This document shows positions 1 to 64,000 of a stretch of 64,000 bases of DNA, in pieces. Under the pieces are notes generated by a model that ran no database searches, was not told the origin of the DNA, and was given only the letters and a program-made list of their open reading frames with translations. Each line of letters begins with the position of its first letter. Within the stretch, counting starts at the first letter, position 1. Both the position numbers and the translations under genes were made by a program. This DNA is from Chrysosporum bergii ANA360D (lineage in GTDB: Bacteria; Cyanobacteriota; Cyanobacteriia; Cyanobacteriales; Nostocaceae): NCBI RefSeq assembly GCF_029891735.1, contig NZ_JANQDH010000062.1, positions 1-64,000 of the forward strand, written 5' to 3'.

Positions 1-24
1 AAAATTGGCTTTTTACTGGAGTTT

Positions 25-58
25 AGTCTCGGCGCGACGCTTCCGCCGCACCGAGACT
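25..58. repeat. Hairpin at window edge
   Basis: Perfect 8-bp arms AGTCTCGG (25-32) and CCGAGACT (51-58) enclose an 18-nt loop that itself contains a GCG/CGC mini-stem. It lies ahead of the tcmP-like gene and could be the terminator of a gene to the left or a REP-like unit; the window edge prevents a decision. Confidence 0.5.
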
Positions 59-78
59 GATTGTGCCAGTTATGTTAT

Positions 79-95
79 TTATTGTAGTACAATAA
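79..95. promoter_or_regulatory. 17-nt palindrome upstream of tcmP-like gene
   Basis: A perfect odd-length palindrome (TTATTGTA-G-TACAATAA) ends 50 nt before the ATG of the TcmP-like gene. GTA-N-TAC symmetry of this kind is typical of a dimeric repressor site, so it may be the operator of this gene. No cognate regulator is visible, and an AT-rich palindrome can also occur by chance. Confidence 0.35.
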
Positions 96-145
96 TACTA
101 TATTCTAGCGATCGCCTGTGCCAGTTGCGTAAGTCCTGATTACTT

Positions 146-1258
146 ATGACTAGCGATTCCTTCTTTGATGAACAAAAAGAGCAATCTTTAATAAAAGCTA
201 GAATTGTTGAAAAATATTTTTTGGCTTGGGCAAAAGTGATCATGCCACGGGTTAAGGAAAAAGGCAATAAAATTGGCTATGTAGACCTTTTTGCTGGACC
301 AGGTAGATATAAAGATGGTTCCAAATCAACACCCATAAAAGTTTTAGAAACATCAATTTCTCACCCAGATATGCTAAATATGTTGGAAACAGTATTTAAT
401 GATGCTAATTCGGAACATACTAATTTTCTTCAAGATGCTATAAATACAATTCCTGGTATCGAAAATTTAAAATACAAACCTCGCATAATCAATTATGAAG
501 TTGACGAAAATATTGTCCAAAGATTTAATCAGTTAAAATTAGGTCCGACGTTATTTTTTGTAGACCCTTGGGGATACAAGGGATTATCATTAGAGCTTAT
601 AAACTCACTTGTCAAAAACTGGGGCTGCGATTGCCTTTTCTTTTTTAATTATAATCGAATTAATATGGGTTTAGGTAACTCATCTGTGAAAGAACTTATA
701 AATGCGTTATTTGGAGAAACACGAGCAGATAGCTTACGCGAAAAAGTGCCAGCACTTAAGAGAGAAGAACGGGAGGTAACAATTGTGGAGGCTATTTGCG
801 AAGCTCTGCAAGAAATGGGTGGCAAATACGTCCTACCTTTTCGTTTTAAACATGAAAGTGGAAATCGTACTAGCCATTATTTAATTTTTGTAAGTAAAAA
901 TTCCACGGGCTATAATATTATCAAAGACATTATGGCTAAAGAAAGTTCTTACCAAAATCAAGGTGTACCTTCTTTGGAGTACAATCCATCCACGTTTGTT
1001 CAAACCTCTTTGTTTGAAAATCCTCCTCTGGATGAATTAGAACAAATGCTACTAGATGAATTTGCTGGACAAACAATAACTATGGAAGAAATTCATCGAC
1101 AGCATAGTGTTGGCAAAAGCTATATCAGCAAGAATTACAAAACCGCCCTTAATAATCTGGAAAACAAAGGTAAAATTACCGCAGAACCACCTGCTAATGA
1201 AAGAAGAAAAAATACCTTTGGAGATTCAGTTAAAGTTACATTTCCACCGAAGCAGTAA
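146..1258 (+). CDS. Three-Cys-motif partner protein TcmP family
   Basis: A 370-aa protein resembling the TcmP family, whose members occur beside a three-cysteine-motif (DUF5131, phage Gp37/Gp68-type) protein, as here. Residues 45-55 (YVDLFAGPGRY) look like a nucleotide- or SAM-binding loop, and 140-143 (DPWG) occupies the place of motif IV in Rossmann methyltransferases; this points to a methyltransferase-like fold but is inference. The C-terminal 60 residues (MEEIHRQHSVGKSYISKN) look like a winged helix, suggesting DNA or RNA binding. The ATG at 146 has only a weak Shine-Dalgarno. The 3' end overlaps the convergent DUF5131 gene by 23 nt. Biochemical role unknown. The gene is richer in AT than its neighbours, compatible with horizontal acquisition. 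Confidence 0.85.
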   Translation: MTSDSFFDEQKEQSLIKARIVEKYFLAWAKVIMPRVKEKGNKIGYVDLFAGPGRYKDGSKSTPIKVLETSISHPDMLNMLETVFNDANSEHTNFLQDAINTIPGIENLKYKPRIINYEVDENIVQRFNQLKLGPTLFFVDPWGYKGLSLELINSLVKNWGCDCLFFFNYNRINMGLGNSSVKELINALFGETRADSLREKVPALKREEREVTIVEAICEALQEMGGKYVLPFRFKHESGNRTSHYLIFVSKNSTGYNIIKDIMAKESSYQNQGVPSLEYNPSTFVQTSLFENPPLDELEQMLLDEFAGQTITMEEIHRQHSVGKSYISKNYKTALNNLENKGKITAEPPANERRKNTFGDSVKVTFPPKQ

Positions 1259-2024
1259 GCTCCAAACTTTCTTTTTTAATGACTAACTTGCGCGCCAATG
1301 CACCCCACTCAATGTGATGTTGTTGCCAAGCTGAAGGCATTTCATCCCATATTCTATCATCTAGCAACCTACCACCAGCTTTAGAAGTTCTACCACCAAC
1401 TTGCTTAAAGAAAAATGCTACTCCAGCTTTTTGACATTGGTCGCGAATATCCTCAGCCCACTCCATTTTCATTGGGCGATGTTTTTGACCAGATTCTCCA
1501 CCCACTATAACCCAATGAATATTTTTTAAGTCAAGATTCAATGAGCCTAAAAGTGGTTCACATGAAAGAAAACGCACGGATGCAGGTATTTGACGTAGTA
1601 AGTCAATTCGAGGGACATAGTTTTGATTTTCCACTGATACACCCAACCAAATATTTTTATGAAATACTAAGCTAGGGGCTAACTCAACTGCCCGTTCAGG
1701 TCTTTTTGTTAATATTTGATATATATGCCAAGGTGTAGCCTCAACCACTGTGAATACTTTTTGAATGAAATCTAAAGGTACTTCTTCATGAAAAAGGTCG
1801 CTCATTGAATTCACAAATATTCTGCTAGGTGTTCGCCACTTTAATGGTTCTGCTAGCCTTTCTGGATGTAATGTTAAATCAAACCCATTCTTAAAATTAT
1901 TAGGAAACCTTTTAGTCAAAGCTTCTGCATAGCAATGTAAACAGCCTGGACTAACTTTATTACAACCAGTTGTTGGATTCCAAGTTTTATCAGTCCACTC
2001 AATACCTGTGTGTGTACTAGACAT
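1236..2024 (-). CDS. DUF5131 (phage Gp37/Gp68-like) three-Cys-motif protein
   Basis: A 262-aa protein beginning GIEWTDKTWNPTTGC, the hallmark of the DUF5131 / phage Gp37-Gp68 family. C21, C28 and C31 (GCNKVSPGCLHCYAE) form the three-cysteine motif, which resembles a radical-SAM-type iron-sulfur site with unusual spacing; HWVIVGGESG and the run HRPMKMEWAEDIRDQC are also family-typical. It is the usual genomic companion of TcmP, but here the two are convergent and overlap at their 3' ends by 23 nt rather than being co-directional. ATG start at 2024. Function of the family is not established; reports associate it with phages and mobile DNA. Identity is firm, role is open. Confidence 0.88.
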   Translation of the reverse strand: MSSTHTGIEWTDKTWNPTTGCNKVSPGCLHCYAEALTKRFPNNFKNGFDLTLHPERLAEPLKWRTPSRIFVNSMSDLFHEEVPLDFIQKVFTVVEATPWHIYQILTKRPERAVELAPSLVFHKNIWLGVSVENQNYVPRIDLLRQIPASVRFLSCEPLLGSLNLDLKNIHWVIVGGESGQKHRPMKMEWAEDIRDQCQKAGVAFFFKQVGGRTSKAGGRLLDDRIWDEMPSAWQQHHIEWGALARKLVIKKESLELTASVEM

Positions 2025-2383
2025 GATGATCTAACCTATTAATTAATTTGGTCTACCGTTTAAATTTTTATAATTCAAAGGTACTATATTATAACAGAAT
2101 ATGTTGATAAATACATTATTTTAAGTCTCAGAAAAATATAAATAATATAAATCTTGTGTTGCGGGCATCTTTCCCGTTGCACTACCACATCAGGGTAAAA
2201 TTTGCCATCAACAACATAAAAAATTAATTATCATGATATTCTAATGACGATAAATCAAGATAAGAACATCTTTTTTACTTTTTCAGAAAATGTCTAGAAT
2301 TTATTAAAATTCTATTTGTCAAAATTTTCTAAGTTATCTAATTATAAAAATTTACCAACAAATGTAAATGATAGTCTTGTAAC
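2025..2383. other. Gene-free AT-rich spacer
   Basis: No ORF or RNA gene is recognised here. A short imperfect palindrome near 2161-2176 (GCGGGCATCTTTCCCG) resembles the hairpin core of the dispersed repeat that begins at 2358. Promoter elements for the DUF5131 gene should lie at its right-hand start near 2025-2100, but none could be assigned with confidence. Confidence 0.4.
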
Positions 2384-2435
2384 ACAAGCATCCTGCTTGT
2401 TAATGACGTACCTCACTTGGGCAAAATTCGCTACA
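2358..2435 (-). repeat. Dispersed hairpin repeat, copy 1 of 4
   Basis: Read on the minus strand it runs GTAGCGAATTTTGCCCAAG, TGAGGTAC, a 17-nt palindrome (2384-2400, arms ACAAGC/GCTTGT), then ACAAGACTATCATTTACAT. The same order recurs near 30.3, 49.5 and 61.4 kb. The stem differs in both arms from the other copies, so pairing is retained while sequence changes. Confidence 0.7.
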
Positions 2436-2443
2436 AGTAAAAC

Positions 2444-2473
2444 CCAACGCTTAAATTATAATTTAAGCGTTGG
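2444..2473. terminator. 30-nt perfect palindrome, terminator of ycf66
   Basis: Both halves match perfectly over 15 nt (CCAACGCTTAAATTA and its complement). On the minus strand the stem is followed by GGGTTTTAC, a short T tract, 11 nt beyond the stop codon of ycf66. It most likely terminates ycf66 transcription and could work in both directions. Confidence 0.7.
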
Positions 2474-2484
2474 TTGAATAAAAG

Positions 2485-3192
2485 TCAACTAGGTTGACTA
2501 GGGGGCATTTTTTCCGGTGGCGCTTCTGCAGGGGGAGCTAGTGCAGCATCGGGTGCAATTTCCTCAGCGGGAATTGGTGGTTTTTCTTCAGTTTCAGCCT
2601 CTGCTTCGGCTGCTGCTACCACTTCAGCAGGTGGGGAATTGGGTGGAGTTGGTTCCTTGGTTTCAGGTTCAGTGGCGGTGAGAGTAGCTTTTTCCTCTGC
2701 TGTTGCTTCTGGTTGGGCAGAAGTTTTATCAATAATCTCAACAGATGGTTTCTCAGTAGCCACAACAGTTGTTTCCTCTGGTGTGGGGGTTTCTGGCGTT
2801 TTCTTGGTTATGGTTTGTTGCGCTTTGTCTTTTATTCCCCTTAAGGTACTACCAATACTTTGTTGTACCTGAGTTAGCCGTTCTTGCATGGGTAAGGTTT
2901 TCACCCTCTCAGGACTGGATACTGGGGTTTGTTGTGTTGGGGGAGTAATTTGGTGACGTAATGAAAGAGTTTGCCAACCAAACCAAACCAAAAGAGCCAC
3001 GCTAGCCACATGACCTAGCAATAGACCCCCTGAAATGCGTGGTGCAAACACCCATAAGACCAAAGCATAGAACAGTCCTACACCACTCCAGATAAAGTCA
3101 TTCTTACGGTGGATTTCTGGGAAAAAGAAAGCTGCTATGTAAATGGCTAAACTACCAAGTCCAACCACAAAAGCTAGAAGATATGCCAGCAT
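2485..3192 (-). CDS. ycf66: Ycf66 family membrane protein
   Basis: A 235-aa protein. The N-terminal 80 residues match the Ycf66 family found in cyanobacteria and some plastids (FFFPEIHRKNDFIWSGVG, then APRISGGLLLGHVASVALL), with three hydrophobic segments at about residues 1-22, 32-50 and 56-74. The rest is a long Pro/Glu/Ala/Thr-rich tail without a fold that can be recognised, probably disordered and variable between species. Role in the thylakoid is unknown; a link to photosystem maintenance is suspected for the family. ATG start at 3192, with a 3' palindromic terminator. It lies about 100 nt beyond the ispD-linked small ORF on the same strand and may share its transcript. Confidence 0.88.
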   Translation of the reverse strand: MLAYLLAFVVGLGSLAIYIAAFFFPEIHRKNDFIWSGVGLFYALVLWVFAPRISGGLLLGHVASVALLVWFGWQTLSLRHQITPPTQQTPVSSPERVKTLPMQERLTQVQQSIGSTLRGIKDKAQQTITKKTPETPTPEETTVVATEKPSVEIIDKTSAQPEATAEEKATLTATEPETKEPTPPNSPPAEVVAAAEAEAETEEKPPIPAEEIAPDAALAPPAEAPPEKMPPSQPS

Positions 3193-3298
3193 CTTTTGGT
3201 TACTCCTTATTGCATCGTTTGACTAGGAACTGGCGACTAACCAGTACCCAGATCCTTAACTAGATATTTCAATTTTGCAACTTTTGCAATTCCAGGAG

Positions 3299-3403
3299 TT
3301 AATCTTTAATAGCTTTATGTAATGCTACTGCAAATCCAATGTCCTCTATTTCATCAGCAGTGGTAACGGCGGGAATGTCAAATTTTGCGTCGGCGTTTGT
3401 CAT
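3299..3403 (-). CDS. Small 34-aa ORF translationally coupled to ispD
   Basis: The ATG of this ORF overlaps the TGA of ispD as ATGA (3400-3403), the classic arrangement for translational coupling. The product begins MTNADAKFDIPAVTTADEIE, followed by DIGFAVALHKAIKD: acidic in the middle, hydrophilic, with no signal peptide or membrane segment. No family is recognised. Codon use looks ordinary. It could be a genuine small protein co-made with IspD, or a fragment of an older downstream gene. The coupling and the clean stop favour a translated ORF; without homologues this stays moderate. Confidence 0.45.
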   Translation of the reverse strand: MTNADAKFDIPAVTTADEIEDIGFAVALHKAIKD

Positions 3404-4092
3404 TTATCCTGTTTTTCTCGGTTGCTGAGGATAAATTCAGCGATCGCTAGGTCTTGAGGAGTAGTAACTTTTAAGTTGGTTTCTTCTCCGGGGACAATTC
3501 GGACCTTAATACCGCATTTTTCCAATAAAGCAGCATCATCAGTCACTTCCCAACCTTGACTAATACCTTGAGCGTGGCACTGTTTCAATAATTGCACATT
3601 AAATCCTTGAGGAGTTTGTGCTGCCCACAATTGTCGCCGGTCGGGTGTGCTTTCAATCATGCCATGGTGGTCAACAACTTTGATAGTATCTTTCACAGGT
3701 ACAGCTGCAATTAAACCAGAACATTGGCGGATGGCTTCGGCGCATGAGTTGAGTAAATCTGGTGTGACTAGACATCGAGCGCCATCATGAATTAATACCT
3801 GTTCTGCGGCAGCCGGTAGAGCCTGTAAGCCGTTGTAAACGGATTCTTGACGTGTGGAGCCACCAGTAATAAATTCCACCGGTTTACTCACATTCACATC
3901 AGCGAGAATCCCTTTGAAGTCCGGCCAGTCAATGGGTTGAGAAATAATTCCTATCCACTTGATTGTACTAGCCGCAGCCGCAGCCTGAAGAGTCCAAGCA
4001 ATAATTGGTTGCGATCGCACCTTTAGGAGGAGTTTATTACGGGTTCCCCCCATTCTTTTGCCGATTCCCGCCGATGGAATGAGTAAATACAT
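3400..4092 (-). CDS. ispD: 2-C-methyl-D-erythritol 4-phosphate cytidylyltransferase
   Basis: A 230-aa enzyme of the MEP isoprenoid pathway that joins CTP and methylerythritol 4-phosphate; in this organism it feeds carotenoids, the chlorophyll phytyl tail and quinones. The N-terminal nucleotide-binding motif (LIPSAGIGKRMGGTRNK) and LIHDGARCLV, AVPVKDTIK, QTPQGF and EVTDDAALLE are all family signatures. The start is set at the ATG at 4092, because the family begins right at MYLLIPSAG; an in-frame start 48 nt upstream would only add a non-conserved leader that runs into CCAATGA heptamer repeats. The stop overlaps the start of a 34-aa ORF. Confidence 0.95.
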   Translation of the reverse strand: MYLLIPSAGIGKRMGGTRNKLLLKVRSQPIIAWTLQAAAAASTIKWIGIISQPIDWPDFKGILADVNVSKPVEFITGGSTRQESVYNGLQALPAAAEQVLIHDGARCLVTPDLLNSCAEAIRQCSGLIAAVPVKDTIKVVDHHGMIESTPDRRQLWAAQTPQGFNVQLLKQCHAQGISQGWEVTDDAALLEKCGIKVRIVPGEETNLKVTTPQDLAIAEFILSNREKQDK

Positions 4093-4129
4093 AGAAAACC
4101 TCAAAAAATCAATAACTGGGTAGGTGTTG

Positions 4130-4150
4130 CCAATGACCAATGACCAATGA
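4130..4150. repeat. CCAATGA heptamer x3
   Basis: Three perfect tandem CCAATGA units lie between the divergent ispD and glycosyltransferase genes. Short tandemly repeated heptamers are common in filamentous cyanobacterial genomes. A second identical triplet is at 34673-34693. Confidence 0.8.
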
Positions 4151-4209
4151 ATAATTTCTCATACCTATATTCCCCTAAAATAAGTAGCGAGTAAGCTTCA
4201 ATAAAAATT

Positions 4210-5166
4210 ATGCGAGTAGTAGCCCTTGTCCCTGGTGGAATTGGCGACCAAATTCTTTTCTTCCCGACACTAGATGATCTGAAGCGTTATTACCCTAACA
4301 TTCAGTTAGATGTCGTTGTTGAACCCCGGTCAAAGGCTGCCTACCGGGTGAGCAAGTCAGTTAATAATGTACTGACCTTTGATTACAAAGACCGCAACAG
4401 TTTAGCCGATTGGATCAATCTGGTGGGCATGATTCGCGATCGCGAGTATGATGTGGTTATCAGTGTGGGACAAAGTTCCTTAATCGGTCTTTTACTCTGG
4501 TTAACAGGAATTCCCACCCGCATTGGCTACCAAGGCAAAGGAGCAGTTTTTCTCACTAATTCCGTGCCTTACCAACCAAACCAGTACCAAGCGGCACTAT
4601 ACCACGACTTATTACAACCTTTAGGGATTAAAACCCCCCGCCCGCAGTTATCGCTGAACGTGCCAACACCAGACATTGAGTGGTCACAAAATGAACAAAA
4701 TCGTTTGGGGGTAAATGAAACAGGCTACATATTAGTTAATGTTGGTTTTAGTGAGACATCTCAACAAAGTTTGGATCAACTCTACCCTGTGGAGTATTGG
4801 CAGCGAATTATTCAGGAATGTCAACACAAGCAGCCGGATTTGCCTGTGGTAGTGATTCAAGGCTCTGAAAATGAGCAACTTGGGCCATGGCTCCTGGAGA
4901 GGATTCCTACTATCAAGGTGACTGCTCCTAATAACATTGGCAAATTAGCAGCCATGATTAGTGGAGCAAGTTTGATGTTGTCCACTGCTGATCCACTACT
5001 TCACTTAAGTGTCGCAGTGCAAACCTATACTATTGCCCTATTTGGCTCCACAGATCCAGCCCAGTTGCTGCCAACAAGTGATAAATTTCTGGCCATTAAA
5101 TCACCTACAGGTCAAATAGCGGATATTTCACCGGATTTGGTTTTGGATAAAATTTGGGGAGGCTAA
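4210..5166 (+). CDS. Glycosyltransferase family 9 protein
   Basis: A 318-aa protein of the heptosyltransferase-like GT9 family (GT-B fold), related to ADP-heptose:LPS heptosyltransferases. The N-terminus carries the glycine-rich acceptor loop (VPGGIGDQILFFPTLDDLK) and the C-terminal half the donor-binding region (VIQGSENEQ, then STADPLLHLSVAV and ALFGSTDP, matching the family's TxDTGxxHLAAAL and PxxxLFGPTxP regions). The usual catalytic-side histidine of the HLAAAL block is retained in LLHLSVAV. Cyanobacteria generally lack heptose in LPS, so the sugar is uncertain; a role in outer-membrane or exopolysaccharide glycan assembly is inferred. It stands alone and is divergent from ispD. Confidence 0.82.
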   Translation: MRVVALVPGGIGDQILFFPTLDDLKRYYPNIQLDVVVEPRSKAAYRVSKSVNNVLTFDYKDRNSLADWINLVGMIRDREYDVVISVGQSSLIGLLLWLTGIPTRIGYQGKGAVFLTNSVPYQPNQYQAALYHDLLQPLGIKTPRPQLSLNVPTPDIEWSQNEQNRLGVNETGYILVNVGFSETSQQSLDQLYPVEYWQRIIQECQHKQPDLPVVVIQGSENEQLGPWLLERIPTIKVTAPNNIGKLAAMISGASLMLSTADPLLHLSVAVQTYTIALFGSTDPAQLLPTSDKFLAIKSPTGQIADISPDLVLDKIWGG

Positions 5167-5196
5167 ACCAGTCCGATACTTTTTTGATCACTAATG

Positions 5197-5440
5197 CTAA
5201 GAAATGCCTAAGTTGAGATTGTCTCTCAACCAAAGCGTATCAACCAATGCACAAAGATAAATTCCCCGCGCACCATTCAAATCTCGGTTCATGGTTTGAC
5301 CATCTATCCGAGATTTGATAGTTAATGTAAGCCATCGTCTTACAGAGCGAGCATACCTCGACTAGTCTCCGTACAAGTCCTGGTTACCGCTAATAAAACC
5401 CTTCGCTGCTTAATCAAGTCCACCTAATCATGTACCTGAA
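5197..5440 (-). pseudogene. tnpB (IS200/IS605) C-terminal remnant
   Basis: Minus-strand translation gives GQTMNRDLNGARGIYL, then CALVDTLWLRDNLNLGIS and a TAG at 5197-5199. RDLNGARGI is the conserved block that carries the last RuvC aspartate of TnpB. Upstream of it only a scrambled trace of the zinc-ribbon region (TCT.., CSLC) remains across frameshifts and stops; the N-terminal three quarters are gone. It lies between the glycosyltransferase and the DevA-like gene. Confidence 0.7.
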
Positions 5441-5476
5441 TTGGGAAAAATTGGCTATAGAAAAAAACACTCAGCA

Positions 5477-6172
5477 CTAACCATTAGTAAAAGTAGTCGT
5501 ACCATCCTTAACAAGATGACCATCCTCCATATGGATAATACGGTCAGCAATATCTAAAATGCGGTTGTCATGGGTCACAAGCAAAATTGTACAGCCTTGC
5601 TCTTTCGCCAACTTCTGCATGATATCCACAACATCCCGCCCCGATTGTTTATCAAGTGCAGCCGTGGGTTCATCCGCTAAGACAATCCTAGGCTTACTTA
5701 CCAACGCTCGCGCGATCGCCACCCGTTGTTTCTGTCCACCAGATAATTTATCCGGATAATAATGGAGTCGCTGACCCAAACCTACAGCCTCTAACATTTC
5801 TTGTGACTGCTTGAGCATTTCCCCAGCAGAAATTTTGGGTTGCACTTCCAAACCCATCCGCACATTCTGGAGTGCTGTTAAACTCCCATGCAGGTTATGA
5901 GCTTGAAAAATATAACCATTACTTCTTCGGGCTTGTGTTAATTCTTCAGGACTAGCCCCACATAATTCTCTCCCTAAAACTCGCAAACTACCAGACTGAA
6001 CAGAACGCAACCCCCCCACTAAAGTTAGCAGTGTAGTTTTACCAGAACCAGAAGGCCCAGTCATAATTACAATCTCACCCGCATTAATTGTGAGATTAAT
6101 ATTGAATAAAACCTGCTTAGTTAGTTGACCACTACCAAAGTAATGATCAAGATCCTGAATACATATCACCAT
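5477..6172 (-). CDS. DevA-like ABC transporter ATP-binding protein
   Basis: A 231-aa ATPase of the MacB/LolD class, closest in look to DevA of the heterocyst glycolipid exporter DevBCA. Walker A is GPSGSGKTTLL (about residues 39-49), the signature LSGGQKQRVAIARAL (about 143-157), and Walker B VLADEPTAALD; the segment HNLHGSLTALQNVRMGLEVQ is DevA-like. No DevB (membrane fusion) or DevC (permease) gene is adjacent: downstream is a tnpB remnant and upstream a 94-bp repeat unit lies only 13 nt before the ATG. The gene may be an orphan left by rearrangement, or it may serve permeases encoded elsewhere. Confidence 0.85.
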   Translation of the reverse strand: MVICIQDLDHYFGSGQLTKQVLFNINLTINAGEIVIMTGPSGSGKTTLLTLVGGLRSVQSGSLRVLGRELCGASPEELTQARRSNGYIFQAHNLHGSLTALQNVRMGLEVQPKISAGEMLKQSQEMLEAVGLGQRLHYYPDKLSGGQKQRVAIARALVSKPRIVLADEPTAALDKQSGRDVVDIMQKLAKEQGCTILLVTHDNRILDIADRIIHMEDGHLVKDGTTTFTNG

Positions 6173-6185
6173 ATTGACCGATCAT

Positions 6186-6233
6186 CCCCATGTCTGAAGC
6201 CATTAGCTCTGCTCGCCGTTGATATTTCCGTCA
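6186..6233 (+). repeat. 94-bp dispersed repeat, copy A (truncated)
   Basis: This copy keeps only the right half of the 94-bp unit, from CCCCATGTCTGAAGCC to GATATTTCCGTCA. The left hairpin is lost. It lies in the 102-bp gap between sbcC and the DevA-like gene, where it must overlap the promoter or 5' UTR of the latter. It is inverted relative to copy B at 9424-9506. Confidence 0.85.
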
Positions 6234-6274
6234 AGCTAAAGACCAATCACGAACCCTCTAGTCCCGTGAGTATG

Positions 6275-9200
6275 TCAAAAACGCAACTGGGAACCTTGTT
6301 GAGTTTTACTTACCTCTATTCGGGCTTGAAATGCTTCTTTCAGATGGGGTATATGGGTGACAGTGAGGATACAAGCAAAGTCAGAAGCGATCGCATTAAT
6401 GGAAGCAATCAGGCGATCGCATCCTTCCGCATCCTGTGTACCAAAACCTTCATCTATAATCAACAATTGTAATGCTGCACCCGCTCTTTGTGCCAATAGT
6501 TTCGCCAGAGCTAAACGGATAGCAAAGTTAATTCTAAATGCTTCCCCACCAGAATAAGTTTCATAAGCTCGCGTTCCACTAGAATCAGCTATTAAAATAT
6601 CCAAAGTATCAATCAGCTTGGCGTTTTTCGTCTTAGCCTTACCACTCCGTCCAGATTTTTGAGTAATAAACTGCACATGCAATTGATTAGCAGTCAGCCG
6701 TGATAATAGTTTATTTGTTTCAGCTTCTAATTGGGGTAACACATTTTCAATCATCAGTGCTTGGATGCCATTTTTACCAAATGCCTGCGCCAATTCCTGA
6801 TAAATTCTTTGTTCTCGCCGCAAGTGTTTTAAATCCTGCTGCTGTTGCTCATACTGATTTTGCAGAGTTTCTATTTGCAGCATCATTTGTTCCAAACGCC
6901 CTAAACTGACAATTTTCTCATCAAGTTGCCGTCGCCGTGTTTGAATTTTCTGCTCTAAAGCGTTGATTTCCTCAGTGGGGTTAGCTGACCCCCCCAACTG
7001 TTGAGTTATAGTTTCAATCTGGGTAAAAAGTTTTTGCTGCTCCTGTCCTCTCTCCCATTTAGCTGCTTCTAAATCTTGCCATCGTTTCTGGAGTTGGGGG
7101 TATTGCTCCTGGGCTGAGAGCAGCTGTTGATAACGTAATTGCCAAGATTGGGCTTGGCGTACAGATTGGCGCAGGTTGTTATGTTGCTCTGAACTATAAC
7201 CAATTTCCACAATATAACGCTCAAGTTGAGTAATTTCTCTAGCCCAATGAGAATTAGTTTTTTCCTCGTGAATTCTGGCTTGTAATTGAGCAATCACCCC
7301 TTGTAACTCTGGTTTACGGGCAGCTATTTGAGCTTTACGCTTGGCTGCATCTTTAATTTGCCCTTGCTTCACTTCCGCCCACCGCCACCGCTCCACCTCA
7401 CTCCGAGCCAGGGCGTGGTTTTGCTCATTGTAATTCAACTGTTGTAAATATGCTTCTAGTTCCCGCAATTCCGCCTGTTTCTCAGGAGCGTAATCACCCA
7501 CTTGCAAAGCCCGCTCTATATGTTGCTTTTCTGCGTCCAGCTGTTGTAACTGTTGATGAGCATCATTTATAGATTGCAATTGTGCGGCTAATTGACCTCT
7601 TTGTTCTCTCAGGCTCTCATAAGGAGATACTTTATTGTTTATTTCGCGATATTCCTGCCTGAGTATCTGAATTTCTCGGTCTGACACCGCCATTTGTTCC
7701 CGAAACACCCACAATTGCCCTTCTATATCCTCATACTCATCTTTAGTTTTATTTACCACCCGGTTCCAATGATGTTCATCTAAAGGACGCTCACATAAAG
7801 GACAAATTGCATCAGGAGTCCGGAGCATTTGCAATTTTTGCTCTATTTCCGCCAATACTTTTTGATATTCCCGTTGTTGACTTTGCAGACGTTCCATAAA
7901 ATGCCGTCTTTCCTGGCCTTTTTCTTGTACTCGTTGCAGATAAACCTTGTCTTTTTGTATTTGGGAAATCTGCATTTCTAACTCTCTCGCCACCTCTTGC
8001 AAGTACGGCTGACGTTGTAAACAGCGTTTTAGTTGAGTTTCCGTCGCTTGTAACTGTTCCAAACGTGCTACTAAACCAGCATGAACTCTATCCAGTTGAC
8101 TTTGCAGGTTTTGCCGTTGTTGTAACAAAGGAGAAACCTGCATTTGCAACTCATCTAAATCAGTCAAGCGACGACGGGCTGTGGTCAGTTCTGCTAAAGC
8201 CGCTTCCACCTCATTTGATTTATTCAGGGTATGTTGCAGTTCTGGTTCTTGTTGTTCTAGTGCTGCTAATTGTCCTTGAACCTGTTGCAGTTCTCCTTCT
8301 AATTCGTGAATTTGGCTGGTTAGTTGCTGTTGTTTTTGTTGCAGTAGGGCCGTTGACCGCGTGTATTCCTGAAATTTATTACCAAAAGCTTCTTCCCGTG
8401 CCTGCAACTGTTGATACTCAGTAAAGCCATTTTTAATTTCCGCTTCCTGATTTAATATGGCTTGTAAATCCGATAGTTGAGTTTGTAATGTTAACTGTTC
8501 TTGTTCCAATCGCTGGCCATCTTGAGTTAAATTTTGATATTGTTGCCTGACAAAATGTAGTTGTTGTTCCCAGGTTTGGCGCTGGTGCTGGACAACTTGC
8601 AAACTTTGTAACTGAATATTCTCAAAAGCTTGAACCTCTTGCATATGGTTAAGTTCAGTTTCTAATTCTGCTTTTTGGGCTTGCGTCCTTTCCCGGTGTT
8701 GCAGTTGAGTTTTGCTCGACTCTAAACAACGTTCTAACTCCTCAGCCCTAGCTTTAAACTGGCGGTATGACTCCTTGGCTCGTTCTTCTAATTGATCATA
8801 TTGATTGAGTTTTAATAACTCCGCCAAAATCTCCTTGCGTTCAGTCGGACGCTTGATCATAAACTCATCAGCACGACCCTGGCGCAAGTACGCCGAATTA
8901 ATAAACGTATCGTAATCCAATTTAATGTGTTCTAAAATCAAATCTTGTGTAGCCCGGATACCTTTACCTGTGAGTGGGCGAAACCCAGAAGCGGTTTCGA
9001 TTTGAAATTCTAAAACACCACTACCACCGCGAACCCTGGTGCGAATTACTCGATATTTTTGTTGATTACATTGAAAAATATAATCAACCCTAACTTCGCT
9101 CGTACCCGAATGAATTACGTCATCTTCAACACCGGCACGGCTTTCACCCCAAATCGCCCACGTGATTGCTTCTAAAAGAGAAGACTTACCCGCACCATTA

Positions 9201-9295
9201 GAACCACAAATACAAGCTGTGTGCAAACCGCGAAAATCTAAGGCTGCATCACGATAACTAAGGAAATTTTTGAGGATTAGTTGTACTGGAATCAT
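6275..9295 (-). CDS. sbcC: SbcC/Rad50-like exonuclease subunit (SMC family)
   Basis: A 1006-aa Rad50/SbcC ATPase, which with the SbcD nuclease opens DNA hairpins, cruciforms and protein-blocked ends. N-terminal Walker A is GSNGAGKSSLLEAITWAIWG (about residues 31-50); two long Gln/Glu-rich coiled coils flank a zinc hook CPLCERPL at about residue 497; the C-terminal lobe has the YSGGEAFRINFAIRLALAKL signature and Walker B LLIIDEGFGTQD. Length is normal for the family. No sbcD gene is adjacent. The ORF is complete, with ATG at 9295. The gene is bracketed by inverted copies of the 94-bp repeat, whose hairpins are the kind of substrate this enzyme acts on in other bacteria. Confidence 0.93.
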   Translation of the reverse strand: MIPVQLILKNFLSYRDAALDFRGLHTACICGSNGAGKSSLLEAITWAIWGESRAGVEDDVIHSGTSEVRVDYIFQCNQQKYRVIRTRVRGGSGVLEFQIETASGFRPLTGKGIRATQDLILEHIKLDYDTFINSAYLRQGRADEFMIKRPTERKEILAELLKLNQYDQLEERAKESYRQFKARAEELERCLESSKTQLQHRERTQAQKAELETELNHMQEVQAFENIQLQSLQVVQHQRQTWEQQLHFVRQQYQNLTQDGQRLEQEQLTLQTQLSDLQAILNQEAEIKNGFTEYQQLQAREEAFGNKFQEYTRSTALLQQKQQQLTSQIHELEGELQQVQGQLAALEQQEPELQHTLNKSNEVEAALAELTTARRRLTDLDELQMQVSPLLQQRQNLQSQLDRVHAGLVARLEQLQATETQLKRCLQRQPYLQEVARELEMQISQIQKDKVYLQRVQEKGQERRHFMERLQSQQREYQKVLAEIEQKLQMLRTPDAICPLCERPLDEHHWNRVVNKTKDEYEDIEGQLWVFREQMAVSDREIQILRQEYREINNKVSPYESLREQRGQLAAQLQSINDAHQQLQQLDAEKQHIERALQVGDYAPEKQAELRELEAYLQQLNYNEQNHALARSEVERWRWAEVKQGQIKDAAKRKAQIAARKPELQGVIAQLQARIHEEKTNSHWAREITQLERYIVEIGYSSEQHNNLRQSVRQAQSWQLRYQQLLSAQEQYPQLQKRWQDLEAAKWERGQEQQKLFTQIETITQQLGGSANPTEEINALEQKIQTRRRQLDEKIVSLGRLEQMMLQIETLQNQYEQQQQDLKHLRREQRIYQELAQAFGKNGIQALMIENVLPQLEAETNKLLSRLTANQLHVQFITQKSGRSGKAKTKNAKLIDTLDILIADSSGTRAYETYSGGEAFRINFAIRLALAKLLAQRAGAALQLLIIDEGFGTQDAEGCDRLIASINAIASDFACILTVTHIPHLKEAFQARIEVSKTQQGSQLRF

Positions 9296-9423
9296 TGAGG
9301 CTAGAAGGCCGCATCTAAAGTGTTTTAGTTTTTTAGTACAAATGCACTAATTAATAGTTTACCTATGTAAATATCAAGGTTGTAGTTTTGAAGTCGGTAT
9401 TCTCACTAATCTTAACAATATTA

Positions 9424-9506
9424 TGACGGAAATATCAACGGCGAGCAGAGCTACTGGCTTCAGACATAAGGGTTAGCCATTGGCGATTTCAACCGCCTTC
9501 CCCTTT
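9424..9506 (-). repeat. 94-bp dispersed repeat, copy B
   Basis: A nearly full copy in inverted orientation. The left hairpin reads GGCGGTTGAAATCGCC on the minus strand, with a G:T pair where copies D and E have A:T. It sits in the 348-bp spacer between the start of sbcC and the secreted protein gene at 9644; the rest of this spacer shows no gene. Confidence 0.85.
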
Positions 9507-9643
9507 TCATATGCAACCAATTATTTTATTAATTTTCCCAAAAATTTCCTGATCTATCAAAAGAATTACTTGCAAAAACCATAAGAAACAATCTTAGTCA
9601 ATCCTCGTCATGTTATACACCACACACAAACCCCAACCATTCT

Positions 9644-10324
9644 ATGACTATCCTTCACCAATGGAAATATAGAACTGCGGTACTGCTGACAATGGCAATT
9701 ACCACCACTGCTGTTATTCCCATCATCCCCCCTGCTAACGCCCAATATAATATTCGCCCATCGAGAACAGTCACGATTCCTGGTAATGCTAACGTGACTT
9801 TTCCCGTTACCCATGACCAAGAGAAAATTGTGGTTAGTCGCGGCGAAACATTAGACCTGACATTGAGAATAGCAAACGACATCAGTGATAGTCAAAGAAA
9901 TGTTTTAATTCCCATCAACACTAAAGTTGTAGGACAACTGCAACCAGTATATTTCAACAATCGTAACAGAGACAGTAAAAATGTCAGGGGTGTACGGTTC
10001 GTAGCCAGGGAACTCATCTTTCCCTCTGGTCGTCGTCAGTCGGTTAATGCCTCTTCTCAGGTAATTACCACCACAGAAACCATCACCAAAAGTGATAGCA
10101 GTCAAATATTAACAGATGCCGCCATTGGTGCTGGTACTTCTACTGCAATTTCACTGATTACAGGTAACCGCAAAATTGAAATATTAGAACCTGTAACCGG
10201 TGCAGCAGCCGGTGCTTTAGCCAGCGTATTGCTACGCAAAAAAGAAGCTGAAGTGTTTGTCTTAAGACCAGAACAAGACTTGAGATTAGTACTTAACTCG
10301 AATTTAGTCATTGAGCGCCAGTAA
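9644..10324 (+). CDS. Secreted protein, paralogue of the SLH protein C-terminus
   Basis: A 226-aa protein with a signal peptide (hydrophobic segment about residues 11-33, cleavage likely after ANA). The mature part is homologous to the C-terminal 180 residues of the SLH protein encoded 245 nt downstream: shared blocks are TIPGNANVTFPVTHDQEKI, LIPINTKVVGQLQP, VNASSQVITTTETI and a glycine/alanine-rich stretch that could insert in a membrane. LIPxxTKVVGxL loosely recalls the beta domain of VirB10/TraB proteins, but this is weak. Without SLH domains it cannot anchor to the wall in the same way. The pair probably arose by duplication. Function unknown. Confidence 0.75.
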   Translation: MTILHQWKYRTAVLLTMAITTTAVIPIIPPANAQYNIRPSRTVTIPGNANVTFPVTHDQEKIVVSRGETLDLTLRIANDISDSQRNVLIPINTKVVGQLQPVYFNNRNRDSKNVRGVRFVARELIFPSGRRQSVNASSQVITTTETITKSDSSQILTDAAIGAGTSTAISLITGNRKIEILEPVTGAAAGALASVLLRKKEAEVFVLRPEQDLRLVLNSNLVIERQ

Positions 10325-10568
10325 GTATTTTATCCCTGATTTTGATCATCTTCTAACAGCGATAGCCATTATCAGTATAGTAGGCGATCGCTTTATTTTT
10401 GTCCTGATAATGGGTTAGTTATATAAGGAAGTATATATCTAGGATTTCTCAACAATTAAGCCTGACAAATTTACTGATGATATTTTTCCAAAACCAGGAA
10501 CTTTCTAAGCAGCAAATTGTCTGAATAAATAACAGAGAGAAAAGTTAATTTTACCGGAGTAAATAGCA

Positions 10569-11813
10569 ATGTTTAATTTAAAGAATTGCCAATCAGGAAC
10601 TGCCGCACTTATGAGTTTAAGCCTCACAGTAGGTGCTGTAGCACCTTTAATGACAGCAGCGCCATCTTTAGCTCAAACTAGATTTTCTGATGTTTCATCT
10701 AACTATTGGGCTGCACAATTCATTGAACAATTGTCACAAAGAGGAGTAATCGCCGGTTTTCCTGATGGTAGCTTCCGTCCAGAAGAAGCAGTGACCCGCG
10801 CTCAATTTGCTGCCATGATTAACAATGCTTTCTCAAAAGCACCACAACGGCAAGCAATCAATTTTGTGGATGTATCCAGTAATTTTTGGGCAGCTAATGC
10901 CATTCGCCAAGCCTACACCATCGGTTTTTTATCAGGATATCCCGGTAATCGTTTTCAACCTAACCAAAATATTCCCCGCCAACAAGTTTTAGTAGCCTTA
11001 GCCAACGGTCTTAATTATTCCCCCAACGCTAATACCCAAACAACTCTGCAATACTTCAGTGATAGCCTTAACATTGCTGATTGGGCCCGTAGTCCCATCG
11101 CCGCCGCCACGGAAAAGCAAATTGTAGTCAACTATCCTAACGTTAGGGCATTAAGTCCCACCGCAACCGCCACCAGGGCACAAGTAGCAGCCTTTATTTA
11201 TCAAGCCTTGGTCAGTTCTAATCAAGCTTCATCAGTTAATTCACCTTATATCGTAGCTATTCAACCCAGTACACCCAAACCCATATCATCTATAACCATT
11301 CCCCAAGGTACTGCTATTCCCGTCAAGTATGATCAGGCAGAAAAAATTCTGGTGACAAAAGATGAAACAGCACCTTTGACTCTGACAGTGGATCAAAATA
11401 TAGTTACCCAAGCAGGAACTGTGGTAATTCCCGCCGGTAGTCAAGTTGTGGGTAAACTCCAACCCGCTCAAGGTGGTTCTCAATTTGTTGCTGACAAACT
11501 AGTTTTAACCACAGGCCAAGAGTATCAAATTAACGCTAGTTCTGAAGTAATTACTAAAACTGAAACTGTGAAAAAAGGTACTAGCACTAATAAAATTATT
11601 CAAAATACTGTTTTAGGTGCAGGCGCAGCGGCCGCAGTATCTGCCGTGACAGGCGATCGCGCCATCGCCACAGAAGAAGTTTTAGGTGGTGCAGCTATCG
11701 GTGGTTTGATTGGTCTGTTTTTCGGTAGAAACAGTGTTGACTTAATCGCCATTGCACCAGATACAGATTTACAAATGACAATCAATCAAAATTTATTGGT
11801 TTCACTTAGATAA
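10569..11813 (+). CDS. S-layer homology (SLH) domain protein
   Basis: A 414-aa exported protein: signal peptide ending near SLA-Q (about residue 36), three SLH repeats (about 38-90, 98-150 and 155-215; FSDVSSNYWAAQFIEQL, FVDVSSNFWAANAIRQAY and a divergent third), a short linker, then a C-terminal domain of about 180 residues. SLH triplets bind pyruvylated wall polymer or peptidoglycan, so the C-terminal domain should be displayed at the envelope. That domain (IPQGTAIPVKYDQAEKILV, VIPAGSQVVGKLQP, YQINASSEVITKTET, GAAAAVSAVTGDRAI) recurs in the gene upstream. It lacks the OprB porin barrel seen in many cyanobacterial SLH porins. Good GGAG ribosome site before the ATG. Confidence 0.85.
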   Translation: MFNLKNCQSGTAALMSLSLTVGAVAPLMTAAPSLAQTRFSDVSSNYWAAQFIEQLSQRGVIAGFPDGSFRPEEAVTRAQFAAMINNAFSKAPQRQAINFVDVSSNFWAANAIRQAYTIGFLSGYPGNRFQPNQNIPRQQVLVALANGLNYSPNANTQTTLQYFSDSLNIADWARSPIAAATEKQIVVNYPNVRALSPTATATRAQVAAFIYQALVSSNQASSVNSPYIVAIQPSTPKPISSITIPQGTAIPVKYDQAEKILVTKDETAPLTLTVDQNIVTQAGTVVIPAGSQVVGKLQPAQGGSQFVADKLVLTTGQEYQINASSEVITKTETVKKGTSTNKIIQNTVLGAGAAAAVSAVTGDRAIATEEVLGGAAIGGLIGLFFGRNSVDLIAIAPDTDLQMTINQNLLVSLR

Positions 11814-11857
11814 TTATATCATATTCGCTGAATTACTTATTGTTGAAACAGGAAACA

Positions 11858-11878
11858 GTTTGCTTGATTAATTAAACC
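11858..11878. repeat. 21-bp repeat shared with 63044-63064
   Basis: GTTTGCTTGATTAATTAAAC plus one C occurs identically at 63044-63064. Both copies follow an ACAGGRAACAG tract and precede CCAAAGCT, so the homology extends imperfectly to about 60 bp. GGTTT...AAACC can fold as a small hairpin. It may belong to a further dispersed repeat family. Confidence 0.65.
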
Positions 11879-11936
11879 TGAAGCACCCCACCAAAGCTTG
11901 CGGTGTGTCAACATAAGTGATTACCCGGACATGATA

Positions 11937-13247
11937 TCATTTATTGCCTATTGGTAGCCAAATTATAAAAGTAGTTCCTGGTGCATCTGGTGAAGTCATG
12001 TTGGGATTAATCGCAGGGCTGAAAATTTCTATTTCACCCTGCATTTGTTTGATTAATTGTTTGGCGATAGCTAACCCCAAACCCGTACCAGGAATTGTTG
12101 TTTGCGCTTGTATTCCCCGATAATGGCGTTCTCCCAAATGTGCTAAATCTTCCGGTGGAATTCCAGGTCCAGTGTTACTGATGACAACTCCTTGATAATC
12201 AGCTTTTTCTTCACCTACCTGAATAGCAATTTTACCACCTTCAGGCGTGTATTTTAGAGCATTATCAATTATATTGCTGAATACTTCCTGTAATGCTTTG
12301 ATATTCACTCGTACCCGGTACAAATTATTAGGAATTTCTGTCATTAGGTGCAGATGGCGCTCCTGTGCTATTGCTTTAGCTGCTACTAATAATGGTGTTA
12401 ACAAATCAACTACAAAGCAATCAATTTCCATTTCTCCCATTCCCGGTAATAACAGCACTGGTTTGGGTTCTTTTTCCACATCAGGTAATGACAACGGCGT
12501 TAAATCTGTTTCTGTCCAGTCAATAACTTGATTAAACTGTTGCAGTAATTCTTGGAGGCGATCGCTTTCCCGGACAATATTCGCGCCTACCTCTCGGTTA
12601 GGATCTCCCGGTCGTAGCCGTTTTAGTAGCAGTTTGCCAAAAGTGTGTAATGCTGTGAGAGGGTTACGAAACTGATGCAGCAAGTTATCAAGCAAATCTC
12701 GCTGCTGTTCTTGGAGAACTTGTTGTTGATGTAGCTGATGCTGTAGCCAAGCTCGACGTTGATCTAAGATACAAGCGATCGCCAAAGTTTGGGCTATTTT
12801 TTCAATTTCCCTTTGCTCTTGTGGATTCCATCCTCTATCTTCTCTACCCGTCACTAATAAACCCATCATCACACCTTCATGAATCAGAGGCAAAACAGTT
12901 TGCTCTCCACTCAAGTTAGATTCCTCCTTTAATGCTTTTTCACCATCCGCTTTTTTGGTTTCCGGTGCTGAAATCCGTGATCCCGTCCCGGATTGCAACA
13001 ATTTACCCTGTTGCTCAGGTACTATCAGAACATCACCAACAGTTATCCTCTCAACTTCTTCCCCTGGTGGTAAAAGTGCTGTCTCCGGGTAAACCACCAC
13101 AGGAATTAGTTTCGCCTCACCAGCAGGATCATCTAGCAATTCTTGTGTTAGGTAAACAACACTTAAAGATGCTCCCAGCCCTTCGGTTAGCAGTGCTATT
13201 TGCTCTCGACACAGAGCGACAAAATCTGAACTGGCAGAAATTAACAT
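11937..13247 (-). CDS. Soluble sensor histidine kinase with GAF-like N-terminus
   Basis: A 436-aa two-component kinase without membrane segments. Residues 1-170 resemble a cyanobacterial GAF-like sensory domain (VLPLIHEGVMMGLLVTGRED is a typical GAF core). The phosphoacceptor is in HQFRNPLTALHTF (His at about residue 190), followed by a HisKA dimerisation helix and HATPase_c boxes: NIIDNALKYTPEGG (N), ISNTGPGIPPED (G1), GTGLGLAIAKQLIKQM (G2). The phosphoacceptor motif has Arg-Asn-Pro rather than the common His-Glu-hydrophobic pattern, a variant frequent in cyanobacterial kinases. No response regulator is adjacent, so the partner is unknown. The ligand of the GAF domain cannot be read from the sequence. 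Confidence 0.88.
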   Translation of the reverse strand: MLISASSDFVALCREQIALLTEGLGASLSVVYLTQELLDDPAGEAKLIPVVVYPETALLPPGEEVERITVGDVLIVPEQQGKLLQSGTGSRISAPETKKADGEKALKEESNLSGEQTVLPLIHEGVMMGLLVTGREDRGWNPQEQREIEKIAQTLAIACILDQRRAWLQHQLHQQQVLQEQQRDLLDNLLHQFRNPLTALHTFGKLLLKRLRPGDPNREVGANIVRESDRLQELLQQFNQVIDWTETDLTPLSLPDVEKEPKPVLLLPGMGEMEIDCFVVDLLTPLLVAAKAIAQERHLHLMTEIPNNLYRVRVNIKALQEVFSNIIDNALKYTPEGGKIAIQVGEEKADYQGVVISNTGPGIPPEDLAHLGERHYRGIQAQTTIPGTGLGLAIAKQLIKQMQGEIEIFSPAINPNMTSPDAPGTTFIIWLPIGNK

Positions 13248-13512
13248 TTTTTAGCTTTTGCTTAATATCACGGCATTTCAAGGAAGATAGAGTGAAGTTG
13301 CTTGATTTTTTTCACTCTTACAATAAAGCTTAACTAAATTATTTCAGTCATGGTTTGCACCAGGGGATTATCTGCTTTACCAACTTCATCTTATTATTTT
13401 TTATGTATCAAAACTTTAAAAACTCTTGATATTTTAAATTAAAAATTATATAATTGCCGGGTATTTTGTAGCCATAATTACAATCTACAGCTTGAAAGAG
13501 GAGGAAAATAGG

Positions 13513-13830
13513 TTGGCCAGGAGACGTAAACGCAAAAGTCGTCGTCGTCAAGAAGGACGGCGGATTTTAGAACACGTGCCTCAATATAGCATCGAAAGTG
13601 GCGAAGAAAAACCTGTGACAGCAGCGAGAAAATTTATTCAAGCTGAAGGTATTGCGCCACCAGCGTTGCTACTTGTAAAACGCAATGAACACACCACAGA
13701 CCGTTATTTCTGGGCAGAGAAAGGTCTGTTTGGCGCTCAATACGTAGAAGAAAACCATTTCTTGTTTCCCAGTCTGCGGACTTTAGATTCCCCGGAAGGC
13801 ATGGAATCAGTGGCTGTGGCTAGTCACTAA
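13513..13830 (+). CDS. Basic conserved cyanobacterial protein (105 aa)
   Basis: A small protein with an Arg/Lys-rich N-terminus (ARRRKRKSRRRQEGRR) followed by a compact domain (ARKFIQAEGIAPPALLLVKR, YFWAEKGLFGAQYVEENHFL). I chose the TTG at 13513 because GAGGAGG lies 9-15 nt before it; the in-frame TTG at 13492 lies upstream of and includes that ribosome site. The basic head suggests nucleic-acid or ribosome contact, but this is inference. No family name is recalled with certainty; similar proteins appear widely in cyanobacteria. Stands alone, divergent from the histidine kinase. Confidence 0.75.
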   Translation: MARRRKRKSRRRQEGRRILEHVPQYSIESGEEKPVTAARKFIQAEGIAPPALLLVKRNEHTTDRYFWAEKGLFGAQYVEENHFLFPSLRTLDSPEGMESVAVASH

Positions 13831-14106
13831 ATCAATGGTGATCTTATATTGTCGAATGTGACCTCTAACAATCATTTAACTGGTAAAGTTACTCAGGTTA
13901 TGCAAAATTTTTGTTTTTTTTAAGTTTGTGACTGATTTATTTGCCAGTGGATTCAGTCCATATGATTGAACAAAGTTGGTTTATATGGGTTGATTTCTAG
14001 CTAAATGATGCCGAGTAAAGTCAGATAGAGGTGCATCCGCACTCTTAGAGTTGAGTTGCCCCCTCGCCTCATAGATTGCCCGGAAGCTCTGTAAGTAAAT
14101 GTAAAA
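13831..14106. other. Spacer without recognised gene
   Basis: Between two convergent genes. Apart from the terminator at 14107-14137, nothing was recognised: no ORF with a ribosome site, no known RNA. A loose T-run (GTTTTTTTTAAG, about 13912-13923) downstream of the basic protein may be its terminator tail. Confidence 0.4.
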
Positions 14107-14137
14107 TTTTCCCTGCGATTTCATATCGTAGGGAAAA
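14107..14137. terminator. Hairpin terminator of the CCB-type gene
   Basis: A 13-bp stem with one G:T pair (TTTTCCCTGCGAT / ATCGTAGGGAAAA) and a 5-nt loop. Poly-A and poly-T at the two ends make it symmetrical, so it can stop the minus-strand gene ending at 14176 and also rightward transcription. Confidence 0.75.
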
Positions 14138-14175
14138 CTTAATGTTACCGCCAAATTTTTTCGCGTCTCTAGTGA

Positions 14176-14709
14176 CTATTCAACAGATTTTAACTGTAAA
14201 GCCCTCTGTAACTCTATGAGTTCATCTCGATGGGCAATAATAGTAATTCTAGTTAAAGAGCCTGATTCATCCCGGCTTGCTTCTTCCATCTGTAACCACA
14301 CCTTCTCAACTCTTCCGGATGTTTTCCAATAAAACACACCGCTTAAGGGCGACAGTAGCACCAACGCCAGAAACAAATTACCAACATTGGGAAACAGCAG
14401 CGATAAAACTAATGCTAGACAAACCATACCCGCAGATGCTAGCAGTGTTAAAAAAACAGCTAAAAACCAGCTGGGTTGGACAAAACCTTCAAAAACCACT
14501 TGATTTTTTTCTCTGTCTATCCCTGCTACCTGGTAAGAACGCAAGCGAAAATAGTCCTTAACTTTGGGCATTAAAGTAGCTTCATCTTCTGTAGATAGAA
14601 GTTCTGCTGTTGTTGTCCGGTCTTTGCTTGAAGCCCGAATAAAGAAAAATAACCCAACCGATAACAACAAGGTCAGTAGCAAGGTAGATGGCACAATTGC
14701 AGTATCCAT
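14176..14709 (-). CDS. Cofactor assembly of complex C subunit B (CCB2/CCB4-like)
   Basis: A 177-aa membrane protein of the family annotated as cofactor assembly of complex C subunit B, the CCB factors that attach heme c(n) to cytochrome b6 in oxygenic phototrophs. It has an N-terminal membrane helix (about residues 6-25), a soluble stretch with the conserved KVKDYFRLRSYQVAGID and VVFEGFVQPS, two more helices (about 82-105 and 110-127) and a C-terminal basic domain (ITIIAHRDELIELQRAL). Assignment rests on overall pattern and these motifs, not on an alignment. Short divergent spacer (75 nt) to the DUF3611 gene. Confidence 0.7.
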   Translation of the reverse strand: MDTAIVPSTLLLTLLLSVGLFFFIRASSKDRTTTAELLSTEDEATLMPKVKDYFRLRSYQVAGIDREKNQVVFEGFVQPSWFLAVFLTLLASAGMVCLALVLSLLFPNVGNLFLALVLLSPLSGVFYWKTSGRVEKVWLQMEEASRDESGSLTRITIIAHRDELIELQRALQLKSVE

Positions 14710-14784
14710 AAGTAATCTACTATTGTTTTCTTGATATTAAATTTATATTAAATTTAACAAGCCTTTAGCACCATAGAGATAACT

Positions 14785-15363
14785 ATGTCACAAACCCCCG
14801 ATACCCCATCATCTTCCTCTACTCTCCGGGTAATTGCCCAAACATTTCGCCTGACAGGTTGGATTAGTTTTTGGATTCAGTTAGTCTTAGGTGTTGTTTC
14901 TGCTATTATCGTCCTGCTGTTCGCTGTCTTTAGTCAGCAGCGAGCAGGAGTCACTAATAATCCAGGTACTGGGTTCGGGGTATTTTTAGCAGTTTGCGGA
15001 ATCCTGATTTTAGGAGGTGGTATTTATTTAGCCTACCGTTACACCAGAATTGGTAACCAACTGCAATCCTCAAACCCCAGTAACCGCCCTCGCAAAAGTG
15101 AAACCTTGCAGGTATTACGCCTCGGACTGTGGATTAATTTAGTGGGAATGCTAGTAACATTATTAGGGGCACAAGCCATCGTAGGGACATTGGTGGCCAG
15201 GGCTATATCTCCCCAAGCTGCAACTACTCAATTATTCGACCCCACCCGGATTATTAGCGGTTTAGATATGCTTGTAGTCCAGGCAAATATCAATACTGTG
15301 TCCGCCCACTTCGCGGGGCTGGCTGTGTCAATTTGGCTGCTGAATCGCATTACCCGAAGCTAA
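14785..15363 (+). CDS. DUF3611 (PIC1/TIC21-like) membrane protein
   Basis: A 192-aa protein with four predicted membrane segments (about residues 25-48, 66-85, 112-132 and 165-187). The segment TFRLTGWISFWIQLVLGVVS matches the DUF3611 family, which in plants is the chloroplast envelope protein PIC1/TIC21. Cyanobacterial members have been tied to iron handling, the plant ones to iron permease and protein import; which applies here is unresolved. Located 162 nt upstream of serS on the same strand, it could be co-transcribed. Confidence 0.8.
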   Translation: MSQTPDTPSSSSTLRVIAQTFRLTGWISFWIQLVLGVVSAIIVLLFAVFSQQRAGVTNNPGTGFGVFLAVCGILILGGGIYLAYRYTRIGNQLQSSNPSNRPRKSETLQVLRLGLWINLVGMLVTLLGAQAIVGTLVARAISPQAATTQLFDPTRIISGLDMLVVQANINTVSAHFAGLAVSIWLLNRITRS

Positions 15364-15525
15364 AAATTAGTTTTCAGTAAAATCATTATCAATGTGCAGT
15401 GCAATTTTCTGGCTTTGGGAAGACCAGGGGGCATAATTTTTGTACTGGCAATACCTCTAATCAGTCAAAATCGGTATATGCTGAAGTTTTGGCAAGAAGA
15501 CCCTAGGCAAACAAAAGAAAAACCT

Positions 15526-16806
15526 GTGCTGGATATTAAGCAAATACGGGAAAACCCCCAATTTATTCAAGAACGCTTGAATAGTCGTAGTGGTGAGTAC
15601 GACATCGAACCCATACTACAGTTAGACAAGCAACAACGGGAACTAGAGGCCACACGCAGTCAACTCCAAGCCCGTAGTAACGAAATTGGTAAAACTGTGG
15701 GACAAAAGGTTAAATCTGGCCTTAATCCTCAGTCCCCAGAAATTCAAGACCTGCGAGAAGAAGGTAACTCTGTCAAAGCCCAACTAAGTGAACTGGAACC
15801 CCAAGAAAAAAACATCAAAGCAGAAATTGAGCAGTTGCTGTTAACACTTCCCAATTTACCCAGTCAGTTCACACCTTTGGGTAAAAGTGAGGATGATAAT
15901 CAAGAAGTGCGGCGCTGGGGTGATGAATATCTACCCCAAAACCCTAACATTATTCCTCACTGGGAAATAGGGGAAAAATTGGGTATTCTCAACTTTGAAC
16001 GGGCTGTGAAAGTTTCCCAAAGTCGGTTTGTCACTCTGGTTGGTGCGGGTGCTGCATTAGAAAGGGCATTAATTCAGTTTATGCTGAAAATGCAAACCGA
16101 CGCAGGTTATCTAGAAGTTAGTCCGCCTTTTTTAGTTAATACTAATTCTTTAACCGGCACTGGTCAATTACCAAAGTTTGCCGAGGAAAGCTTTAAATGT
16201 GCTAATGATGAATTGTGGTTGATACCTACAGCAGAGGTTCCCGTTACCAACCTTTACCGAGGAGAGATTATAGCAGCGGAAGATTTACCAATTTATCACT
16301 GTGCTTATACTCCCTGTTTTCGTCGCGAAGCAGGCAGTTATGGGCGAGATATGCGGGGTTTAATTCGTCTGCATCAGTTCAATAAAGTTGAGTTGGTAAA
16401 AATTGTCCATCCCAGTTCCTCTTTTGAGGAATTAGAAAAATTGGTAGGCAATGCAGAAGCAATTTTACAAGCTTTAAAATTACCTTATCGGGTAATTAAT
16501 TTGTGTACTGGTGATTTAGGTTTTGGCTCCACAAAAACCTATGATTTAGAAGTATGGCTACCATCTTCTGGCAAGTATCGAGAAATTTCCAGTTGTTCTA
16601 ATTGTGTAGATTTCCAAGCCCGTCGGGCAGATATCCGCTTTAAAGAAGCCGGTAAGAAGGGGACACAGTTCGTCCATACTTTAAACGGTTCTGGTTTAGC
16701 TGTAGGGCGCACAATGGCGGCAATTTTGGAAAATTATCAACAGCCTGATGGGACAGTTAAAGTACCGGAGGCCTTGCAGCCTTATTTGGGTAGGGAGATT
16801 TTGTAA
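15526..16806 (+). CDS. serS: Seryl-tRNA synthetase
   Basis: A 426-aa class II synthetase that charges tRNA-Ser. The N-terminal coiled-coil arm (about residues 25-105) is followed by motif 2 ([19 protein letters not shown]) and motif 3 ([20 protein letters not shown]). I set the start at the GTG at 15526 ([12 protein letters not shown] follows), since serine synthetases begin at this point. An upstream in-frame GTG at 15394 would add 44 residues of non-conserved, partly hydrophobic sequence. The gene ends in a perfect hairpin terminator shared with the convergent hydrolase. Confidence 0.95.
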
Positions 16807-16890
16807 ATGGCAGAAGTTACCACATTTCCCCCCTCCTTGGGAAAGATGACTTAGAAGGATCGAAAATTTTTTGATACATCTTCCTTAACC

Positions 16891-16911
16891 CAGATGCCCT
16901 CTGGGCATCTG
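16891..16911. terminator. Bidirectional terminator serS / hydrolase
   Basis: A perfect 9-bp stem CAGATGCCC / GGGCATCTG with a 3-nt loop, midway between the two convergent stop codons. Confidence 0.75.
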
Positions 16912-16923
16912 TGTAACTAAATA

Positions 16924-17784
16924 TTAAACCTGTGCCAACCAAGCCACAATCTCAGCATTCACCATATCTGGAACCTCATCATGGGGACAATGACCAGCAT
17001 TAGCGATGGGAACAACTTTAATGTCCTTCCCATTCTCACCAGCCTGTTCATAAATTTTCGCCCCAGTAATTGGTGTCCAAGGATCATCAGCCCCCCAAAT
17101 CACTAACAAAGCACTTTGCACCTTTGGTAACAGTTCCTCTGGACCAGGACCAGGAGGAGCGGTTAGGATAGAAGCAAAAACCTGTTGCGCCCCCGCATCA
17201 CAAGATGGAGTATAAAGAATATCAATTAACTCATCTGTTATCGCTTGACGGTTGCGGTAAACTTGGTATAGAGTGCGACGAATTTGGGATTTTTGACGAA
17301 TGCGGTTATAAACAAATTTACCTGTGATAGGCGATCGCACCAACTTGTTAAAAGCAGCCATTACCATTCTTAAAGGTGGATTTAGCTCATGGGGACGATG
17401 ACTCAAACCACCAGCACAGTTAATTAAAACACCACCGGCAGTAATTTGTGGATGTTCTGCCAGCACCATCAAACTTAACAGCGCACCAATAGAGTTACCA
17501 ATAAACACAGTCGGTTCTTGAATATGTGCAGCCCAAAAATCTTTCAGCAATTCCACCCACACATCCACAGTGTAGTTAATTGCCGCCTTATCTGACCCGC
17601 CAAAACCCAAAAGATCCACAGCAAAAACCCGGTAGCCCGCATCGGCTAAAACCGGGATATTTTTCCGCCAGTGTCCAATAGAAGCACCAAAGCCGTGAAC
17701 CAGTAGCAAAGGGCGACCTGTACCCATAACGGTATATTGAATTTTGTAACCCTGCCAATTCCAAACTAGTCTTTCTAAGCTCAT
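16924..17784 (-). CDS. Alpha/beta hydrolase
   Basis: A 286-aa alpha/beta-fold hydrolase. The oxyanion region LLLVHGFGASIGHWRKN (about residues 27-43), the nucleophile elbow GNSIGA (Ser at about 98), a late Asp in WGADDPWTP and the catalytic His in AGHCPHDEVPD are all visible, so it should be active. It resembles the plant-plastid and cyanobacterial group of uncharacterised hydrolases; the substrate is unknown. I place the start at MSLERLVW (ATG 17784); an upstream in-frame start would read through antisense group II intron sequence. Its whole promoter region is therefore intron- and repeat-derived DNA. Confidence 0.85.
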   Translation of the reverse strand: MSLERLVWNWQGYKIQYTVMGTGRPLLLVHGFGASIGHWRKNIPVLADAGYRVFAVDLLGFGGSDKAAINYTVDVWVELLKDFWAAHIQEPTVFIGNSIGALLSLMVLAEHPQITAGGVLINCAGGLSHRPHELNPPLRMVMAAFNKLVRSPITGKFVYNRIRQKSQIRRTLYQVYRNRQAITDELIDILYTPSCDAGAQQVFASILTAPPGPGPEELLPKVQSALLVIWGADDPWTPITGAKIYEQAGENGKDIKVVPIANAGHCPHDEVPDMVNAEIVAWLAQV

Positions 17785-18045
17785 GAAAGGTATTTGCTGT
17801 TTAACGGAGATGTAATGGAAGTTGACCACATCTTACCCCTTTCTAAAGGTGGAAAAGATGAACATAAAAATCTACAACTATTACACAGACATTGCCACGA
17901 TAAAAAGACAGCCAATGATGGAAGTCTTACAGGTATTCATGACAAGAACCATACCACTTAGGAGCCGTATTATGTGAAAGTCTCACCCACGGTTTTGGAG
18001 GCGAGCCGATCAGTCACCTGACTGGCTTAGTTTAATTGTATAATT
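17785..18045 (+). mobile_element. Group II intron 3' remnant with HNH fragment
   Basis: Plus-strand frame 17791-17961 reads FNGDVMEVDHILPLSKGGKD, then EHKNLQLLHRHCHDKKTAND and a TAG; this is the HNH endonuclease end of an intron-encoded reverse transcriptase. It is followed directly by GAGCCGTAT...GTGAAAGTCTCAC...ACGGTT (17962-17995), the domain V signature of bacterial group II introns, and by a domain VI-like hairpin (CAGTCA / TGACTG, 18010-18023) ending near TTTAAT. The reverse transcriptase, maturase and all upstream RNA domains are missing. A frameshift around KGIC/FNGDV shows further decay. Not mobile by itself. Confidence 0.85.
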
Positions 18046-18053
18046 ATAAACTG

Positions 18054-18147
18054 ATTAGTTGAAGAATCGGGAAAGCGGTTTTAATCGCCAACGGCTAACC
18101 CCCATGTCTGAAGCCATTAGCTCTGCTCGCCGTTGATATTTCGGTCA
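18054..18147 (+). repeat. 94-bp dispersed repeat, copy C
   Basis: A full-length copy running from ATTAGTTGAAGAATC to GATATTTCGGTCA. It begins about 9 nt beyond the group II intron tail. Its left hairpin has a G:T pair (AGCGGTTTTAATCGCC) in place of A:T in copy D. Confidence 0.9.
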
Positions 18148-18358
18148 ACCACCCAGGAACTATACCCTCTTGAGTAGAGACTAATAATAAGTATTGTTAA
18201 TAGAGGCGGCTTGATTCTGTAGATAGATGCTTCCAAAATTTGACTTATATCTGTTAAATTTGAATTAATATTATGAGGAGAGCAGTATCTAAAGCATTTG
18301 CCGATGGGATATGGAGCATTGTAATTTGCCCAAGTGAAGGTGATACTTCTAAAGTAAG

Positions 18359-18380
18359 AGTGTAGATGTTTGTCTACACT
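18359..18380. promoter_or_regulatory. Hairpin in the ndhS leader region
   Basis: Perfect 8-bp arms AGTGTAGA / TCTACACT with a 6-nt loop, 49 nt before the ndhS ATG. There is no T-run after it, so it is more likely a leader structure or operator than a terminator. The spacer 18148-18358 holds no recognised gene. Confidence 0.4.
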
Positions 18381-18428
18381 ACTAACAACTATTAAGCTAT
18401 AAACACTAAACCAGCGAGAGTAAACACC

Positions 18429-18623
18429 ATGATTTTGCCAGGCTCGACAGTTCGCGTTAAAAATCCCGCAGACACATATTATCGCTACGAAGGACTTGTA
18501 CAACGTGTGAGTGATGGCAAGGTAGCTGTGCTATTTGAAGGTGGCAATTGGGATAAACTAATTACCTTTCGCCTATCAGAATTAGAAACCGTAGAACTGA
18601 AAGCAGGACGAAAAGGAAAATAA
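18429..18623 (+). CDS. ndhS: NAD(P)H dehydrogenase-like complex subunit NdhS
   Basis: A 64-aa SH3-like protein matching NdhS, the ferredoxin-docking subunit of cyanobacterial and chloroplast NDH-1, which drives cyclic electron flow and respiration at the thylakoid. [20 protein letters not shown] and [20 protein letters not shown] are characteristic. The length is normal. ATG at 18429. It is 52 nt upstream of the HAS-barrel gene on the same strand, so the two are probably co-transcribed. Confidence 0.9.
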
Positions 18624-18675
18624 ACTTGGGGAATAACCCCCACCCTGAACACGTAACTCAGCAATCAGCACTGTT

Positions 18676-19332
18676 ATGCGCCTACCTTTACCACAGTTTG
18701 CCACAAGCGATCGCCATCCCAACCACATTGCGGAGGTAATAGAAACTACCTCTACTGAATTTCTAGCCCAGTGCTTAGAACCGGAAGACTTAAGTTTTCC
18801 CCCCATGCCTCCCTTTGGTAGTTGGGTTTGTGCCGTGGATGAAGAATCAGGGCATCAAATTTATGCTGTGCTGTATCAAGTTACAACCATGCCCATAGAT
18901 TCAGTACATCGGGCAGTGGCTCTGGGGTTGTCATTGCAAGACCTACGGGAAGAACAACCCCAAATTTTTGCCATGCTGAAAACTGAATTTCGCGCTGTCA
19001 TCGTCGGGTTTGAGCATTCCTCCCCAATTCCACACCCTAACCCAAGGGTATATCAGTATCTACCACCCCGTCCTCCGCAGATTCACCAAGCTGTTTATCG
19101 TTGTGAACCAGAAGCCATCGTCAGATTCACTGAAGAACTAGATTTTTTGCGGACTTTACTTTCACTTAACAGCGCGCCGGTAGAATCCTTAACAGCAGCA
19201 GCCATCCGCCATGTCTACCAACTACGCCAAGCCGACCGACAATGGTTAATCAAGGCAGGGCGCACACTCAGCATTTTGTTAAAAGACGACTATGATCGCC
19301 TACGGTTTATTTTAAGTCAAATCCATCTCTAG
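18676..19332 (+). CDS. HAS-barrel domain protein
   Basis: A 218-aa conserved cyanobacterial protein. Residues 1-100 look like the HAS (HerA-ATP synthase) beta-barrel: HIAEVIETTSTEFLAQCL, FGSWVCAVDEESGHQIYAVL, then ALGLSLQDLREEQPQI. The C-terminal half (LDFLRTLLSLNSAP, then RQADRQWLIKAGRTLSIL) is helical and conserved in cyanobacteria. Neither ATPase motifs nor a membrane segment are present, so it may be a stand-alone docking or assembly protein. Function unknown. Confidence 0.78.
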   Translation: MRLPLPQFATSDRHPNHIAEVIETTSTEFLAQCLEPEDLSFPPMPPFGSWVCAVDEESGHQIYAVLYQVTTMPIDSVHRAVALGLSLQDLREEQPQIFAMLKTEFRAVIVGFEHSSPIPHPNPRVYQYLPPRPPQIHQAVYRCEPEAIVRFTEELDFLRTLLSLNSAPVESLTAAAIRHVYQLRQADRQWLIKAGRTLSILLKDDYDRLRFILSQIHL

Positions 19333-19493
19333 GAAGTTAATTATCCAACAACTACCCAGGTAGTTAATATGAAAATTTGTTACTTTTTTGTTAGGGTTAG
19401 CTTTACATTCATCAAGCACTGTTTTTAGATATTTTTTAGTCAATTACCTTCTAGCTAATTGCAACTTCACTGTCGCTCATTAAGATCCAACCC

Positions 19494-21710
19494 ATGGAAT
19501 CAATCTCACAAGTTCTGCTCACCGAACCAACTGCTCAAGTTCTCGGCGAGGAAGCAATTGTGACCTTTGCTGTTTTGGTGGTAGTCATCTTAGTTGTACC
19601 CATCCTGTGTGAGAGGCTAAGAATACCAGCATTAATAGGCTTAGTCTTCTCAGGCGTAGTATTAGGTCCTTCAGGCTGGAATCTCTTCCATACACAATCG
19701 CCACTTATGAGCCTGCTATCAGACATTGGCTTACTATACCTCATGTTTGTAGCAGGTTTAGAAGTAGAAATCAAGCATTTCCGCCGCCGCAAAAAACGCT
19801 CCTTGGGATTTGGTCTTCTCACCTTTAGTTTGCCCCTAGTCATAGGGACTGTGATAGCACAGATTTTTGATTTTGGCTGGAATGGTTCAATTTTAATCGG
19901 TTCTTTGTTAGCCTCCCATAACCTTTTGGCATATCCCATCATTAACCGTCTGGGAATAGTCAAGAATGAAGCCATCACCATCACCATGGGAGCCACAACC
20001 TTTACTAATCTGAGCGCAGTACTAGTATTAGCCGTTTGTTTAGCCACCACTACCACTGGGGTATTCAACTCACCTCAACTACTTCCCCTATTAATTAAGT
20101 TGACTGTTTACACAACTATCATTTTTGTGGGATTTAATTGGGCGGGTAAAGAATTTTTCCAGCGATTTGGAGACGAGCAAGGTAACAAATTTTTATTTGT
20201 CTTACTAACCGCATTTCTGGCTGCGGTGGGCGCTCAATTTATTGGTATAGAAACAATTATCGGAGCCTTCATAGCAGGTTTAGCTGTCAATGAAACCTTG
20301 GACGAAGGGCCAGTGAGGGAAAAACTAGTATTTATAGGCAGTGTCCTATTTATTCCTATTTTCTTAGTTAATTTTGGCTTAATCATTGATCTGCCAGCTT
20401 TACTAACCAGCATAGACACCCTGCAATTAACTTTTTTGCTCGTAGTCGGTTTAATCAGCAGCAAATTCATGGCCGCCTTATTGACCAAGCTACTATACAG
20501 CTACACTTGGACGGCAACATTGGCTATGTGGTCGCTATCTTTACCACAGATGCCCACAACTTTAGCAATAACTTTAGTAGCATATCGGGCTGAATTACTG
20601 CCAGAAGCATTATTAACCAGCGTTGTTGTTTTAATGTTCGTTAGTTACCTCCTAGGCCTATGGCTGACCCATCACACAGCCCTGGCTCTAGTCCCCTCAT
20701 CAGTTCCCCAACCGTCAGACCCAACTTCATCCCAGCAGACAACAGCAGAAAAACCCAGTCCTTTCACCATAGTTGTACCTGTGTACAATCCACAAACACA
20801 GCAGAACCTAATTGAAATGGCAGCACTACTAGCCAATCAAGCCCAAGGAAAAATTGTGCCATTAGCTATTACCACTGCTGCTGCCCAAATGGATGCACCA
20901 CACTTAGAAACTTGTTTGCGCCGTAGTCAACGATTACTAGCAAAAGCCACATTACAAAGTCAATTATTGGGAGTAGAAGCACAACCACTATTACGAATTG
21001 ATGACGCTTTTGCCCCGGGTATTAGTAGGGCTGCTCGGGAACAAGAAGCAAAATTAATTATTATGGGTTGGGGTAAACGCACAGGATTCAGAGCGCGTTT
21101 ATTTGGCAATGTCATTGATAATGTACTTTGGGCATCTCACTGTCCCGTAGCGGTCACACGTCTGATGGACTCACCTAAAAAAATTCAACGCATCTTAGTA
21201 CCCCTAGAAAACTTAACATCATCATCATTGCTACCCATACAGTTCGCCCAGATGCTAGCTGAAGCTAATGAAGCCCAGGTAACTGTCCTCAATGTCTGCA
21301 TAAATGAACCACGTCGTTCCTACAGACATCGCCCCAGCAGTTCCCAGAAAATCGCAGCCCGGCGATCGCACCTCGCTCTTTTAGTATCTCAATTAGCAGT
21401 GTCTAATCCCCCAGAAATTGAAATTTTAGCTCATGAAAATGCTGTTCAAGCCATTCTACAAGCAGCACGATTGTATGATTTAGTAGTGCTGCCTTTTATA
21501 CGTAATCGCACCAGTCCTGGTGGGTTAGCTATTAGCGACGTTACAACTCAGTTAGCCGCACAACTTACCTGTTCCATCGTCATGCTGGGAGAACCACAAC
21601 AAAGTCAAACCGAAATCTTACCAAATACTTACGCACGTAACTTAAATAATCATAATGAACTACCCCAGCCTACTTCGTTGATGTTGGGGTTTTTAGATCC
21701 CCAGCAGTAG
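19494..21710 (+). CDS. Cation/proton antiporter with universal-stress-protein tail
   Basis: A 738-aa protein of the CPA2 monovalent cation:H+ antiporter group (Kef/NapA-type). About 12 membrane helices span residues 20-395; PILCERLRIPALIGLVFSGV and IGAFIAGLAVNETL are typical core motifs. The region from about 415 to 700 contains two universal stress protein-like domains (IVVPVYNPQTQQNLIEMAA; IQRILVPLENL...CSIVMLGE), a fusion common in cyanobacteria and likely regulatory. The usual ND/DD pair is not clearly seen, so selectivity (Na+ or K+) is open. The last 20 codons run through a CCCCAGCCTACTTC hairpin that resembles an IS200/IS605 right end near 40.5 kb, so the C-terminus may have been rewritten. 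Confidence 0.88.
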   Translation: MESISQVLLTEPTAQVLGEEAIVTFAVLVVVILVVPILCERLRIPALIGLVFSGVVLGPSGWNLFHTQSPLMSLLSDIGLLYLMFVAGLEVEIKHFRRRKKRSLGFGLLTFSLPLVIGTVIAQIFDFGWNGSILIGSLLASHNLLAYPIINRLGIVKNEAITITMGATTFTNLSAVLVLAVCLATTTTGVFNSPQLLPLLIKLTVYTTIIFVGFNWAGKEFFQRFGDEQGNKFLFVLLTAFLAAVGAQFIGIETIIGAFIAGLAVNETLDEGPVREKLVFIGSVLFIPIFLVNFGLIIDLPALLTSIDTLQLTFLLVVGLISSKFMAALLTKLLYSYTWTATLAMWSLSLPQMPTTLAITLVAYRAELLPEALLTSVVVLMFVSYLLGLWLTHHTALALVPSSVPQPSDPTSSQQTTAEKPSPFTIVVPVYNPQTQQNLIEMAALLANQAQGKIVPLAITTAAAQMDAPHLETCLRRSQRLLAKATLQSQLLGVEAQPLLRIDDAFAPGISRAAREQEAKLIIMGWGKRTGFRARLFGNVIDNVLWASHCPVAVTRLMDSPKKIQRILVPLENLTSSSLLPIQFAQMLAEANEAQVTVLNVCINEPRRSYRHRPSSSQKIAARRSHLALLVSQLAVSNPPEIEILAHENAVQAILQAARLYDLVVLPFIRNRTSPGGLAISDVTTQLAAQLTCSIVMLGEPQQSQTEILPNTYARNLNNHNELPQPTSLMLGFLDPQQ
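21663..21689. terminator. Terminator-like hairpin within the antiporter 3' end
   Basis: CCCCA / TGGGG arms, loop CTACTTCGTTGATG, followed by TTTTT (21690-21694). It overlaps the last codons of the antiporter gene. The core is identical at 25 of 27 positions to a hairpin beside the tnpB remnant at 40495-40521. Confidence 0.6.
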
Positions 21711-21885
21711 GTTGAGATTTTTAGCGCTTCCTGTTTTAGTAAGCTTTTGTGCGGCTAAATCCAATAATCTGTATTTCATAAACCTAGGACAAGCTAACAT
21801 CTGCGTGTGCAAGGTTAGTTCCTAACCATGGGTTGTGATGGGTTGCGTTGTCGCTAACCCACCCTAGAATTTTTGGCTAAAACTA

Positions 21886-23472
21886 TTAACCGGCAGAAAT
21901 TTTTAAACTAGCCGGGTTCCCTAAATCACCTTTTAGGTTCACACCGCGCTGATTAGCGTGTAAATGCCGCAAAATTTGGTATATTGCCTCAATTTGCTGG
22001 GCTGCACCTGCTTTTTGGGCAATTTGTTCTAGAGAAAGGGCTGTTTTTTCCTTTTGTAATACGGCTATCACTTTTGATTGCAAATCAAGGATGTCCGCAG
22101 CAGCTTTTTTACCAGCTTCTACCCCTGGTTGATGGTAGGCGTTGATATTAACTAAGCTGGCATATAAACCAACAGCACGTTCATATAAAGCAATTAACGC
22201 CCCTACAGTTAAAGGATTAACTTGGGGAATAGTCACTGTGATAGAATCCCGCTGATTTTCGTACAGGGCCTGTCTAGTTCCTAAGAGAAAACCAGAAAGA
22301 AAATCTCCTGATGTGACCCCCGGTTGAACTTCTATGGATTTTCCCTGACGGTCTTCTAAAACTTCGATGAAAGTGACAAAGAAATTTGGTACACCCTCAC
22401 GTAATTGCTGCACGTAGGCGTGTTGGTCGGTGGAACCTTTATTACCGTAAACGGCGATACCTTGATAAACGGTCTTTCCGTTTAGGTCTTTTTCTTTACC
22501 TAAAGATTCCATGACTAACTGTTGCAAATAGCGACTGAACAACAGCAAGCTGTCTTTGTATGGTAGGACAACCATATCTTTTTCACCTTTGCCATTGCCG
22601 GAAAAATACCAAGACAAGGCTAACAAAGCTGCTGGATTATTTTCCAACTCTGGGACGCGGGTAGCGTCATCCATTTCTTTACCACCTTGTAGCATGGCGC
22701 GAACGTCAATACCCTGTAGTACTGCTGGTACTAGCCCCACAGCTGACATTTCTGATGTGCGCCCTCCTACCCAGTCATACATGGGAAATCTGGCTAGCCA
22801 ACCCTCAGTTTGTGCCACTTGATCTAGGTTGCTACCTACGCTAGTAATGGCCACAGCCTGTTTGGCAAAGTCTAAATTCTGTTTGGCGTAGGCTGCTTTC
22901 ACTTCTATCATGCCGTTGCGGGGTTCTGGTGTGCCTCCAGATTTGGAGATCACTAAAACCAAAGTGCTAACCAGGTTATCTCCTAGGTGAGTGAGAATGC
23001 GGTCAATTCCTGCGGGGTCACTGTTGTCGATAAAGTGAATTGTCAAAGCAGGAAAATCAGGCGCAAGGGCTTCAGCGACAAATTGCGGTCCTAAGGCAGA
23101 ACCACCTATACCGATGGATATAATATCGGTAAACCGACTGGCTTGAGGAGGATGAATAGCACCTGTGTGGACTTTTTCAGCAAAGGCTTCAATTTGTTCT
23201 AGAGTTTGAACAATCTCTTGTGTAAGTTCTGGAGTCGGTGCTAAATCAGGATTTCGCAGCCAGTAATGTCCAACCATGCGGCCTTCGTCAGGATTGGCGA
23301 TCGCACCCTTTTCTAATTCCGCCATATCCGCAAACGCTTTGTCAAACTTCGGCCGTAAGGACTCCACCAAAGTGTCATCAAAACTCATGCGACTGACATC
23401 CAGGTAAAGTCCCAATCCCTCGTGGAAATATAACCAATTTTGGTATCGTTGCCAAAGTGCCTTTGCATCCAT
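21886..23472 (-). CDS. pgi: Glucose-6-phosphate isomerase
   Basis: A 528-aa phosphoglucose isomerase joining glucose-6-phosphate and fructose-6-phosphate, central to glycogen turnover and the oxidative pentose phosphate pathway. [18 protein letters not shown] (phosphate loop), [43 protein letters not shown] and [15 protein letters not shown] are family motifs with the catalytic residues intact. Length is normal for the cyanobacterial form. ATG at 23472. The convergent antiporter ends 175 nt away, and an imperfect TGGGTT/AACCCA hairpin near 21838-21863 may stop both. Confidence 0.95.
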
Positions 23473-23604
23473 AGGGAAATCTCAAATAAAGTATTACTTC
23501 CTTTCACAAGTTTAATGTAAGGTTACACCTATCCCTGCCTAGCCTTATACAGTTTTAACTCTTGGGTCTTACCCGGAGTCTTAGCTTTACATTCACTAGT
23601 TAAT

Positions 23605-23850
23605 TTAAACATCTGGCATGGGTACGACACGGATAAATTTAACTATTTCACCCCTAATTTCAATACCCACTAGATAATTATCAATGGTGAAACGGTGAAA
23701 AATGCCCTCCGCATCAACGCACCGCAGTTCTGGGAGACTATGGAGAGACATCTTTTGGCTAAACTCAACAAACACAAAATTATATATCCGTTGGTAGACC
23801 ACCGGCTCTAAATTCTTCAGGTCTACTAAAAAAGACCTGGCGTAGCGCAT
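23605..23850 (-). CDS. RelE/ParE-family toxin-like protein
   Basis: An 81-aa protein (from ATG 23850) with the pattern of RelE/ParE superfamily mRNA interferase toxins: MRYARSFLVDLKNLEP at the start, then LPELRCVDAEGIFHRFTID, YLVGIEIRGEIVKFIRV. A GTG at 23862 would add four residues. It is preceded by a likely antitoxin gene 49 nt upstream on the same strand, the usual antitoxin-toxin order. Whether it cleaves mRNA or targets gyrase cannot be told from the sequence. Pairs like this are common in Nostocales. Confidence 0.7.
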   Translation of the reverse strand: MRYARSFLVDLKNLEPVVYQRIYNFVFVEFSQKMSLHSLPELRCVDAEGIFHRFTIDNYLVGIEIRGEIVKFIRVVPMPDV

Positions 23851-23899
23851 TTCCAACCTCACGGGGCATTACCTTAACAAAAATTGATAGTTTACCAAT

Positions 23900-24097
23900 C
23901 TAGTAAAACATTAACGTTCGTTGGGCTTCTTCATGGGTTAAAATATCCCAGGGCTGCTGGGATTGCTTGGCTTTTTGTATTTCTTTTAACATATAAAAGT
24001 CACAATGTAAAGCATGGATATGCTCCCAGACACTTTGTAATTCTTCATCACTTAATTGCTCAATCAGGTGATGGATTCTAATTCTCAGTAAGTCCAT
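23900..24097 (-). CDS. Putative antitoxin of the RelE/ParE-like pair
   Basis: A 65-aa protein (ATG 24097) rich in charged residues, helix-forming throughout (MDLLRIRIHHLIEQLSDEE, ELQSVWEHIHALHCDFYMLK) with a C-terminal tail (LTHEEAQRTLMFY) that could wrap the toxin. No named DNA-binding domain is clear. The call rests mainly on size and position immediately upstream of the toxin. An in-frame TTG at 24106 would add three residues. Confidence 0.6.
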   Translation of the reverse strand: MDLLRIRIHHLIEQLSDEELQSVWEHIHALHCDFYMLKEIQKAKQSQQPWDILTHEEAQRTLMFY

Positions 24098-24215
24098 AAT
24101 AACCAAAAAATCAACAATGCTTAACCGCAGGATAAGATCATTCTAAAGTTAGAAGCCCCTTACTGCCTTCAGACGGGGTTAAAATGTTATAAATTACACC
24201 TAAATAAAAAACAGT

Positions 24216-25352
24216 ATGGTTGAATATCTCATTTTTTTAGCAATTTCTACAACAATTTTTGCTTTGTTTAGTTTGGGACTTAATTTGCAGTGGGGCTATA
24301 CCGGGTTAATTAATTTCGGTCATATTGCTTTTATGACTTTGGGAGCGTATACAACGGTGTTGTTCAGCTTTCAGGGATTTCCCCTACTGGTGTCAGCAGT
24401 TATTGGGGCAGTAGTAGCAGCTTTGTTAGGTTTAATTATTGGTTTGGCAACTCTGCGCTTACGGGAAGATTATTTGGCAATTGTCACCATTGGGGTGGGT
24501 GAATTAATTCGCTTAGTGGTGAATAACCAGGAATTACCTGTGGGTGATAGTTGGATACCCGGGGCTTTTGGTGTACAAAGTTATCCCATACCTTTATCTA
24601 CAGAACCTAATTTGTTTTTTCGATTGCTGATGATGGCATTGTTGACGCTGCTATTTGCTGTAACTTGGTTTGGGTTGTGGCGATGGATTGGCAGCGCTCA
24701 GAGGTCTTGGCAGGCTGATCAAGGTAAAAAAGTTAGTACCAGACAAGAATTAGCTTCGCGCTGGGGGGTAGGAATTGTATTTGCTTTATTAACGGCAGCA
24801 ATTTATATTTCTGGCATGATTGGTTTGTATGACTATCAACCAAAAGCGGGTTTGATGTTATTGTCGCTGTTAGTGTTGGGGTTTGTCTTCTGGAGACTTG
24901 AAATTCTAGTGCGATCGCCTTGGGGAAGAGTTCTTAAAGCTATCCGTGAAGATGAGGAAATACCCAAGGCAGTGGGTAAAGACGTTTTTTGGTATAAAGT
25001 ACAATCTTTAATGTTGGGGGGCGCGATGGCTGGTATTGCTGGGGCTTTCTTTGCTTGGCAACTTAGCGCCATTTATCCTGATAATTTTCAACCACAATTG
25101 ACTTTTGATGCTTGGATTATGGTTATTTTAGGGGGTTCTGGGAATAATATTGGCACAATTTTAGGGGCAGTAATTTTCTTTACTTACGATGCCATGACCA
25201 GGGAATTTTTACCGAAAATTTTTACAAATTTATCTTCTGACCAATTAGGCGCATTTCGCATCATGATCATTGGTCTGATTTTAATGATCCTGATGATTTG
25301 GCGACCTCAAGGTATTTTGGGTAAAAAAGAGGAACTCACCCTTGGTAAGTGA
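24216..25352 (+). CDS. Branched-chain amino acid-type ABC permease (LivM-like)
   Basis: A 378-aa inner-membrane permease of the LivM type with about 9-10 helices. The start GLNLQWGYTGLINFGHIAFM and the EAA-like loop LKAIREDEEIPKAVGKDVFW are characteristic. A 60-residue insert around residues 155-200 (WRWIGSAQRSWQADQGKK) is typical of the cyanobacterial version, part of the N-I neutral amino acid transporter (Nat system). The binding protein, LivH-type permease and second ATPase are not here; in cyanobacteria these genes are often scattered. It is 68 nt upstream of the ATPase gene and probably in one operon. Confidence 0.85.
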   Translation: MVEYLIFLAISTTIFALFSLGLNLQWGYTGLINFGHIAFMTLGAYTTVLFSFQGFPLLVSAVIGAVVAALLGLIIGLATLRLREDYLAIVTIGVGELIRLVVNNQELPVGDSWIPGAFGVQSYPIPLSTEPNLFFRLLMMALLTLLFAVTWFGLWRWIGSAQRSWQADQGKKVSTRQELASRWGVGIVFALLTAAIYISGMIGLYDYQPKAGLMLLSLLVLGFVFWRLEILVRSPWGRVLKAIREDEEIPKAVGKDVFWYKVQSLMLGGAMAGIAGAFFAWQLSAIYPDNFQPQLTFDAWIMVILGGSGNNIGTILGAVIFFTYDAMTREFLPKIFTNLSSDQLGAFRIMIIGLILMILMIWRPQGILGKKEELTLGK

Positions 25353-25420
25353 TTGGTCATTGGTGATTGAGGCAAAATCGGCTTGATCTGTACAAATAAA
25401 AAATGTTTTCATGAATTGTT

Positions 25421-26203
25421 ATGGTAAAGAATCAATTACCGCAGCTTCCTTTGTTGACTGCTAGTGGACTTTGTAAAAGCTTTGGTGGTGTTAAAGCAGT
25501 TAGTGATGCTGGCATTGAGGTATATAAGGGTAGTATTACTGGCTTGATTGGCCCGAATGGTGCTGGTAAAACTACTTTGTTTAATCTCCTTTCTAATTTT
25601 ATTCGCCCAGATAAGGGACGGGTGATTTTTGACGGTGAACCAATTCACCAGTTACAACCATATCAAATTGCCCAGCAGGGATTGGTACGCACTTTTCAGG
25701 TAGCCCGGACTCTTTCCCGGTTGTCAGTGTTGGATAATATGCTGCTAGCAGGACAAAAACAAACAGGGGAAAACTTTTGGGAAGTGCAGTTACAACCCCA
25801 TGTTGTGGCTAGGGAAGAAAGGGAACTGAAAGCACAAGCAATGTTGTTGTTAGAGTCTGTGGGATTAGCACACAAAGCCCTGGACTATGCAGGGGGGTTG
25901 TCTGGTGGACAACGGAAGTTGTTGGAAATGGGACGGGCGTTAATGACTAATCCCAAGTTGATTTTATTAGATGAGCCGGCGGCTGGGGTAAATCCTAGAC
26001 TAATTGATGATATTTGCGATCGCATTCTGACTTGGAACCGTGAAGACGGTATGACTTTTCTGATTATTGAACACAATATGGATGTGATTATGTCTTTGTG
26101 CGATCGCGTGTGGGTGCTGGCTGAGGGGCAGAATTTAGCTGAGGGAACTCCAGCAGAAATTCAAACCAATCCCCAAGTTTTAGAGGCGTATTTGGGACAG
26201 TGA
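25421..26203 (+). CDS. Branched-chain amino acid-type ABC ATPase (LivG-like)
   Basis: A 260-aa ATPase of the LivG type. Walker A GPNGAGKTTLFNLLS (about residues 43-57), the LivG-specific LVRTFQVARTLSRLSVLDNM, signature LSGGQRKLLEMGRAL, Walker B LILLDEPAAGVNP and the switch His in IIEHNMDVIMSLCDRVWVL are all intact. It energises the permease encoded just upstream. The stop is 5 nt from the stop of the convergent TauE-like gene, so a terminator must lie within one of the coding regions. Confidence 0.9.
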   Translation: MVKNQLPQLPLLTASGLCKSFGGVKAVSDAGIEVYKGSITGLIGPNGAGKTTLFNLLSNFIRPDKGRVIFDGEPIHQLQPYQIAQQGLVRTFQVARTLSRLSVLDNMLLAGQKQTGENFWEVQLQPHVVAREERELKAQAMLLLESVGLAHKALDYAGGLSGGQRKLLEMGRALMTNPKLILLDEPAAGVNPRLIDDICDRILTWNREDGMTFLIIEHNMDVIMSLCDRVWVLAEGQNLAEGTPAEIQTNPQVLEAYLGQ

Positions 26204-26207
26204 AGTA

Positions 26208-27089
26208 TTAAAACTTACTCCGTCCCTGCCCTTGGTAACTATAAATGTTGCTATTTTGCCAATAGGCTGATTTTTTAGCACTAAACTCTTGGAAAACATT
26301 ACGGTTTTGAAATAAAATAAACGCCGCTACTGCTAACAGGAAATAACCAAAATATTGTTGCAGTTTCTTTCCGTCAATATATTTAGATAGGTAAGCACCT
26401 AAAACAGTGCCCACACTGGCGGCTATAATAAATGAACCGATTATTTTCCCATCTAAAGTAAGCTGTCCCCAGTAGCCTAAAAAACCAGATACAGCATTAG
26501 CAGCAATAATTAACAGAGAAGTACCAATGGCTTCTTTCATTGGCACTTTTCCTAAAATGACTAAGGCCGGGATAATGGCAAATCCTCCGCCTACTCCCAC
26601 TAGTCCTGTTAATATACCTACCCCTAATCCTTCACTCACTAGCCACAACCAACAGTATTTACAAATTGGTTGGGGATGAAGTTGTGATATGGGTTTCCCC
26701 GGTGGTTTTTTAGTTGCTGTTTTCACACTGCGCTTAATCATTAAGCCAGCTGCTAAAAACATCATTGCTGCAAATAGCAGCATTTGTAAACTACCTGTGA
26801 CAAATGGCAGGTTGGCAATTTTAGCTCCCGCAAAAGCCCCCAACATGGTAGCAGAACCAAAGATAAATGCTGTTTTAATATTGACGTTTCCCTGTCGCCA
26901 ATGGGGAATGACTCCAATTAAGCTGACTGTTCCCACAATCACTAAAGTCATAGCCACGGCAGATTTTGGGGGTATTCCCATGACATAAACCAATGTGGGT
27001 AATGCTAAAACAGAACCACCCCCACCAATTAAACCCAAGCTAACGCCAATACCAACTGCTAGAATATGTCCTAAAATCCATGTAATCAT
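26208..27089 (-). CDS. TauE/SafE-family anion permease
   Basis: A 293-aa membrane protein (about 8 helices) of the TauE/SafE (DUF81) family, proposed exporters of sulfite or related sulfur anions. The two family halves are visible: GVSLGLIGGGGSVLALPTLVY at the start and GILTGLVGVGGGFAIIPALV in the middle. The ATG overlaps the stop of the rhodanese gene (ATGA, 27086-27089), so the two are translationally coupled. As the last gene of the sulfur module it would remove sulfite or thiosulfate produced by the upstream enzymes. Substrate inferred from context. Confidence 0.88.
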   Translation of the reverse strand: MITWILGHILAVGIGVSLGLIGGGGSVLALPTLVYVMGIPPKSAVAMTLVIVGTVSLIGVIPHWRQGNVNIKTAFIFGSATMLGAFAGAKIANLPFVTGSLQMLLFAAMMFLAAGLMIKRSVKTATKKPPGKPISQLHPQPICKYCWLWLVSEGLGVGILTGLVGVGGGFAIIPALVILGKVPMKEAIGTSLLIIAANAVSGFLGYWGQLTLDGKIIGSFIIAASVGTVLGAYLSKYIDGKKLQQYFGYFLLAVAAFILFQNRNVFQEFSAKKSAYWQNSNIYSYQGQGRSKF

Positions 27090-27622
27090 TTGATGCGTTG
27101 GTTATAGGGTAATTTGGCTAATAGCCTTGCCATGGCACAAGTGTTAGTCACTCCGGCAAATACTAAACCTGCGCCCACAAATCCAGTTAGAATTAAAAAC
27201 CAAGGGGAAATAAAAGCGCCTAAAATTGTTCCTGTCAATACTAAAGAACCTGCTACAATTTGTACTTGCCTCATTAAACTAATGGGGGCATTTTTATTAA
27301 TTTTAGTGGCATAGTTAGATTGTTTCCAGGCTGTAATACCTCCTTGTAGTTGAGCAAATTCCGAAAAACCAGCATTGACCAAGATTTGCGCTGCTTGGTG
27401 AGAACGATTTCCAGATTGGCAATAAAGTACAACTTTAGTATGAGGCTGAAAAGGTACTTGTTCTGGCTGAAATTGGGAAAGGGGTAAAAGTTGAGCGCCT
27501 GGAATATGTTCTGCTGCATATTCTGAGGGTTCCCGCACATCAATGAGATGCACTTGTTGTTTTTCGGTCAAATTTTTGACGGTTAAAGCATCTATTAATT
27601 GCAACTGGGTTGGTGGAATCAT
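27086..27622 (-). CDS. Rhodanese with C-terminal membrane hairpin (YgaP-like)
   Basis: A 178-aa protein: a rhodanese domain (about residues 5-105; LIDVREPSEYAAEHIPGAQL and the active-site loop CQSGNRS with the catalytic Cys) followed by two membrane helices (about 125-165) of the DUF2892 type, ending in a short basic tail. E. coli YgaP has the same layout. It probably moves sulfane sulfur at the membrane next to the TauE permease, to which it is coupled by an ATGA overlap. It starts 17 nt after the MBL gene. Confidence 0.9.
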   Translation of the reverse strand: MIPPTQLQLIDALTVKNLTEKQQVHLIDVREPSEYAAEHIPGAQLLPLSQFQPEQVPFQPHTKVVLYCQSGNRSHQAAQILVNAGFSEFAQLQGGITAWKQSNYATKINKNAPISLMRQVQIVAGSLVLTGTILGAFISPWFLILTGFVGAGLVFAGVTNTCAMARLLAKLPYNQRIK

Positions 27623-27639
27623 TTTTTTACTTCCTGAAA

Positions 27640-28341
27640 TTAATTTTTAACTGTCAACGCATTACCACAACGTTGATTTGCTGGTACTGCTTCCATCATT
27701 TTTTGGGGATTTGGTAAGTTTAAATTATCCATAAATTGAATGAAGCTATCTCGGTTATGTCCGCAAAAACGCGGGTTAAACTGCTTTTCTTCACCGATGC
27801 TTGAAACTGTATGACCCCGGTAATCATGTCCTGGGTAGACTAAGGTTTGATCTGGAAGGGTAAATAGCCGTTGGGTAACTGAGTCAAATAATGTTCCTGC
27901 ATCACCGCTTTGAAAATCAGTTCTTCCACAACCACGAATAAATAAAGCGTCTCCAGTTAAAATTCTGTCGCCGTTGACTAAATAGGCCATATGACTATCT
28001 GTGTGTCCTGGGGTGGCGATGGCTTCTATGGTGACTGAATCTAGATGCAGAATTTCTCCATCCTGAATATATTTGTCAGCACAGCTAGCTTGGGCTTTTG
28101 CCGGCACAATCCCGATACATCCACACAATTGACGTAATTTACCCGTACCTGTAATATGGTCTGCATGAATGTGGGTTTCTAAGCAGTAGTGGAGTGTTAA
28201 ACCTAACTCTGCAATTAATTGGCCATCTCGTTCTACATGATCGATGACTGGATCAACAATCAGAGCTGCTTTGGTAACTTCATCAGCAATCAGATAAGTA
28301 TATGTACTCGATTGATCAGCAAAAAATTGGCGAAATAACAT
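27640..28341 (-). CDS. MBL-fold persulfide dioxygenase-like protein
   Basis: A 233-aa metallo-beta-lactamase-fold protein of the ETHE1/Blh group, which oxidises glutathione persulfide to sulfite. Metal ligands are in CLETHIHADHITGTG (HxHxDH), the later His in TPGHTDSHMAYL and YPGHDYRGHTVSSIGEEK. I put the start at ATG 28341, where GGAG precedes by about 10 nt and the family begins (MLFRQFFADQSSTYTYLI). First gene of an operon with the rhodanese and TauE genes, divergent from an ArsR regulator; the set matches the BigR-type sulfide-detoxification operons of proteobacteria. Confidence 0.88.
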   Translation of the reverse strand: MLFRQFFADQSSTYTYLIADEVTKAALIVDPVIDHVERDGQLIAELGLTLHYCLETHIHADHITGTGKLRQLCGCIGIVPAKAQASCADKYIQDGEILHLDSVTIEAIATPGHTDSHMAYLVNGDRILTGDALFIRGCGRTDFQSGDAGTLFDSVTQRLFTLPDQTLVYPGHDYRGHTVSSIGEEKQFNPRFCGHNRDSFIQFMDNLNLPNPQKMMEAVPANQRCGNALTVKN

Positions 28342-28455
28342 CTTATTTTCTCCATCAAGCAAATGGGACTGAAATCAAAAAATTTCATCGGCTTTTATCG
28401 ACGGTTAATTGATTTCGGCAACTTTCGTGGGCAAGTTACTGTTTAAGTTTATAGA

Positions 28456-28487
28456 TTGACTATATGACTATATAGTAAAATAGTCAA
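28456..28487. promoter_or_regulatory. Palindromic operator between MBL and arsR genes
   Basis: Outer arms TTGACTA (28456-28462) and TAGTCAA (28481-28487) enclose an inner perfect palindrome ACTATATAGT (28467-28476). ArsR-family repressors bind AT-rich inverted repeats of this kind. Its place, 39 nt before the arsR ATG and 115 nt before the MBL ATG, suits autoregulation and control of the divergent operon. Confidence 0.65.
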
Positions 28488-28525
28488 TATCCCAAGAAAA
28501 AAATCAAAAAAATTTTTAGTGTTCT

Positions 28526-28879
28526 ATGACAAAGATGTTTCCTGGGGCTTTGGGCCAAGTTGCGGACTATTTCAAGGTGTTGTCAGAAGTCAGTCGGTTA
28601 GAAGTGTTGTGTTGTTTGAAGAGTGGACCGAAAAATGTTACACAGATTATGAATGAAACGGGGCTAGGACAGGCCAATGTGTCCAAGCATCTCAAGGTTT
28701 TAGCACAAGCGGGTATTGTCACCAGAACGCCAGAGGGGGTTAATGTAATTTACGAAATTGCTGATCCGATATTGTTTCAACTGTGTGATTTAGTGTGCGA
28801 TCGCCTAGCTGTGCGACTACAACAACAAACCCAACAGTTATCAAAATTGGGGGGTCAGCAATGGAGGACAAAGAGGTAA
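28526..28879 (+). CDS. ArsR-family regulator, possibly persulfide-sensing
   Basis: A 117-aa winged-helix protein (ALGQVADYFKVLSEVSRLEV; recognition helix region GLGQANVSKHLKVLAQAGIV). Cysteines at 29, 30, 87 and 91 flank the dimer core: C29/C30 sit where BigR and SqrR have their first sensing Cys (LxxLCxL), and C87/C91 are in the last helix. Persulfide sensors of this group form a disulfide or tetrasulfide bridge between such positions and leave DNA. The metal-site motif ELCVCD of ArsR/SmtB arsenic or zinc sensors is absent. With the adjacent MBL-rhodanese-TauE operon, a sulfide/persulfide sensor is the best inference. Confidence 0.82.
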   Translation: MTKMFPGALGQVADYFKVLSEVSRLEVLCCLKSGPKNVTQIMNETGLGQANVSKHLKVLAQAGIVTRTPEGVNVIYEIADPILFQLCDLVCDRLAVRLQQQTQQLSKLGGQQWRTKR

Positions 28880-28904
28880 ATTGATTCCCTTTGTCCCTGG
28901 TTAA

Positions 28905-30191
28905 CTAGTTAAATTGTTCCCCCGCATCTAAATTAAACAAAAGTTGCAGGGTTCGCATACAGTCTCGTCTAGCTTCCACATCCTGCTGCGATCGTAATTG
29001 CACCATCGGCTCATGTAAAATTTTGTTAACAATTCCTCTTGTTAAAGCCTCAATGATTTCTTGATGTTTTTCGCCGAATTCCGAACCCAGTCGGGATAAG
29101 GCTTTTTCCAATTCTTGTTCGCGGATGGTTTCGATTTTACTTCTCAGACAACTAATAGTAGAGACAGTTTCCAGCGATCGCCACCAAACATCAAAAGCTT
29201 CTACTTCTTCATCTAACAGCTTTTCTGCTTCCTGTGCCATTTTCCGGCGGCTTTCGTGGTTTTGAGCGACTACGGCCTTCAAGTCGTCCACATTAAAGGC
29301 TTGTACATTTATCAGTTGATTTACATCTCCGTGGACATTACGCGGTACAGAAATATCAAATAACATCAAAGACCGAGTGGGATCTAAAACTAATTCTAGC
29401 TTGCTGCGGTCAAGTATGGGTTCTGTAGCAGAGGTACTTGTAAATACTAAATCGCTATCTGCAATTACCCTGAGCATTTCCGAGAGCGGATGAGTATATA
29501 TAGACTGATCGGGATAAAGTTTTGCTAATTGCTGGGCGCGGTCTTGAGATCGGTTAATAATACTAATTTGTCCAGCACCTTTAGAAATGAGGTGTTGTAC
29601 TAACAACCGGGACATTTTACCAGCGCCGATAATTGCTACTCTACAAGCTGCTAAATTAGCTACTTTTATTTGTGATAATTCCACAGCGGCAGAACTAATG
29701 GAAACAGCACCAGTACCAATGCTAGTTTCAGTACGCACACGCTTACCGGCTGTGATGGCTTGTTTAAATAAGCGATTGAGAATTGTTTTTATACCGTTGT
29801 ATTGCTGTCCTAGTTTGTGAGTATGTTTCACTTGAGCGAGGATTTGACCTTCTCCCAGGACTAAACTATCTAACCCTGCTGCCACGCGCATTATGTGCAT
29901 TACTGCATCATGATGCAGTAACATAAACAAGTTTTGGCGCAACGAGTGTGCTGGTAATTTGCTGTGTTCAGACAGAAATTGAGTAACTTCTCTGATGCCT
30001 TGCTCAGTTTCAGTGGTAACAATATAAATTTCCAGACGGTTGCAAGTGCTGAGTATAGCTACTTCGTCAATGTGGGGATAACTACTCAGATGAGCGATGG
30101 CACTTTCAGTTTGCGGTTCTGGAATACTCAGCTTTTCCCGGATTTGAACTGGGGCTGTTTTATGGCTTAACCCCACCACTGCAATATTCAT
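28905..30191 (-). CDS. hemA: Glutamyl-tRNA reductase
   Basis: A 428-aa enzyme reducing glutamyl-tRNA to glutamate-1-semialdehyde, the first committed step of tetrapyrrole (heme, chlorophyll, phycobilin) synthesis. Catalytic Cys in [10 protein letters not shown] (about residue 50), substrate motif [17 protein letters not shown], Rossmann NADPH site [17 protein letters not shown] and the C-terminal dimerisation helices are present. Length is typical. The spacer to glpX (30192-30456) contains a hairpin repeat unit. Strongly conserved, complete. Confidence 0.96.
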
Positions 30192-30302
30192 TATTTATCG
30201 GTAATTGGTAATTGGTAATGGATTATTGATGGTTGTGGATTGGGATTGGGGGAGAGAAAAGGCAAGGGGTGGGGGTGCAGTGAGAGGAAATAGCTGGCGT
30301 TT

Positions 30303-30357
30303 TGTAGCGAATTTTACGTATTTAGGTACAGGGGCGGGCAAGATGCCCGCGCTACAA
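30303..30357 (+). repeat. Dispersed hairpin repeat, copy 4 (short form)
   Basis: TGTAGCGAATTTTACGTATT, TAGGTAC, then the 17-nt palindrome GCGGGCAAGATGCCCGC (30334-30350) and GCTACAAT. Matches the left part and hairpin of copies at 2.4, 49.5 and 61.4 kb. It lies downstream of glpX, in the spacer before hemA. Confidence 0.65.
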
Positions 30358-30456
30358 TCGGGGTGATCGCACTGTTTTTAGGAAACGCTATACTACGGTA
30401 ATATTTCCCACTCCCTGCTCCCAAATCTCCAATCCCTGTTCTCTACTGCCTAATTA

Positions 30457-31494
30457 TTAACGCAATTGTAGACTCTTGGGTTCGTCAAACAAATGGATGG
30501 TATCAACAAAACGCACTGTTTTGGACTGGTTAGAAATAACCAAGCTTTGAGTTCTGGCACCACCGTTAAAGAAACGGACACCTTCCATGAGAGTACCGGG
30601 AGTAATACCGCAAGCAGCAAATAGAACTGTTTCGCCGGAGGCTAATTCGTTAGCATTGTAAACCTTATCAGGGTCATTAATGCCCATTTCTTTCATCCGT
30701 GCCAGATTGCCTTCTTTGCTTTCACCAATCAAGCCTGTTTTGACTACTTCTGGATCATAGATTAACTGTCCTTGGAAATGTCCTCCCAAGCAGCGCAGGG
30801 CCGCAGCAGAAATGACTCCTTCAGGTGCAGCACCGATACCCATTAAGGCGTGGATATTTGTGCCTTCAAAAGCGCAGGAAATAGCGGCAGAAACGTCACC
30901 ATCGCTAATTAATCTGACTCTTGCCCCTGCGGTGCGAATTTCCTGAATGAGTTCTGTGTGGCGGGGACGGTCCATCACCACAACCACTAAATCTGCTATA
31001 GGACGGTTTAAGCACTCAGATAGGATTTTGAGGTTTTCAGTAGCAGACTTGTTAATATCTACTAAACCTTTTGCTGGTGCGGGTGCTGCCAGTTTCTTCA
31101 TATAGAAGTCAGGGGCAGCAAATAAACCACCTTTTTCGGAAATTGCCAGAACTGCCATTGAACCATTTTGACCGTAGGCAACTAAGTTTGTACCTTCGCA
31201 TGGATCTACAGCAATGTCAATTTCAATTAGTTCATCGGGGTTACAGAAGTTTTTAGCATCTGTTTGGGTACAGATACCCACTTCTTCGCCTATGTAGAGC
31301 ATGGGCGCTTCGTCGCGTTCGCCTTCACCAATCACAATGCGACCGCGCATATAGATTTTGTTCATCCGCTCCCGCATGGCTTCCACTGCTACTTGGTCAG
31401 CAATGTTTTTTTCGCCTTTGCCCATCCATTTTGAGGAAGCGATGGCTGCTTGCTCTACTACCTCAATAATCTCTAATCCAAGTGTATTTTCCAC
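30457..31494 (-). CDS. glpX: Class II fructose-1,6-/sedoheptulose-1,7-bisphosphatase
   Basis: A 345-aa GlpX-type bisphosphatase, in cyanobacteria the dual FBP/SBPase of the Calvin cycle. [33 protein letters not shown], the metal site [40 protein letters not shown] and [20 protein letters not shown] are all conserved. Length and ends are normal. It is monocistronic, with hemA downstream on the same strand after a repeat-bearing spacer of 265 nt. Confidence 0.95.
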
Positions 31495-31777
31495 AGATTC
31501 ACCCTCTCAACTGCTTGACTAAGTTCGTCTTATCTGGCTATTTGATTCAGTCTTTAAGTCTACCAAAGGGGGTATACACGTGGGAAATACTATCCACTAT
31601 AAGTAATGTTAAGTTTTGTTGGCAGATGAATGGCTATGGTGGTCAGGATGCGCGCAGGGCGATGGCTTCACCTGAGTAGAAGTTATGGCAGTAGCCGGGT
31701 TATGCCGGACCCGTCACGACTCATATAAAATAAAGATAGAATTTGTTGAGATTTGTATAGTTAGAGTTTAAGCTGTT

Positions 31778-32797
31778 ATGGCTCCTGCCGTTTTAATTGA
31801 AAAGCTACAAAAGAGGTACGGTAAAGTAGTCGCAGTTAAGGATGTATCCTTTGAGGTACAACCAGGAGAAATCTTTGGTTTACTCGGACCTAATGGTGCG
31901 GGGAAGACAACCACCCTGCGAGCTTTATGTACTTTAACTACACCAGATGCTGGGAAGATCGAAGTATCTGGTATATCCGTTATGGATCAGCCGAGGATCG
32001 CTCGACAAAAACTCGGCTATGTAGCCCAAGAAGTGGCTTTAGATAAGGTGCTAACTGGTAAGGAACTGCTGCAACTGCAAGCGGCGCTTTATCATATCCC
32101 AGGATCAGTGGCTAAACAGCGTATTGATATGGTGTTGGAGTTACTGGGTTTACGGGAATACGCTGATCAAAAAACCGGGACTTATTCAGGTGGTCTACGC
32201 AAGCGCCTTGACTTGGCTGCTGGTTTACTTCACGCTCCAGATGTTTTGGTGTTGGATGAACCCACGGTGGGACTTGATATAGATAGCCGTTTTGTGGTGT
32301 GGGAATTTTTGCGGCAGTTACGCGCTTCTGGAACAACGGTACTAATTACTAGCCATTATTTAGAAGAAATTGATGCTTTAGCTGATCGGGTGGCAATTAT
32401 TGACGGTGGGGTGGTGATTGCTGCTGGTACACCCTCACAATTAAAGGATAAGGTGGGAGGCGATCGCATTACTTTGCGCATCCGGGAGTTTTCCCCCATA
32501 GAAGAAGCGGAAAAAGCCAAGTACCTCTTGCAAGATTTACCATTTGTGCAAGAAGTGATTATTAATAATGCTCAAGGTAATTCCCTTAACTTGGTGGTGA
32601 CACCCCAAAGTGATGCTTTAATCAGCATACAGCAATCCCTCAATCAAGTTGGATTACCTACTTTTGGCATTGCTCAATCTCGTCCTAGTTTAGATGATGT
32701 TTATCTAGCCGCTACGGGGCGCACTCTGTTAGATGCAGAACTGGCGGCAGTTACTAGTCGTGATCTGAAGGCTGAGAAAAAGCAAAATATGAGATAG
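31778..32797 (+). CDS. ABC-2 exporter ATP-binding protein (DrrA-like)
   Basis: A 339-aa ATPase of the DrrA/multidrug ABC-2 group. Walker A GPNGAGKTTTLRALC (about residues 37-51), signature YSGGLRKRLDLAAGL (about 136-150), Walker B VLVLDEPTVGLD and switch HYLEE are intact; the C-terminal 110 residues (DRITLRIREFSPIEEAEK and on) form the regulatory tail of this group. Followed after 60 nt by its permease and then by a small secreted protein, so it starts a three-gene operon. The substrate cannot be inferred; lipid, pigment or drug export are all possible. Confidence 0.88.
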   Translation: MAPAVLIEKLQKRYGKVVAVKDVSFEVQPGEIFGLLGPNGAGKTTTLRALCTLTTPDAGKIEVSGISVMDQPRIARQKLGYVAQEVALDKVLTGKELLQLQAALYHIPGSVAKQRIDMVLELLGLREYADQKTGTYSGGLRKRLDLAAGLLHAPDVLVLDEPTVGLDIDSRFVVWEFLRQLRASGTTVLITSHYLEEIDALADRVAIIDGGVVIAAGTPSQLKDKVGGDRITLRIREFSPIEEAEKAKYLLQDLPFVQEVIINNAQGNSLNLVVTPQSDALISIQQSLNQVGLPTFGIAQSRPSLDDVYLAATGRTLLDAELAAVTSRDLKAEKKQNMR

Positions 32798-32857
32798 ACC
32801 ATTACTACAACATGGTGATTGGTTTGAGTCGTTAATGTAAATATTTCCTCGAATACT

Positions 32858-33715
32858 ATGAGTGTTACTCCTACGCGACAAGCAAATGTCAACTCCTCCC
32901 CTAACTTTTTGGGAGAATTACTACAAGAAACCCTGGCTTTAACTCGGCGCTTGTTTATTCAATTACAACGCCGTCCTTCTACTTTGGTGGCGGGAATTAT
33001 TCAGCCGGTGATGTGGTTGGTGCTATTTGGCGCTTTATTCCAAAATGCGCCTAGGGGTTTGTTTGGCACTACTACCAATTATGGTCAATTTCTGGCGGCA
33101 GGCGTAATTGTTTTTACAGCTTTTGCTGGGGCGCTTAACGCTGGTTTACCTGTTATGTTTGACCGGGAATTTGGCTTTTTAAATCGTTTGCTGGTAGCGC
33201 CTTTAGCTTCGCGGTTTTCTATTGTCTTTGCTTCCGCCATCTTTATTGTTAGCCAAAGTTTGCTGCAAGCAGCTGTAATTGTGGCAGCGGCAGCTTTTCT
33301 GGGGGCGGGGCTACCGGATGTGGCAGGGTTGGGGGCGATCGCCTTAATCGTGTTTTTACTGGCTTTGGGTGTAACTGCTATTTCTCTGGGACTGGCTTTT
33401 GCTTTACCTGGACACATTGAATTAATAGCGGTCATTTTTGTCACTAACCTACCCTTGTTATTTGCTAGTACCGCTCTGGCTCCTTTATCTTTTATGCCCC
33501 AGTGGTTGCAAATTGTGGCTACCCTCAACCCTTTGAGTTATGCTATTGAACCAATACGCTATCTTTATCTTCATAGCGATTGGGGGCTAGGTAGTGTAGT
33601 GATGACAGCACCTTGGGGTAATGTTACCTTTGGGGGTGCGCTACTGCTGTTGTCGGGTTTTGCGTTAATTGCTTTATTGAGCATACAACCCCGACTGCGA
33701 CGGACTTTGGCTTAA
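32858..33715 (+). CDS. ABC-2 exporter permease (DrrB-like)
   Basis: A 285-aa permease with six membrane helices from about residue 45 to 275 and a cytosolic N-terminus (LGELLQETLALTRRLFIQLQ). MPQWLQIVATLNPLSYAIEP is the ABC-2 family C-terminal signature (NPLxYxxxxxR). It pairs with the ATPase encoded 60 nt upstream. The periplasmic loops are short, so this is a half-size exporter that should dimerise. Confidence 0.88.
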   Translation: MSVTPTRQANVNSSPNFLGELLQETLALTRRLFIQLQRRPSTLVAGIIQPVMWLVLFGALFQNAPRGLFGTTTNYGQFLAAGVIVFTAFAGALNAGLPVMFDREFGFLNRLLVAPLASRFSIVFASAIFIVSQSLLQAAVIVAAAAFLGAGLPDVAGLGAIALIVFLLALGVTAISLGLAFALPGHIELIAVIFVTNLPLLFASTALAPLSFMPQWLQIVATLNPLSYAIEPIRYLYLHSDWGLGSVVMTAPWGNVTFGGALLLLSGFALIALLSIQPRLRRTLA

Positions 33716-33740
33716 GCAGCTATGTAAGGGGAAAAATTCC

Positions 33741-34097
33741 ATGAAAAAACCGTTTTTATCACTGACTAAACTTTCTCTGCTGACTTGGGTAGGTGTTGGT
33801 TTTGCTTCCTTGTTTATCCCTCAAGTTGGTTTAGCTCAATTTAACTCAGTGGATCGTGGTACAAATCAGAACAGCGATCCCTTTGCTTCCCCTAACTCGG
33901 GTGATTTGAATATGTTTGATCTCATTCATCGGGTAAATATGGGGAATATCCAATGGAACCCTACTGAGCAAAAAGAACAAATAGACTCAGCTGCATTGGA
34001 ATTTAAAGCTAGGCAACAAAAAGCCTTTGAAGAACAGCAAAACAAGTCAAATCCAGATTCACTATCGAATTTACCTCCGGAAACTCCATTACCTTAA
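33741..34097 (+). CDS. Small secreted protein after the ABC exporter
   Basis: A 118-aa protein with a signal peptide (hydrophobic segment about 12-30, cleavage after GLA-Q). The mature region is hydrophilic, rich in Gln, Asn and Pro, with a central segment FDLIHRVNMGNIQWNPTEQK and a helical EFKARQQKAFEEQQNK; no family is recognised. It begins 25 nt after the permease and is probably its operon partner. A bidirectional hairpin terminator follows. Confidence 0.7.
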   Translation: MKKPFLSLTKLSLLTWVGVGFASLFIPQVGLAQFNSVDRGTNQNSDPFASPNSGDLNMFDLIHRVNMGNIQWNPTEQKEQIDSAALEFKARQQKAFEEQQNKSNPDSLSNLPPETPLP

Positions 34098-34116
34098 TGT
34101 TTGTTGATTTCAAAAT

Positions 34117-34145
34117 CACAACTCCGGCCATTTGGCGGAGTTGTG
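34117..34145. terminator. Bidirectional terminator
   Basis: CACAACTCC / GGAGTTGTG (9 bp) continued by GCCA / TGGC across a single bulged G, with a TT loop, between the convergent secreted-protein and peroxiredoxin genes. Confidence 0.8.
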
Positions 34146-34168
34146 TGGGTTTGTTAAAAACCTAAAAA

Positions 34169-34606
34169 CTACAAACCAAGTGCGGCTAAAACATCACTAG
34201 CATGAGTGGTTGTATTTACACTAGTGTCAACATAAATAATTTTACCGTTAGGGTCAATTACGTAAGTAACACGCTTGGCGTAACCACCGCCATCAACGTC
34301 ATAAGCTTGGATTAAAGTTTGGTTGGTGTCAGCTAAGAGAGGGAAGTTGAGATTATATTTTTGGGTGAAAGCCTGATGGGAACCTTCATCATCGGCGCTG
34401 ACTCCCAGCACTACGACGTTTTTACCTGCATATTCAGGTTTAGCATCCCGAAAGCTACAAGCTTGTTTGGTGCAGCCTGGAGTGTCATCTTTGGGGTAAA
34501 AATACAAAACGACTGTCTTTCCAGCAAAATCAGATAATGAAACGGTGTTACCGTTGGTATCTTTGACGGTAAATGCTGGTGCATCTGTACCAACTGCTAG
34601 AGGCAT
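34169..34606 (-). CDS. bcp: Peroxiredoxin Q / Bcp
   Basis: A 145-aa thioredoxin-fold peroxidase. The peroxidatic Cys is in YPKDDTPGCTKQACSFRD, with the resolving Cys five residues later, the atypical 2-Cys arrangement of PrxQ/Bcp. I set the start at ATG 34606 (MPLAVGTDAPAFTVKD), preceded by AGGAAAGG; an in-frame start upstream would add a non-conserved leader. It detoxifies peroxides, probably with thioredoxin. Divergent from the Npun_F0494-type gene over an 83-nt spacer. Confidence 0.93.
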   Translation of the reverse strand: MPLAVGTDAPAFTVKDTNGNTVSLSDFAGKTVVLYFYPKDDTPGCTKQACSFRDAKPEYAGKNVVVLGVSADDEGSHQAFTQKYNLNFPLLADTNQTLIQAYDVDGGGYAKRVTYVIDPNGKIIYVDTSVNTTTHASDVLAALGL

Positions 34607-34672
34607 AATCAACCTTTCCTGTTTTAAATTGATGACTTTGGGAATTTTACAATAATTTACAATACAATAAGC

Positions 34673-34693
34673 CCAATGACCAATGACCAATGA
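34673..34693. repeat. CCAATGA heptamer x3 at a start codon
   Basis: Three perfect units, each containing an ATG. The ATG of the third is the start codon at 34690. The first two ATGs are in the other two reading frames because the unit is 7 nt long. Confidence 0.85.
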
Positions 34694-35082
34694 CTAAAAA
34701 TCAAAAAACGTTTTTCTACACCCCTAACACAGTGGAAAGGGCTAGGACATCCCTGATATGTTCTCCCTTCCAGATTGTTCTATTTCAGGCGATGCGTCAG
34801 CAGAGTCTACCATTAGCAGCCATTGCCATGGAAAATGGTGTTAAGCATGGTTATACTAAACGCCCTTTGTCAGAGTTAGCGTGCGATAATGCTTTAGGGT
34901 GGTTGATACAAGTGGGTGTTTTGCGACGAGAAGTTGATGGTCAGGGAATTACCGATAGTTTTCGCCTCACTCCTCTAGGTCATCAGGTGCTAGGACAATT
35001 CCCAGAGGAAAATTGGACTAGTCCATCTTGGCGCGATCGCCTGTATAATGGCATGACTTACTGGTTGAGATTACCTTTGTAA
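34690..35082 (+). CDS. Npun_F0494-type conserved cyanobacterial protein
   Basis: A 130-aa protein resembling the Npun_F0494 family of cyanobacteria. TVERARTSLICSPFQIVLFQ, GYTKRPLSELACDNALGWLI and VGVLRREVDGQGITDSFRLT suggest a winged-helix fold with a C-terminal PLGHQVLGQF helix; DNA binding is possible but not shown. The ATG lies inside a CCAATGA tandem repeat, so no upstream ribosome site can be seen; translation may depend on an AT-rich, unstructured start. Confidence 0.75.
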   Translation: MTKNQKTFFYTPNTVERARTSLICSPFQIVLFQAMRQQSLPLAAIAMENGVKHGYTKRPLSELACDNALGWLIQVGVLRREVDGQGITDSFRLTPLGHQVLGQFPEENWTSPSWRDRLYNGMTYWLRLPL

Positions 35083-35285
35083 CACCACAGTAAAAATATC
35101 AATTTATCCAGGATTGCTCAAGAGGAAATTACAGCACATTTCCAAAATTGAGTTACACTCATAGCGGTTGATAAGCCGACGCTACAAGAGTTTTATCACT
35201 TATTTGGAGGATTTCAATTAGCTAAAGATTGCTGGTAAGCAAGGGACAAATATAAAAATCCTCAACCCTTTAAAAATTAAGAATT

Positions 35286-36761
35286 ATGAAAGCAATGATG
35301 GTAGTGGGAACAACATCCCACGCGGGTAAATCACTGATAACTACAGCTATTTGTCGAATTTTGTTCCGGAATGCTTTGCGAGTAGCTCCCTTTAAAGGTC
35401 AAAATATGGCTTTGAATGCTTATGTTACGGCAAATGGGGGAGAAATTGGTTATGCTCAAGCCGTACAAGCTTGGGCTGCTGGTATTGTTCCTTGGGTAGA
35501 AATGAACCCGATATTACTCAAGCCCCAAGGAGATATGACATCCCAAGTGATTATTAAGGGTAGAGCAGTAGGCAAAGTTAAAGCTTCAGATTATTACGAA
35601 CAATATTTTAATCTTGGTTGGCAGGCTATAGAAGAATCTCTGAAACACTTATCCACAGAATTTGATTTTTTAGTTTGTGAAGGTGCGGGTAGTCCGGCGG
35701 AAATTAACCTCAAGCACCGGGACTTAACTAATATGCGGATCGCCAAATATTTAAATGCGCCAACTATGTTAGTGGTGGATATTGACCGTGGTGGTGCTTT
35801 TGCTCATGTAGTCGGTACTCTGGAATTACTAGAACCAGAAGAACGGCAATTAATTAAAGGTATAGTAATTAATAAGTTCCGGGGACAGCGATCACTTTTA
35901 GAATCGGGGATAACATGGTTAGAAAAACGGACTGGTATCCCGGTAGTTGGTGTTATCCCTTATTTACAAGAAGTATTCCCCGCAGAGGACTCTCTGGACT
36001 TGTTAGAACGTAGGTCAAACAAAACCGACACGGACTTATCGATCACTGTCATTCGCTTACCCAGAATTTCTAACTTTACTGATTTTGACCCTTTGGAGTC
36101 GGAACCAAGTGTAAAAGTAAAATTTATTAGTCCTAAGCAAGAATTAGGCTATCCTGATGCAGTAATTATACCAGGGTCTAAAACTACAATTCATGACTTA
36201 CTAGTGATGCAAAAAACTGGAATGGCAGAAGCAATTCAAAATTATGCAGCTTCTGGCGGTACAGTGTTGGGGATTTGCGGGGGCTACCAAATGTTAGGAC
36301 AAATGCTAGCAGACCCGGAAGGATTAGAAGGACAAGCAGGTAGATTTCAGGGGTTAAATCTTTTACCTATTAGAACGGTGATTACAGGACAAAAAATTGT
36401 CCGCCAGCGTCAAGTGACCTCTAATTATCCGCAAATTGGCTTACCAGTGAGTGGGTTTGAAATCCACCAAGGGCGATCGCGCATAGAAAAATCAGAAGAT
36501 AACCAAACCTACGAACCTTTATTTGATGATGTTAATTTAGGCTTAGTGGATAGCTGTCAATCTATTTGGGGTACATATCTCCACGGAATTTTTGACAACG
36601 GTCCCTGGCGACGTGCTTGGTTAAATCGGCTGCGTCAACAACGCGGGATGAAATCTTTACCTACTGGTGTTCCTAACTATCGGGAACACCGAGAACAAAT
36701 TTTAGATTACCTGGCTACAGAAGTTGAAAAACATTTAAATCTAACAGCTTTTTTACCTTAG
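35286..36761 (+). CDS. cobQ: Adenosylcobyric acid synthase
   Basis: A 491-aa amidotransferase that adds amide groups to the corrin ring during cobalamin synthesis. N-terminal ATP-binding domain with MVVGTTSHAGKSLITTAICR and VAPFKGQNMALNAYVT; C-terminal class I glutamine amidotransferase with the nucleophile in VLGICGGYQMLGQ and the catalytic His in YLHGIFDN. Length is normal. No cobalamin riboswitch was recognised in the 203-nt leader. It is followed after 16 nt by a ferredoxin gene, in one operon. Confidence 0.95.
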   Translation: MKAMMVVGTTSHAGKSLITTAICRILFRNALRVAPFKGQNMALNAYVTANGGEIGYAQAVQAWAAGIVPWVEMNPILLKPQGDMTSQVIIKGRAVGKVKASDYYEQYFNLGWQAIEESLKHLSTEFDFLVCEGAGSPAEINLKHRDLTNMRIAKYLNAPTMLVVDIDRGGAFAHVVGTLELLEPEERQLIKGIVINKFRGQRSLLESGITWLEKRTGIPVVGVIPYLQEVFPAEDSLDLLERRSNKTDTDLSITVIRLPRISNFTDFDPLESEPSVKVKFISPKQELGYPDAVIIPGSKTTIHDLLVMQKTGMAEAIQNYAASGGTVLGICGGYQMLGQMLADPEGLEGQAGRFQGLNLLPIRTVITGQKIVRQRQVTSNYPQIGLPVSGFEIHQGRSRIEKSEDNQTYEPLFDDVNLGLVDSCQSIWGTYLHGIFDNGPWRRAWLNRLRQQRGMKSLPTGVPNYREHREQILDYLATEVEKHLNLTAFLP

Positions 36762-36777
36762 ATCAACTTATTGACCT

Positions 36778-37017
36778 ATGAACATTCGCGTCCGCTTTTT
36801 ACCAGACGATGTTACTATTGATGCAGAATTGGGAGAACCTTTGTTAGATGTGGCAGAACGGGCTGGGGTGCTTATTCCTACTGGTTGTTTAATGGGTTCT
36901 TGTCACGCTTGCACAGTTGAATTGGAAGATGGAGAAGTGATCCGCGCTTGTATTTCCTCAGTATCACCAGGGCGGGAGGAAATGATCATTAATTTGTATA
37001 GTGACCCGACTTGGTGA
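36778..37017 (+). CDS. Small 2Fe-2S ferredoxin-like protein
   Basis: A 79-aa ferredoxin of the beta-grasp type with cysteines at 37, 42, 45 and 58 (GCLMGSCHACTVELEDGEVI, then RAC). The spacing C-x4-C-x2-C-x12-C is shorter at the end than the C-x29-C of plant-type ferredoxins and is nearer the first cluster domain of molybdenum hydroxylases. It is coupled to cobQ by a 16-nt gap, suggesting a redox role linked to cobalamin synthesis, or simple co-transcription. Confidence 0.85.
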   Translation: MNIRVRFLPDDVTIDAELGEPLLDVAERAGVLIPTGCLMGSCHACTVELEDGEVIRACISSVSPGREEMIINLYSDPTW

Positions 37018-37147
37018 TTTTTGCTGGTTAAAATCCCCTAATAATAAGAATATGAGTAATATCAAATACCAAATGATTATTCAATGGTAAGAATCAGATA
37101 ATTGCTTTTTGGTGGGATGGCGCACTCTTGGGGATACTTAGAAGTTA

Positions 37148-37202
37148 GAGGCTACAGGCGATACACTCCCAGAACCAATGGTGTGTATCGCCCCGTAGTC
37201 TC
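37148..37202. terminator. Long bidirectional hairpin
   Basis: Stem GGCGATACAC / GTGTATCGCC extended outward by GAGGCTAC / GTAGTCTC, loop about 16 nt, between the convergent ferredoxin and SRPBCC genes. Confidence 0.75.
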
Positions 37203-37209
37203 ATTAACG

Positions 37210-37659
37210 TTAGGTCGGTGGATGTGTCAAATTCAAAGCATATTCTTTGAACCTTTCCAAGTCGGCTTGAATAGTAGACTCAACTACCCGACCCAAAAAC
37301 AAATTATCCATAATTTTCCCCAGAATACCAGGAATAGCATAGGAAACTGTCATTTTGACAACAGTGCTACCGTGGCGATCATAAAAGCGAATTCCCCCCT
37401 GATTGGGCAAACCATCTACAGATTCCCATTGAATAATTTGCTGTTGGACAACTTTGAGTATACGGGATTTCCATTTAAATTCCAGACCACCAGTGCTAAG
37501 TTTCCACAGTGAAATATCTGGATTTTCTGGGGAAATTTCCACCGAATCAATCCACTTCATCCAACGGGGCATTTGCTCTAAATCAGACCAAAGTCCCCAG
37601 ACTAATTCTATGGGAGCTTGTACTTCAATCTGCACACTATGCTCTAACCAATCTGCCAT
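37210..37659 (-). CDS. SRPBCC (cyclase/dehydrase-like) protein
   Basis: A 149-aa START/Bet v1-fold protein (HSVQIEVQAPIELVWGLWSD, LEQMPRWMKWIDSVEISPEN, VKMTVSYAIPGILGKIMDNL). Such proteins bind hydrophobic ligands such as polyketides, quinones or pigments. In cyanobacteria this one commonly follows zds, as here (42 nt downstream), so a role in handling carotenoid precursors is a reasonable inference. No catalytic residues can be assigned. Confidence 0.85.
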   Translation of the reverse strand: MADWLEHSVQIEVQAPIELVWGLWSDLEQMPRWMKWIDSVEISPENPDISLWKLSTGGLEFKWKSRILKVVQQQIIQWESVDGLPNQGGIRFYDRHGSTVVKMTVSYAIPGILGKIMDNLFLGRVVESTIQADLERFKEYALNLTHPPT

Positions 37660-37701
37660 TTTCTTCTCTTCCTCTGCTTCCTGTGTGCTGGGTGCGGTTA
37701 G

Positions 37702-39141
37702 TTATTTTTTGAAATTTTCTAAAATCACTTTTGCTGCACGCCTTCCGGAAATTGTGGCTCCTTCCATGCTGTCAATGTAATCTTGCTGAGTGTAACTACC
37801 TGCTAAGAAGAAGTTATCCACTGGGGTTTTTTGATTAGGGCGGTAAGGGTCCATTCCTGGTGCTTCCCGGTAGAGAGATTGTGCTAACTTGACAACGTTA
37901 TACCAAGTCATATTCAGTTCTCTTGATGAAGGGAACAGTTCATGAACTTGGTTGAGGACGTGTTGTGCGATCGCCTCGTTACTTTGTTTAATAAAAGGAT
38001 CTCCCGGTGTGAGTACCAGTTGTAACAATGACCCTTGTCCGGGGCGATAATAATCGCTGGGACTAGCCAAAGCCAAATCAGCAAAACAAGAAAAGTCAGC
38101 ATCGGCGGTGTAGAGTAAGTTATCTATCCCGGCGGACTGATTTAGCTGTTGGCGTTTCTCTGGATCTTGTAGTTCTGTCACCCAGCCATCAAATCGTAGC
38201 TGTACTGTTGCTACTGGTACAGCATCCAATTTATAAATATTGTCAAATTCTGACCACTTGCGCCACTCTTGAGGTAATACACGCTGAATCCCTGGGACAT
38301 CGCAAGCACAGACATAAGCATCAGCAGTAATAGTTTCTGTTGTGTCGCCTTCAGCAACTATTATGCCAGTGACGCGAGTTTGTTGGCCTGATTCAGTAAA
38401 TTGAATTTCTCGTAGTTGGCGACGTGTATAAACTTTTGTGCCTCTATTTCCTAAGTATTTAAGGATAGGCTGGTGCAAATACTCATTTGGTGACCCTTCC
38501 AGCATTCGCATAATTGAGGCTTCGGTTTTAGATGCAAAGAACTGGAAAATAGTCAACATACAACGAGCGGAGATATGCTCACAATCAATGAATCCCAAAG
38601 CATAAGCAATGGGATTCCACATCCTTTTAATGCTACCCTCACTACCACCGTGACTGCGGAACCATTCAGCAAAGCTAACTTTATCTAACTCCCGGATAGT
38701 TTTCATTGCTCCGTTGAAGTCTACTAACCCCCGAACTATGGGGCTAGTACCCAAAGCAATGGCATTTTGCAGTTTATCTTGTAGTGACAGTTGAGAAGTA
38801 GTAAAAAATGCCTTTAATCCATTGAAAGGCGCACCTGTGAAGAAGCGAAAATCTAAACTACCAGTTTGTCCACCCTTATTAATAAAGGTGTGAGTATGTT
38901 CTTTGAGGCGTAAGTTAGATAACGCCCCTACTTTTTCCATTAGCTCAAATAGCTGGTAATAGCAACCAAAAAAGACGTGTAAGCCCATTTCAATATGGTT
39001 GCCATTATCATCAACCCAACTACTGACTTTACCACCAACGAATGGACGGGACTCGAAAATCTGGACTTCACAACCAGCATCAGCCAAATCTACTGCGGTT
39101 GCTAGCCCAGCCAGTCCCGCACCCACTATTGCAACACGCAT
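37702..39141 (-). CDS. zds: 9,9'-di-cis-zeta-carotene desaturase
   Basis: A 479-aa FAD-dependent desaturase (CrtQ/Zds type) that converts zeta-carotene to lycopene isomers in the plant-like carotenoid route. Dinucleotide-binding motif [20 protein letters not shown] at the start, [20 protein letters not shown], and the C-terminal [20 protein letters not shown] are conserved. Length is normal. ATG at 39141. Followed by the SRPBCC gene on the same strand. Confidence 0.95.
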
Positions 39142-39370
39142 TCCATTTTACCTTTTCAGTTTCTTTACAAATTGTAACTGGGTTGGTGTCGGAATTGGCT
39201 ATTTATATCAATCCCACTATTGTGTAAATGCACAACAGGATGATGTCCTCTAGTCATGAGTTTACCTTGATTGCTCTTGAGAATTTTGGTAACTCATTAG
39301 CAGGACTTTTGCCAAAGCGTATTTACAGGGAAATAAACTTTAGTGAGTCAATTTGGGATGGAGAAACATA

Positions 39371-39434
39371 ACCAGTTTTTTTGGCATATGGGATTGATCA
39401 TCTGCTGGATCATCGACAAATCCGTAAAACTGGT
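39371..39434. terminator. Inverted repeat after the RHH gene
   Basis: Perfect 9-nt arms ACCAGTTTT (39371-39379) and AAAACTGGT (39426-39434) with a 46-nt interior, 4 nt beyond the stop of the RHH gene on the minus strand. T-run on the correct side for minus-strand termination is modest. Confidence 0.45.
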
Positions 39435-39437
39435 TTT

Positions 39438-39608
39438 CTATTTTTTGGCTTGCTGGTTGTCAAAGAATATAGGTAATCCTCTGATCAGTTCACGAATTAC
39501 ATCTGTCGCAGGTCTACCTGTTTCTTGACAATACTTTTCTAGTTTATCTGCTTCCTGTGTTGCTAAATTGACAGTTATGCGTTTGACAGCCCATTTTTTG
39601 TTGGTCAT
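39438..39608 (-). CDS. Small ribbon-helix-helix (CopG-like) protein
   Basis: A 56-aa protein: MTNKKWAVKRITVNLATQEA, then DKLEKYCQETGRPATDVIRE and LIRGLPIFFDNQQAKK. The pattern (beta strand KRITVNL, helix DKLEKYCQETG, turn RPATDVIRELIRG) is that of a ribbon-helix-helix DNA-binding domain. An in-frame ATG at 39614 would add two residues. Proteins like this are often antitoxins, plasmid copy-control or mobile-element repressors. No partner gene is visible within the next kilobase, so it may be an orphan. Confidence 0.7.
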   Translation of the reverse strand: MTNKKWAVKRITVNLATQEADKLEKYCQETGRPATDVIRELIRGLPIFFDNQQAKK

Positions 39609-39614
39609 TACCAT

Positions 39615-40494
39615 GCTATTTGCTTTATATCTACTTTATTCAAAACAACAATTTACTCAAGAGCAAGACGATAGATTATCAGAATTTGTGTCAAGAAACA
39701 AGCGATCCTGGTAGGATAAAAAAATTCATCTTGGTCCAGTGCATTGATCGTTGTACAGTCAGGGATCAAAATAGAATTCTTATGGTAAGAGCAGAGAGAT
39801 AACACAGTCTCTGGTACGGGAATTTCTACCAGTCAATTGTTACTCAAAGTCTGACAATTCAATTCTATTCAGTCAAATTGACACAGATACTGGGGACTAA
39901 GTAAAAAATCGTCCACCTGTTCTTGAGCAAGAAAACTAGAGCTTTTTTACCAATTAAAGTAAACAAAGACTCTGGCAAAGAATATGTGCTGCAAGACCGA
40001 GCAATGCTATCACTTTTAGATATGCTTTGGTCTGTGTACATCCATGTAATAGTGAATCATCACCCTACAGGAGTTAGAAAAAATTCATATGTCATACAGT
40101 GCATCCCTCAATAGTTAATAATTCCTCATTGGCAATGGGTGATTAAGATCAAACAGAACCGCCACTGATGGTAAACAGTGAGACAGTGCATCGTGATAAA
40201 TCACGAATACTGTGACTCTTAAGTACCAATGGTGGAATTACTCTACTATCTTTCTACTGCTATCAAGTATGATCCTGACGTTTTTGAGAAATTGGCACAC
40301 TAATTTTTGAAACTCCGTATCATAGCTGGTGCAAAATCACTATTATGTTCAGATCACATTAATGAATAAATTTCTGAAAGGTTCGTGGTGTAGTTTGAGA
40401 AAATTGTAAAATAGAATACATTTTGGTCTGCGACTTCCCATTTTAACAAATGTGTGGTGGTACTAGACATATATTATAACTAAAATATGAACAG
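39615..40494. other. Gene-poor AT-rich region
   Basis: An 880-nt stretch with no gene I can support. It holds a small stem CGTGAT/ATCACG near 40190-40203. A 63-codon open frame at 39923-40114 has no ribosome site or recognisable family. The adjacent tnpB remnant and 94-bp repeat suggest that this is decayed mobile DNA. Confidence 0.4.
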
Positions 40495-40521
40495 CCCCAG
40501 CCTACTTCTTTGATGCTGGGG
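40495..40521. repeat. IS200/IS605 right-end-like hairpin
   Basis: CCCCAG / CTGGGG arms with loop CCTACTTCTTTGATG, 20 nt beyond the stop of the tnpB remnant, which is where the right end of such elements lies. The core is identical at 25 of 27 positions to the hairpin in the antiporter 3' end (21663-21689). Confidence 0.6.
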
Positions 40522-40540
40522 TTTCTACTAAAAACACACC

Positions 40541-40753
40541 TTAAACATCCTTTGACACTCTCCACGCTATCCGAGGGGATTCCAGCGTCACTGATGTTCC
40601 CTCTACTGGCGTTACTTCCCGTCTGCCCGACGGAGCCGCGTTTGCACGATTCAAAATTACTTTGGCTGCATTGACATCTCTTTGTTGGATGTGTCCGCAG
40701 TGCAGGCAAGAAAGAACCGTAGTTTTAACACCTACGGCATGGTAGAATATCAC
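40541..40753 (-). pseudogene. tnpB (IS200/IS605) zinc-ribbon/C-terminal remnant
   Basis: An open minus-strand frame encodes HAVGVKTTVLSCLHCGHIQQ then RDVNAAKVILNRANA. CxxCGHxxxRDVNAAKxIL is the TnpB zinc ribbon plus the final RuvC aspartate block. The last segment (SPRIAWRVSKDV) is also as in intact elements. The second CxxC half of the zinc finger and all N-terminal parts are missing, and the open frame stops at the left edge of a 94-bp repeat region. Not functional. Confidence 0.8.
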
Positions 40754-40789
40754 AGAAGAGGCAAAAATTAGAGGTGTTAGTGCAAGGGA

Positions 40790-40883
40790 ATTAGTTGAAG
40801 AATGGGGACGGCGATTAAAATCGCCAACGGCTAACCCCCATGTCTGAAGCCGGTAGCTCTGCTCGCCGTTGATATTTCGGTCA
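40790..40883 (+). repeat. 94-bp dispersed repeat, copy D
   Basis: Full-length copy. Internal features: GGCGATTAAAATCGCC hairpin at 40810-40825, and CAACGGC (40825-40831) pairing with GCCGTTG (40865-40871) around a GGC..GCC inner stem. It begins 37 nt beyond the tnpB remnant and ends 12 nt before the stop of the 541-aa gene. Confidence 0.9.
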
Positions 40884-40894
40884 TAGGAGTTTTG

Positions 40895-42520
40895 TTAAAT
40901 TTGGGGCATGAGTTGGAGAGTACCGATACCTAAATCTTCAGGTGAGAGCGATCGCGTCTCAAACAAAGCCATCATATCTCGCAGTTGGGGATTACCACGG
41001 GCAGATCCTGTTAGCCCTTTGGCAATAATCAAGCCACAGCAGCCGTTAGTATTTTTACATCGCTGATTCCATTTTTGGCGAGCCTCGATGTGAGTGGGAT
41101 CATCATCTAGAAATTCACCAAACAAGAATAATTCACCATTTTCAGTTTGTAATAAACCCAGGTCATAGCACTCGTCATCAAAAGGACTAGTACCCGGATT
41201 AAAACAAATGGCTTTGAGTCCCCCGGACTCAGCAATATTTTCAATGATAGTTTTGGCTTTGGGGCGGGAGGTTTGAATTAAAACCACTGGTAATCCGTCA
41301 CCTGCTTTTGAGACTTCACGACCTTGGTGAGTTTGAACTCCCTGACGTAAGGAATCTAGCATCTGCCAAGAAATTACCCCCAGACTGAGAAAGGAATCAG
41401 ATGGTATCAAGTCGTCTCGTAACCAACGAAAGCCTTGTAAATCTGCCTCTCCTATTTCTATTTCTTCCATGTCGAAACCTGCCATTTCCTCTAGTTCTGC
41501 TGCTAACTGGGGCATGGTGGAGACAGTCACAGATAAAGATTCAATTGGTTCTGATTCTGATCCAGGGGGAGAAATGCGATAACTACGACTGAGACTAGGA
41601 AAAGTTTCACTATTGAGCCGAGCGCGGTAATCACGGAGAAAGTGTTTCAGACTCTCTAGAGCGACAAAAGCTGTGAGCGCTTCTTCTTCATACAAAACCG
41701 ACCGCAATCCTTCTAAAGGATGAATATTACCAAAATTTGGCTTAATTTCTGCCATGGGAACATCAGCTAAATCTTGGTCTTCTTCCATTTCGTCTTCATT
41801 ATCAAAGGTGAGAAACAGACAGTCCTGTTTTAAGAAGGCTTCTTCTAAACGTCTTTGTGATTCATCGTCCTCTACAACTGCTGCTCGAAACTGCTTGAGA
41901 GAATCTTCTGAACGATAAAACAAAATCCCATATTCCATTCCCAGCATCCCCATGACTGAGGTGTAGAGCTTACCCACATCCCACTTGTTAATTTCTATTG
42001 ACAAGATTTGCTGTTCTTCTAAAAATTCCCAAGGAGCTATCTGCCAAAGAGCCATGGCTTGATTATGTAAGGCTTGTGCATACTGGGGAGGTAAATCGGG
42101 AATTTGATGATCTAGGACTTCTGTCAACCCGCGAAACAATTCGTCAATTAGGGGCAATTCCCGGACGTAATCAATGGTAATATCTAAATCTTGTAGCACA
42201 CCGCGCAGGTAAAACTGAAGTTCCCGGTCTTTGACTACAATTTTTTGGGGTCTAGCGGGTTTACCGGGACTGTGGGGATGCTCCATGGCACGCATTAGGG
42301 TACGAACAATGGCTTCTGGTCCTGTTTCTGGAGGTACTACGTCCATTCCTCGGACGACACCTTGTGATCCGTCCACCCAAATAATACATTCTCCTTTGGG
42401 CTTTGAATCTGAATCATGGATTGAGGATAATGACACTGGACGACGATCGCCCTCCCATACAGAAGGAATTTGAGTTAATGTCTTTAACCGACGCCTGGTA
42501 GAGCGATTAAAACTGGTCAT
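40895..42520 (-). CDS. Conserved cyanobacterial protein (541 aa), DUF6930-like
   Basis: A large soluble protein with no membrane segment or signal peptide. It opens with a basic FNRSTRRRLKTLTQIPSVWE and has a middle section IIWVDGSQGVVRGMDVVPPE, VRELPLIDELFRGLTEVLDH and a C-terminal section RPKAKTIIENIAESGGLKAI. It appears to match a family conserved in cyanobacteria (I recall DUF6930, with moderate certainty). No enzymatic motif is recognisable. Acidic linker around residues 230-255. The gene ends next to a 94-bp repeat, which may act as its terminator. Confidence 0.7.
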   Translation of the reverse strand: MTSFNRSTRRRLKTLTQIPSVWEGDRRPVSLSSIHDSDSKPKGECIIWVDGSQGVVRGMDVVPPETGPEAIVRTLMRAMEHPHSPGKPARPQKIVVKDRELQFYLRGVLQDLDITIDYVRELPLIDELFRGLTEVLDHQIPDLPPQYAQALHNQAMALWQIAPWEFLEEQQILSIEINKWDVGKLYTSVMGMLGMEYGILFYRSEDSLKQFRAAVVEDDESQRRLEEAFLKQDCLFLTFDNEDEMEEDQDLADVPMAEIKPNFGNIHPLEGLRSVLYEEEALTAFVALESLKHFLRDYRARLNSETFPSLSRSYRISPPGSESEPIESLSVTVSTMPQLAAELEEMAGFDMEEIEIGEADLQGFRWLRDDLIPSDSFLSLGVISWQMLDSLRQGVQTHQGREVSKAGDGLPVVLIQTSRPKAKTIIENIAESGGLKAICFNPGTSPFDDECYDLGLLQTENGELFLFGEFLDDDPTHIEARQKWNQRCKNTNGCCGLIIAKGLTGSARGNPQLRDMMALFETRSLSPEDLGIGTLQLMPQI

Positions 42521-42843
42521 AAACTAGATTAATCCAAAAAAAAATCAATTTGGCAGTAAAATATGAGGAATGACTAGGGAGCAGGTCAAATCTTCCTGGC
42601 TACACCGTCAAGGGTGGTTGGTTAATTGTAATTTTAAATTTAGGTTGCCACATGGCTTAAATTCCCAAAATACTCAACTTATAAATAAACCTAACGTCCC
42701 AATTCTAGAATAAAAACTTTTAGCTGCTTTTGACCAGATGTTTACAATTTGCCAAATATTGATCTTCATCTCGCTAGAATAGGAACAAGATTTAAAAAGT
42801 TAACCGTCCGATTAGCTCAAACTAAAGCTTACTTTTTATACAC
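42521..42843. other. Divergent spacer upstream of sufA
   Basis: 323 nt between divergent genes; nothing recognised besides AT-rich promoter-like sequence. No clear inverted repeat or Fur-like box was found by eye. Confidence 0.35.
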
Positions 42844-43200
42844 ATGACACAAGCAACTCAGTCTCAACAACGTGGAATTCAACTAAGCGAATCCGCCTTG
42901 CAACAGGTAAAATCTTTACAACAAAAACAAGGGAAAGAACTTTGCTTACGGGTAGGAGTCCGTCAAGGAGGCTGTTCCGGTATGTCTTACATGATGGACT
43001 TTGAGGACATGAGCAAGATCAACCCCCAGGATGAAGTTTTCGATTACGATGGTTTCAAGATTGTTTGCGATCGCAAAAGTCTATTATATCTCTATGGTTT
43101 AATGCTGGATTATAGCGATGCCATGATTGGTGGCGGTTTCCAATTTACTAACCCCAATGCAGCCCAGACCTGTGGTTGCGGCAAGTCATTTGGAGTTTGA
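42844..43200 (+). CDS. sufA: A-type iron-sulfur scaffold/carrier (SufA/IscA family)
   Basis: A 118-aa HesB/IscA-family protein. The three cluster cysteines are C44 ([18 protein letters not shown]), C110 and C112 ([16 protein letters not shown]); C34 and C75 are extra. The sequence is close to the cyanobacterial SufA form (Slr1417-like) rather than the IscA form. It binds or transfers Fe-S clusters or iron during assembly. Monocistronic here. Length normal. Confidence 0.9.
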
Positions 43201-43391
43201 CCATAAAACGAGACGCAAGCCCCTGGCTTCAGAACCCTGGGGGAGTGTCAAAAAGCCAGGGTATCCCAAACATCGACGAACTATGGCGGTGTCGGTATGG
43301 TCAAGTAACTGGAGGGGATTTTTACCTTCCTCCCTGGTTGCTAATACGCAATTATCACCGATGATATTGAACTAAAGACAGGAACGAAATT

Positions 43392-43691
43392 GAACTGGAT
43401 GTTGGGTTAGAAAGTTTTTACACCGATTATAATGGGTATTAAGAACCATTACCTAGGTTTTTCAGAAAACCTGAACAAGCTATCAAACACCCTCAAAGGA
43501 AGATTTAAACAAAACAAAAAGGTTCAAGTGGTATAACAAAAGCTAGAGCCAGATTTGCTAGAAAGCACTTAAGAATAAGTAGGCAACGGCATGAACACTC
43601 TAAAATAGTACGTAATACCCGATCATTGAGAAGGGGGATTGTCAATATTTCTGGTAATATTCCAGCATACTTGGAATTAAATCTGTCCTAG
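43392..43691 (+). pseudogene. tnpB (IS200/IS605) central remnant
   Basis: A plus-strand frame with two internal stops reads ELDVGLESFYTDYNGY, then EPLPRFFRKPEQAIKHPQRK, then KARARFARKHLRISRQRHEH, the RuvC-I aspartate region of a TnpB protein and the helical stretch that follows. The in-frame stops are at GGGTAT-TAA and AAGATT-TAA. No zinc-ribbon end follows. The preceding 190 nt (43201-43391) contain an open frame of unknown origin that is not supported. Confidence 0.75.
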
Positions 43692-43810
43692 AAAAGACGA
43701 GCTTCTAAACCCATTTTTTGGTAAGATGATCAATGGTCGGTTGTGATTGGTGAATTTGTACTGACAGCTGACTGGTAACTATTGAGTATATAACTATTAA
43801 TTGATTTGCT

Positions 43811-44230
43811 ATGGCTCAAACAGTTGAATTCTTGTTTGATACAGGTTTAGAACGCTATAAAGCAGGTGAATCAGCAGAATCTTTAATACCTGTATTTAAA
43901 GAAGTGTGCGATCGCGCCCCTAAAACCGGTTCAGCTTGGATTTGTTTAGCTTGGTTGTATTTGCTAGAAGACAAGCCTAAACTAGCCTACAAGGCGGCAC
44001 AAAAAGCGGTAAAGTTAAATCCACAAGACCCACAAGCCAGAGTGAATTTGGCGTTGTCAATGTTGGAAACGGGTGAAAAAGGCTTGCGAGAACACATTGA
44101 TTTTGTGAAACAGTTAATTTTTGTTAACCCAGAATGGGAATCCGACATTAAGGAATCCATTGCCGATGGTCTCAGCCGAAAACCAGATTGGCAGAGTTTG
44201 GCAAAGGTGAAAACTTGGATATTTGAATAA
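43811..44230 (+). CDS. Tetratricopeptide-repeat protein
   Basis: A 139-aa helical protein. SAWICLAWLYLLEDKPKLAY and KAAQKAVKLNPQDPQARVNL are TPR helices (about residues 38-85); the flanks look like degenerate repeats. No signal peptide, so a cytosolic protein-protein interaction role. Conserved in cyanobacteria as a stand-alone TPR protein; partner unknown. Preceded by loose CCAATGA-like tandem repeats. Confidence 0.8.
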   Translation: MAQTVEFLFDTGLERYKAGESAESLIPVFKEVCDRAPKTGSAWICLAWLYLLEDKPKLAYKAAQKAVKLNPQDPQARVNLALSMLETGEKGLREHIDFVKQLIFVNPEWESDIKESIADGLSRKPDWQSLAKVKTWIFE

Positions 44231-44368
44231 TACAGACTAGGGGCTAGTACCGCAACGCGGATTGGGGATTTTGAACTGGTTGAACTGTTTTCCCTAACAC
44301 CACCAAAGGACTTTTTCAGCCAGCCCTACTTAAAAACGACAATCAACAAAGTTAGCATTTCTGCTTAC

Positions 44369-44617
44369 ATGATGAAAGAAAAATTATTAAACTGGCTTAA
44401 CCTGGTTTTGGTTGCTGATGTGTTCTTGGTTTTATTTGGCTTTGGTTGGTTAGCGATCGCCGCCATTGGTGATGCTGCGGGAATAAACCTAGGTTTAGAT
44501 TTATGGCATCAACTTTGGCAGCCCGTCTTTAATCCCGCCATTGGTATTCTCATGGGGGGCGCGCTTCTGAGCGGTTTACTCAGTTGGGTGTATCGTAAAT
44601 TTATCTACTCCCGATAA
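44369..44617 (+). CDS. Small two-helix membrane protein
   Basis: An 82-aa protein with two membrane helices (about residues 10-33 and 55-74) and a basic C-terminus (YRKFIYSR). The start MMKEK leaves ATG 44369 or 44372 open. Its 3' end overlaps the convergent TIGR01777 gene by 17 nt. No family is recognised with confidence; similar small proteins occur in Nostocales. Confidence 0.65.
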   Translation: MMKEKLLNWLNLVLVADVFLVLFGFGWLAIAAIGDAAGINLGLDLWHQLWQPVFNPAIGILMGGALLSGLLSWVYRKFIYSR

Positions 44618-45527
44618 TTTGTGCCAATGCTGGCAATAAATTAGGGTATTGATACTCAAAACCTGTTTTTAAGGTACCTTTAGGAATGACTTGCTGACCT
44701 TCTAAAACTATCATTGCTCCCTCTCCTAAGAGGGCTTCGAGGGCAAACCCGGGAACTGGTAACCAAGAGGGACGCCGCATAACTTGTCCCAAGGTTTGGG
44801 TAAATTCTGCCATCCGGACGGGATGAGGAGCAGTAGCATTGTATACGCCTTCCATTTCTGGCTTAGTTAAAGCCTGCAAAATCAGAGTTACTAAGTCATC
44901 CAGGTGAATCCATGATAACCACTGCCGACCACTACCAAGGGGACCCCCTGCAAACAGTTGGAAAGGTGTAATCATTTTACCCAAAGCACCACCATTGCCT
45001 AGGACAATGCCCAAACGTAAAATGACAAGACGCACACCAGCATTTTTAACTTTTTGTGCTTCTGCTTCCCAGGCTTGACAGACTTGAGCGAGAAAATCAT
45101 TACCAGATGAACTTGTTTCATCAAAGGTTGCTATTTCACTCGTACCGTAATAGCCAATGGCCGAGGCATTGACTAATACAGAAGGTTTAGGATTAGCTTT
45201 ACCTATTGCTTCAACTATTTTCTGTGTACCTAGCTGGCGGCTATTGAAAATCTTTTGCTTTTCCACCGATGTCCAACGGTCTTTGGCAATGGGTTCTCCT
45301 GCTAGATTAACTACACCATCACAATGGGCAATCACATCTTGCCAAGAACCGGATTCTGTTGGTGTGTAGGCAACAATTTCTATATGAGGAAAAGCCCCTG
45401 GTGGAAAAACTTTTTTAGCCAAAGAAGTGTTACGAGTTAACACTAGTATTTGATTATTTTCCTTGTGCAGCCGTTCCACTAAACGACTCCCCACAAATCC
45501 TGTTGCTCCAGTAATCGCTACTTTCAT
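44601..45527 (-). CDS. TIGR01777 family NAD-dependent epimerase-like protein
   Basis: A 308-aa extended short-chain dehydrogenase (KVAITGATGFVGSRLVERL Rossmann motif; VLVNASAIGYYGTSE; WLSWIHLDDLVTLILQAL; MRRPSWLPVPGFALEALLGE at the C-terminus). These blocks define the TIGR01777 group, called cell-division inhibitor SulA or Slr1223-type in cyanobacteria, though an SOS role is not shown. The plant homologue is plastid-located. The 3' end overlaps the small membrane protein gene by 17 nt. Confidence 0.85.
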   Translation of the reverse strand: MKVAITGATGFVGSRLVERLHKENNQILVLTRNTSLAKKVFPPGAFPHIEIVAYTPTESGSWQDVIAHCDGVVNLAGEPIAKDRWTSVEKQKIFNSRQLGTQKIVEAIGKANPKPSVLVNASAIGYYGTSEIATFDETSSSGNDFLAQVCQAWEAEAQKVKNAGVRLVILRLGIVLGNGGALGKMITPFQLFAGGPLGSGRQWLSWIHLDDLVTLILQALTKPEMEGVYNATAPHPVRMAEFTQTLGQVMRRPSWLPVPGFALEALLGEGAMIVLEGQQVIPKGTLKTGFEYQYPNLLPALAQIIGSR

Positions 45528-45574
45528 AATACAAATGCGCCTCTACCAAACCCCTATTCTAACCTGTGTTGTTG

Positions 45575-46000
45575 TTATGTATCTTTTTCCTCCGTCATAC
45601 ATGGGTTTATGAGTGTAATATCAAACTCTGGAGAGTCTGCTGTTACGTAAGGCTGAGTATTGGCTAAAATGTAATAAATACCACGCACATTAGGACCAAA
45701 AATAATCTCATCTTCATTTTTGAGATCATGAACTGATATTTTACGTCCATTAATAATTAGTCCGTTGGCGCTACGCTTTCCCTGAGCATCACCATCTACA
45801 ATCCGGTAAGAATAGCCATTGTTTTCTTCTGGTACTTTGACTAACGTAGCATGGCGACGGGAAACAAACTGAGATACTACACGAATATTACAGTTCTGGT
45901 CTCTACCAAGAGAGTAGAAGTTTTCCTCCAGAGTAAACTTCTTACAACCTTGGTCGTCCTCAACAATCAGTAGATGGGTTTCGTAAATTTTGGTGGACAT
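45575..46000 (-). CDS. FHA-domain protein
   Basis: A 141-aa single FHA domain: YSLGRDQNCNIRV (Gly-Arg), VSRRHATL (Ser-xx-His) and the NGLIINGR loop (Asn-Gly) that binds phosphothreonine peptides. There is no kinase, ABC or secretion domain fused, so this is an adaptor. The spacer to the upstream copper ATPase is 136 nt with a hairpin terminator, so they are not in one operon. Confidence 0.85.
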   Translation of the reverse strand: MSTKIYETHLLIVEDDQGCKKFTLEENFYSLGRDQNCNIRVVSQFVSRRHATLVKVPEENNGYSYRIVDGDAQGKRSANGLIINGRKISVHDLKNEDEIIFGPNVRGIYYILANTQPYVTADSPEFDITLINPCMTEEKDT

Positions 46001-46109
46001 TGATACATGATTGCTACAATTGATGAAAGTTTTGAAAGTTTAATTAGTCAAAATTTCTGTGATTTAGAGACATTTTACTATTCTAATTTACAAGATGTAA
46101 AGGGTAAAG

Positions 46110-46130
46110 CCCCCGTTTGCTCAACGGGGG
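46110..46130. terminator. Terminator of the P-type ATPase
   Basis: Perfect 8-bp stem CCCCCGTT / AACGGGGG, loop TGCTC, followed on the minus strand by CTTTACCCTTTAC. It lies 7 nt beyond the stop codon. Confidence 0.8.
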
Positions 46131-46136
46131 AGGGTG

Positions 46137-48551
46137 TTAAAGACGATCAGCCAATCTCCTTAAGAACAGTGAATTGGTAACAACACTAACAGAACTAAAG
46201 GCCATTAATGCCGCAGCACCGGAAGGACTGAGGACAAAACCAAAATGGGGTAACAACACACCTGCGGCTAAAGGAATGCCGATTGTATTATATGCGAATG
46301 CCCAGAATAAGTTTTGGCGGATTTTGTTGAAGGTGGCACGACTGAGTTCAATAGATACCACCACATCATTTAAGCGATCGCGCATCAAGACAATTTCCGC
46401 AGTTTCCATGGCTACATCTGTTCCCGAATATAAAGCAATTCCCACATCTGCTTGTGATAAAGCTGGGGCATCATTAATACCATCGCCAACCATAGCAACT
46501 TTAGACGCTGATTTTGCTTGTAATTCTTGGATAATAGCGGCTTTTTTGCTGGGCATGACACTAGCGATGGCATCAGCACTATCTACACCCAGTTGTTTAG
46601 CTATGGCTTCCGCAGCTTCTAATCTATCCCCTGTGAGCAGCATTACCCGTAAACCCATGTCACGTAACTTACGGACTGTAGCAGCGGCATCCGGTCTGAG
46701 GGTATCTTGAACAGCAATGAGTCCGGCTAAATTTTCCCCCACGGCTACACCAACTACTGTTTTACCATCTTTGGCCAGGTGTTGAGCCATTTGTTGGGCT
46801 GTGTCACTGACAACAACGCCATGCTGACTCAACCACTCCCAGTTACCTAAAATTACAGACAAACCCTCGACAATGGCAGATACACCCAAACCAGGTTCTG
46901 TGTGAAAATCTACAGCATTAGGAATATACAAATTTTCCCCTTGTGCGGCTTGCCGAATTGCTTTGGCTAGGGGGTGGTAAGTGCCACTTTCCACTGCTGC
47001 TGCTAGTTGTAGGAGAGAGTAAGGTTGATTGTCTAGCAGTTCTGCCACTGCTAGACAATCCGTGAGGATGGGATTACCACTGGTGAGAGTGCCTGTTTTA
47101 TCAAATACAACTGTATTTAACTGGTGTACTCTTTCTAATACATCACCACCTTTAATTAACAAACCTCGTTCAGCGCCTATGGCAGTTCCCACAATAATTG
47201 CTGTTGGTGTAGCTAGTCCTAAAGCACAAGGACAAGCGACCACCATGACGGCGATCGCTAATTTTAAGCTAGTGAGGAGGGGGGAGTGGGTAGAAAGGCT
47301 ATTACTCGTGTGTGTAGATAGTGGGGAATGGTTCATCATTTCCATACCACCGGAGATAGTCACATCACTCCACAAGTGAGTACCGAAAAAGAACCAAAAA
47401 ACAAATGTCAACACAGAAGCTGTCAAGACACCATAAGTAAAATAACCAGCTATTGTGTCGGCTAATTTTTGCACTGGAGCTTTACGGGTTTGGGCTGCTT
47501 CTACTAAAGTGACAATTTGTGCCAAAGTTGTATCTTTACCAGTACGAGTGGCGACTATAGCAATTGACCCTGACTGGTTGAGGGTTCCTGCGGACACCAC
47601 ATCCCCGATATGCTTAATTACTGGTACTGCTTCCCCAGTTAGCATGGACTCATTGACTGTGGTTTGACCACAGCGAACCTCACCATCCACAGGAATTTTA
47701 TCCCCTGGTAGTACCTGTAACCATTCGCCAACACGCACCTTGTCAGCAGGAATGTTGACAATATTGGAGGTAAGAGTTAATTTTTCCGGGTTTGGGTTGA
47801 GAATCAATCGGGCTAGTTGTGGTTGGAGTGCCAGCAGTTCTCTAAAAGCAGCTGCGGCTCTAGTTCTGGCTTGTTGCTCTAAAGTCCTACCCAACAGGAT
47901 AAAACCCAGCATCATCACTGGTTCGTCAAAGAAGCATTGCCAACCCATTTGAGGAAACAGTAGTGCTACTAAACTAGCAGTGTAGGCTGTTAGCGTTGCT
48001 AACCCCACCAGGGTATTCATGTTAGGTGCATTTCGCCACCATCCCCGCCAGCCGTCTATTAAAATTGGGCGGCCGGGAATGAGTATTGCCACTGTTGCTA
48101 ATCCACAATGAAACCAGATGTTATTTAGTAGGGGCAGTATTTGACCGCCCATAGTGGCAAAATGTCCAATTCCTGACAACAGTAACAATACTCCAGCAAT
48201 ACCTAACTGCTGAAATGAAGAACGTATTTCTCGGCGCTTTCGCTCTTCTGCATCTTCTGGGGTGGCTGCGCCTGCTAATTTTTCGCCGGCTTGACGCGGT
48301 TGAGAGGGAAATCCAGCTGATGTCAATCGCTGTGCTAGCGCTTCTGGGTCTACTTCGCCAGTTTCTATCTCTATGACTGCTACCTCTGTAGCCAGATTCA
48401 CACAGGCGCTTTTAACTCCTGGATATTGGGTTAACTGTCGTTCTACAGCGCTGACACATCCAGCGCATTTCATTCCCCCAACATCTAGAATAATTTTCTT
48501 GAAAGTAGGAGCTAGTTTTGGAGTAAGCTGAGTTTTCGGGGTCAGTTGCAT
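46137..48551 (-). CDS. Copper-transporting P1B-type ATPase (CtaA/PacS type)
   Basis: An 804-aa heavy-metal ATPase. N-terminal metal-binding domain with GGMKCAGCVSAVERQL; eight membrane helices; the translocation motif CPC (VACPCALGLATPTAIIVGTA); phosphorylation site VVFDKTGTLTSGNP; MVGDGINDAPALSQADVG hinge; TGEAVPV dephosphorylation loop. The HP motif lies in TYHPLA. CPC with a single MxCxxC domain marks a Cu(I) pump; CtaA feeds the cell and PacS the thylakoid, and I cannot decide between them. Immediately before the CPC helix, a run of Ser/Thr/His/Leu residues (NHSPLSTHTSNSLSTHSPLL, about 408-427) looks like an insertion that came from tandem repeats. It should lie in a periplasmic or lumenal loop. 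Confidence 0.93.
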   Translation of the reverse strand: MQLTPKTQLTPKLAPTFKKIILDVGGMKCAGCVSAVERQLTQYPGVKSACVNLATEVAVIEIETGEVDPEALAQRLTSAGFPSQPRQAGEKLAGAATPEDAEERKRREIRSSFQQLGIAGVLLLLSGIGHFATMGGQILPLLNNIWFHCGLATVAILIPGRPILIDGWRGWWRNAPNMNTLVGLATLTAYTASLVALLFPQMGWQCFFDEPVMMLGFILLGRTLEQQARTRAAAAFRELLALQPQLARLILNPNPEKLTLTSNIVNIPADKVRVGEWLQVLPGDKIPVDGEVRCGQTTVNESMLTGEAVPVIKHIGDVVSAGTLNQSGSIAIVATRTGKDTTLAQIVTLVEAAQTRKAPVQKLADTIAGYFTYGVLTASVLTFVFWFFFGTHLWSDVTISGGMEMMNHSPLSTHTSNSLSTHSPLLTSLKLAIAVMVVACPCALGLATPTAIIVGTAIGAERGLLIKGGDVLERVHQLNTVVFDKTGTLTSGNPILTDCLAVAELLDNQPYSLLQLAAAVESGTYHPLAKAIRQAAQGENLYIPNAVDFHTEPGLGVSAIVEGLSVILGNWEWLSQHGVVVSDTAQQMAQHLAKDGKTVVGVAVGENLAGLIAVQDTLRPDAAATVRKLRDMGLRVMLLTGDRLEAAEAIAKQLGVDSADAIASVMPSKKAAIIQELQAKSASKVAMVGDGINDAPALSQADVGIALYSGTDVAMETAEIVLMRDRLNDVVVSIELSRATFNKIRQNLFWAFAYNTIGIPLAAGVLLPHFGFVLSPSGAAALMAFSSVSVVTNSLFLRRLADRL

Positions 48552-48642
48552 GACAAGTGTTGGGTTCGCTACGAAACTTCAACGCCTGAATAAAAGCGTC
48601 TCTAATTTGAGCGTAGGCGAAATTGGGAAATATGACCGATCA

Positions 48643-48822
48643 TTAACTTCGCTTCCATCTGAAATAAGTAATATAAATTACAGATAGCAGTTGTACAGGA
48701 ATGATACTGATTAGACTTTTGGCAACATAGTTGATGTCTAAACCAGACATAACGCTGAAATAGCCCATACCTACCAACAATAACATCCCCCTAGTAAAAT
48801 ATTTTTGTTTATTTTTTAGCAT
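48643..48822 (-). CDS. Small 59-aa membrane protein downstream of TM2 gene
   Basis: ATG at 48822 starts 41 nt after the TM2-domain gene, preceded by AGGGAT as a ribosome site. The product MLKNKQKYFTRGMLLLVGMG, then YFSVMSGLDINYVAKSLISI and IPVQLLSVIYITYFRWKRS, has two hydrophobic helices and basic ends, the profile of a small inner-membrane protein. Two-helix partner of the TM2 protein is the likely role; no homologue is recalled. Confidence 0.55.
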   Translation of the reverse strand: MLKNKQKYFTRGMLLLVGMGYFSVMSGLDINYVAKSLISIIPVQLLSVIYITYFRWKRS

Positions 48823-48863
48823 ATCCCTGAAAATAAATTGTCAGCACTTATTCGTAATTATTA

Positions 48864-49139
48864 CTAAAACCAACCCTGCTTATTTACAAAGTAGACATTA
48901 ACAAACTCTTCAGGTGATTTGTTCAAGTAGATCATGCCTTCAATTAATCCCATAAGCTGCATAATTAACAAACTAACGCCGTAGGTAAAAAAACCTCCTA
49001 TTAAACCTATAGCCAGCATAATACAGCCTTCTGGAATATATCCTAAAACGAATTTATGAGTTCCAAATCCTCCGAAAAGAATGCCACAGTAACCGGCGAT
49101 AAGTTGTTTAGTGGGTTGAGTGGGGTTTAAATTTGCCAT
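48864..49139 (-). CDS. TM2-domain protein
   Basis: A 91-aa two-helix membrane protein: TKQLIAGYCGILFGGFGTHK then FVLGYIPEGCIMLAIGLIGG. GGFGTHKFVLG resembles the G-x-G-x-H-x-F-Y-L-G turn that defines the TM2 domain, with the Tyr replaced by Val. I set the start at ATG 49139 (MANLNPTQPTKQ), with GGAGTAGGAAT ahead of it; an upstream in-frame start would add a non-conserved leader. Role of TM2 proteins in bacteria is unknown. Probably in an operon with the 59-aa ORF. Confidence 0.82.
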   Translation of the reverse strand: MANLNPTQPTKQLIAGYCGILFGGFGTHKFVLGYIPEGCIMLAIGLIGGFFTYGVSLLIMQLMGLIEGMIYLNKSPEEFVNVYFVNKQGWF

Positions 49140-49529
49140 ATTATTCCTACTCCTGTAAATGTGATGATAAAATCTTAATCTTATGCACAATCAAGATTCT
49201 TAAATATATTTGTTTAGTAAATATATTGTTGATTTTTGGTTAAGAAGACTAAGCCTTAGTATTAATATCAAATTCTCAATTGATATGATAGAAAAGACCT
49301 ATTATCTAAACATTATAAATAACAATCTATGGCCAGTCTGGATACAGATAGCTAGCACTGGTGATGAGAAATCACAGATTAGTTACTTTTAAGTAGAACA
49401 CCTTTTAATTGCAAGTACCTGTGTTATTTGTAGATACTATTTCTTGTCCCGTTGATCAGGAAAAAATTATTCACAAGTAAAATCTAAATTCTGGCTCACG
49501 ATTGGCTGCAAAAGTTTAATTTCCTGATA
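49140..49529. other. AT-rich spacer without a recognised gene
   Basis: No RNA or protein gene was recognised between the TM2 gene start and the repeat unit at 49530. The remainder, 49661-49784, is also without a gene. Confidence 0.35.
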
Positions 49530-49660
49530 TAGCGAATTTTGCCCAAGTGAAGTGAGGTACATTTTTATAAGTCAAGACGTATTGATCAGCGAGCATGATG
49601 CTCGCACTACAGTACTTTTATCATTTAGATTTGTATCTCACGTGTTTGAGAAATGCTATA
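49530..49660 (+). repeat. Dispersed hairpin repeat, copy 2
   Basis: The longest copy: TAGCGAATTTTGCCCAAGTG, AGGTAC, spacer, palindrome GCGAGCATGATGCTCGC (49589-49605), ACTTTTATCATTTAGATTTG, then TATCTCACGTGTTTGAGAAA and TGCTATA. The right half is nearly identical to the 61.4-kb copy in opposite orientation. Confidence 0.75.
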
Positions 49661-49784
49661 ACTATTTTGGAAGTACTCAGATACACCCATATAATACTAT
49701 ATGTTTACTGACAGTCATGTGGGGCTTAATTACTGTTATCTAAGCAAATATTTTTCCCATTGGCAACCGTGTTCTTATGTTTTA

Positions 49785-51353
49785 CTAATTACTACTACCC
49801 AGAATAAATAGACTAAGTAAAGTGCCACTATTCCAAAGACTATGGAGAAGCATGGGAGCTAAGAGATTGCGCGATCGCGTGTAGACTATTCCTAAAACTA
49901 TCCCTAACGCTGTCAGGGGCAGAATTTCCGATAAACTCAGGTGAGCTATGGCAAACAATAAACTACTCAAAACAATTGCCCCCCATACAGGTACATAACG
50001 AGTTAGAGAGGGCAATAAAAAGCCGCGAAACAGCAGTTCTTCAAAAATTGGGGCGGCTATGGCAGCTGTTGAGAAAAACATCCCCAAAGCCACGGTATCT
50101 TGACTTTCTAGCGCCAGTTGTAACAGGGGATTACTACCACCCTGACCATGCCATAATTGTTGATTAATCAACGACACCACCACCACTATGGGCAAAGCGG
50201 CGCAATAACCCCCAAATCCCCACAAAAACCACCCATCAGTCCCACGGAAACGAAACCAGTTTTCTGGTAAGGGAAAAAAGCGCCTGATAGATAAATAAAG
50301 CACTAACAGCGCACCTGATGCCACCATGATATAACTGATCAACACAGACAAAGCCTGAAACCTGACATTAGCAATGGGGCGCGGAATGGGGAGTAGTAAG
50401 ACTAAAATTGGGACAACAATTTGCCCCATAAAGAAAAAGCCCACTACAAAAACCTGTAGGATCGTTTCTGTACCCCAAGGTGTTGACCAAGGTAAATCAG
50501 CATTTTGAGCAAGCACTGCGGCTTTACCTTTGACCAAACGTTGACCAATCAAGAAAACTAGTAATATAAAACCAATTAATGCTGTTATTGTGGGAATTGT
50601 GCCAATTACAGCTAATTTCAACACGGATTCACTAGCTGCTGCTTGCTGTTCCGCTTTAACCGTTGATAAAGCTTCTTGTCTTTGTTGTAGTTGGTACAGT
50701 TTAATTAAAGAACTGGAGCGAAACCAACTATCTAAATTTTTATTAATTAGCTGTTGAGCATTTGGTAAAAGACGGGGAGGATCACTCCATATACCAATCA
50801 ACACCGCCGCAGTTTTCTGTAGTTCCGGCTTAATTTGGGAGCTTTGCCGTAAATTCCCCCAAATCTCCCTTGCTATATCCGTTTTACCCTGCTGTGCTTG
50901 TAAAATTCCTAAATGTAAATCTAATTCAGCCAGTAAGTTTTGCAGTTTTTCTGTGGATTGCTGCAACTTTTCTTGTTTTTCTTGAGGAGAAGCCTTAGTC
51001 TCAGGGGGAGAATTTGGTAAAGGTTTAGGAGGTATGGGAATATTTTGGGGTTGAGCCAGTTGGTTTTGGGCTTTGTCCAAATTAGTTTGAACTGACTCAC
51101 GCACTTGCTGATATTGCTTTGTAGCACTTTCCAGGGGGTCGTCCCCCACTAGGGCTGCTTTAATAGCCGAGAAATTATCGTTATTACTATCTTGTGGTTG
51201 CCAGGCTTGTGCTTGTAAGGCAATATTAGTTTGATACAGTTCCAGACGATTTTGGAACTGCGGCTCCTGTAAAGTACCGAATAAAGACGAAACTGACAAC
51301 AGGACGGCCATTGGTGTCAGGATAAAAAATAAAACTAACCGCTTAATCGTCAT
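49785..51353 (-). CDS. CPBP-family intramembrane metalloprotease
   Basis: A 522-aa protein: N-terminal membrane anchor, a periplasmic or lumenal helical region (about residues 40-230, TPR-like, with a Pro-rich linker), then about eight helices holding the CPBP (Abi) protease core: FEELLFRGFLLPSLTRYVP (EExxxR), FAIAHLSLSEILPL and LLHSLWNSG (His/Asn motifs). CPBP proteins act in membrane protein processing; Abi members can confer phage or bacteriocin resistance, but the fusion to a long soluble domain here points to a housekeeping, plastid-like role (SCO4/BCM1 type). Inference only. Confidence 0.85.
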   Translation of the reverse strand: MTIKRLVLFFILTPMAVLLSVSSLFGTLQEPQFQNRLELYQTNIALQAQAWQPQDSNNDNFSAIKAALVGDDPLESATKQYQQVRESVQTNLDKAQNQLAQPQNIPIPPKPLPNSPPETKASPQEKQEKLQQSTEKLQNLLAELDLHLGILQAQQGKTDIAREIWGNLRQSSQIKPELQKTAAVLIGIWSDPPRLLPNAQQLINKNLDSWFRSSSLIKLYQLQQRQEALSTVKAEQQAAASESVLKLAVIGTIPTITALIGFILLVFLIGQRLVKGKAAVLAQNADLPWSTPWGTETILQVFVVGFFFMGQIVVPILVLLLPIPRPIANVRFQALSVLISYIMVASGALLVLYLSIRRFFPLPENWFRFRGTDGWFLWGFGGYCAALPIVVVVSLINQQLWHGQGGSNPLLQLALESQDTVALGMFFSTAAIAAPIFEELLFRGFLLPSLTRYVPVWGAIVLSSLLFAIAHLSLSEILPLTALGIVLGIVYTRSRNLLAPMLLHSLWNSGTLLSLFILGSSN

Positions 51354-51533
51354 CTATTCCACTAGAAACCATCAGAGGGCAAAGCTTACCCTTTGGTAAT
51401 TATGGCAAGAAAAAGAGCAAGTTTGATCAATAGTCAATATATTATTTTTTATGCCAGTTGTGATTGTAATACCGCCATAGGCGACTGAGAAAAACATAAA
51501 ATATCTGGTGCTAACTCCTAAATCCCGGTTTTC

Positions 51534-52232
51534 ATGAGCAGCGACATTCAACTCAACCTCTTTGATGATTTTAAATCTAACCAAAGACAGTTAATTCCCA
51601 CAGACGCAAAAATCCCTATTCAATCTGGAACCTACAATAATATGACCGAGTTGGCACAAGACTGTAATCAGTGCCATCGTTGTGGTTTGGGGAACAATCG
51701 CACTCATGCTGTTGTTGGGCGTGGTCATCTTCAAGCACCAATTATGGTCATAGGAGAAGCACCCGGTCAAAACGAAGATGAAACAGGTTTACCATTTGTA
51801 GGTAGGTCAGGACAGTTATTAGAGAAAATATTAGCATCTGTCAATCTGAGTACTGAACACGATGTATACATTGCCAACATTAATAAATGTCGTCCACCCA
51901 ACAACCGGACCCCCTCCCCTGATGAAATGGCAGCTTGCAAACCCTACTTATTAGAACAAATTCGCCTGGTTGACCCGAAAATAATTTTACTCACAGGTGC
52001 AACTGCGGTCAAAGGTATTATTGGCGACAAGCGAGGCATTACTAAAATTCGTGGTCAGTGGCTAGAGTGGGAAGGACGTTTGTGTATGCCAGTTTTTCAT
52101 CCATCCTACTTGCTGCGTAACCCTTCTAAGGAAGCAGGTGCGCCTAAATGGTTAATGTGGCAAGATGTCCAAGCTGTACGGGCTAAGTTGGATGAAATCA
52201 GCACAAATAGGGTAAATTTTCCTGATAATTAG
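51534..52232 (+). CDS. Family 4 uracil-DNA glycosylase
   Basis: A 232-aa Fe-S uracil-DNA glycosylase. The four likely cluster ligands are C47 and C50 (NQCHRCGLGNNRTHAVVG), C119 and C135 (INKCRPPNNRTPSPDEMAAC); the C119-C135 spacing matches the family. Catalytic motif GEAPGQNEDETGLPFVGRSG and the late HPSYLLRNPSKE are conserved. It removes uracil from DNA after cytosine deamination. Weak ribosome site before the ATG at 51534. Divergent from the CPBP gene. Confidence 0.93.
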   Translation: MSSDIQLNLFDDFKSNQRQLIPTDAKIPIQSGTYNNMTELAQDCNQCHRCGLGNNRTHAVVGRGHLQAPIMVIGEAPGQNEDETGLPFVGRSGQLLEKILASVNLSTEHDVYIANINKCRPPNNRTPSPDEMAACKPYLLEQIRLVDPKIILLTGATAVKGIIGDKRGITKIRGQWLEWEGRLCMPVFHPSYLLRNPSKEAGAPKWLMWQDVQAVRAKLDEISTNRVNFPDN

Positions 52233-52317
52233 TGTTAATTGGCAAGTGTGTTATTCTTCAGATTTTAGATATTCCTGGACGGTCATTTTTGAGGGTTGTT
52301 GAGGAATAGCTATCATG

Positions 52318-52938
52318 TTAGTGTCGCCATTGACAATCTCGTAACCAAGTTTTTACGGCTTGGGCAATCACACCGTTACTACTATCCCTGGGGGGAGAGA
52401 CTACTTTTGCTTGAGGGTCAGCCGCAATTTGGGTAAACATCATTACCAAGCGCCAACCACGATTAGTTTTTGTCAATAGCAATCGGTGGAATTGCTGTGA
52501 TTGAAGGATTTGACCAGCTACATACTGCCTTTCTAAAGTGGTAAAAAAGACTTGTTTAACTTCTGTGGCTGTACTTTTGTGTCCAATGGATTGATATCCA
52601 CGGGAGTTAATAGGTAGGGGCTGAAAGTCAGGTTTTCCCGCCACCAGTACATAACTGTAAGTATCATTGCTTCTATTGCCACTGCGGGCGCGTTGACTGA
52701 CTCTGTTAGCATAACTTGGTAAATCTTGCAATAGCTGATTAGTTAATAATTCTAAACTTTTGTTGGAGCAAGTAAACTTGACTTTATTTCCCTTTCCTAG
52801 CTTCTCTGTTAATCCAGAGAAGATAGGGGTGGGATTTTGGGATAATGCTGAATTATTAATGCTATCTGCTGCTACAAGGGATAAGCTGAAAGCCACAAGC
52901 CACAAGCCATAATGTTTGTTTTTGACTGTTGCCTTCAT
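52318..52938 (-). CDS. Secreted protein, third gene of tyrS-pyrF operon
   Basis: A 206-aa protein with a signal peptide (hydrophobic stretch about 10-26; cleavage after ALS-Q possible). Mature region: [72 protein letters not shown]. No family name is recalled. The ATG overlaps the stop of pyrF (52935-52938), so it is translationally coupled. The link to pyrimidine synthesis is unlikely to be functional, as the protein is exported. Confidence 0.75.
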
Positions 52939-53675
52939 GTCGCTGTGGTTAACTCCTCAACAATTTTTTCCCAGGCTAATTTTGGGTCAGGCGCAGCGGT
53001 GATGGGACGACCAATGACCAGGTAATCAGCGCCAGCGAGTATGGCTTGGGACGGGGTGAGCGATCGCTTTTGATCTCCTTGGTCTGCCCAAGTGGGGCGG
53101 ACACCAGGACAAACTAGTAAAAAGTCATCTCCACAAATTTGTCTTAACTGTGCCGCCTCCTGGGGTGAACAAACAGCCCCATTCAACCCAGATTCCTTGG
53201 CCATCAGTGCCATTTCCCAAGTATATTCTGGTAATTCCAGAGGTACTTTTAAATCCCTTGCTAGTTGCCAGGCAGAGATACTGGTGAGTAAGGTAATGGC
53301 AATTAACTTGGGCGGTTGAACACCCCCTTGGCTTGCTCCTACCTGTAATGCCTCAGTGGCCGCTTTAAGGGCATCTTTGCCAGCAGTGGCATGAATTGTA
53401 AGTAAGTCCACTCCGTAACTAGCAGCACGACGACAAGCCCCAGCAACAGTGTTAGGGATGTCGTGAAACTTCAAATCTAAAAAAATCCGCTTTTGTCGAG
53501 ATTTTAAAATTTCCAGGATTGAGGGACCAGAACTAGTAAATAATTCTAAACCCACCTTCCAGAAATTGACTTGGGGCAATTGGTCTACAAGGGCGATGGC
53601 ACTCTGTAGATCCGGCACATCCAAAGGCACAATTATTTGGTGATTAGCCCTTCGGCTAGGCTGAGAATAAATCAT
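52935..53675 (-). CDS. pyrF: Orotidine 5'-phosphate decarboxylase
   Basis: A 246-aa TIM-barrel enzyme making UMP. The catalytic KxxKxxxD array is in [14 protein letters not shown] (Asp-Lys-His-Asp), with [19 protein letters not shown] at the start and [40 protein letters not shown] at the phosphate end. Length normal. It begins 13 nt after tyrS and overlaps the downstream gene by 4 nt, so all three are in one operon. Confidence 0.95.
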
Positions 53676-53688
53676 TGGTCATCAGTGA

Positions 53689-54882
53689 TTACTTGTTTAA
53701 AAGCCGGACAAACTTATTTTTGCCAACTTGCAGCACTCGCCCGTGTAGTTCACTCTTGGATTCAAAAATGGTATCAACGTCAGTAATGCGATCGCCATCC
53801 AGACGCACCCCACCTTCTTGAATTTTCCGCTTACCTTCCCCGGTACTTTTGCATAAACCACTAACATTGAGCAGGTATGCTAATTTGACGGGAAATTGTG
53901 GCACATCGGCTAAAAAGAACTCTGGTACTGCACCCTCCTTCCCTCCGCTTTTGGCTGCTTCCTTAGCTTCATTCGCTGCCGTTTCACCGTTGTACTGTTT
54001 CACCACTTCCCATGCTAAGAGCATTTGGCGATCGCGGGGATTTTCTGGCAGTTGGTCTAAGGGTAAATTTGTCAGTAGTTCAAAGTACTGAGACAGCAAA
54101 TCATCAGGAATACCTTGTAATTTCTGATACTTTTCTGCTGGATGTTCTGACAGTCCCACATAATTATTGAGGGACTTAGACATTTTCTGCACACCATCTG
54201 TACCGATTAAAATTGGTAGTAGCAGCCCAAATTGTGGCTTTTGTCCAAAATGGCGTTGCAAATCTCGCCCCACAGCAATGTTAAACTTTTGGTCAGTTCC
54301 CCCTAATTCCACATCTGCCTCAACAGCCACGGAATCATAGCCTTGCATCAATGGATATAGGAACTCATGGAGGAAAATTGGATTCTCTTTTTTATAACGT
54401 TCAGCGAATCCCTCTTTTGCTAACATCTGTCCTACGGTCATGGTAGAGAGTAACTCAAGAATTTTCCCTAAATTCAGATGGGAAAGCCATTGAGAGTTAT
54501 AACGTACCTCTAATCTACCTGGTGTGTCAAAATCCAAAATAGGGCGCACCTGGTCAAGATAAGTTTGAGCATTTCGTGCCACATCTGCTTCTGTTAGCTG
54601 ACGACGCACCTCAGATTTACCGGTAGGATCGCCAATACGAGCCGTAAAATCACCAATAATGAGAACTGCTATATGACCAGCATCTTGAAAAGCCCGCAGT
54701 TTGCGTACCGGTATGCTATGACCGAGATGAATATCATATCCTGTAGGGTCAATTCCCAATTTCACCCGGAGAGGTCGGTTTGTAGTTACCAAGCGCTGCT
54801 CTAAACTTTCACTTTCACTGTCAGTTGACGGGGGGAAAATTTCTACTGTTCCACGATGTAGCCAAGAAAAATTTTGCGTCAT
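53689..54882 (-). CDS. tyrS: Tyrosyl-tRNA synthetase
   Basis: A 397-aa class I synthetase of the TyrRZ type. HIGH-like motif [25 protein letters not shown] motif [20 protein letters not shown] and a C-terminal S4 RNA-binding domain ([20 protein letters not shown]) are all visible. I choose ATG 54882 ([17 protein letters not shown]), where cyanobacterial homologues begin; an in-frame start at 54945 would add 21 residues. First gene of the tyrS-pyrF-secreted protein operon. Confidence 0.95.
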
Positions 54883-55053
54883 ACTCGGAGATTCGCTATT
54901 AACTACGCTCTTACTATAAGTTAGGTTGGTTATATTCACAGGCAATTTATCGGTACTTTAATTTATTAAATTACATATAATTGCCAACAATTAACCGCCA
55001 AGCTTCATTGAATGAATTAAAGTTATATTTACAAATGAGGAAGTAAGAACGCC

Positions 55054-56976
55054 GTGTCGTCTTCTAGGACTTTTACAAATAAGCAGCCACAACCTCAGGC
55101 TTCATCAGGTTTTGACTTTTTCAAAGGAGTAGGTCAAATCACTGGGGGTACTCTGCTGTCAATCACAATGCTGGCAAGCTCTATTGTAGCCGGAGGGTTG
55201 GTTGGTCTGGCTATTAGTTTCCGTAACTTGCCAGATGTTAGACAGCTGCGAAACTTTTTGCCTACAGAAACCACTTATATTTATGACATTGAGGGCAAAC
55301 TGTTAACCCATATCCACGGGGAAGCCAACCGAGAGGTTGTACCTCTAGATAGAATTTCCCCACATCTGAAACGAGCAGTACTGGCTAGCGAAGATAGTCA
55401 CTTTTACGATCATCACGGTATCAACCCCAGTGGTGTAGGACGTGCTTTGATAGTTAACTTGGTAGCTGGTAGGGTGAGAGAGGGAGGCTCTACCATCACT
55501 ATGCAGTTGGTGAAAAATTTGTTTTTAACTCAAAAACGTGCTTTTACTCGTAAGCTAGCTGAAGCAGTACTGGCAATTAGGTTAGAGCAAATTTTGAGCA
55601 AAGACCAAATTTTGGAAATGTACCTCAATCAAGTGTATTGGGGTCATAATAACTATGGTGTACAAACCGCAGCACGTAGTTATTTCAACAAGTCAGCAGC
55701 AGTCTTAAACTTGGCGGAGTCAGCGATGATGGCGGGTTTAATTCAAGCCCCAGAAGAGTTTAGCCCGTTTGCCAATAAGAGATTGGCAAAGGTCAAACAA
55801 AAGGAAGTTTTGGGGCGGATGCTGGAGTTGAATTGGATCAGTCAGCAAGAATATGATGATGCGGTGAACCAAGAACTGAAATTTGGCAGGATCAGGTCAT
55901 TCCAAGGTAGTGCTTTACCTTATGTCACCAATACAGTAGCCCAAGAATTAGTACAAAAATTTGGGCGTGAGACACTGCTCAAAGGCGGAATGCGTGTACA
56001 AACGACTATTGATACAGAGTTTCAAATGATGGCGGAAGCAACTGTCAGCAAGTGGAGTCAAAAACTGATCAGTCAAGGTTTGCGTGGTAATCAAATTGCT
56101 TTGGTAGCTGTAGACCCCCGCACCCATTTTGTTAAGGCACTGGTGGGCGGTGTAGACCCTAAAATTAGCGAGTTTAACCGGGCTACCCAAGCCCAGCGTC
56201 AACCAGGCTCGGCGTTTAAACCAATCGTATATTATGCTGCATTTGTTAGTGGTAAGTATACACCGGATAGTATAGTACAAGATACACCAGTTAGTTATCA
56301 AGATGGTAGCGGTTGGTACAGACCAAGAAACTATGACGGTGGTTTTCAAGGATCAATAACAATACGGTCAGCCTTAGCTCAGTCTCGGAATATCCCGGTA
56401 ATCAGGTTAGGTATGTCTATAGGTATGAATAAAGTGGTGGAGGTCGCCCGTACCATGGGAATCAACAGTCCCATGGCACCTGTGACTTCTTTGCCCCTGG
56501 GGGCTATTGGCATTACACCCCTGGAATTAGCCAGCGCTTACGCTACCTTTGCCAATTATGGCTGGCAATCGCCACCAACAGTGATGGCTCGTGTTACTGA
56601 CAGTAGTGGTAATATTTTGGTAGATAATACACCAAAACCTCAGTTAGTTTTGGATCAATGGGCATCGGCAGCAACTATTGATATCATGCGTTCAGTAGTT
56701 ACCACCGGGACTGGTAGAGCAGCAGATATAGGCCGCCCCAGTGCTGGTAAGACAGGAACAACCTCCTCAGAAAGAGATATTTGGTATGTGGGTACTGTGC
56801 CACAGTTAACAACTGCCGTCTGGGTGGGTAGAGACGATAACAGACCATTATCTAGAGGTGCAACCGGGGGTGGTATGGTGGCTCCCATTTGGAAAGACTT
56901 TATGCAGCAAGCTCTGAAGGGTGTACCTGCGGAGAACTTTAAGCCTCCTTCTCAGTTTAAGCGCCCGAAATCATAA
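55054..56976 (+). CDS. Class A penicillin-binding protein (PBP1a type)
   Basis: A 640-aa bifunctional murein synthase with a GTG start (GAGGAAGTAAG ahead) and an N-terminal membrane helix (about residues 32-57). Glycosyltransferase motifs: LASEDSHFYDHHGINPSGVG, GGSTITMQLVKNLFLTQKR, and AEAVLAIRLEQILSKDQIL. Transpeptidase motifs: SAFK serine box (PGSAFKPIVYYAAF, about 386), SRN (AQSRNIPVI), KTG (SAGKTGTTSSE, about 564). It polymerises and cross-links the cell wall. A perfect hairpin terminator follows. No operon partner. Confidence 0.95.
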   Translation: MSSSRTFTNKQPQPQASSGFDFFKGVGQITGGTLLSITMLASSIVAGGLVGLAISFRNLPDVRQLRNFLPTETTYIYDIEGKLLTHIHGEANREVVPLDRISPHLKRAVLASEDSHFYDHHGINPSGVGRALIVNLVAGRVREGGSTITMQLVKNLFLTQKRAFTRKLAEAVLAIRLEQILSKDQILEMYLNQVYWGHNNYGVQTAARSYFNKSAAVLNLAESAMMAGLIQAPEEFSPFANKRLAKVKQKEVLGRMLELNWISQQEYDDAVNQELKFGRIRSFQGSALPYVTNTVAQELVQKFGRETLLKGGMRVQTTIDTEFQMMAEATVSKWSQKLISQGLRGNQIALVAVDPRTHFVKALVGGVDPKISEFNRATQAQRQPGSAFKPIVYYAAFVSGKYTPDSIVQDTPVSYQDGSGWYRPRNYDGGFQGSITIRSALAQSRNIPVIRLGMSIGMNKVVEVARTMGINSPMAPVTSLPLGAIGITPLELASAYATFANYGWQSPPTVMARVTDSSGNILVDNTPKPQLVLDQWASAATIDIMRSVVTTGTGRAADIGRPSAGKTGTTSSERDIWYVGTVPQLTTAVWVGRDDNRPLSRGATGGGMVAPIWKDFMQQALKGVPAENFKPPSQFKRPKS

Positions 56977-56982
56977 ATGAGA

Positions 56983-57016
56983 AGGGATTTTGGATGGTAG
57001 TTAGCCCAAAATCCCT
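56983..57016. terminator. Bidirectional terminator
   Basis: Perfect 11-bp stem AGGGATTTTGG / CCAAAATCCCT with a 12-nt loop between the convergent PBP and DUF1825 genes. Confidence 0.8.
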
Positions 57017-57039
57017 AATAATAGAACATCTAAAGTTCA

Positions 57040-57363
57040 CTATTGTTGTTTTTCTAGTTCGGTTTTCATTCGCTGTAGGGTCAGGTGCATTTGCTCAAAC
57101 ATTTGTTGGGGAGTTATACCAAATTGACCAAGCTGGGTCTTGAGTTGTTGCACAGTCATCTGAGCCATGAAATCTTCCGATAGCTCGAATCGCTTCATAA
57201 ATACGCGATAGCGATCCATCATAGCTTCCATTTGCTCAATAAACAGCTTTTTGCCCTCACGATCAAACTTGCCGTACTTATTGCCAAGGTTGATAAGTGC
57301 TTGATAATCTTCAAACAGCTGTTTTGCTTCTTGCTGAACTATATCAGAGTCAAAGAATCCCAT
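57040..57363 (-). CDS. DUF1825 family protein
   Basis: A 107-aa cyanobacteria-specific helical protein starting MGFFDSDIVQQEAKQLFEDY, with GKKLFIEQMEAMMDRYRVFM and FGITPQQMFEQMHLTLQRMK. It matches DUF1825. I start at ATG 57363, where the family begins; an in-frame start 15 nt upstream would add five residues. Function unknown. The pattern of charged, amphipathic helices suggests a dimer. Confidence 0.85.
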   Translation of the reverse strand: MGFFDSDIVQQEAKQLFEDYQALINLGNKYGKFDREGKKLFIEQMEAMMDRYRVFMKRFELSEDFMAQMTVQQLKTQLGQFGITPQQMFEQMHLTLQRMKTELEKQQ

Positions 57364-57698
57364 TTTGCTTCTATTCAACTGAGTGTTGAAACTCAGCAGC
57401 TTATATTTTTGCCTCTATCACTATTCTAGTATAGGGATTTCATCTAGGGAAAAAGTTTCGGTTAGAGTACGGTTTTTTACCGGAATTTCAACACTTGACT
57501 ATACGGGTAATAGGTCAGATATCAATACCATCAGGGATAAGTTTCATCCCAAAGACACGACGAGTTCCAATTTTTTCTAAAAAAATTACAGCGATCGCCT
57601 GGGGTATCAGCGAAGCCAATGGCTGAAATTCATGCTACAGCAAAGTGCAAAATGTAATATTCTGAGTATCAACTAGCTAAAAACTGTTTTAATTTCTT
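57364..57698 (+). ncRNA. Candidate small RNA or leader ending at the 57.7-kb terminator
   Basis: No ORF with a ribosome site is seen on the plus strand from 57379 to 57698, yet a strong intrinsic terminator on that strand closes it. A stem TCAGC..GCTGA lies at about 57607-57626. TTGACT at about 57496 could be a -35 box. Limits are nominal, since neither transcription start nor product is known. This may be a small RNA, a tadA leader with an attenuator, or the 3' end of an antisense transcript. Confidence 0.3.
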
Positions 57699-57724
57699 AA
57701 TCAGGACTTTGGTCCTGATTTTTT
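57699..57724 (+). terminator. Strong intrinsic terminator before tadA
   Basis: Perfect 9-bp stem AATCAGGAC / GTCCTGATT with a TTTG loop, followed by a TTTT tail (TT of the stem plus four more). A second small hairpin AGCAC-TTTA-GTGCT (57726-57739) follows before the tadA start. Confidence 0.8.
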
Positions 57725-57775
57725 CAGCACTTTAGTGCTATGTAACATTTGAGATTTTTTCAGACCCATGGGAAA

Positions 57776-58270
57776 ATGCTAATTGAATATCCAGAATATC
57801 TTATACATCGGCAATGGATGAGTCGCGCCATAAACTTGGCACAAATCGCTGGGGATGCTGGCGAGGTTCCTGTTGGTGCTGTGATTATTGATGACAGTGG
57901 AAATTTGATTGCGGAGGGCGAAAACAGAAAAGAACGTGACCAAGATCCCACGGCTCACGCAGAAATTCTGGCTCTGAGGACGGCTGCTAAAAGCTTACAG
58001 AATTGGCGCTTAAATCAATGCACTCTTTACGTCACCTTAGAACCTTGTCCGATGTGTGCAGGTGCTATCGTCCAAGCACGTGTAGCCATGCTTGTATATG
58101 GAGTGGATGATACTAAAACTGGTGCAGTTCGTACTGTTACTAATATCCCTGATGGCGCTGCTTCTAATCATCACCTCAAAATTATAGGAGGAATTTTAGA
58201 GTCAAGGTGTCGCCAACAACTACAAACTTGGTTTGCTAATCGTCGTCAGAAGCAGGATAGACAGAACTAA
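57776..58270 (+). CDS. tadA: tRNA-specific adenosine deaminase
   Basis: A 164-aa zinc deaminase that makes inosine at the wobble position of tRNA-Arg(ACG). HAEILALR gives the zinc His and catalytic Glu; LEPCPMCAGAIVQARV gives the two zinc Cys. I use ATG 57776 (MLIEYPEYLIHRQWM) rather than a TTG at 57749 in frame, since the latter leader (RFFQTHGK) is not family-like and lies next to a hairpin. Terminator-like hairpins just upstream may form an attenuator. Confidence 0.92.
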   Translation: MLIEYPEYLIHRQWMSRAINLAQIAGDAGEVPVGAVIIDDSGNLIAEGENRKERDQDPTAHAEILALRTAAKSLQNWRLNQCTLYVTLEPCPMCAGAIVQARVAMLVYGVDDTKTGAVRTVTNIPDGAASNHHLKIIGGILESRCRQQLQTWFANRRQKQDRQN

Positions 58271-58392
58271 AACTGTCCAGTAGGTTTGAAACAATTCATA
58301 AAAGGAATTTATAACAGAAAAACTATTGTGTAAGTAATTCAGGGTTTATTTGATTTTCCAGTGCAACCAAACTACAACAAGCAGCTACCATT

Positions 58393-59148
58393 ATGATGCA
58401 AACTTATACTCCCGAGCCAACCAGCCCACAATCACCAGCTAGTAGTACAGCAAATCATCAACCAGATGATCATACTACCTCGCAAGTTTCTGGCTGGTTG
58501 AGTCCGTTATTGTATCTATTAGGGCGGCACTTCCTGTTGCCGTTTTTTTTTCGAGAAATTCAAATTATTGGACAGGAAAATATTCCTTTAACTGGCCCGG
58601 TGATCTTGGCTCCCACCCATCGGTCACGTTGGGATTCATTGCTTTTACCTTATGCCACTGGACGTTGTGCAACAGGGCGAGATTTGCGATTTATGGTCAG
58701 TATCAATGAGTGCCAAGGATTGCAAGGCTGGATAGTTAAAGCTATGGGAGGGTTTCCTATAGATACTCAACATCCAGCCATTGCCTCTCTGCGTCATGCG
58801 ATAGAATTACTTGAGCAAGGAGAAATATTAGTTATTTATCCAGAAGGTGATATTTACCGTGATGGTAAACTTCACCCTTTAAAACCAGGAATTGCTCGTC
58901 TGTCTTTGATTGCTGAATCTAGTCACCCAGGACTGAATATAAAAATCCTACCCATTAGTATCAACTACGGTCAACCCTATCCTCAGCGGGGTACAAGGGT
59001 AAAAATCTCTATTGGCACGACACTAAATGTAGCTGATTATGCTGTAGGTAGGGTGAAACAAAAAGCCCAAAATCTGACTTCAGATCTAGCATTAGTTCTA
59101 GAAGAATTAATCAATCAAAAGTCTGATCATAATCTGTTTACTCACTAA
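58393..59148 (+). CDS. plsC: 1-acyl-sn-glycerol-3-phosphate acyltransferase-like protein
   Basis: A 251-aa PlsC-type acyltransferase for phospholipid or glycolipid synthesis. Motif I is THRSRWDSLLLP (H-x4-D), then motif III VIYPEGDIYRDGKLHPLKPG where the family has FPEGTR, so the usual Thr-Arg of motif III is Asp-Ile; motif IV ILPISINYGQPYPQRG. Such changes are seen in related acyltransferases, and substrate specificity is uncertain. N-terminal 45 residues are low-complexity. Start ATG at 58393 or 58396. It overlaps the convergent subtilase by 4 nt. Confidence 0.82.
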   Translation: MMQTYTPEPTSPQSPASSTANHQPDDHTTSQVSGWLSPLLYLLGRHFLLPFFFREIQIIGQENIPLTGPVILAPTHRSRWDSLLLPYATGRCATGRDLRFMVSINECQGLQGWIVKAMGGFPIDTQHPAIASLRHAIELLEQGEILVIYPEGDIYRDGKLHPLKPGIARLSLIAESSHPGLNIKILPISINYGQPYPQRGTRVKISIGTTLNVADYAVGRVKQKAQNLTSDLALVLEELINQKSDHNLFTH

Positions 59149-61247
59149 TAACCAATCATCAATGACCAACTATGGAGTTCACCTACATCTTGGGGGGCAT
59201 AGTCGATTAACCATAATTGCCAAGTTCCCTGAGTTGCAAGAGAAAGCAACTGTTTGAGAGCAGGGTGCGATCGCATGGTGTAAGTTGTTTGTAAGTTAGT
59301 GCGACGACCTAAAGTACGGTTTTGTAATAACAGTGGTTGATGATTGGGAGGTATTAAATAAATTTCTAAATCCCCTAAAAAGTCATGGGTAATATTGACT
59401 GTGATTTGAATATCTTTAACAATTTTGGACTGGCCAACAGCGATGGCACTTTTAATTCCCTGTTGGTCATAATCTGGAATCTTTAACTTACCAGAATTTT
59501 CTGCCTTGATGTGTTGACTGGCCAGTGACAGAGAACTGCGTAGTTTCTGGGCTGCTTGCACTGCCCTAGCTGCATTAACTTTGCCATAGCCAAACCATTG
59601 GGAATGTCCGTTAGTATCATAAGTACCTCGTCGCATACCAAACTGTGGGTCTGGATCAGAATCAACGATTTTATCAGCAGTTTCTTGGAGAATAAACTTT
59701 ACCTGTTGACCAGTTAAGTCAGGATTTGCTGATAAAACTAATGCAGCTACACCTGCGACTATGGGAGTAGCGCTAGAAGTACCGCCGAAATTATTGGTAA
59801 AGTCCCCAGGCTCGTAACCAGCCGCTCCTATTTGGTCAGCACTTAAAATTGTTCGTCCGTGAAGGGTAGTGGTGATGTTGGGTGGTGTGTTGACAAAACC
59901 CTTATTTGGAAATGACAATCCCGGTGAGGCATTGTTACTAGGGGCAGACAAAGCGATATTAGTTCCCCAATTACTGTAAGCAGCTTTTTTGTTCAAGCTA
60001 GTACAAGCAGCAACGGTAATGACATCGGGATGTAGTGCAAATCCATTTAACCAGTTTGTGTTTCCTTGTAAGAGATTGTCTGGCCAATTTTGCTCATAAA
60101 CAGTACCGTTGAGGGGACGGTTGGCATTTCCCGCGGCAAACACAACCACGCAGCCTTTACCATTGCGTCCTGTGGTTGCAGCGCGAGTAATAGCCGCCCG
60201 TTGGCGCAAAGATAAGGGAAAATATACCGCAGAGGCTCCCCAGCTACAAGAAATTACACTAGCACCATTTCCAATAGCCCAGTTGAACATATCCTCAATG
60301 GATTGATCATCTAAAAAACCAGTGCTACGAATGGGTATTAATGCACAACCAGGAGCAACTCCCACAATTCCACTACCGTTTTCTTCGGCAATGGCCAACC
60401 CTGCACAAGCTGTCCCATGACTAGTTTCTCGCTCACCAGGGATGGGTAAAAAATTATTGTTTTTTAAGTCTCTGGGGGCGACAATTTTTCCACTACCTTG
60501 CAAGTCGGAATGGTTGAGGTCAAAAGAATCATCTACTACAGCCACAACTACAGAACGCACACCGCGAGTAATATCCCAAGCTTTTTCTACGAAAATATGA
60601 GAACCCGCTACCAATTGATGACCGCCATTGTGTCCAAGATACCATTGCTGAGGATACATGGCATCACGGGGTCTGTAATGTGATTCACTGGGAAGCAGGA
60701 TGTTAGGTTCAGCGGCTAACACTTCTGAAAAGCTTTGTAACTGATTAGTGATTTTGAGGGGATTTTCTCTAGCTTGTTGGCTGACTAGAAACACAAAACC
60801 ATGGGGAAGACCGGGGATGGCTTTCTGTTGAACTAAGCCAAATCTAGTGGCGATGGCATCAATTCTAGTAGGATCTACCCAAGAAGCAAATTGAATGGTA
60901 ATTTGGTCATTCAAGTAAACGAAAGTTCCTGGATTATCTTTGATGGTGTAAACATGACCTGCAAAAGCCACATTTGCCGCAGCCCGCGCTTGGGACATAG
61001 CCCAATCCAAATGGTTATGTAAAACTGTAAAAAGTTCTAATTTTGCTTGGGGAATACTACGTTGCCAAATGCCCCAACTAATCTGAGATAATTGTTTGAG
61101 AGTAAAGTCGGTCACCAGACGGACGGTGAAGCGGTCTAAAATCTTTTCTAGAATTAATTCTTCACCACCGCGTTGTAAAACTATTCCCAAACTGCTTACT
61201 GGTACACCTTTGCTGGCCAAATCAGAGGAATTAGGGCGATCGTTCAT
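59145..61247 (-). CDS. Subtilase (S8) with P domain, PrcA-like
   Basis: A 700-aa subtilisin-type protease. Catalytic triad: Asp in VAVVDDSFDLNHSDL (about 239), His in SHGTACAGLAIAEE (about 277), Ser in GGTSSATPIVAGVAALV (about 487). A P domain with YAPQDVGELHSWSLMIGY closes the protein, as in kexin-like proteases. The first 200 residues form an N-terminal region without a signal peptide. It resembles the calcium-dependent protease PrcA of Anabaena, which is intracellular and calcium-stimulated; the name is inferred. The 3' end overlaps plsC by 4 nt. Confidence 0.87.
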   Translation of the reverse strand: MNDRPNSSDLASKGVPVSSLGIVLQRGGEELILEKILDRFTVRLVTDFTLKQLSQISWGIWQRSIPQAKLELFTVLHNHLDWAMSQARAAANVAFAGHVYTIKDNPGTFVYLNDQITIQFASWVDPTRIDAIATRFGLVQQKAIPGLPHGFVFLVSQQARENPLKITNQLQSFSEVLAAEPNILLPSESHYRPRDAMYPQQWYLGHNGGHQLVAGSHIFVEKAWDITRGVRSVVVAVVDDSFDLNHSDLQGSGKIVAPRDLKNNNFLPIPGERETSHGTACAGLAIAEENGSGIVGVAPGCALIPIRSTGFLDDQSIEDMFNWAIGNGASVISCSWGASAVYFPLSLRQRAAITRAATTGRNGKGCVVVFAAGNANRPLNGTVYEQNWPDNLLQGNTNWLNGFALHPDVITVAACTSLNKKAAYSNWGTNIALSAPSNNASPGLSFPNKGFVNTPPNITTTLHGRTILSADQIGAAGYEPGDFTNNFGGTSSATPIVAGVAALVLSANPDLTGQQVKFILQETADKIVDSDPDPQFGMRRGTYDTNGHSQWFGYGKVNAARAVQAAQKLRSSLSLASQHIKAENSGKLKIPDYDQQGIKSAIAVGQSKIVKDIQITVNITHDFLGDLEIYLIPPNHQPLLLQNRTLGRRTNLQTTYTMRSHPALKQLLSLATQGTWQLWLIDYAPQDVGELHSWSLMIGY

Positions 61248-61345
61248 AAGGGCGATTGTCGTTAGTTGTTATGCAGGAGCAATGGGAACTCTATGAAACC
61301 GACTTTCAGTCTAAGTCAGAGAAACTTTAGTATTTAAATGTGCTT

Positions 61346-61452
61346 CATAGCATTTCTTAAACACATGAGATACAAATGTACATGATAAAAGTCTTGTATT
61401 CCGGCCATATTGACCGCTAAATATGTACCTCACTTGGGTAAATTTCGCTGTA
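61346..61452 (-). repeat. Dispersed hairpin repeat, copy 3
   Basis: Opposite orientation to the 49.5-kb copy. On the minus strand: TAGC-AAATTTACCCAAGTG-like left end, AGGTACATATT, an imperfect hairpin CGGTCA/TGGCCG with two mismatches, ACAAGACTTTTATCATGTAC, TATCTCATGTGTTTAAGAAA, TGCTATG. About 107 bp. Confidence 0.75.
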
Positions 61453-61531
61453 TTAAAAATCAAAACACAGTTAAGATACTCCAAGTTTCCTTTTCTTTTC
61501 CATATATACAGTTGTCGCATAAATTGACCCC

Positions 61532-62140
61532 ATGAACTCTGCCGCAGTTGCTCCTTTAATCAATCTGACTTCGTTGTCATTCTTACCGTTGATAGCAGTT
61601 CTGAGCTTGTTATCACCTGTCTCTGCTCAGGTAGAAAACATACCCAAGATTGATAGTCAAGTGCAAATGCTTGACCCCAACGACCCCAACATTCTCCGTC
61701 CTACAACCAAAAACAATAGCATTTTGAGTATGGAAGGAGGTCAACGGCTGATGCAAGAGGCAGATGAGGCTATTGGCGCTCAAAACTACTCTTTAGCGGC
61801 CAAAAAGCTCCAAGATGCACGTCTGGTTTATAATCAATTATCTAATTTTTATCAAGAATTAAACGCTAGCTTCGCGGGAATTGATACTAAAGTTTCCGAT
61901 TCCCAGCGTCAAAAAGCCCTAGAAACAGCCCAAAAGCGAGACGAAGCTACCTATCAGTTAGCACTGGTACATCGAGCGCAAAATCAACCGGAGTTAGCTG
62001 TTCCGTTGTTAGTTCAGATTATTAAGAGTCAAAACCCCACACGGGATTTAGGTAAAAAGGCCTATCAACAGTTATTTGAATTGGGTTTTGTTGATGCTCC
62101 GTTTCCCAGACAAGGTACTAGTTCATCCCAAAATAAATGA
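61532..62140 (+). CDS. Secreted TPR-like protein
   Basis: A 202-aa protein with a signal peptide (hydrophobic segment about 12-30, cleavage after VSA-Q). The mature part is helical (EGGQRLMQEADEAIGAQNYS, LAAKKLQDARLVYNQLSNFY, ETAQKRDEATYQLALVHRAQ) with the A-x8-Y-x-A spacing of TPR repeats, then a short tail rich in Ser and Gln. Probably a periplasmic adaptor. Family name not recalled. Good distance to the BolA gene, so no operon. Confidence 0.75.
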   Translation: MNSAAVAPLINLTSLSFLPLIAVLSLLSPVSAQVENIPKIDSQVQMLDPNDPNILRPTTKNNSILSMEGGQRLMQEADEAIGAQNYSLAAKKLQDARLVYNQLSNFYQELNASFAGIDTKVSDSQRQKALETAQKRDEATYQLALVHRAQNQPELAVPLLVQIIKSQNPTRDLGKKAYQQLFELGFVDAPFPRQGTSSSQNK

Positions 62141-62305
62141 GTTGGCTACTTAGGTTAGTTTTGCCCAGCGATCGGCTAAAATATAAATGGACGGACTGTT
62201 GAAGAGTTACCTTGCCCAAAACGTGATTTTGGTAACATCTCCCGTTGGCTAGCTGTATGGTTAAAATCTGCTAATAATAGAGAAGTCAGTTTTTCAGGAA
62301 TTGCG

Positions 62306-62566
62306 ATGATTAATCCCCAGCAAGTTGAGGTAATGATCAAGGCAGGAATGCCTGATGCCCAAATCATGGTGCAAGACTTGACTGGTGGTGGTGACCACTA
62401 TCAAGTAACAGTAGTTTCATCCCAGTTTGTCGATAAGGGATTGGTACAACAACACCAGTTAGTTTATGCTGCTTTGCAGCAAGCTATGTCAAGTGAAGCG
62501 ATTCACGCCTTGGCAATAAAAACTTATACTCCCGAAGCTTGGCAAGGAACAGCAGTATCTCACTAA
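62306..62566 (+). CDS. BolA family protein
   Basis: An 86-aa BolA-type protein: [55 protein letters not shown]. The His of GDHY and the invariant loop are conserved. BolA proteins bind a [2Fe-2S] cluster jointly with CGFS glutaredoxins; the gene is 19 nt upstream of exactly such a glutaredoxin, so the pair is an operon for Fe-S trafficking or iron sensing. Confidence 0.9.
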
Positions 62567-62585
62567 CAGAGGAAACGGAAAGTTT

Positions 62586-62909
62586 ATGAATCCAGAAACC
62601 AAACAAAAAATTGATAATTTGATAAACAATAATAAAATATTGGTTTTCATGAAGGGAAACAAGCTCATGCCTCAGTGTGGTTTCTCCAATAATGTTGTGC
62701 AGATTCTCAACAGCTTGGCAGTTCCTTTTGAAACAGTGGATGTCCTTTCAGATCCGGAGATTCGTCAAGGTATAAAAGAATATTCCAATTGGCCGACAAT
62801 TCCCCAGGTTTATCTTAATGGGGAATTTATTGGTGGTTCCGATATTTTGATTGAACTTTATCAAAAAGGTCAATTGCAGCAATTGGTGGAAGTGGCACTG
62901 GCTTCCTAA
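62586..62909 (+). CDS. grxD: CGFS-type monothiol glutaredoxin
   Basis: A 107-aa glutaredoxin with the CGFS active site (Cys31 in MKGNKLMPQCGFSNNVVQIL) and WPTIPQVYLNGEFIGGSDIL, the cis-Pro and glutathione-binding region. These carry [2Fe-2S] clusters with glutathione and BolA partners. It follows bolA by 19 nt and ends before a long-loop terminator hairpin. Length is normal. Confidence 0.93.
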   Translation: MNPETKQKIDNLINNNKILVFMKGNKLMPQCGFSNNVVQILNSLAVPFETVDVLSDPEIRQGIKEYSNWPTIPQVYLNGEFIGGSDILIELYQKGQLQQLVEVALAS

Positions 62910-62964
62910 TATCCTAACGCTTGAACCAGGGAAATTACGCATAACTCAGGTCAAGAACCGCAAA

Positions 62965-63011
62965 TATCCCCTCTTCGTAATTTGCTAAACCAAACTAGGG
63001 CAGAGGGGATA
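62965..63011 (+). terminator. Terminator of the bolA-grx operon
   Basis: Perfect 10-bp arms TATCCCCTCT / AGAGGGGATA separated by 27 nt, followed by CTTTTAAAAC. The long loop is unusual, but the place just after grxD fits. Confidence 0.65.
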
Positions 63012-63043
63012 CTTTTAAAACAGGGAACAGGGAATAGGGAGCG

Positions 63044-63064
63044 GTTTGCTTGATTAATTAAACC
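63044..63064. repeat. 21-bp repeat shared with 11858-11878
   Basis: An identical 21-bp copy of the sequence described at 11858-11878, in the same orientation, again preceded by a CAGGRAACAG tract and followed by CCAAAGCT after about 23 nt. Confidence 0.65.
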
Positions 63065-63145
63065 ACAATTAATCCACCATACCAAAGCTATGCTGTTTCT
63101 CCCATCAGAGCAAGTGGGGAGGGGTGTAAAAATAAGTGAGGGGTT

Positions 63146-63394
63146 TTAGTAGTAATCAAGTTGTGCTTGTGGTTGAGTCATAATAAAGTTCGATGCATCA
63201 TACAGGTAACGGGCAGCTTCCTCCTCTAAACGATGAATAAGCATAGGCTCAATAACGTTACTATGTCGCAGCGCGGCTAAATACCCATCCAAATACATCC
63301 GCATATCGTCCGTGCGATAACCGCGATTCCATAACTCGACGAAGGCGTCAGTAATTCGTTGGTAATAGCGGATGGTTTGTGCGTCTTGGAGCAT
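63146..63394 (-). CDS. DUF6761-like small cyanobacterial protein
   Basis: An 82-aa helical protein (TIRYYQRITDAFVELWNRGY, RTDDMRMYLDGYLAALRHSN, VIEPMLIHRLEEEAARYLYD), highly conserved in cyanobacteria; I recall it as DUF6761 but am not certain of the number. Acidic tail with a C-terminal Tyr-Tyr. ATG at 63394. No known function. The spacer to the right (63395-63644) carries no recognised gene. Confidence 0.75.
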   Translation of the reverse strand: MLQDAQTIRYYQRITDAFVELWNRGYRTDDMRMYLDGYLAALRHSNVIEPMLIHRLEEEAARYLYDASNFIMTQPQAQLDYY

Positions 63395-63644
63395 AACTGC
63401 TATATTAATCTCTGTAGAATGAGAATTGTAAACGATTCACCTTGAAATGTGAAGTGTTACTTTCACCTTCTCGCTGCAACTACAGGACGAAATATCTACC
63501 GTAGGTTAGATTCTATCCCTGGTACAACGTAATTTGATCATATTGCATAAAAGTTGGAATATGATAGTTTGGTAGGCTATTTTTATGATTTTTTCGGTCG
63601 CCCGTCTAAATTTATCTCTCGGAAAATCGTCTAATATGCCTAAT

Positions 63645-63738
63645 TGACCGAAATATCAACGGCGAGCAGAGCTAATGGCTTCAGAGATGGGGGTTAGCCT
63701 TTGGCGATTTTAATCGCCTTCCCGATTCTTCAACTAAT
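63645..63738 (-). repeat. 94-bp dispersed repeat, copy E
   Basis: A full-length copy on the minus strand, with the left hairpin GGCGATTAAAATCGCC intact. It ends 18 nt before the terminal inverted repeat of the IS630-type element. Confidence 0.9.
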
Positions 63739-63756
63739 TCGCTTGGACTAATACAT

Positions 63757-63979
63757 TACAGCAATTTTCAGGTACTTGAACCACCAAATGCGGTAAACTG
63801 GGAAAGATGTAATTATTAGATGTGATGCCAGTATGGTATTCGGGTGATTTGCGTCATCGTGTGATTATAGCTTGGGAAGCAAAAGAAGGCTCTCAACGTC
63901 AGTTGGCTCAAAGATTTACTGAAGATGATGCCTTCGGTTGGTTCAACCACTGTGGTCTATTTACCTGAAAATTGCTGTA
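63757..63979 (+). mobile_element. IS630-type miniature element (non-autonomous)
   Basis: Perfect 18-bp terminal inverted repeats: TACAGCAATTTTCAGGTA (63757-63774) and its exact complement at 63962-63979, with TA at both outer ends as expected for IS630/Tc1 insertion. Between them is only a 48-codon frame (63823-63969) starting MPVWYSGDLRHRVIIAWEAK, then EGSQRQLAQRFTEDDAFGWF, the N-terminal HTH of an IS630-family transposase fused to the terminal sequence by an internal deletion. The catalytic DDE core is absent, so it can move only if a full transposase acts in trans. Confidence 0.8.
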
Positions 63980-64000
63980 AATAGGTCTTATTGACAATAT

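Follow-up and report, generated by a model that had tools for sequence, protein, structure and literature searches.

In Chrysosporum bergii ANA360D, an alpha/beta hydrolase gene is preceded by the 3' tail of a group II intron lying antisense to it, which raises the question of what has become of the native start of this gene and what may serve as its 5' end now. The locus lies in the first 64,000 nt of contig NZ_JANQDH010000062.1, called here the window, and coordinates are those of the window unless another contig or locus is named (Table 1). The hydrolase belongs to Abhydrolase_1 (E 6.8e-27 on 16927-17784, Pfam), and among PDB sequences it matches meta-cleavage hydrolases (best 2.1e-19). An initial annotation of this DNA held that a 5'-truncated group II intron now forms the upstream region of the gene, and this view is upheld here. 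The relative G066 has the same divergent pair side by side, the hydrolase at C40:35942-36818 and ndhS within C40:34714-35596, and its locus contains no intron and no repeat C; the comparison with an intron-free relative, which had been advised, thus finds the two genes uninterrupted.

Table 1. Features of the hydrolase-ndhS locus in window coordinates
Feature	Position	Strand	Basis or remark
Alpha/beta hydrolase open frame, GTG17829 to stop, 301 aa, MVNFHYISVKQQIPFMSLERL...	16924..17829	-	Open reading frame; Pfam Abhydrolase_1
ATG17784, start in the initial annotation; native codon 11	17782..17784	-	Met in no relative
Remaining native codons 5-10 (K QQIPF), then junction at ~17803/17804	17785..17803	-	Similarity to relatives
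Group II intron 3' tail, 233 nt	17804..18036	+	5'-truncated copy of a 2393-nt intron
C-terminal HNH fragment of intron-encoded protein, 51 aa and stop	17806..17961	+	HNH PF01844
GTG, candidate new start codon within the antisense intron	17827..17829	-	Open reading frame; starts of relatives
AGAAAGGGG, Shine-Dalgarno-like, 6 nt before GTG17829	17836..17844	-	16S duplex energy
Domains V and VI, intron 3' end ...TTTAAT	17960..18036	+	RF00029; fold
17-nt spacer with minus-strand TATAAT at 18048-18043; possibly original upstream DNA	18037..18053	.	Match to G066, p 0.058
Repeat C, a dispersed terminal piece of IS200/IS605-type elements	18054..18149	+	Contexts in relatives
ndhS, divergent neighbour of the hydrolase	18429..18623	+	In G066 directly beside the hydrolase, no intron or repeat there

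On the other side of the gene, serS and the hydrolase are neighbours in the window (with 16807-16923 between them), and serS and ndhS lie on different contigs in both G066 and G001; one end of a rearrangement may therefore lie between serS and the hydrolase. The ~190 bp at 18197-18385, which lie between ndhS and its conserved upstream element, are absent in G001, and part of this segment matches G066:C35:17000-17132 at 75%. The segment 18150-18428 is single copy in the ANA360D genome. The window contains no tRNA genes.

The intron remnant, its copies and the adjoining repeat

Homology to an intact intron starts only at about 17804, in agreement with the claim that everything 5' of the tail has been lost. 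The intron had been drawn from 17785, which is too early by 19 nt that belong to the hydrolase (see below), and its last base is 18036. A DNA match to the tail at E <= 0.001 is found in 67 of 145 genomes of the family (ANA360D included). Outside ANA360D, the best matches have 88-89% identity, with starts at 17804 or 17806 and the end exactly at 18036, and the copies in G066 and G104 run at 85-89% identity from 17804/17806 to exactly this base. An intact intron in G104 (L231:1081-3473) is 2393 nt long with the 5' end GTGCG, and encodes a protein of 592 aa with RVT_N, RVT_1, GIIM and HNH domains; it matches the tail over 231 nt at 85.7% with the same terminal base. Intact introns elsewhere are clearly related to the tail in sequence, and not unrelated, as the initial annotation had allowed they might be. 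The window copy shares with L231 domains V and VI and the HNH C-terminus, but it lacks about 2160 nt at the 5' end together with the catalytic core, and its domain V is weakened.

The HNH end of the intron-encoded protein is present as claimed (PF01844, E 4.1e-12 at 17806-17958, followed by TAG). Its 51 aa are all that is left of the protein, with no reverse transcriptase or maturase domain in the window copy, from which the 5' end GTGYG and domains I-IV are also absent. A group II intron ends in AY after domain VI, and the end ...TTTAAT fits this rule; the domain VI hairpin, also claimed, is there. The case of domain V is divided: RF00029 does find it at 17960-18036 over the full model length, but with 26.4 bits (E 0.0045 for 601 bases) the match stays below the gathering score of 40, at which the whole window gives no Rfam match. 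The better-preserved intron copies reach 58-59.2 bits, domain V of the intact L231 having 58 bits, and the fold of domains V and VI is predicted at -23.1 kcal/mol for the window copy versus -34.3 kcal/mol for the intact one. Lacking its 5' part and its protein, and with domain V weakened, the window copy is dead as judged from its sequence.

Among the matches listed, five intron tails occur in the ANA360D genome, the window copy included, and all five copies are deleted. The other four, internally deleted or tail-only, comprise one mini-copy of 215 nt that retains both ends, two truncated and internally deleted copies, and one tail of ~80 nt; none of them contains the 5' part of the window tail. 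A GIIM profile search of this genome (a draft, 98% complete) gave no match and hence no intact partner intron. The mini intron (L010:3828-4042, on C78) still starts with GTGCG and also retains its 3' end, with nearly all of the middle deleted, and the same search found no intact partner protein for it. The 5' truncation points of L009 (C115) and L011 (C108) are 15 nt apart relative to L231; in both copies most of the protein is missing, and its N-terminus is joined to its tail end. In G066, contigs C86, C126, C43, C73 and C45 start within an intron copy, so that introns appear to break this assembly and their copy number is underestimated.

Truncated intron copies are common in bacteria, and the remnant as such is ordinary genomic debris of a known kind. 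The truncated remnants of bacterial genomes (PMC4424553) are alike in kind to the five deleted copies of ANA360D, of which the window copy adjoins an IS200/IS605 end; the window copy differs in that its 3' end is kept while the loss runs into the coding start of a host gene. The CL2 class of intron-encoded proteins is described there as almost only cyanobacterial within bacteria. Fragmentation of introns by loss of the 3' terminus has been described (PMC4496777), which is the opposite of the window copy.

Repeat C is taken for a terminal piece of IS200/IS605-type elements because of two contexts: in L244 a 64-aa ORF, divergent from TnpB, ends within the repeat, and in L247 an IS200-type TnpA (Y1_Tnp 9.1e-42) ends beside it. 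The 64-aa ORF of L244 matches no Pfam family. The narrower assignment of the repeat as always the right end of a same-orientation TnpB gene was rejected, since any repeat C match is seen at 3 of the 27 own-genome loci with the TnpB zinc-ribbon profile and the relatives show the small-ORF/TnpA side. Matches to 17700-18200 listed for the ANA360D genome (40 of 72 candidates scored) consist of the query itself, four intron tails and 35 repeat C copies. Further copies or pieces of the repeat lie in the window at 6186-6234, 9424-9502, 40790-40883 and 63644-63738, and the copy at 40790 adjoins a TnpB fragment (40655-40735, minus strand). The repeat had been placed 9 nt after the intron end, from which a shared insertion hot spot was suggested. 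The distance is in fact 17 nt (intron end at 18036, repeat start at 18054), and the hot spot finds no support: the other four own-genome intron tails have no repeat within 150 nt downstream, which leaves one of five beside a repeat, and an intron tail stands upstream of one of the 24 repeat copies listed (60 nt of upstream flank each).

The junction with the hydrolase gene

In all 109 rows of relatives the column of ATG17784 is preceded by an in-frame start, at a distance of 7-12 codons (18 in L059), and none of them has Met at this column (by ungapped extrapolation); the native start was thus not ATG17784, which the initial annotation had used as such. These rows are made up of 29 loci (from 30 of 52 matches, ANA360D included) and 80 of a further 125, and correspond to 100 distinct coding sequences, some genomes being present twice. 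Typical relatives have MTGTTQQLPS|VTLEK where the single open frame of the window gives ...ISVKQQIPF|MSLERL. The 18 nt before ATG17784 agree with 31 distinct relatives of the same spacing at a mean of 10.1 of 18 positions (maximum 14), and the following 12 nt upstream at 2.2 of 12. Over all 109 relatives the mean for the 18 nt is 8.5, a value reached by 6 of 2000 shuffles. Ten intron copies placed in register match 17785-17803 at 5-7 of 19 positions. Because similarity to the relatives drops at this point and the intron copies match poorly before it, the DNA up to ~17803 is assigned to the hydrolase and that from ~17804 to the intron. With these 19 nt belonging to the hydrolase, the cut lies inside the coding region near native codon 5, whereas it had been proposed to fall one or two bases at most from the start codon. 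By this comparison the native start and the first four codons are gone.

The relatives also share a conserved block before the start codon, with a consensus near ACTATATaAAGaAAtACTTTAtgAATCTTAATA followed by ATG (97 distinct upstream sequences). The profile of this native block, run along the minus strand of 17785-18430, gave best scores at or below those of shuffled sequence; the block being undetectable, the native promoter is considered lost or unrecognisable.

Candidate starts and promoters

The hydrolase frame has no stop at the junction and continues on the strand opposite to the HNH segment, as far as GTG17829. The Shine-Dalgarno-like AGAAAGGGG before this codon has a duplex energy of -8.3 or -12.6 kcal/mol with the 16S 3' end, depending on which of two lengths of what we take to be its sequence is used. 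Of 3408 sites before ATG or GTG in the window, 86 (2.5%) or 11 (0.3%), again by the 16S end, are equally strong, and this strength is reached by none of the 109 native starts. All eight other intron copies tested have the same GTG, and on the shorter 16S end their duplex energies are -4.0 to -8.4 kcal/mol; the ribosome-binding-like site is therefore a chance by-product of the intron sequence, not one selected for its role. The native starts of the hydrolase gene have a median of 0.2 to -0.9 kcal/mol and almost no Shine-Dalgarno sequence, so that its strength may matter little here. Translation from GTG17829 appears most likely, with ATG17784 next, and silence of the gene is possible. The broader proposal that the antisense intron acts as a working 5' end, giving the gene a ribosome-binding site, GTG17829, about the first ten codons and perhaps a promoter, and thus a chimeric protein, is put forward tentatively.

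Translation might instead start at ATG17784, which would have arisen by mutation from native codon 11 after loss of the start, the antisense frame up to GTG17829 then being an untranslated leader. As a start codon ATG is commoner than GTG, it stands directly before the conserved part of the protein (LERLVWNWQGYKI), and the absence of Met at this column from the relatives is expected if the codon was fixed to restore a start. However, at +1.2 kcal/mol it has no ribosome-binding site, and the native QQIPF is still recognisable and in frame, as expected if it is translated; this start is accordingly a serious but doubtful alternative to GTG17829.

That the beheaded hydrolase is silent, a young pseudogene, is unlikely. 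Both the native start and the upstream block are lost, the gene is reduced in G104 to a 157-bp remnant beside ndhS, and in G001, the only other genome of the genus in the set (89% complete), no hydrolase was found at E <= 1e-80 with ndhS present; the gene thus appears dispensable nearby. In ANA360D, however, the frame has its full length with neither stop nor frameshift, the dN/dS between the window and G066 is 0.107, and the polarised changes are 36 synonymous and 23 nonsynonymous on the window branch versus 17 and 8 on that of G066, all of these values spanning the whole branch, not just the time since insertion, and falling short of proof of function after it. The hydrolase gene is best read as still under constraint.

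As for transcription, the native promoter is lost or unrecognisable, and the one now in use may be intron- or repeat-derived, as had been claimed, although not necessarily so: a search of the minus strand of 17700-18450 gave no sigma-70-like site, and 18150-18428 likewise lies upstream and could hold a promoter. The native promoter might survive in the 17-nt spacer, only the 5' UTR and the first codons having been replaced. In favour of this are the minus-strand TATAAT there and the 9-nt match of TATAATTAT to the upstream region of G066, but the match is not significant (p 0.058), the native block profile over 17785-18430 does no better than on shuffled sequence, there is no -35 element, and TATAAT occurs 21 times on the minus strand of the window, which makes such survival improbable.

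An assembly or binning artefact joining the hydrolase contig to an unrelated intron copy, conceivable in a draft genome of 120 contigs with repeats at the junction site, is very hard to credit, because the genes flanking the intron are uninterrupted neighbours in G066, the hydrolase remnant of G104 also lies beside ndhS, and no other intron copy in the genome shares the 5' part of the tail.

Origin and meaning of the arrangement

The explanation that we hold with moderate confidence starts from a group II intron with an HNH-bearing reverse transcriptase protein, which would have inserted in antisense orientation at the 5' end of the hydrolase gene or immediately before it. Its last 233 nt may have been left through incomplete reverse transcription at insertion or through later deletion; by the second route, a longer copy would have inserted first, and a deletion reaching from the HNH region into the hydrolase would then have shortened it. 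Both routes fit, and in each the native DNA from codon 5 to the 3' junction is lost. The start codon, the first four codons and the conserved upstream block went with it, as comparison with the relatives shows, and it would be by chance that the hydrolase frame still reads through into the reverse strand of the HNH segment. The present-day start would most likely be GTG17829, giving a protein of 301 aa with about ten intron-antisense residues before the native KQQIPF, and ATG17784 would be the fallback start. For its transcription the gene would depend on a promoter other than the native one, located within the intron tail or farther upstream.

Fragments of mobile elements can supply the new 5' end of a gene. 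At the present locus, too, the DNA of an element has taken the place of the native upstream region and start, but this element is a group II intron in antisense orientation, and its part in expression is putative. A group II intron serving in antisense as a gene start is not described in the available parts of PMC4496777, PMC4424553 and PMC3522654, within a limited literature search. The putative in-frame fusion is the only unusual part of the arrangement, and what is known of group II introns themselves is unchanged. With an intron-free locus in G066 and an intact intron in G104, the hydrolase gene of ANA360D offers a clean example of how an adjacent gene may have its start reshaped by a decaying mobile intron and show no visible sign of inactivation; if GTG17829 is used, it further shows that a start codon can be provided by the strand opposite to the gene of an intron-encoded protein.
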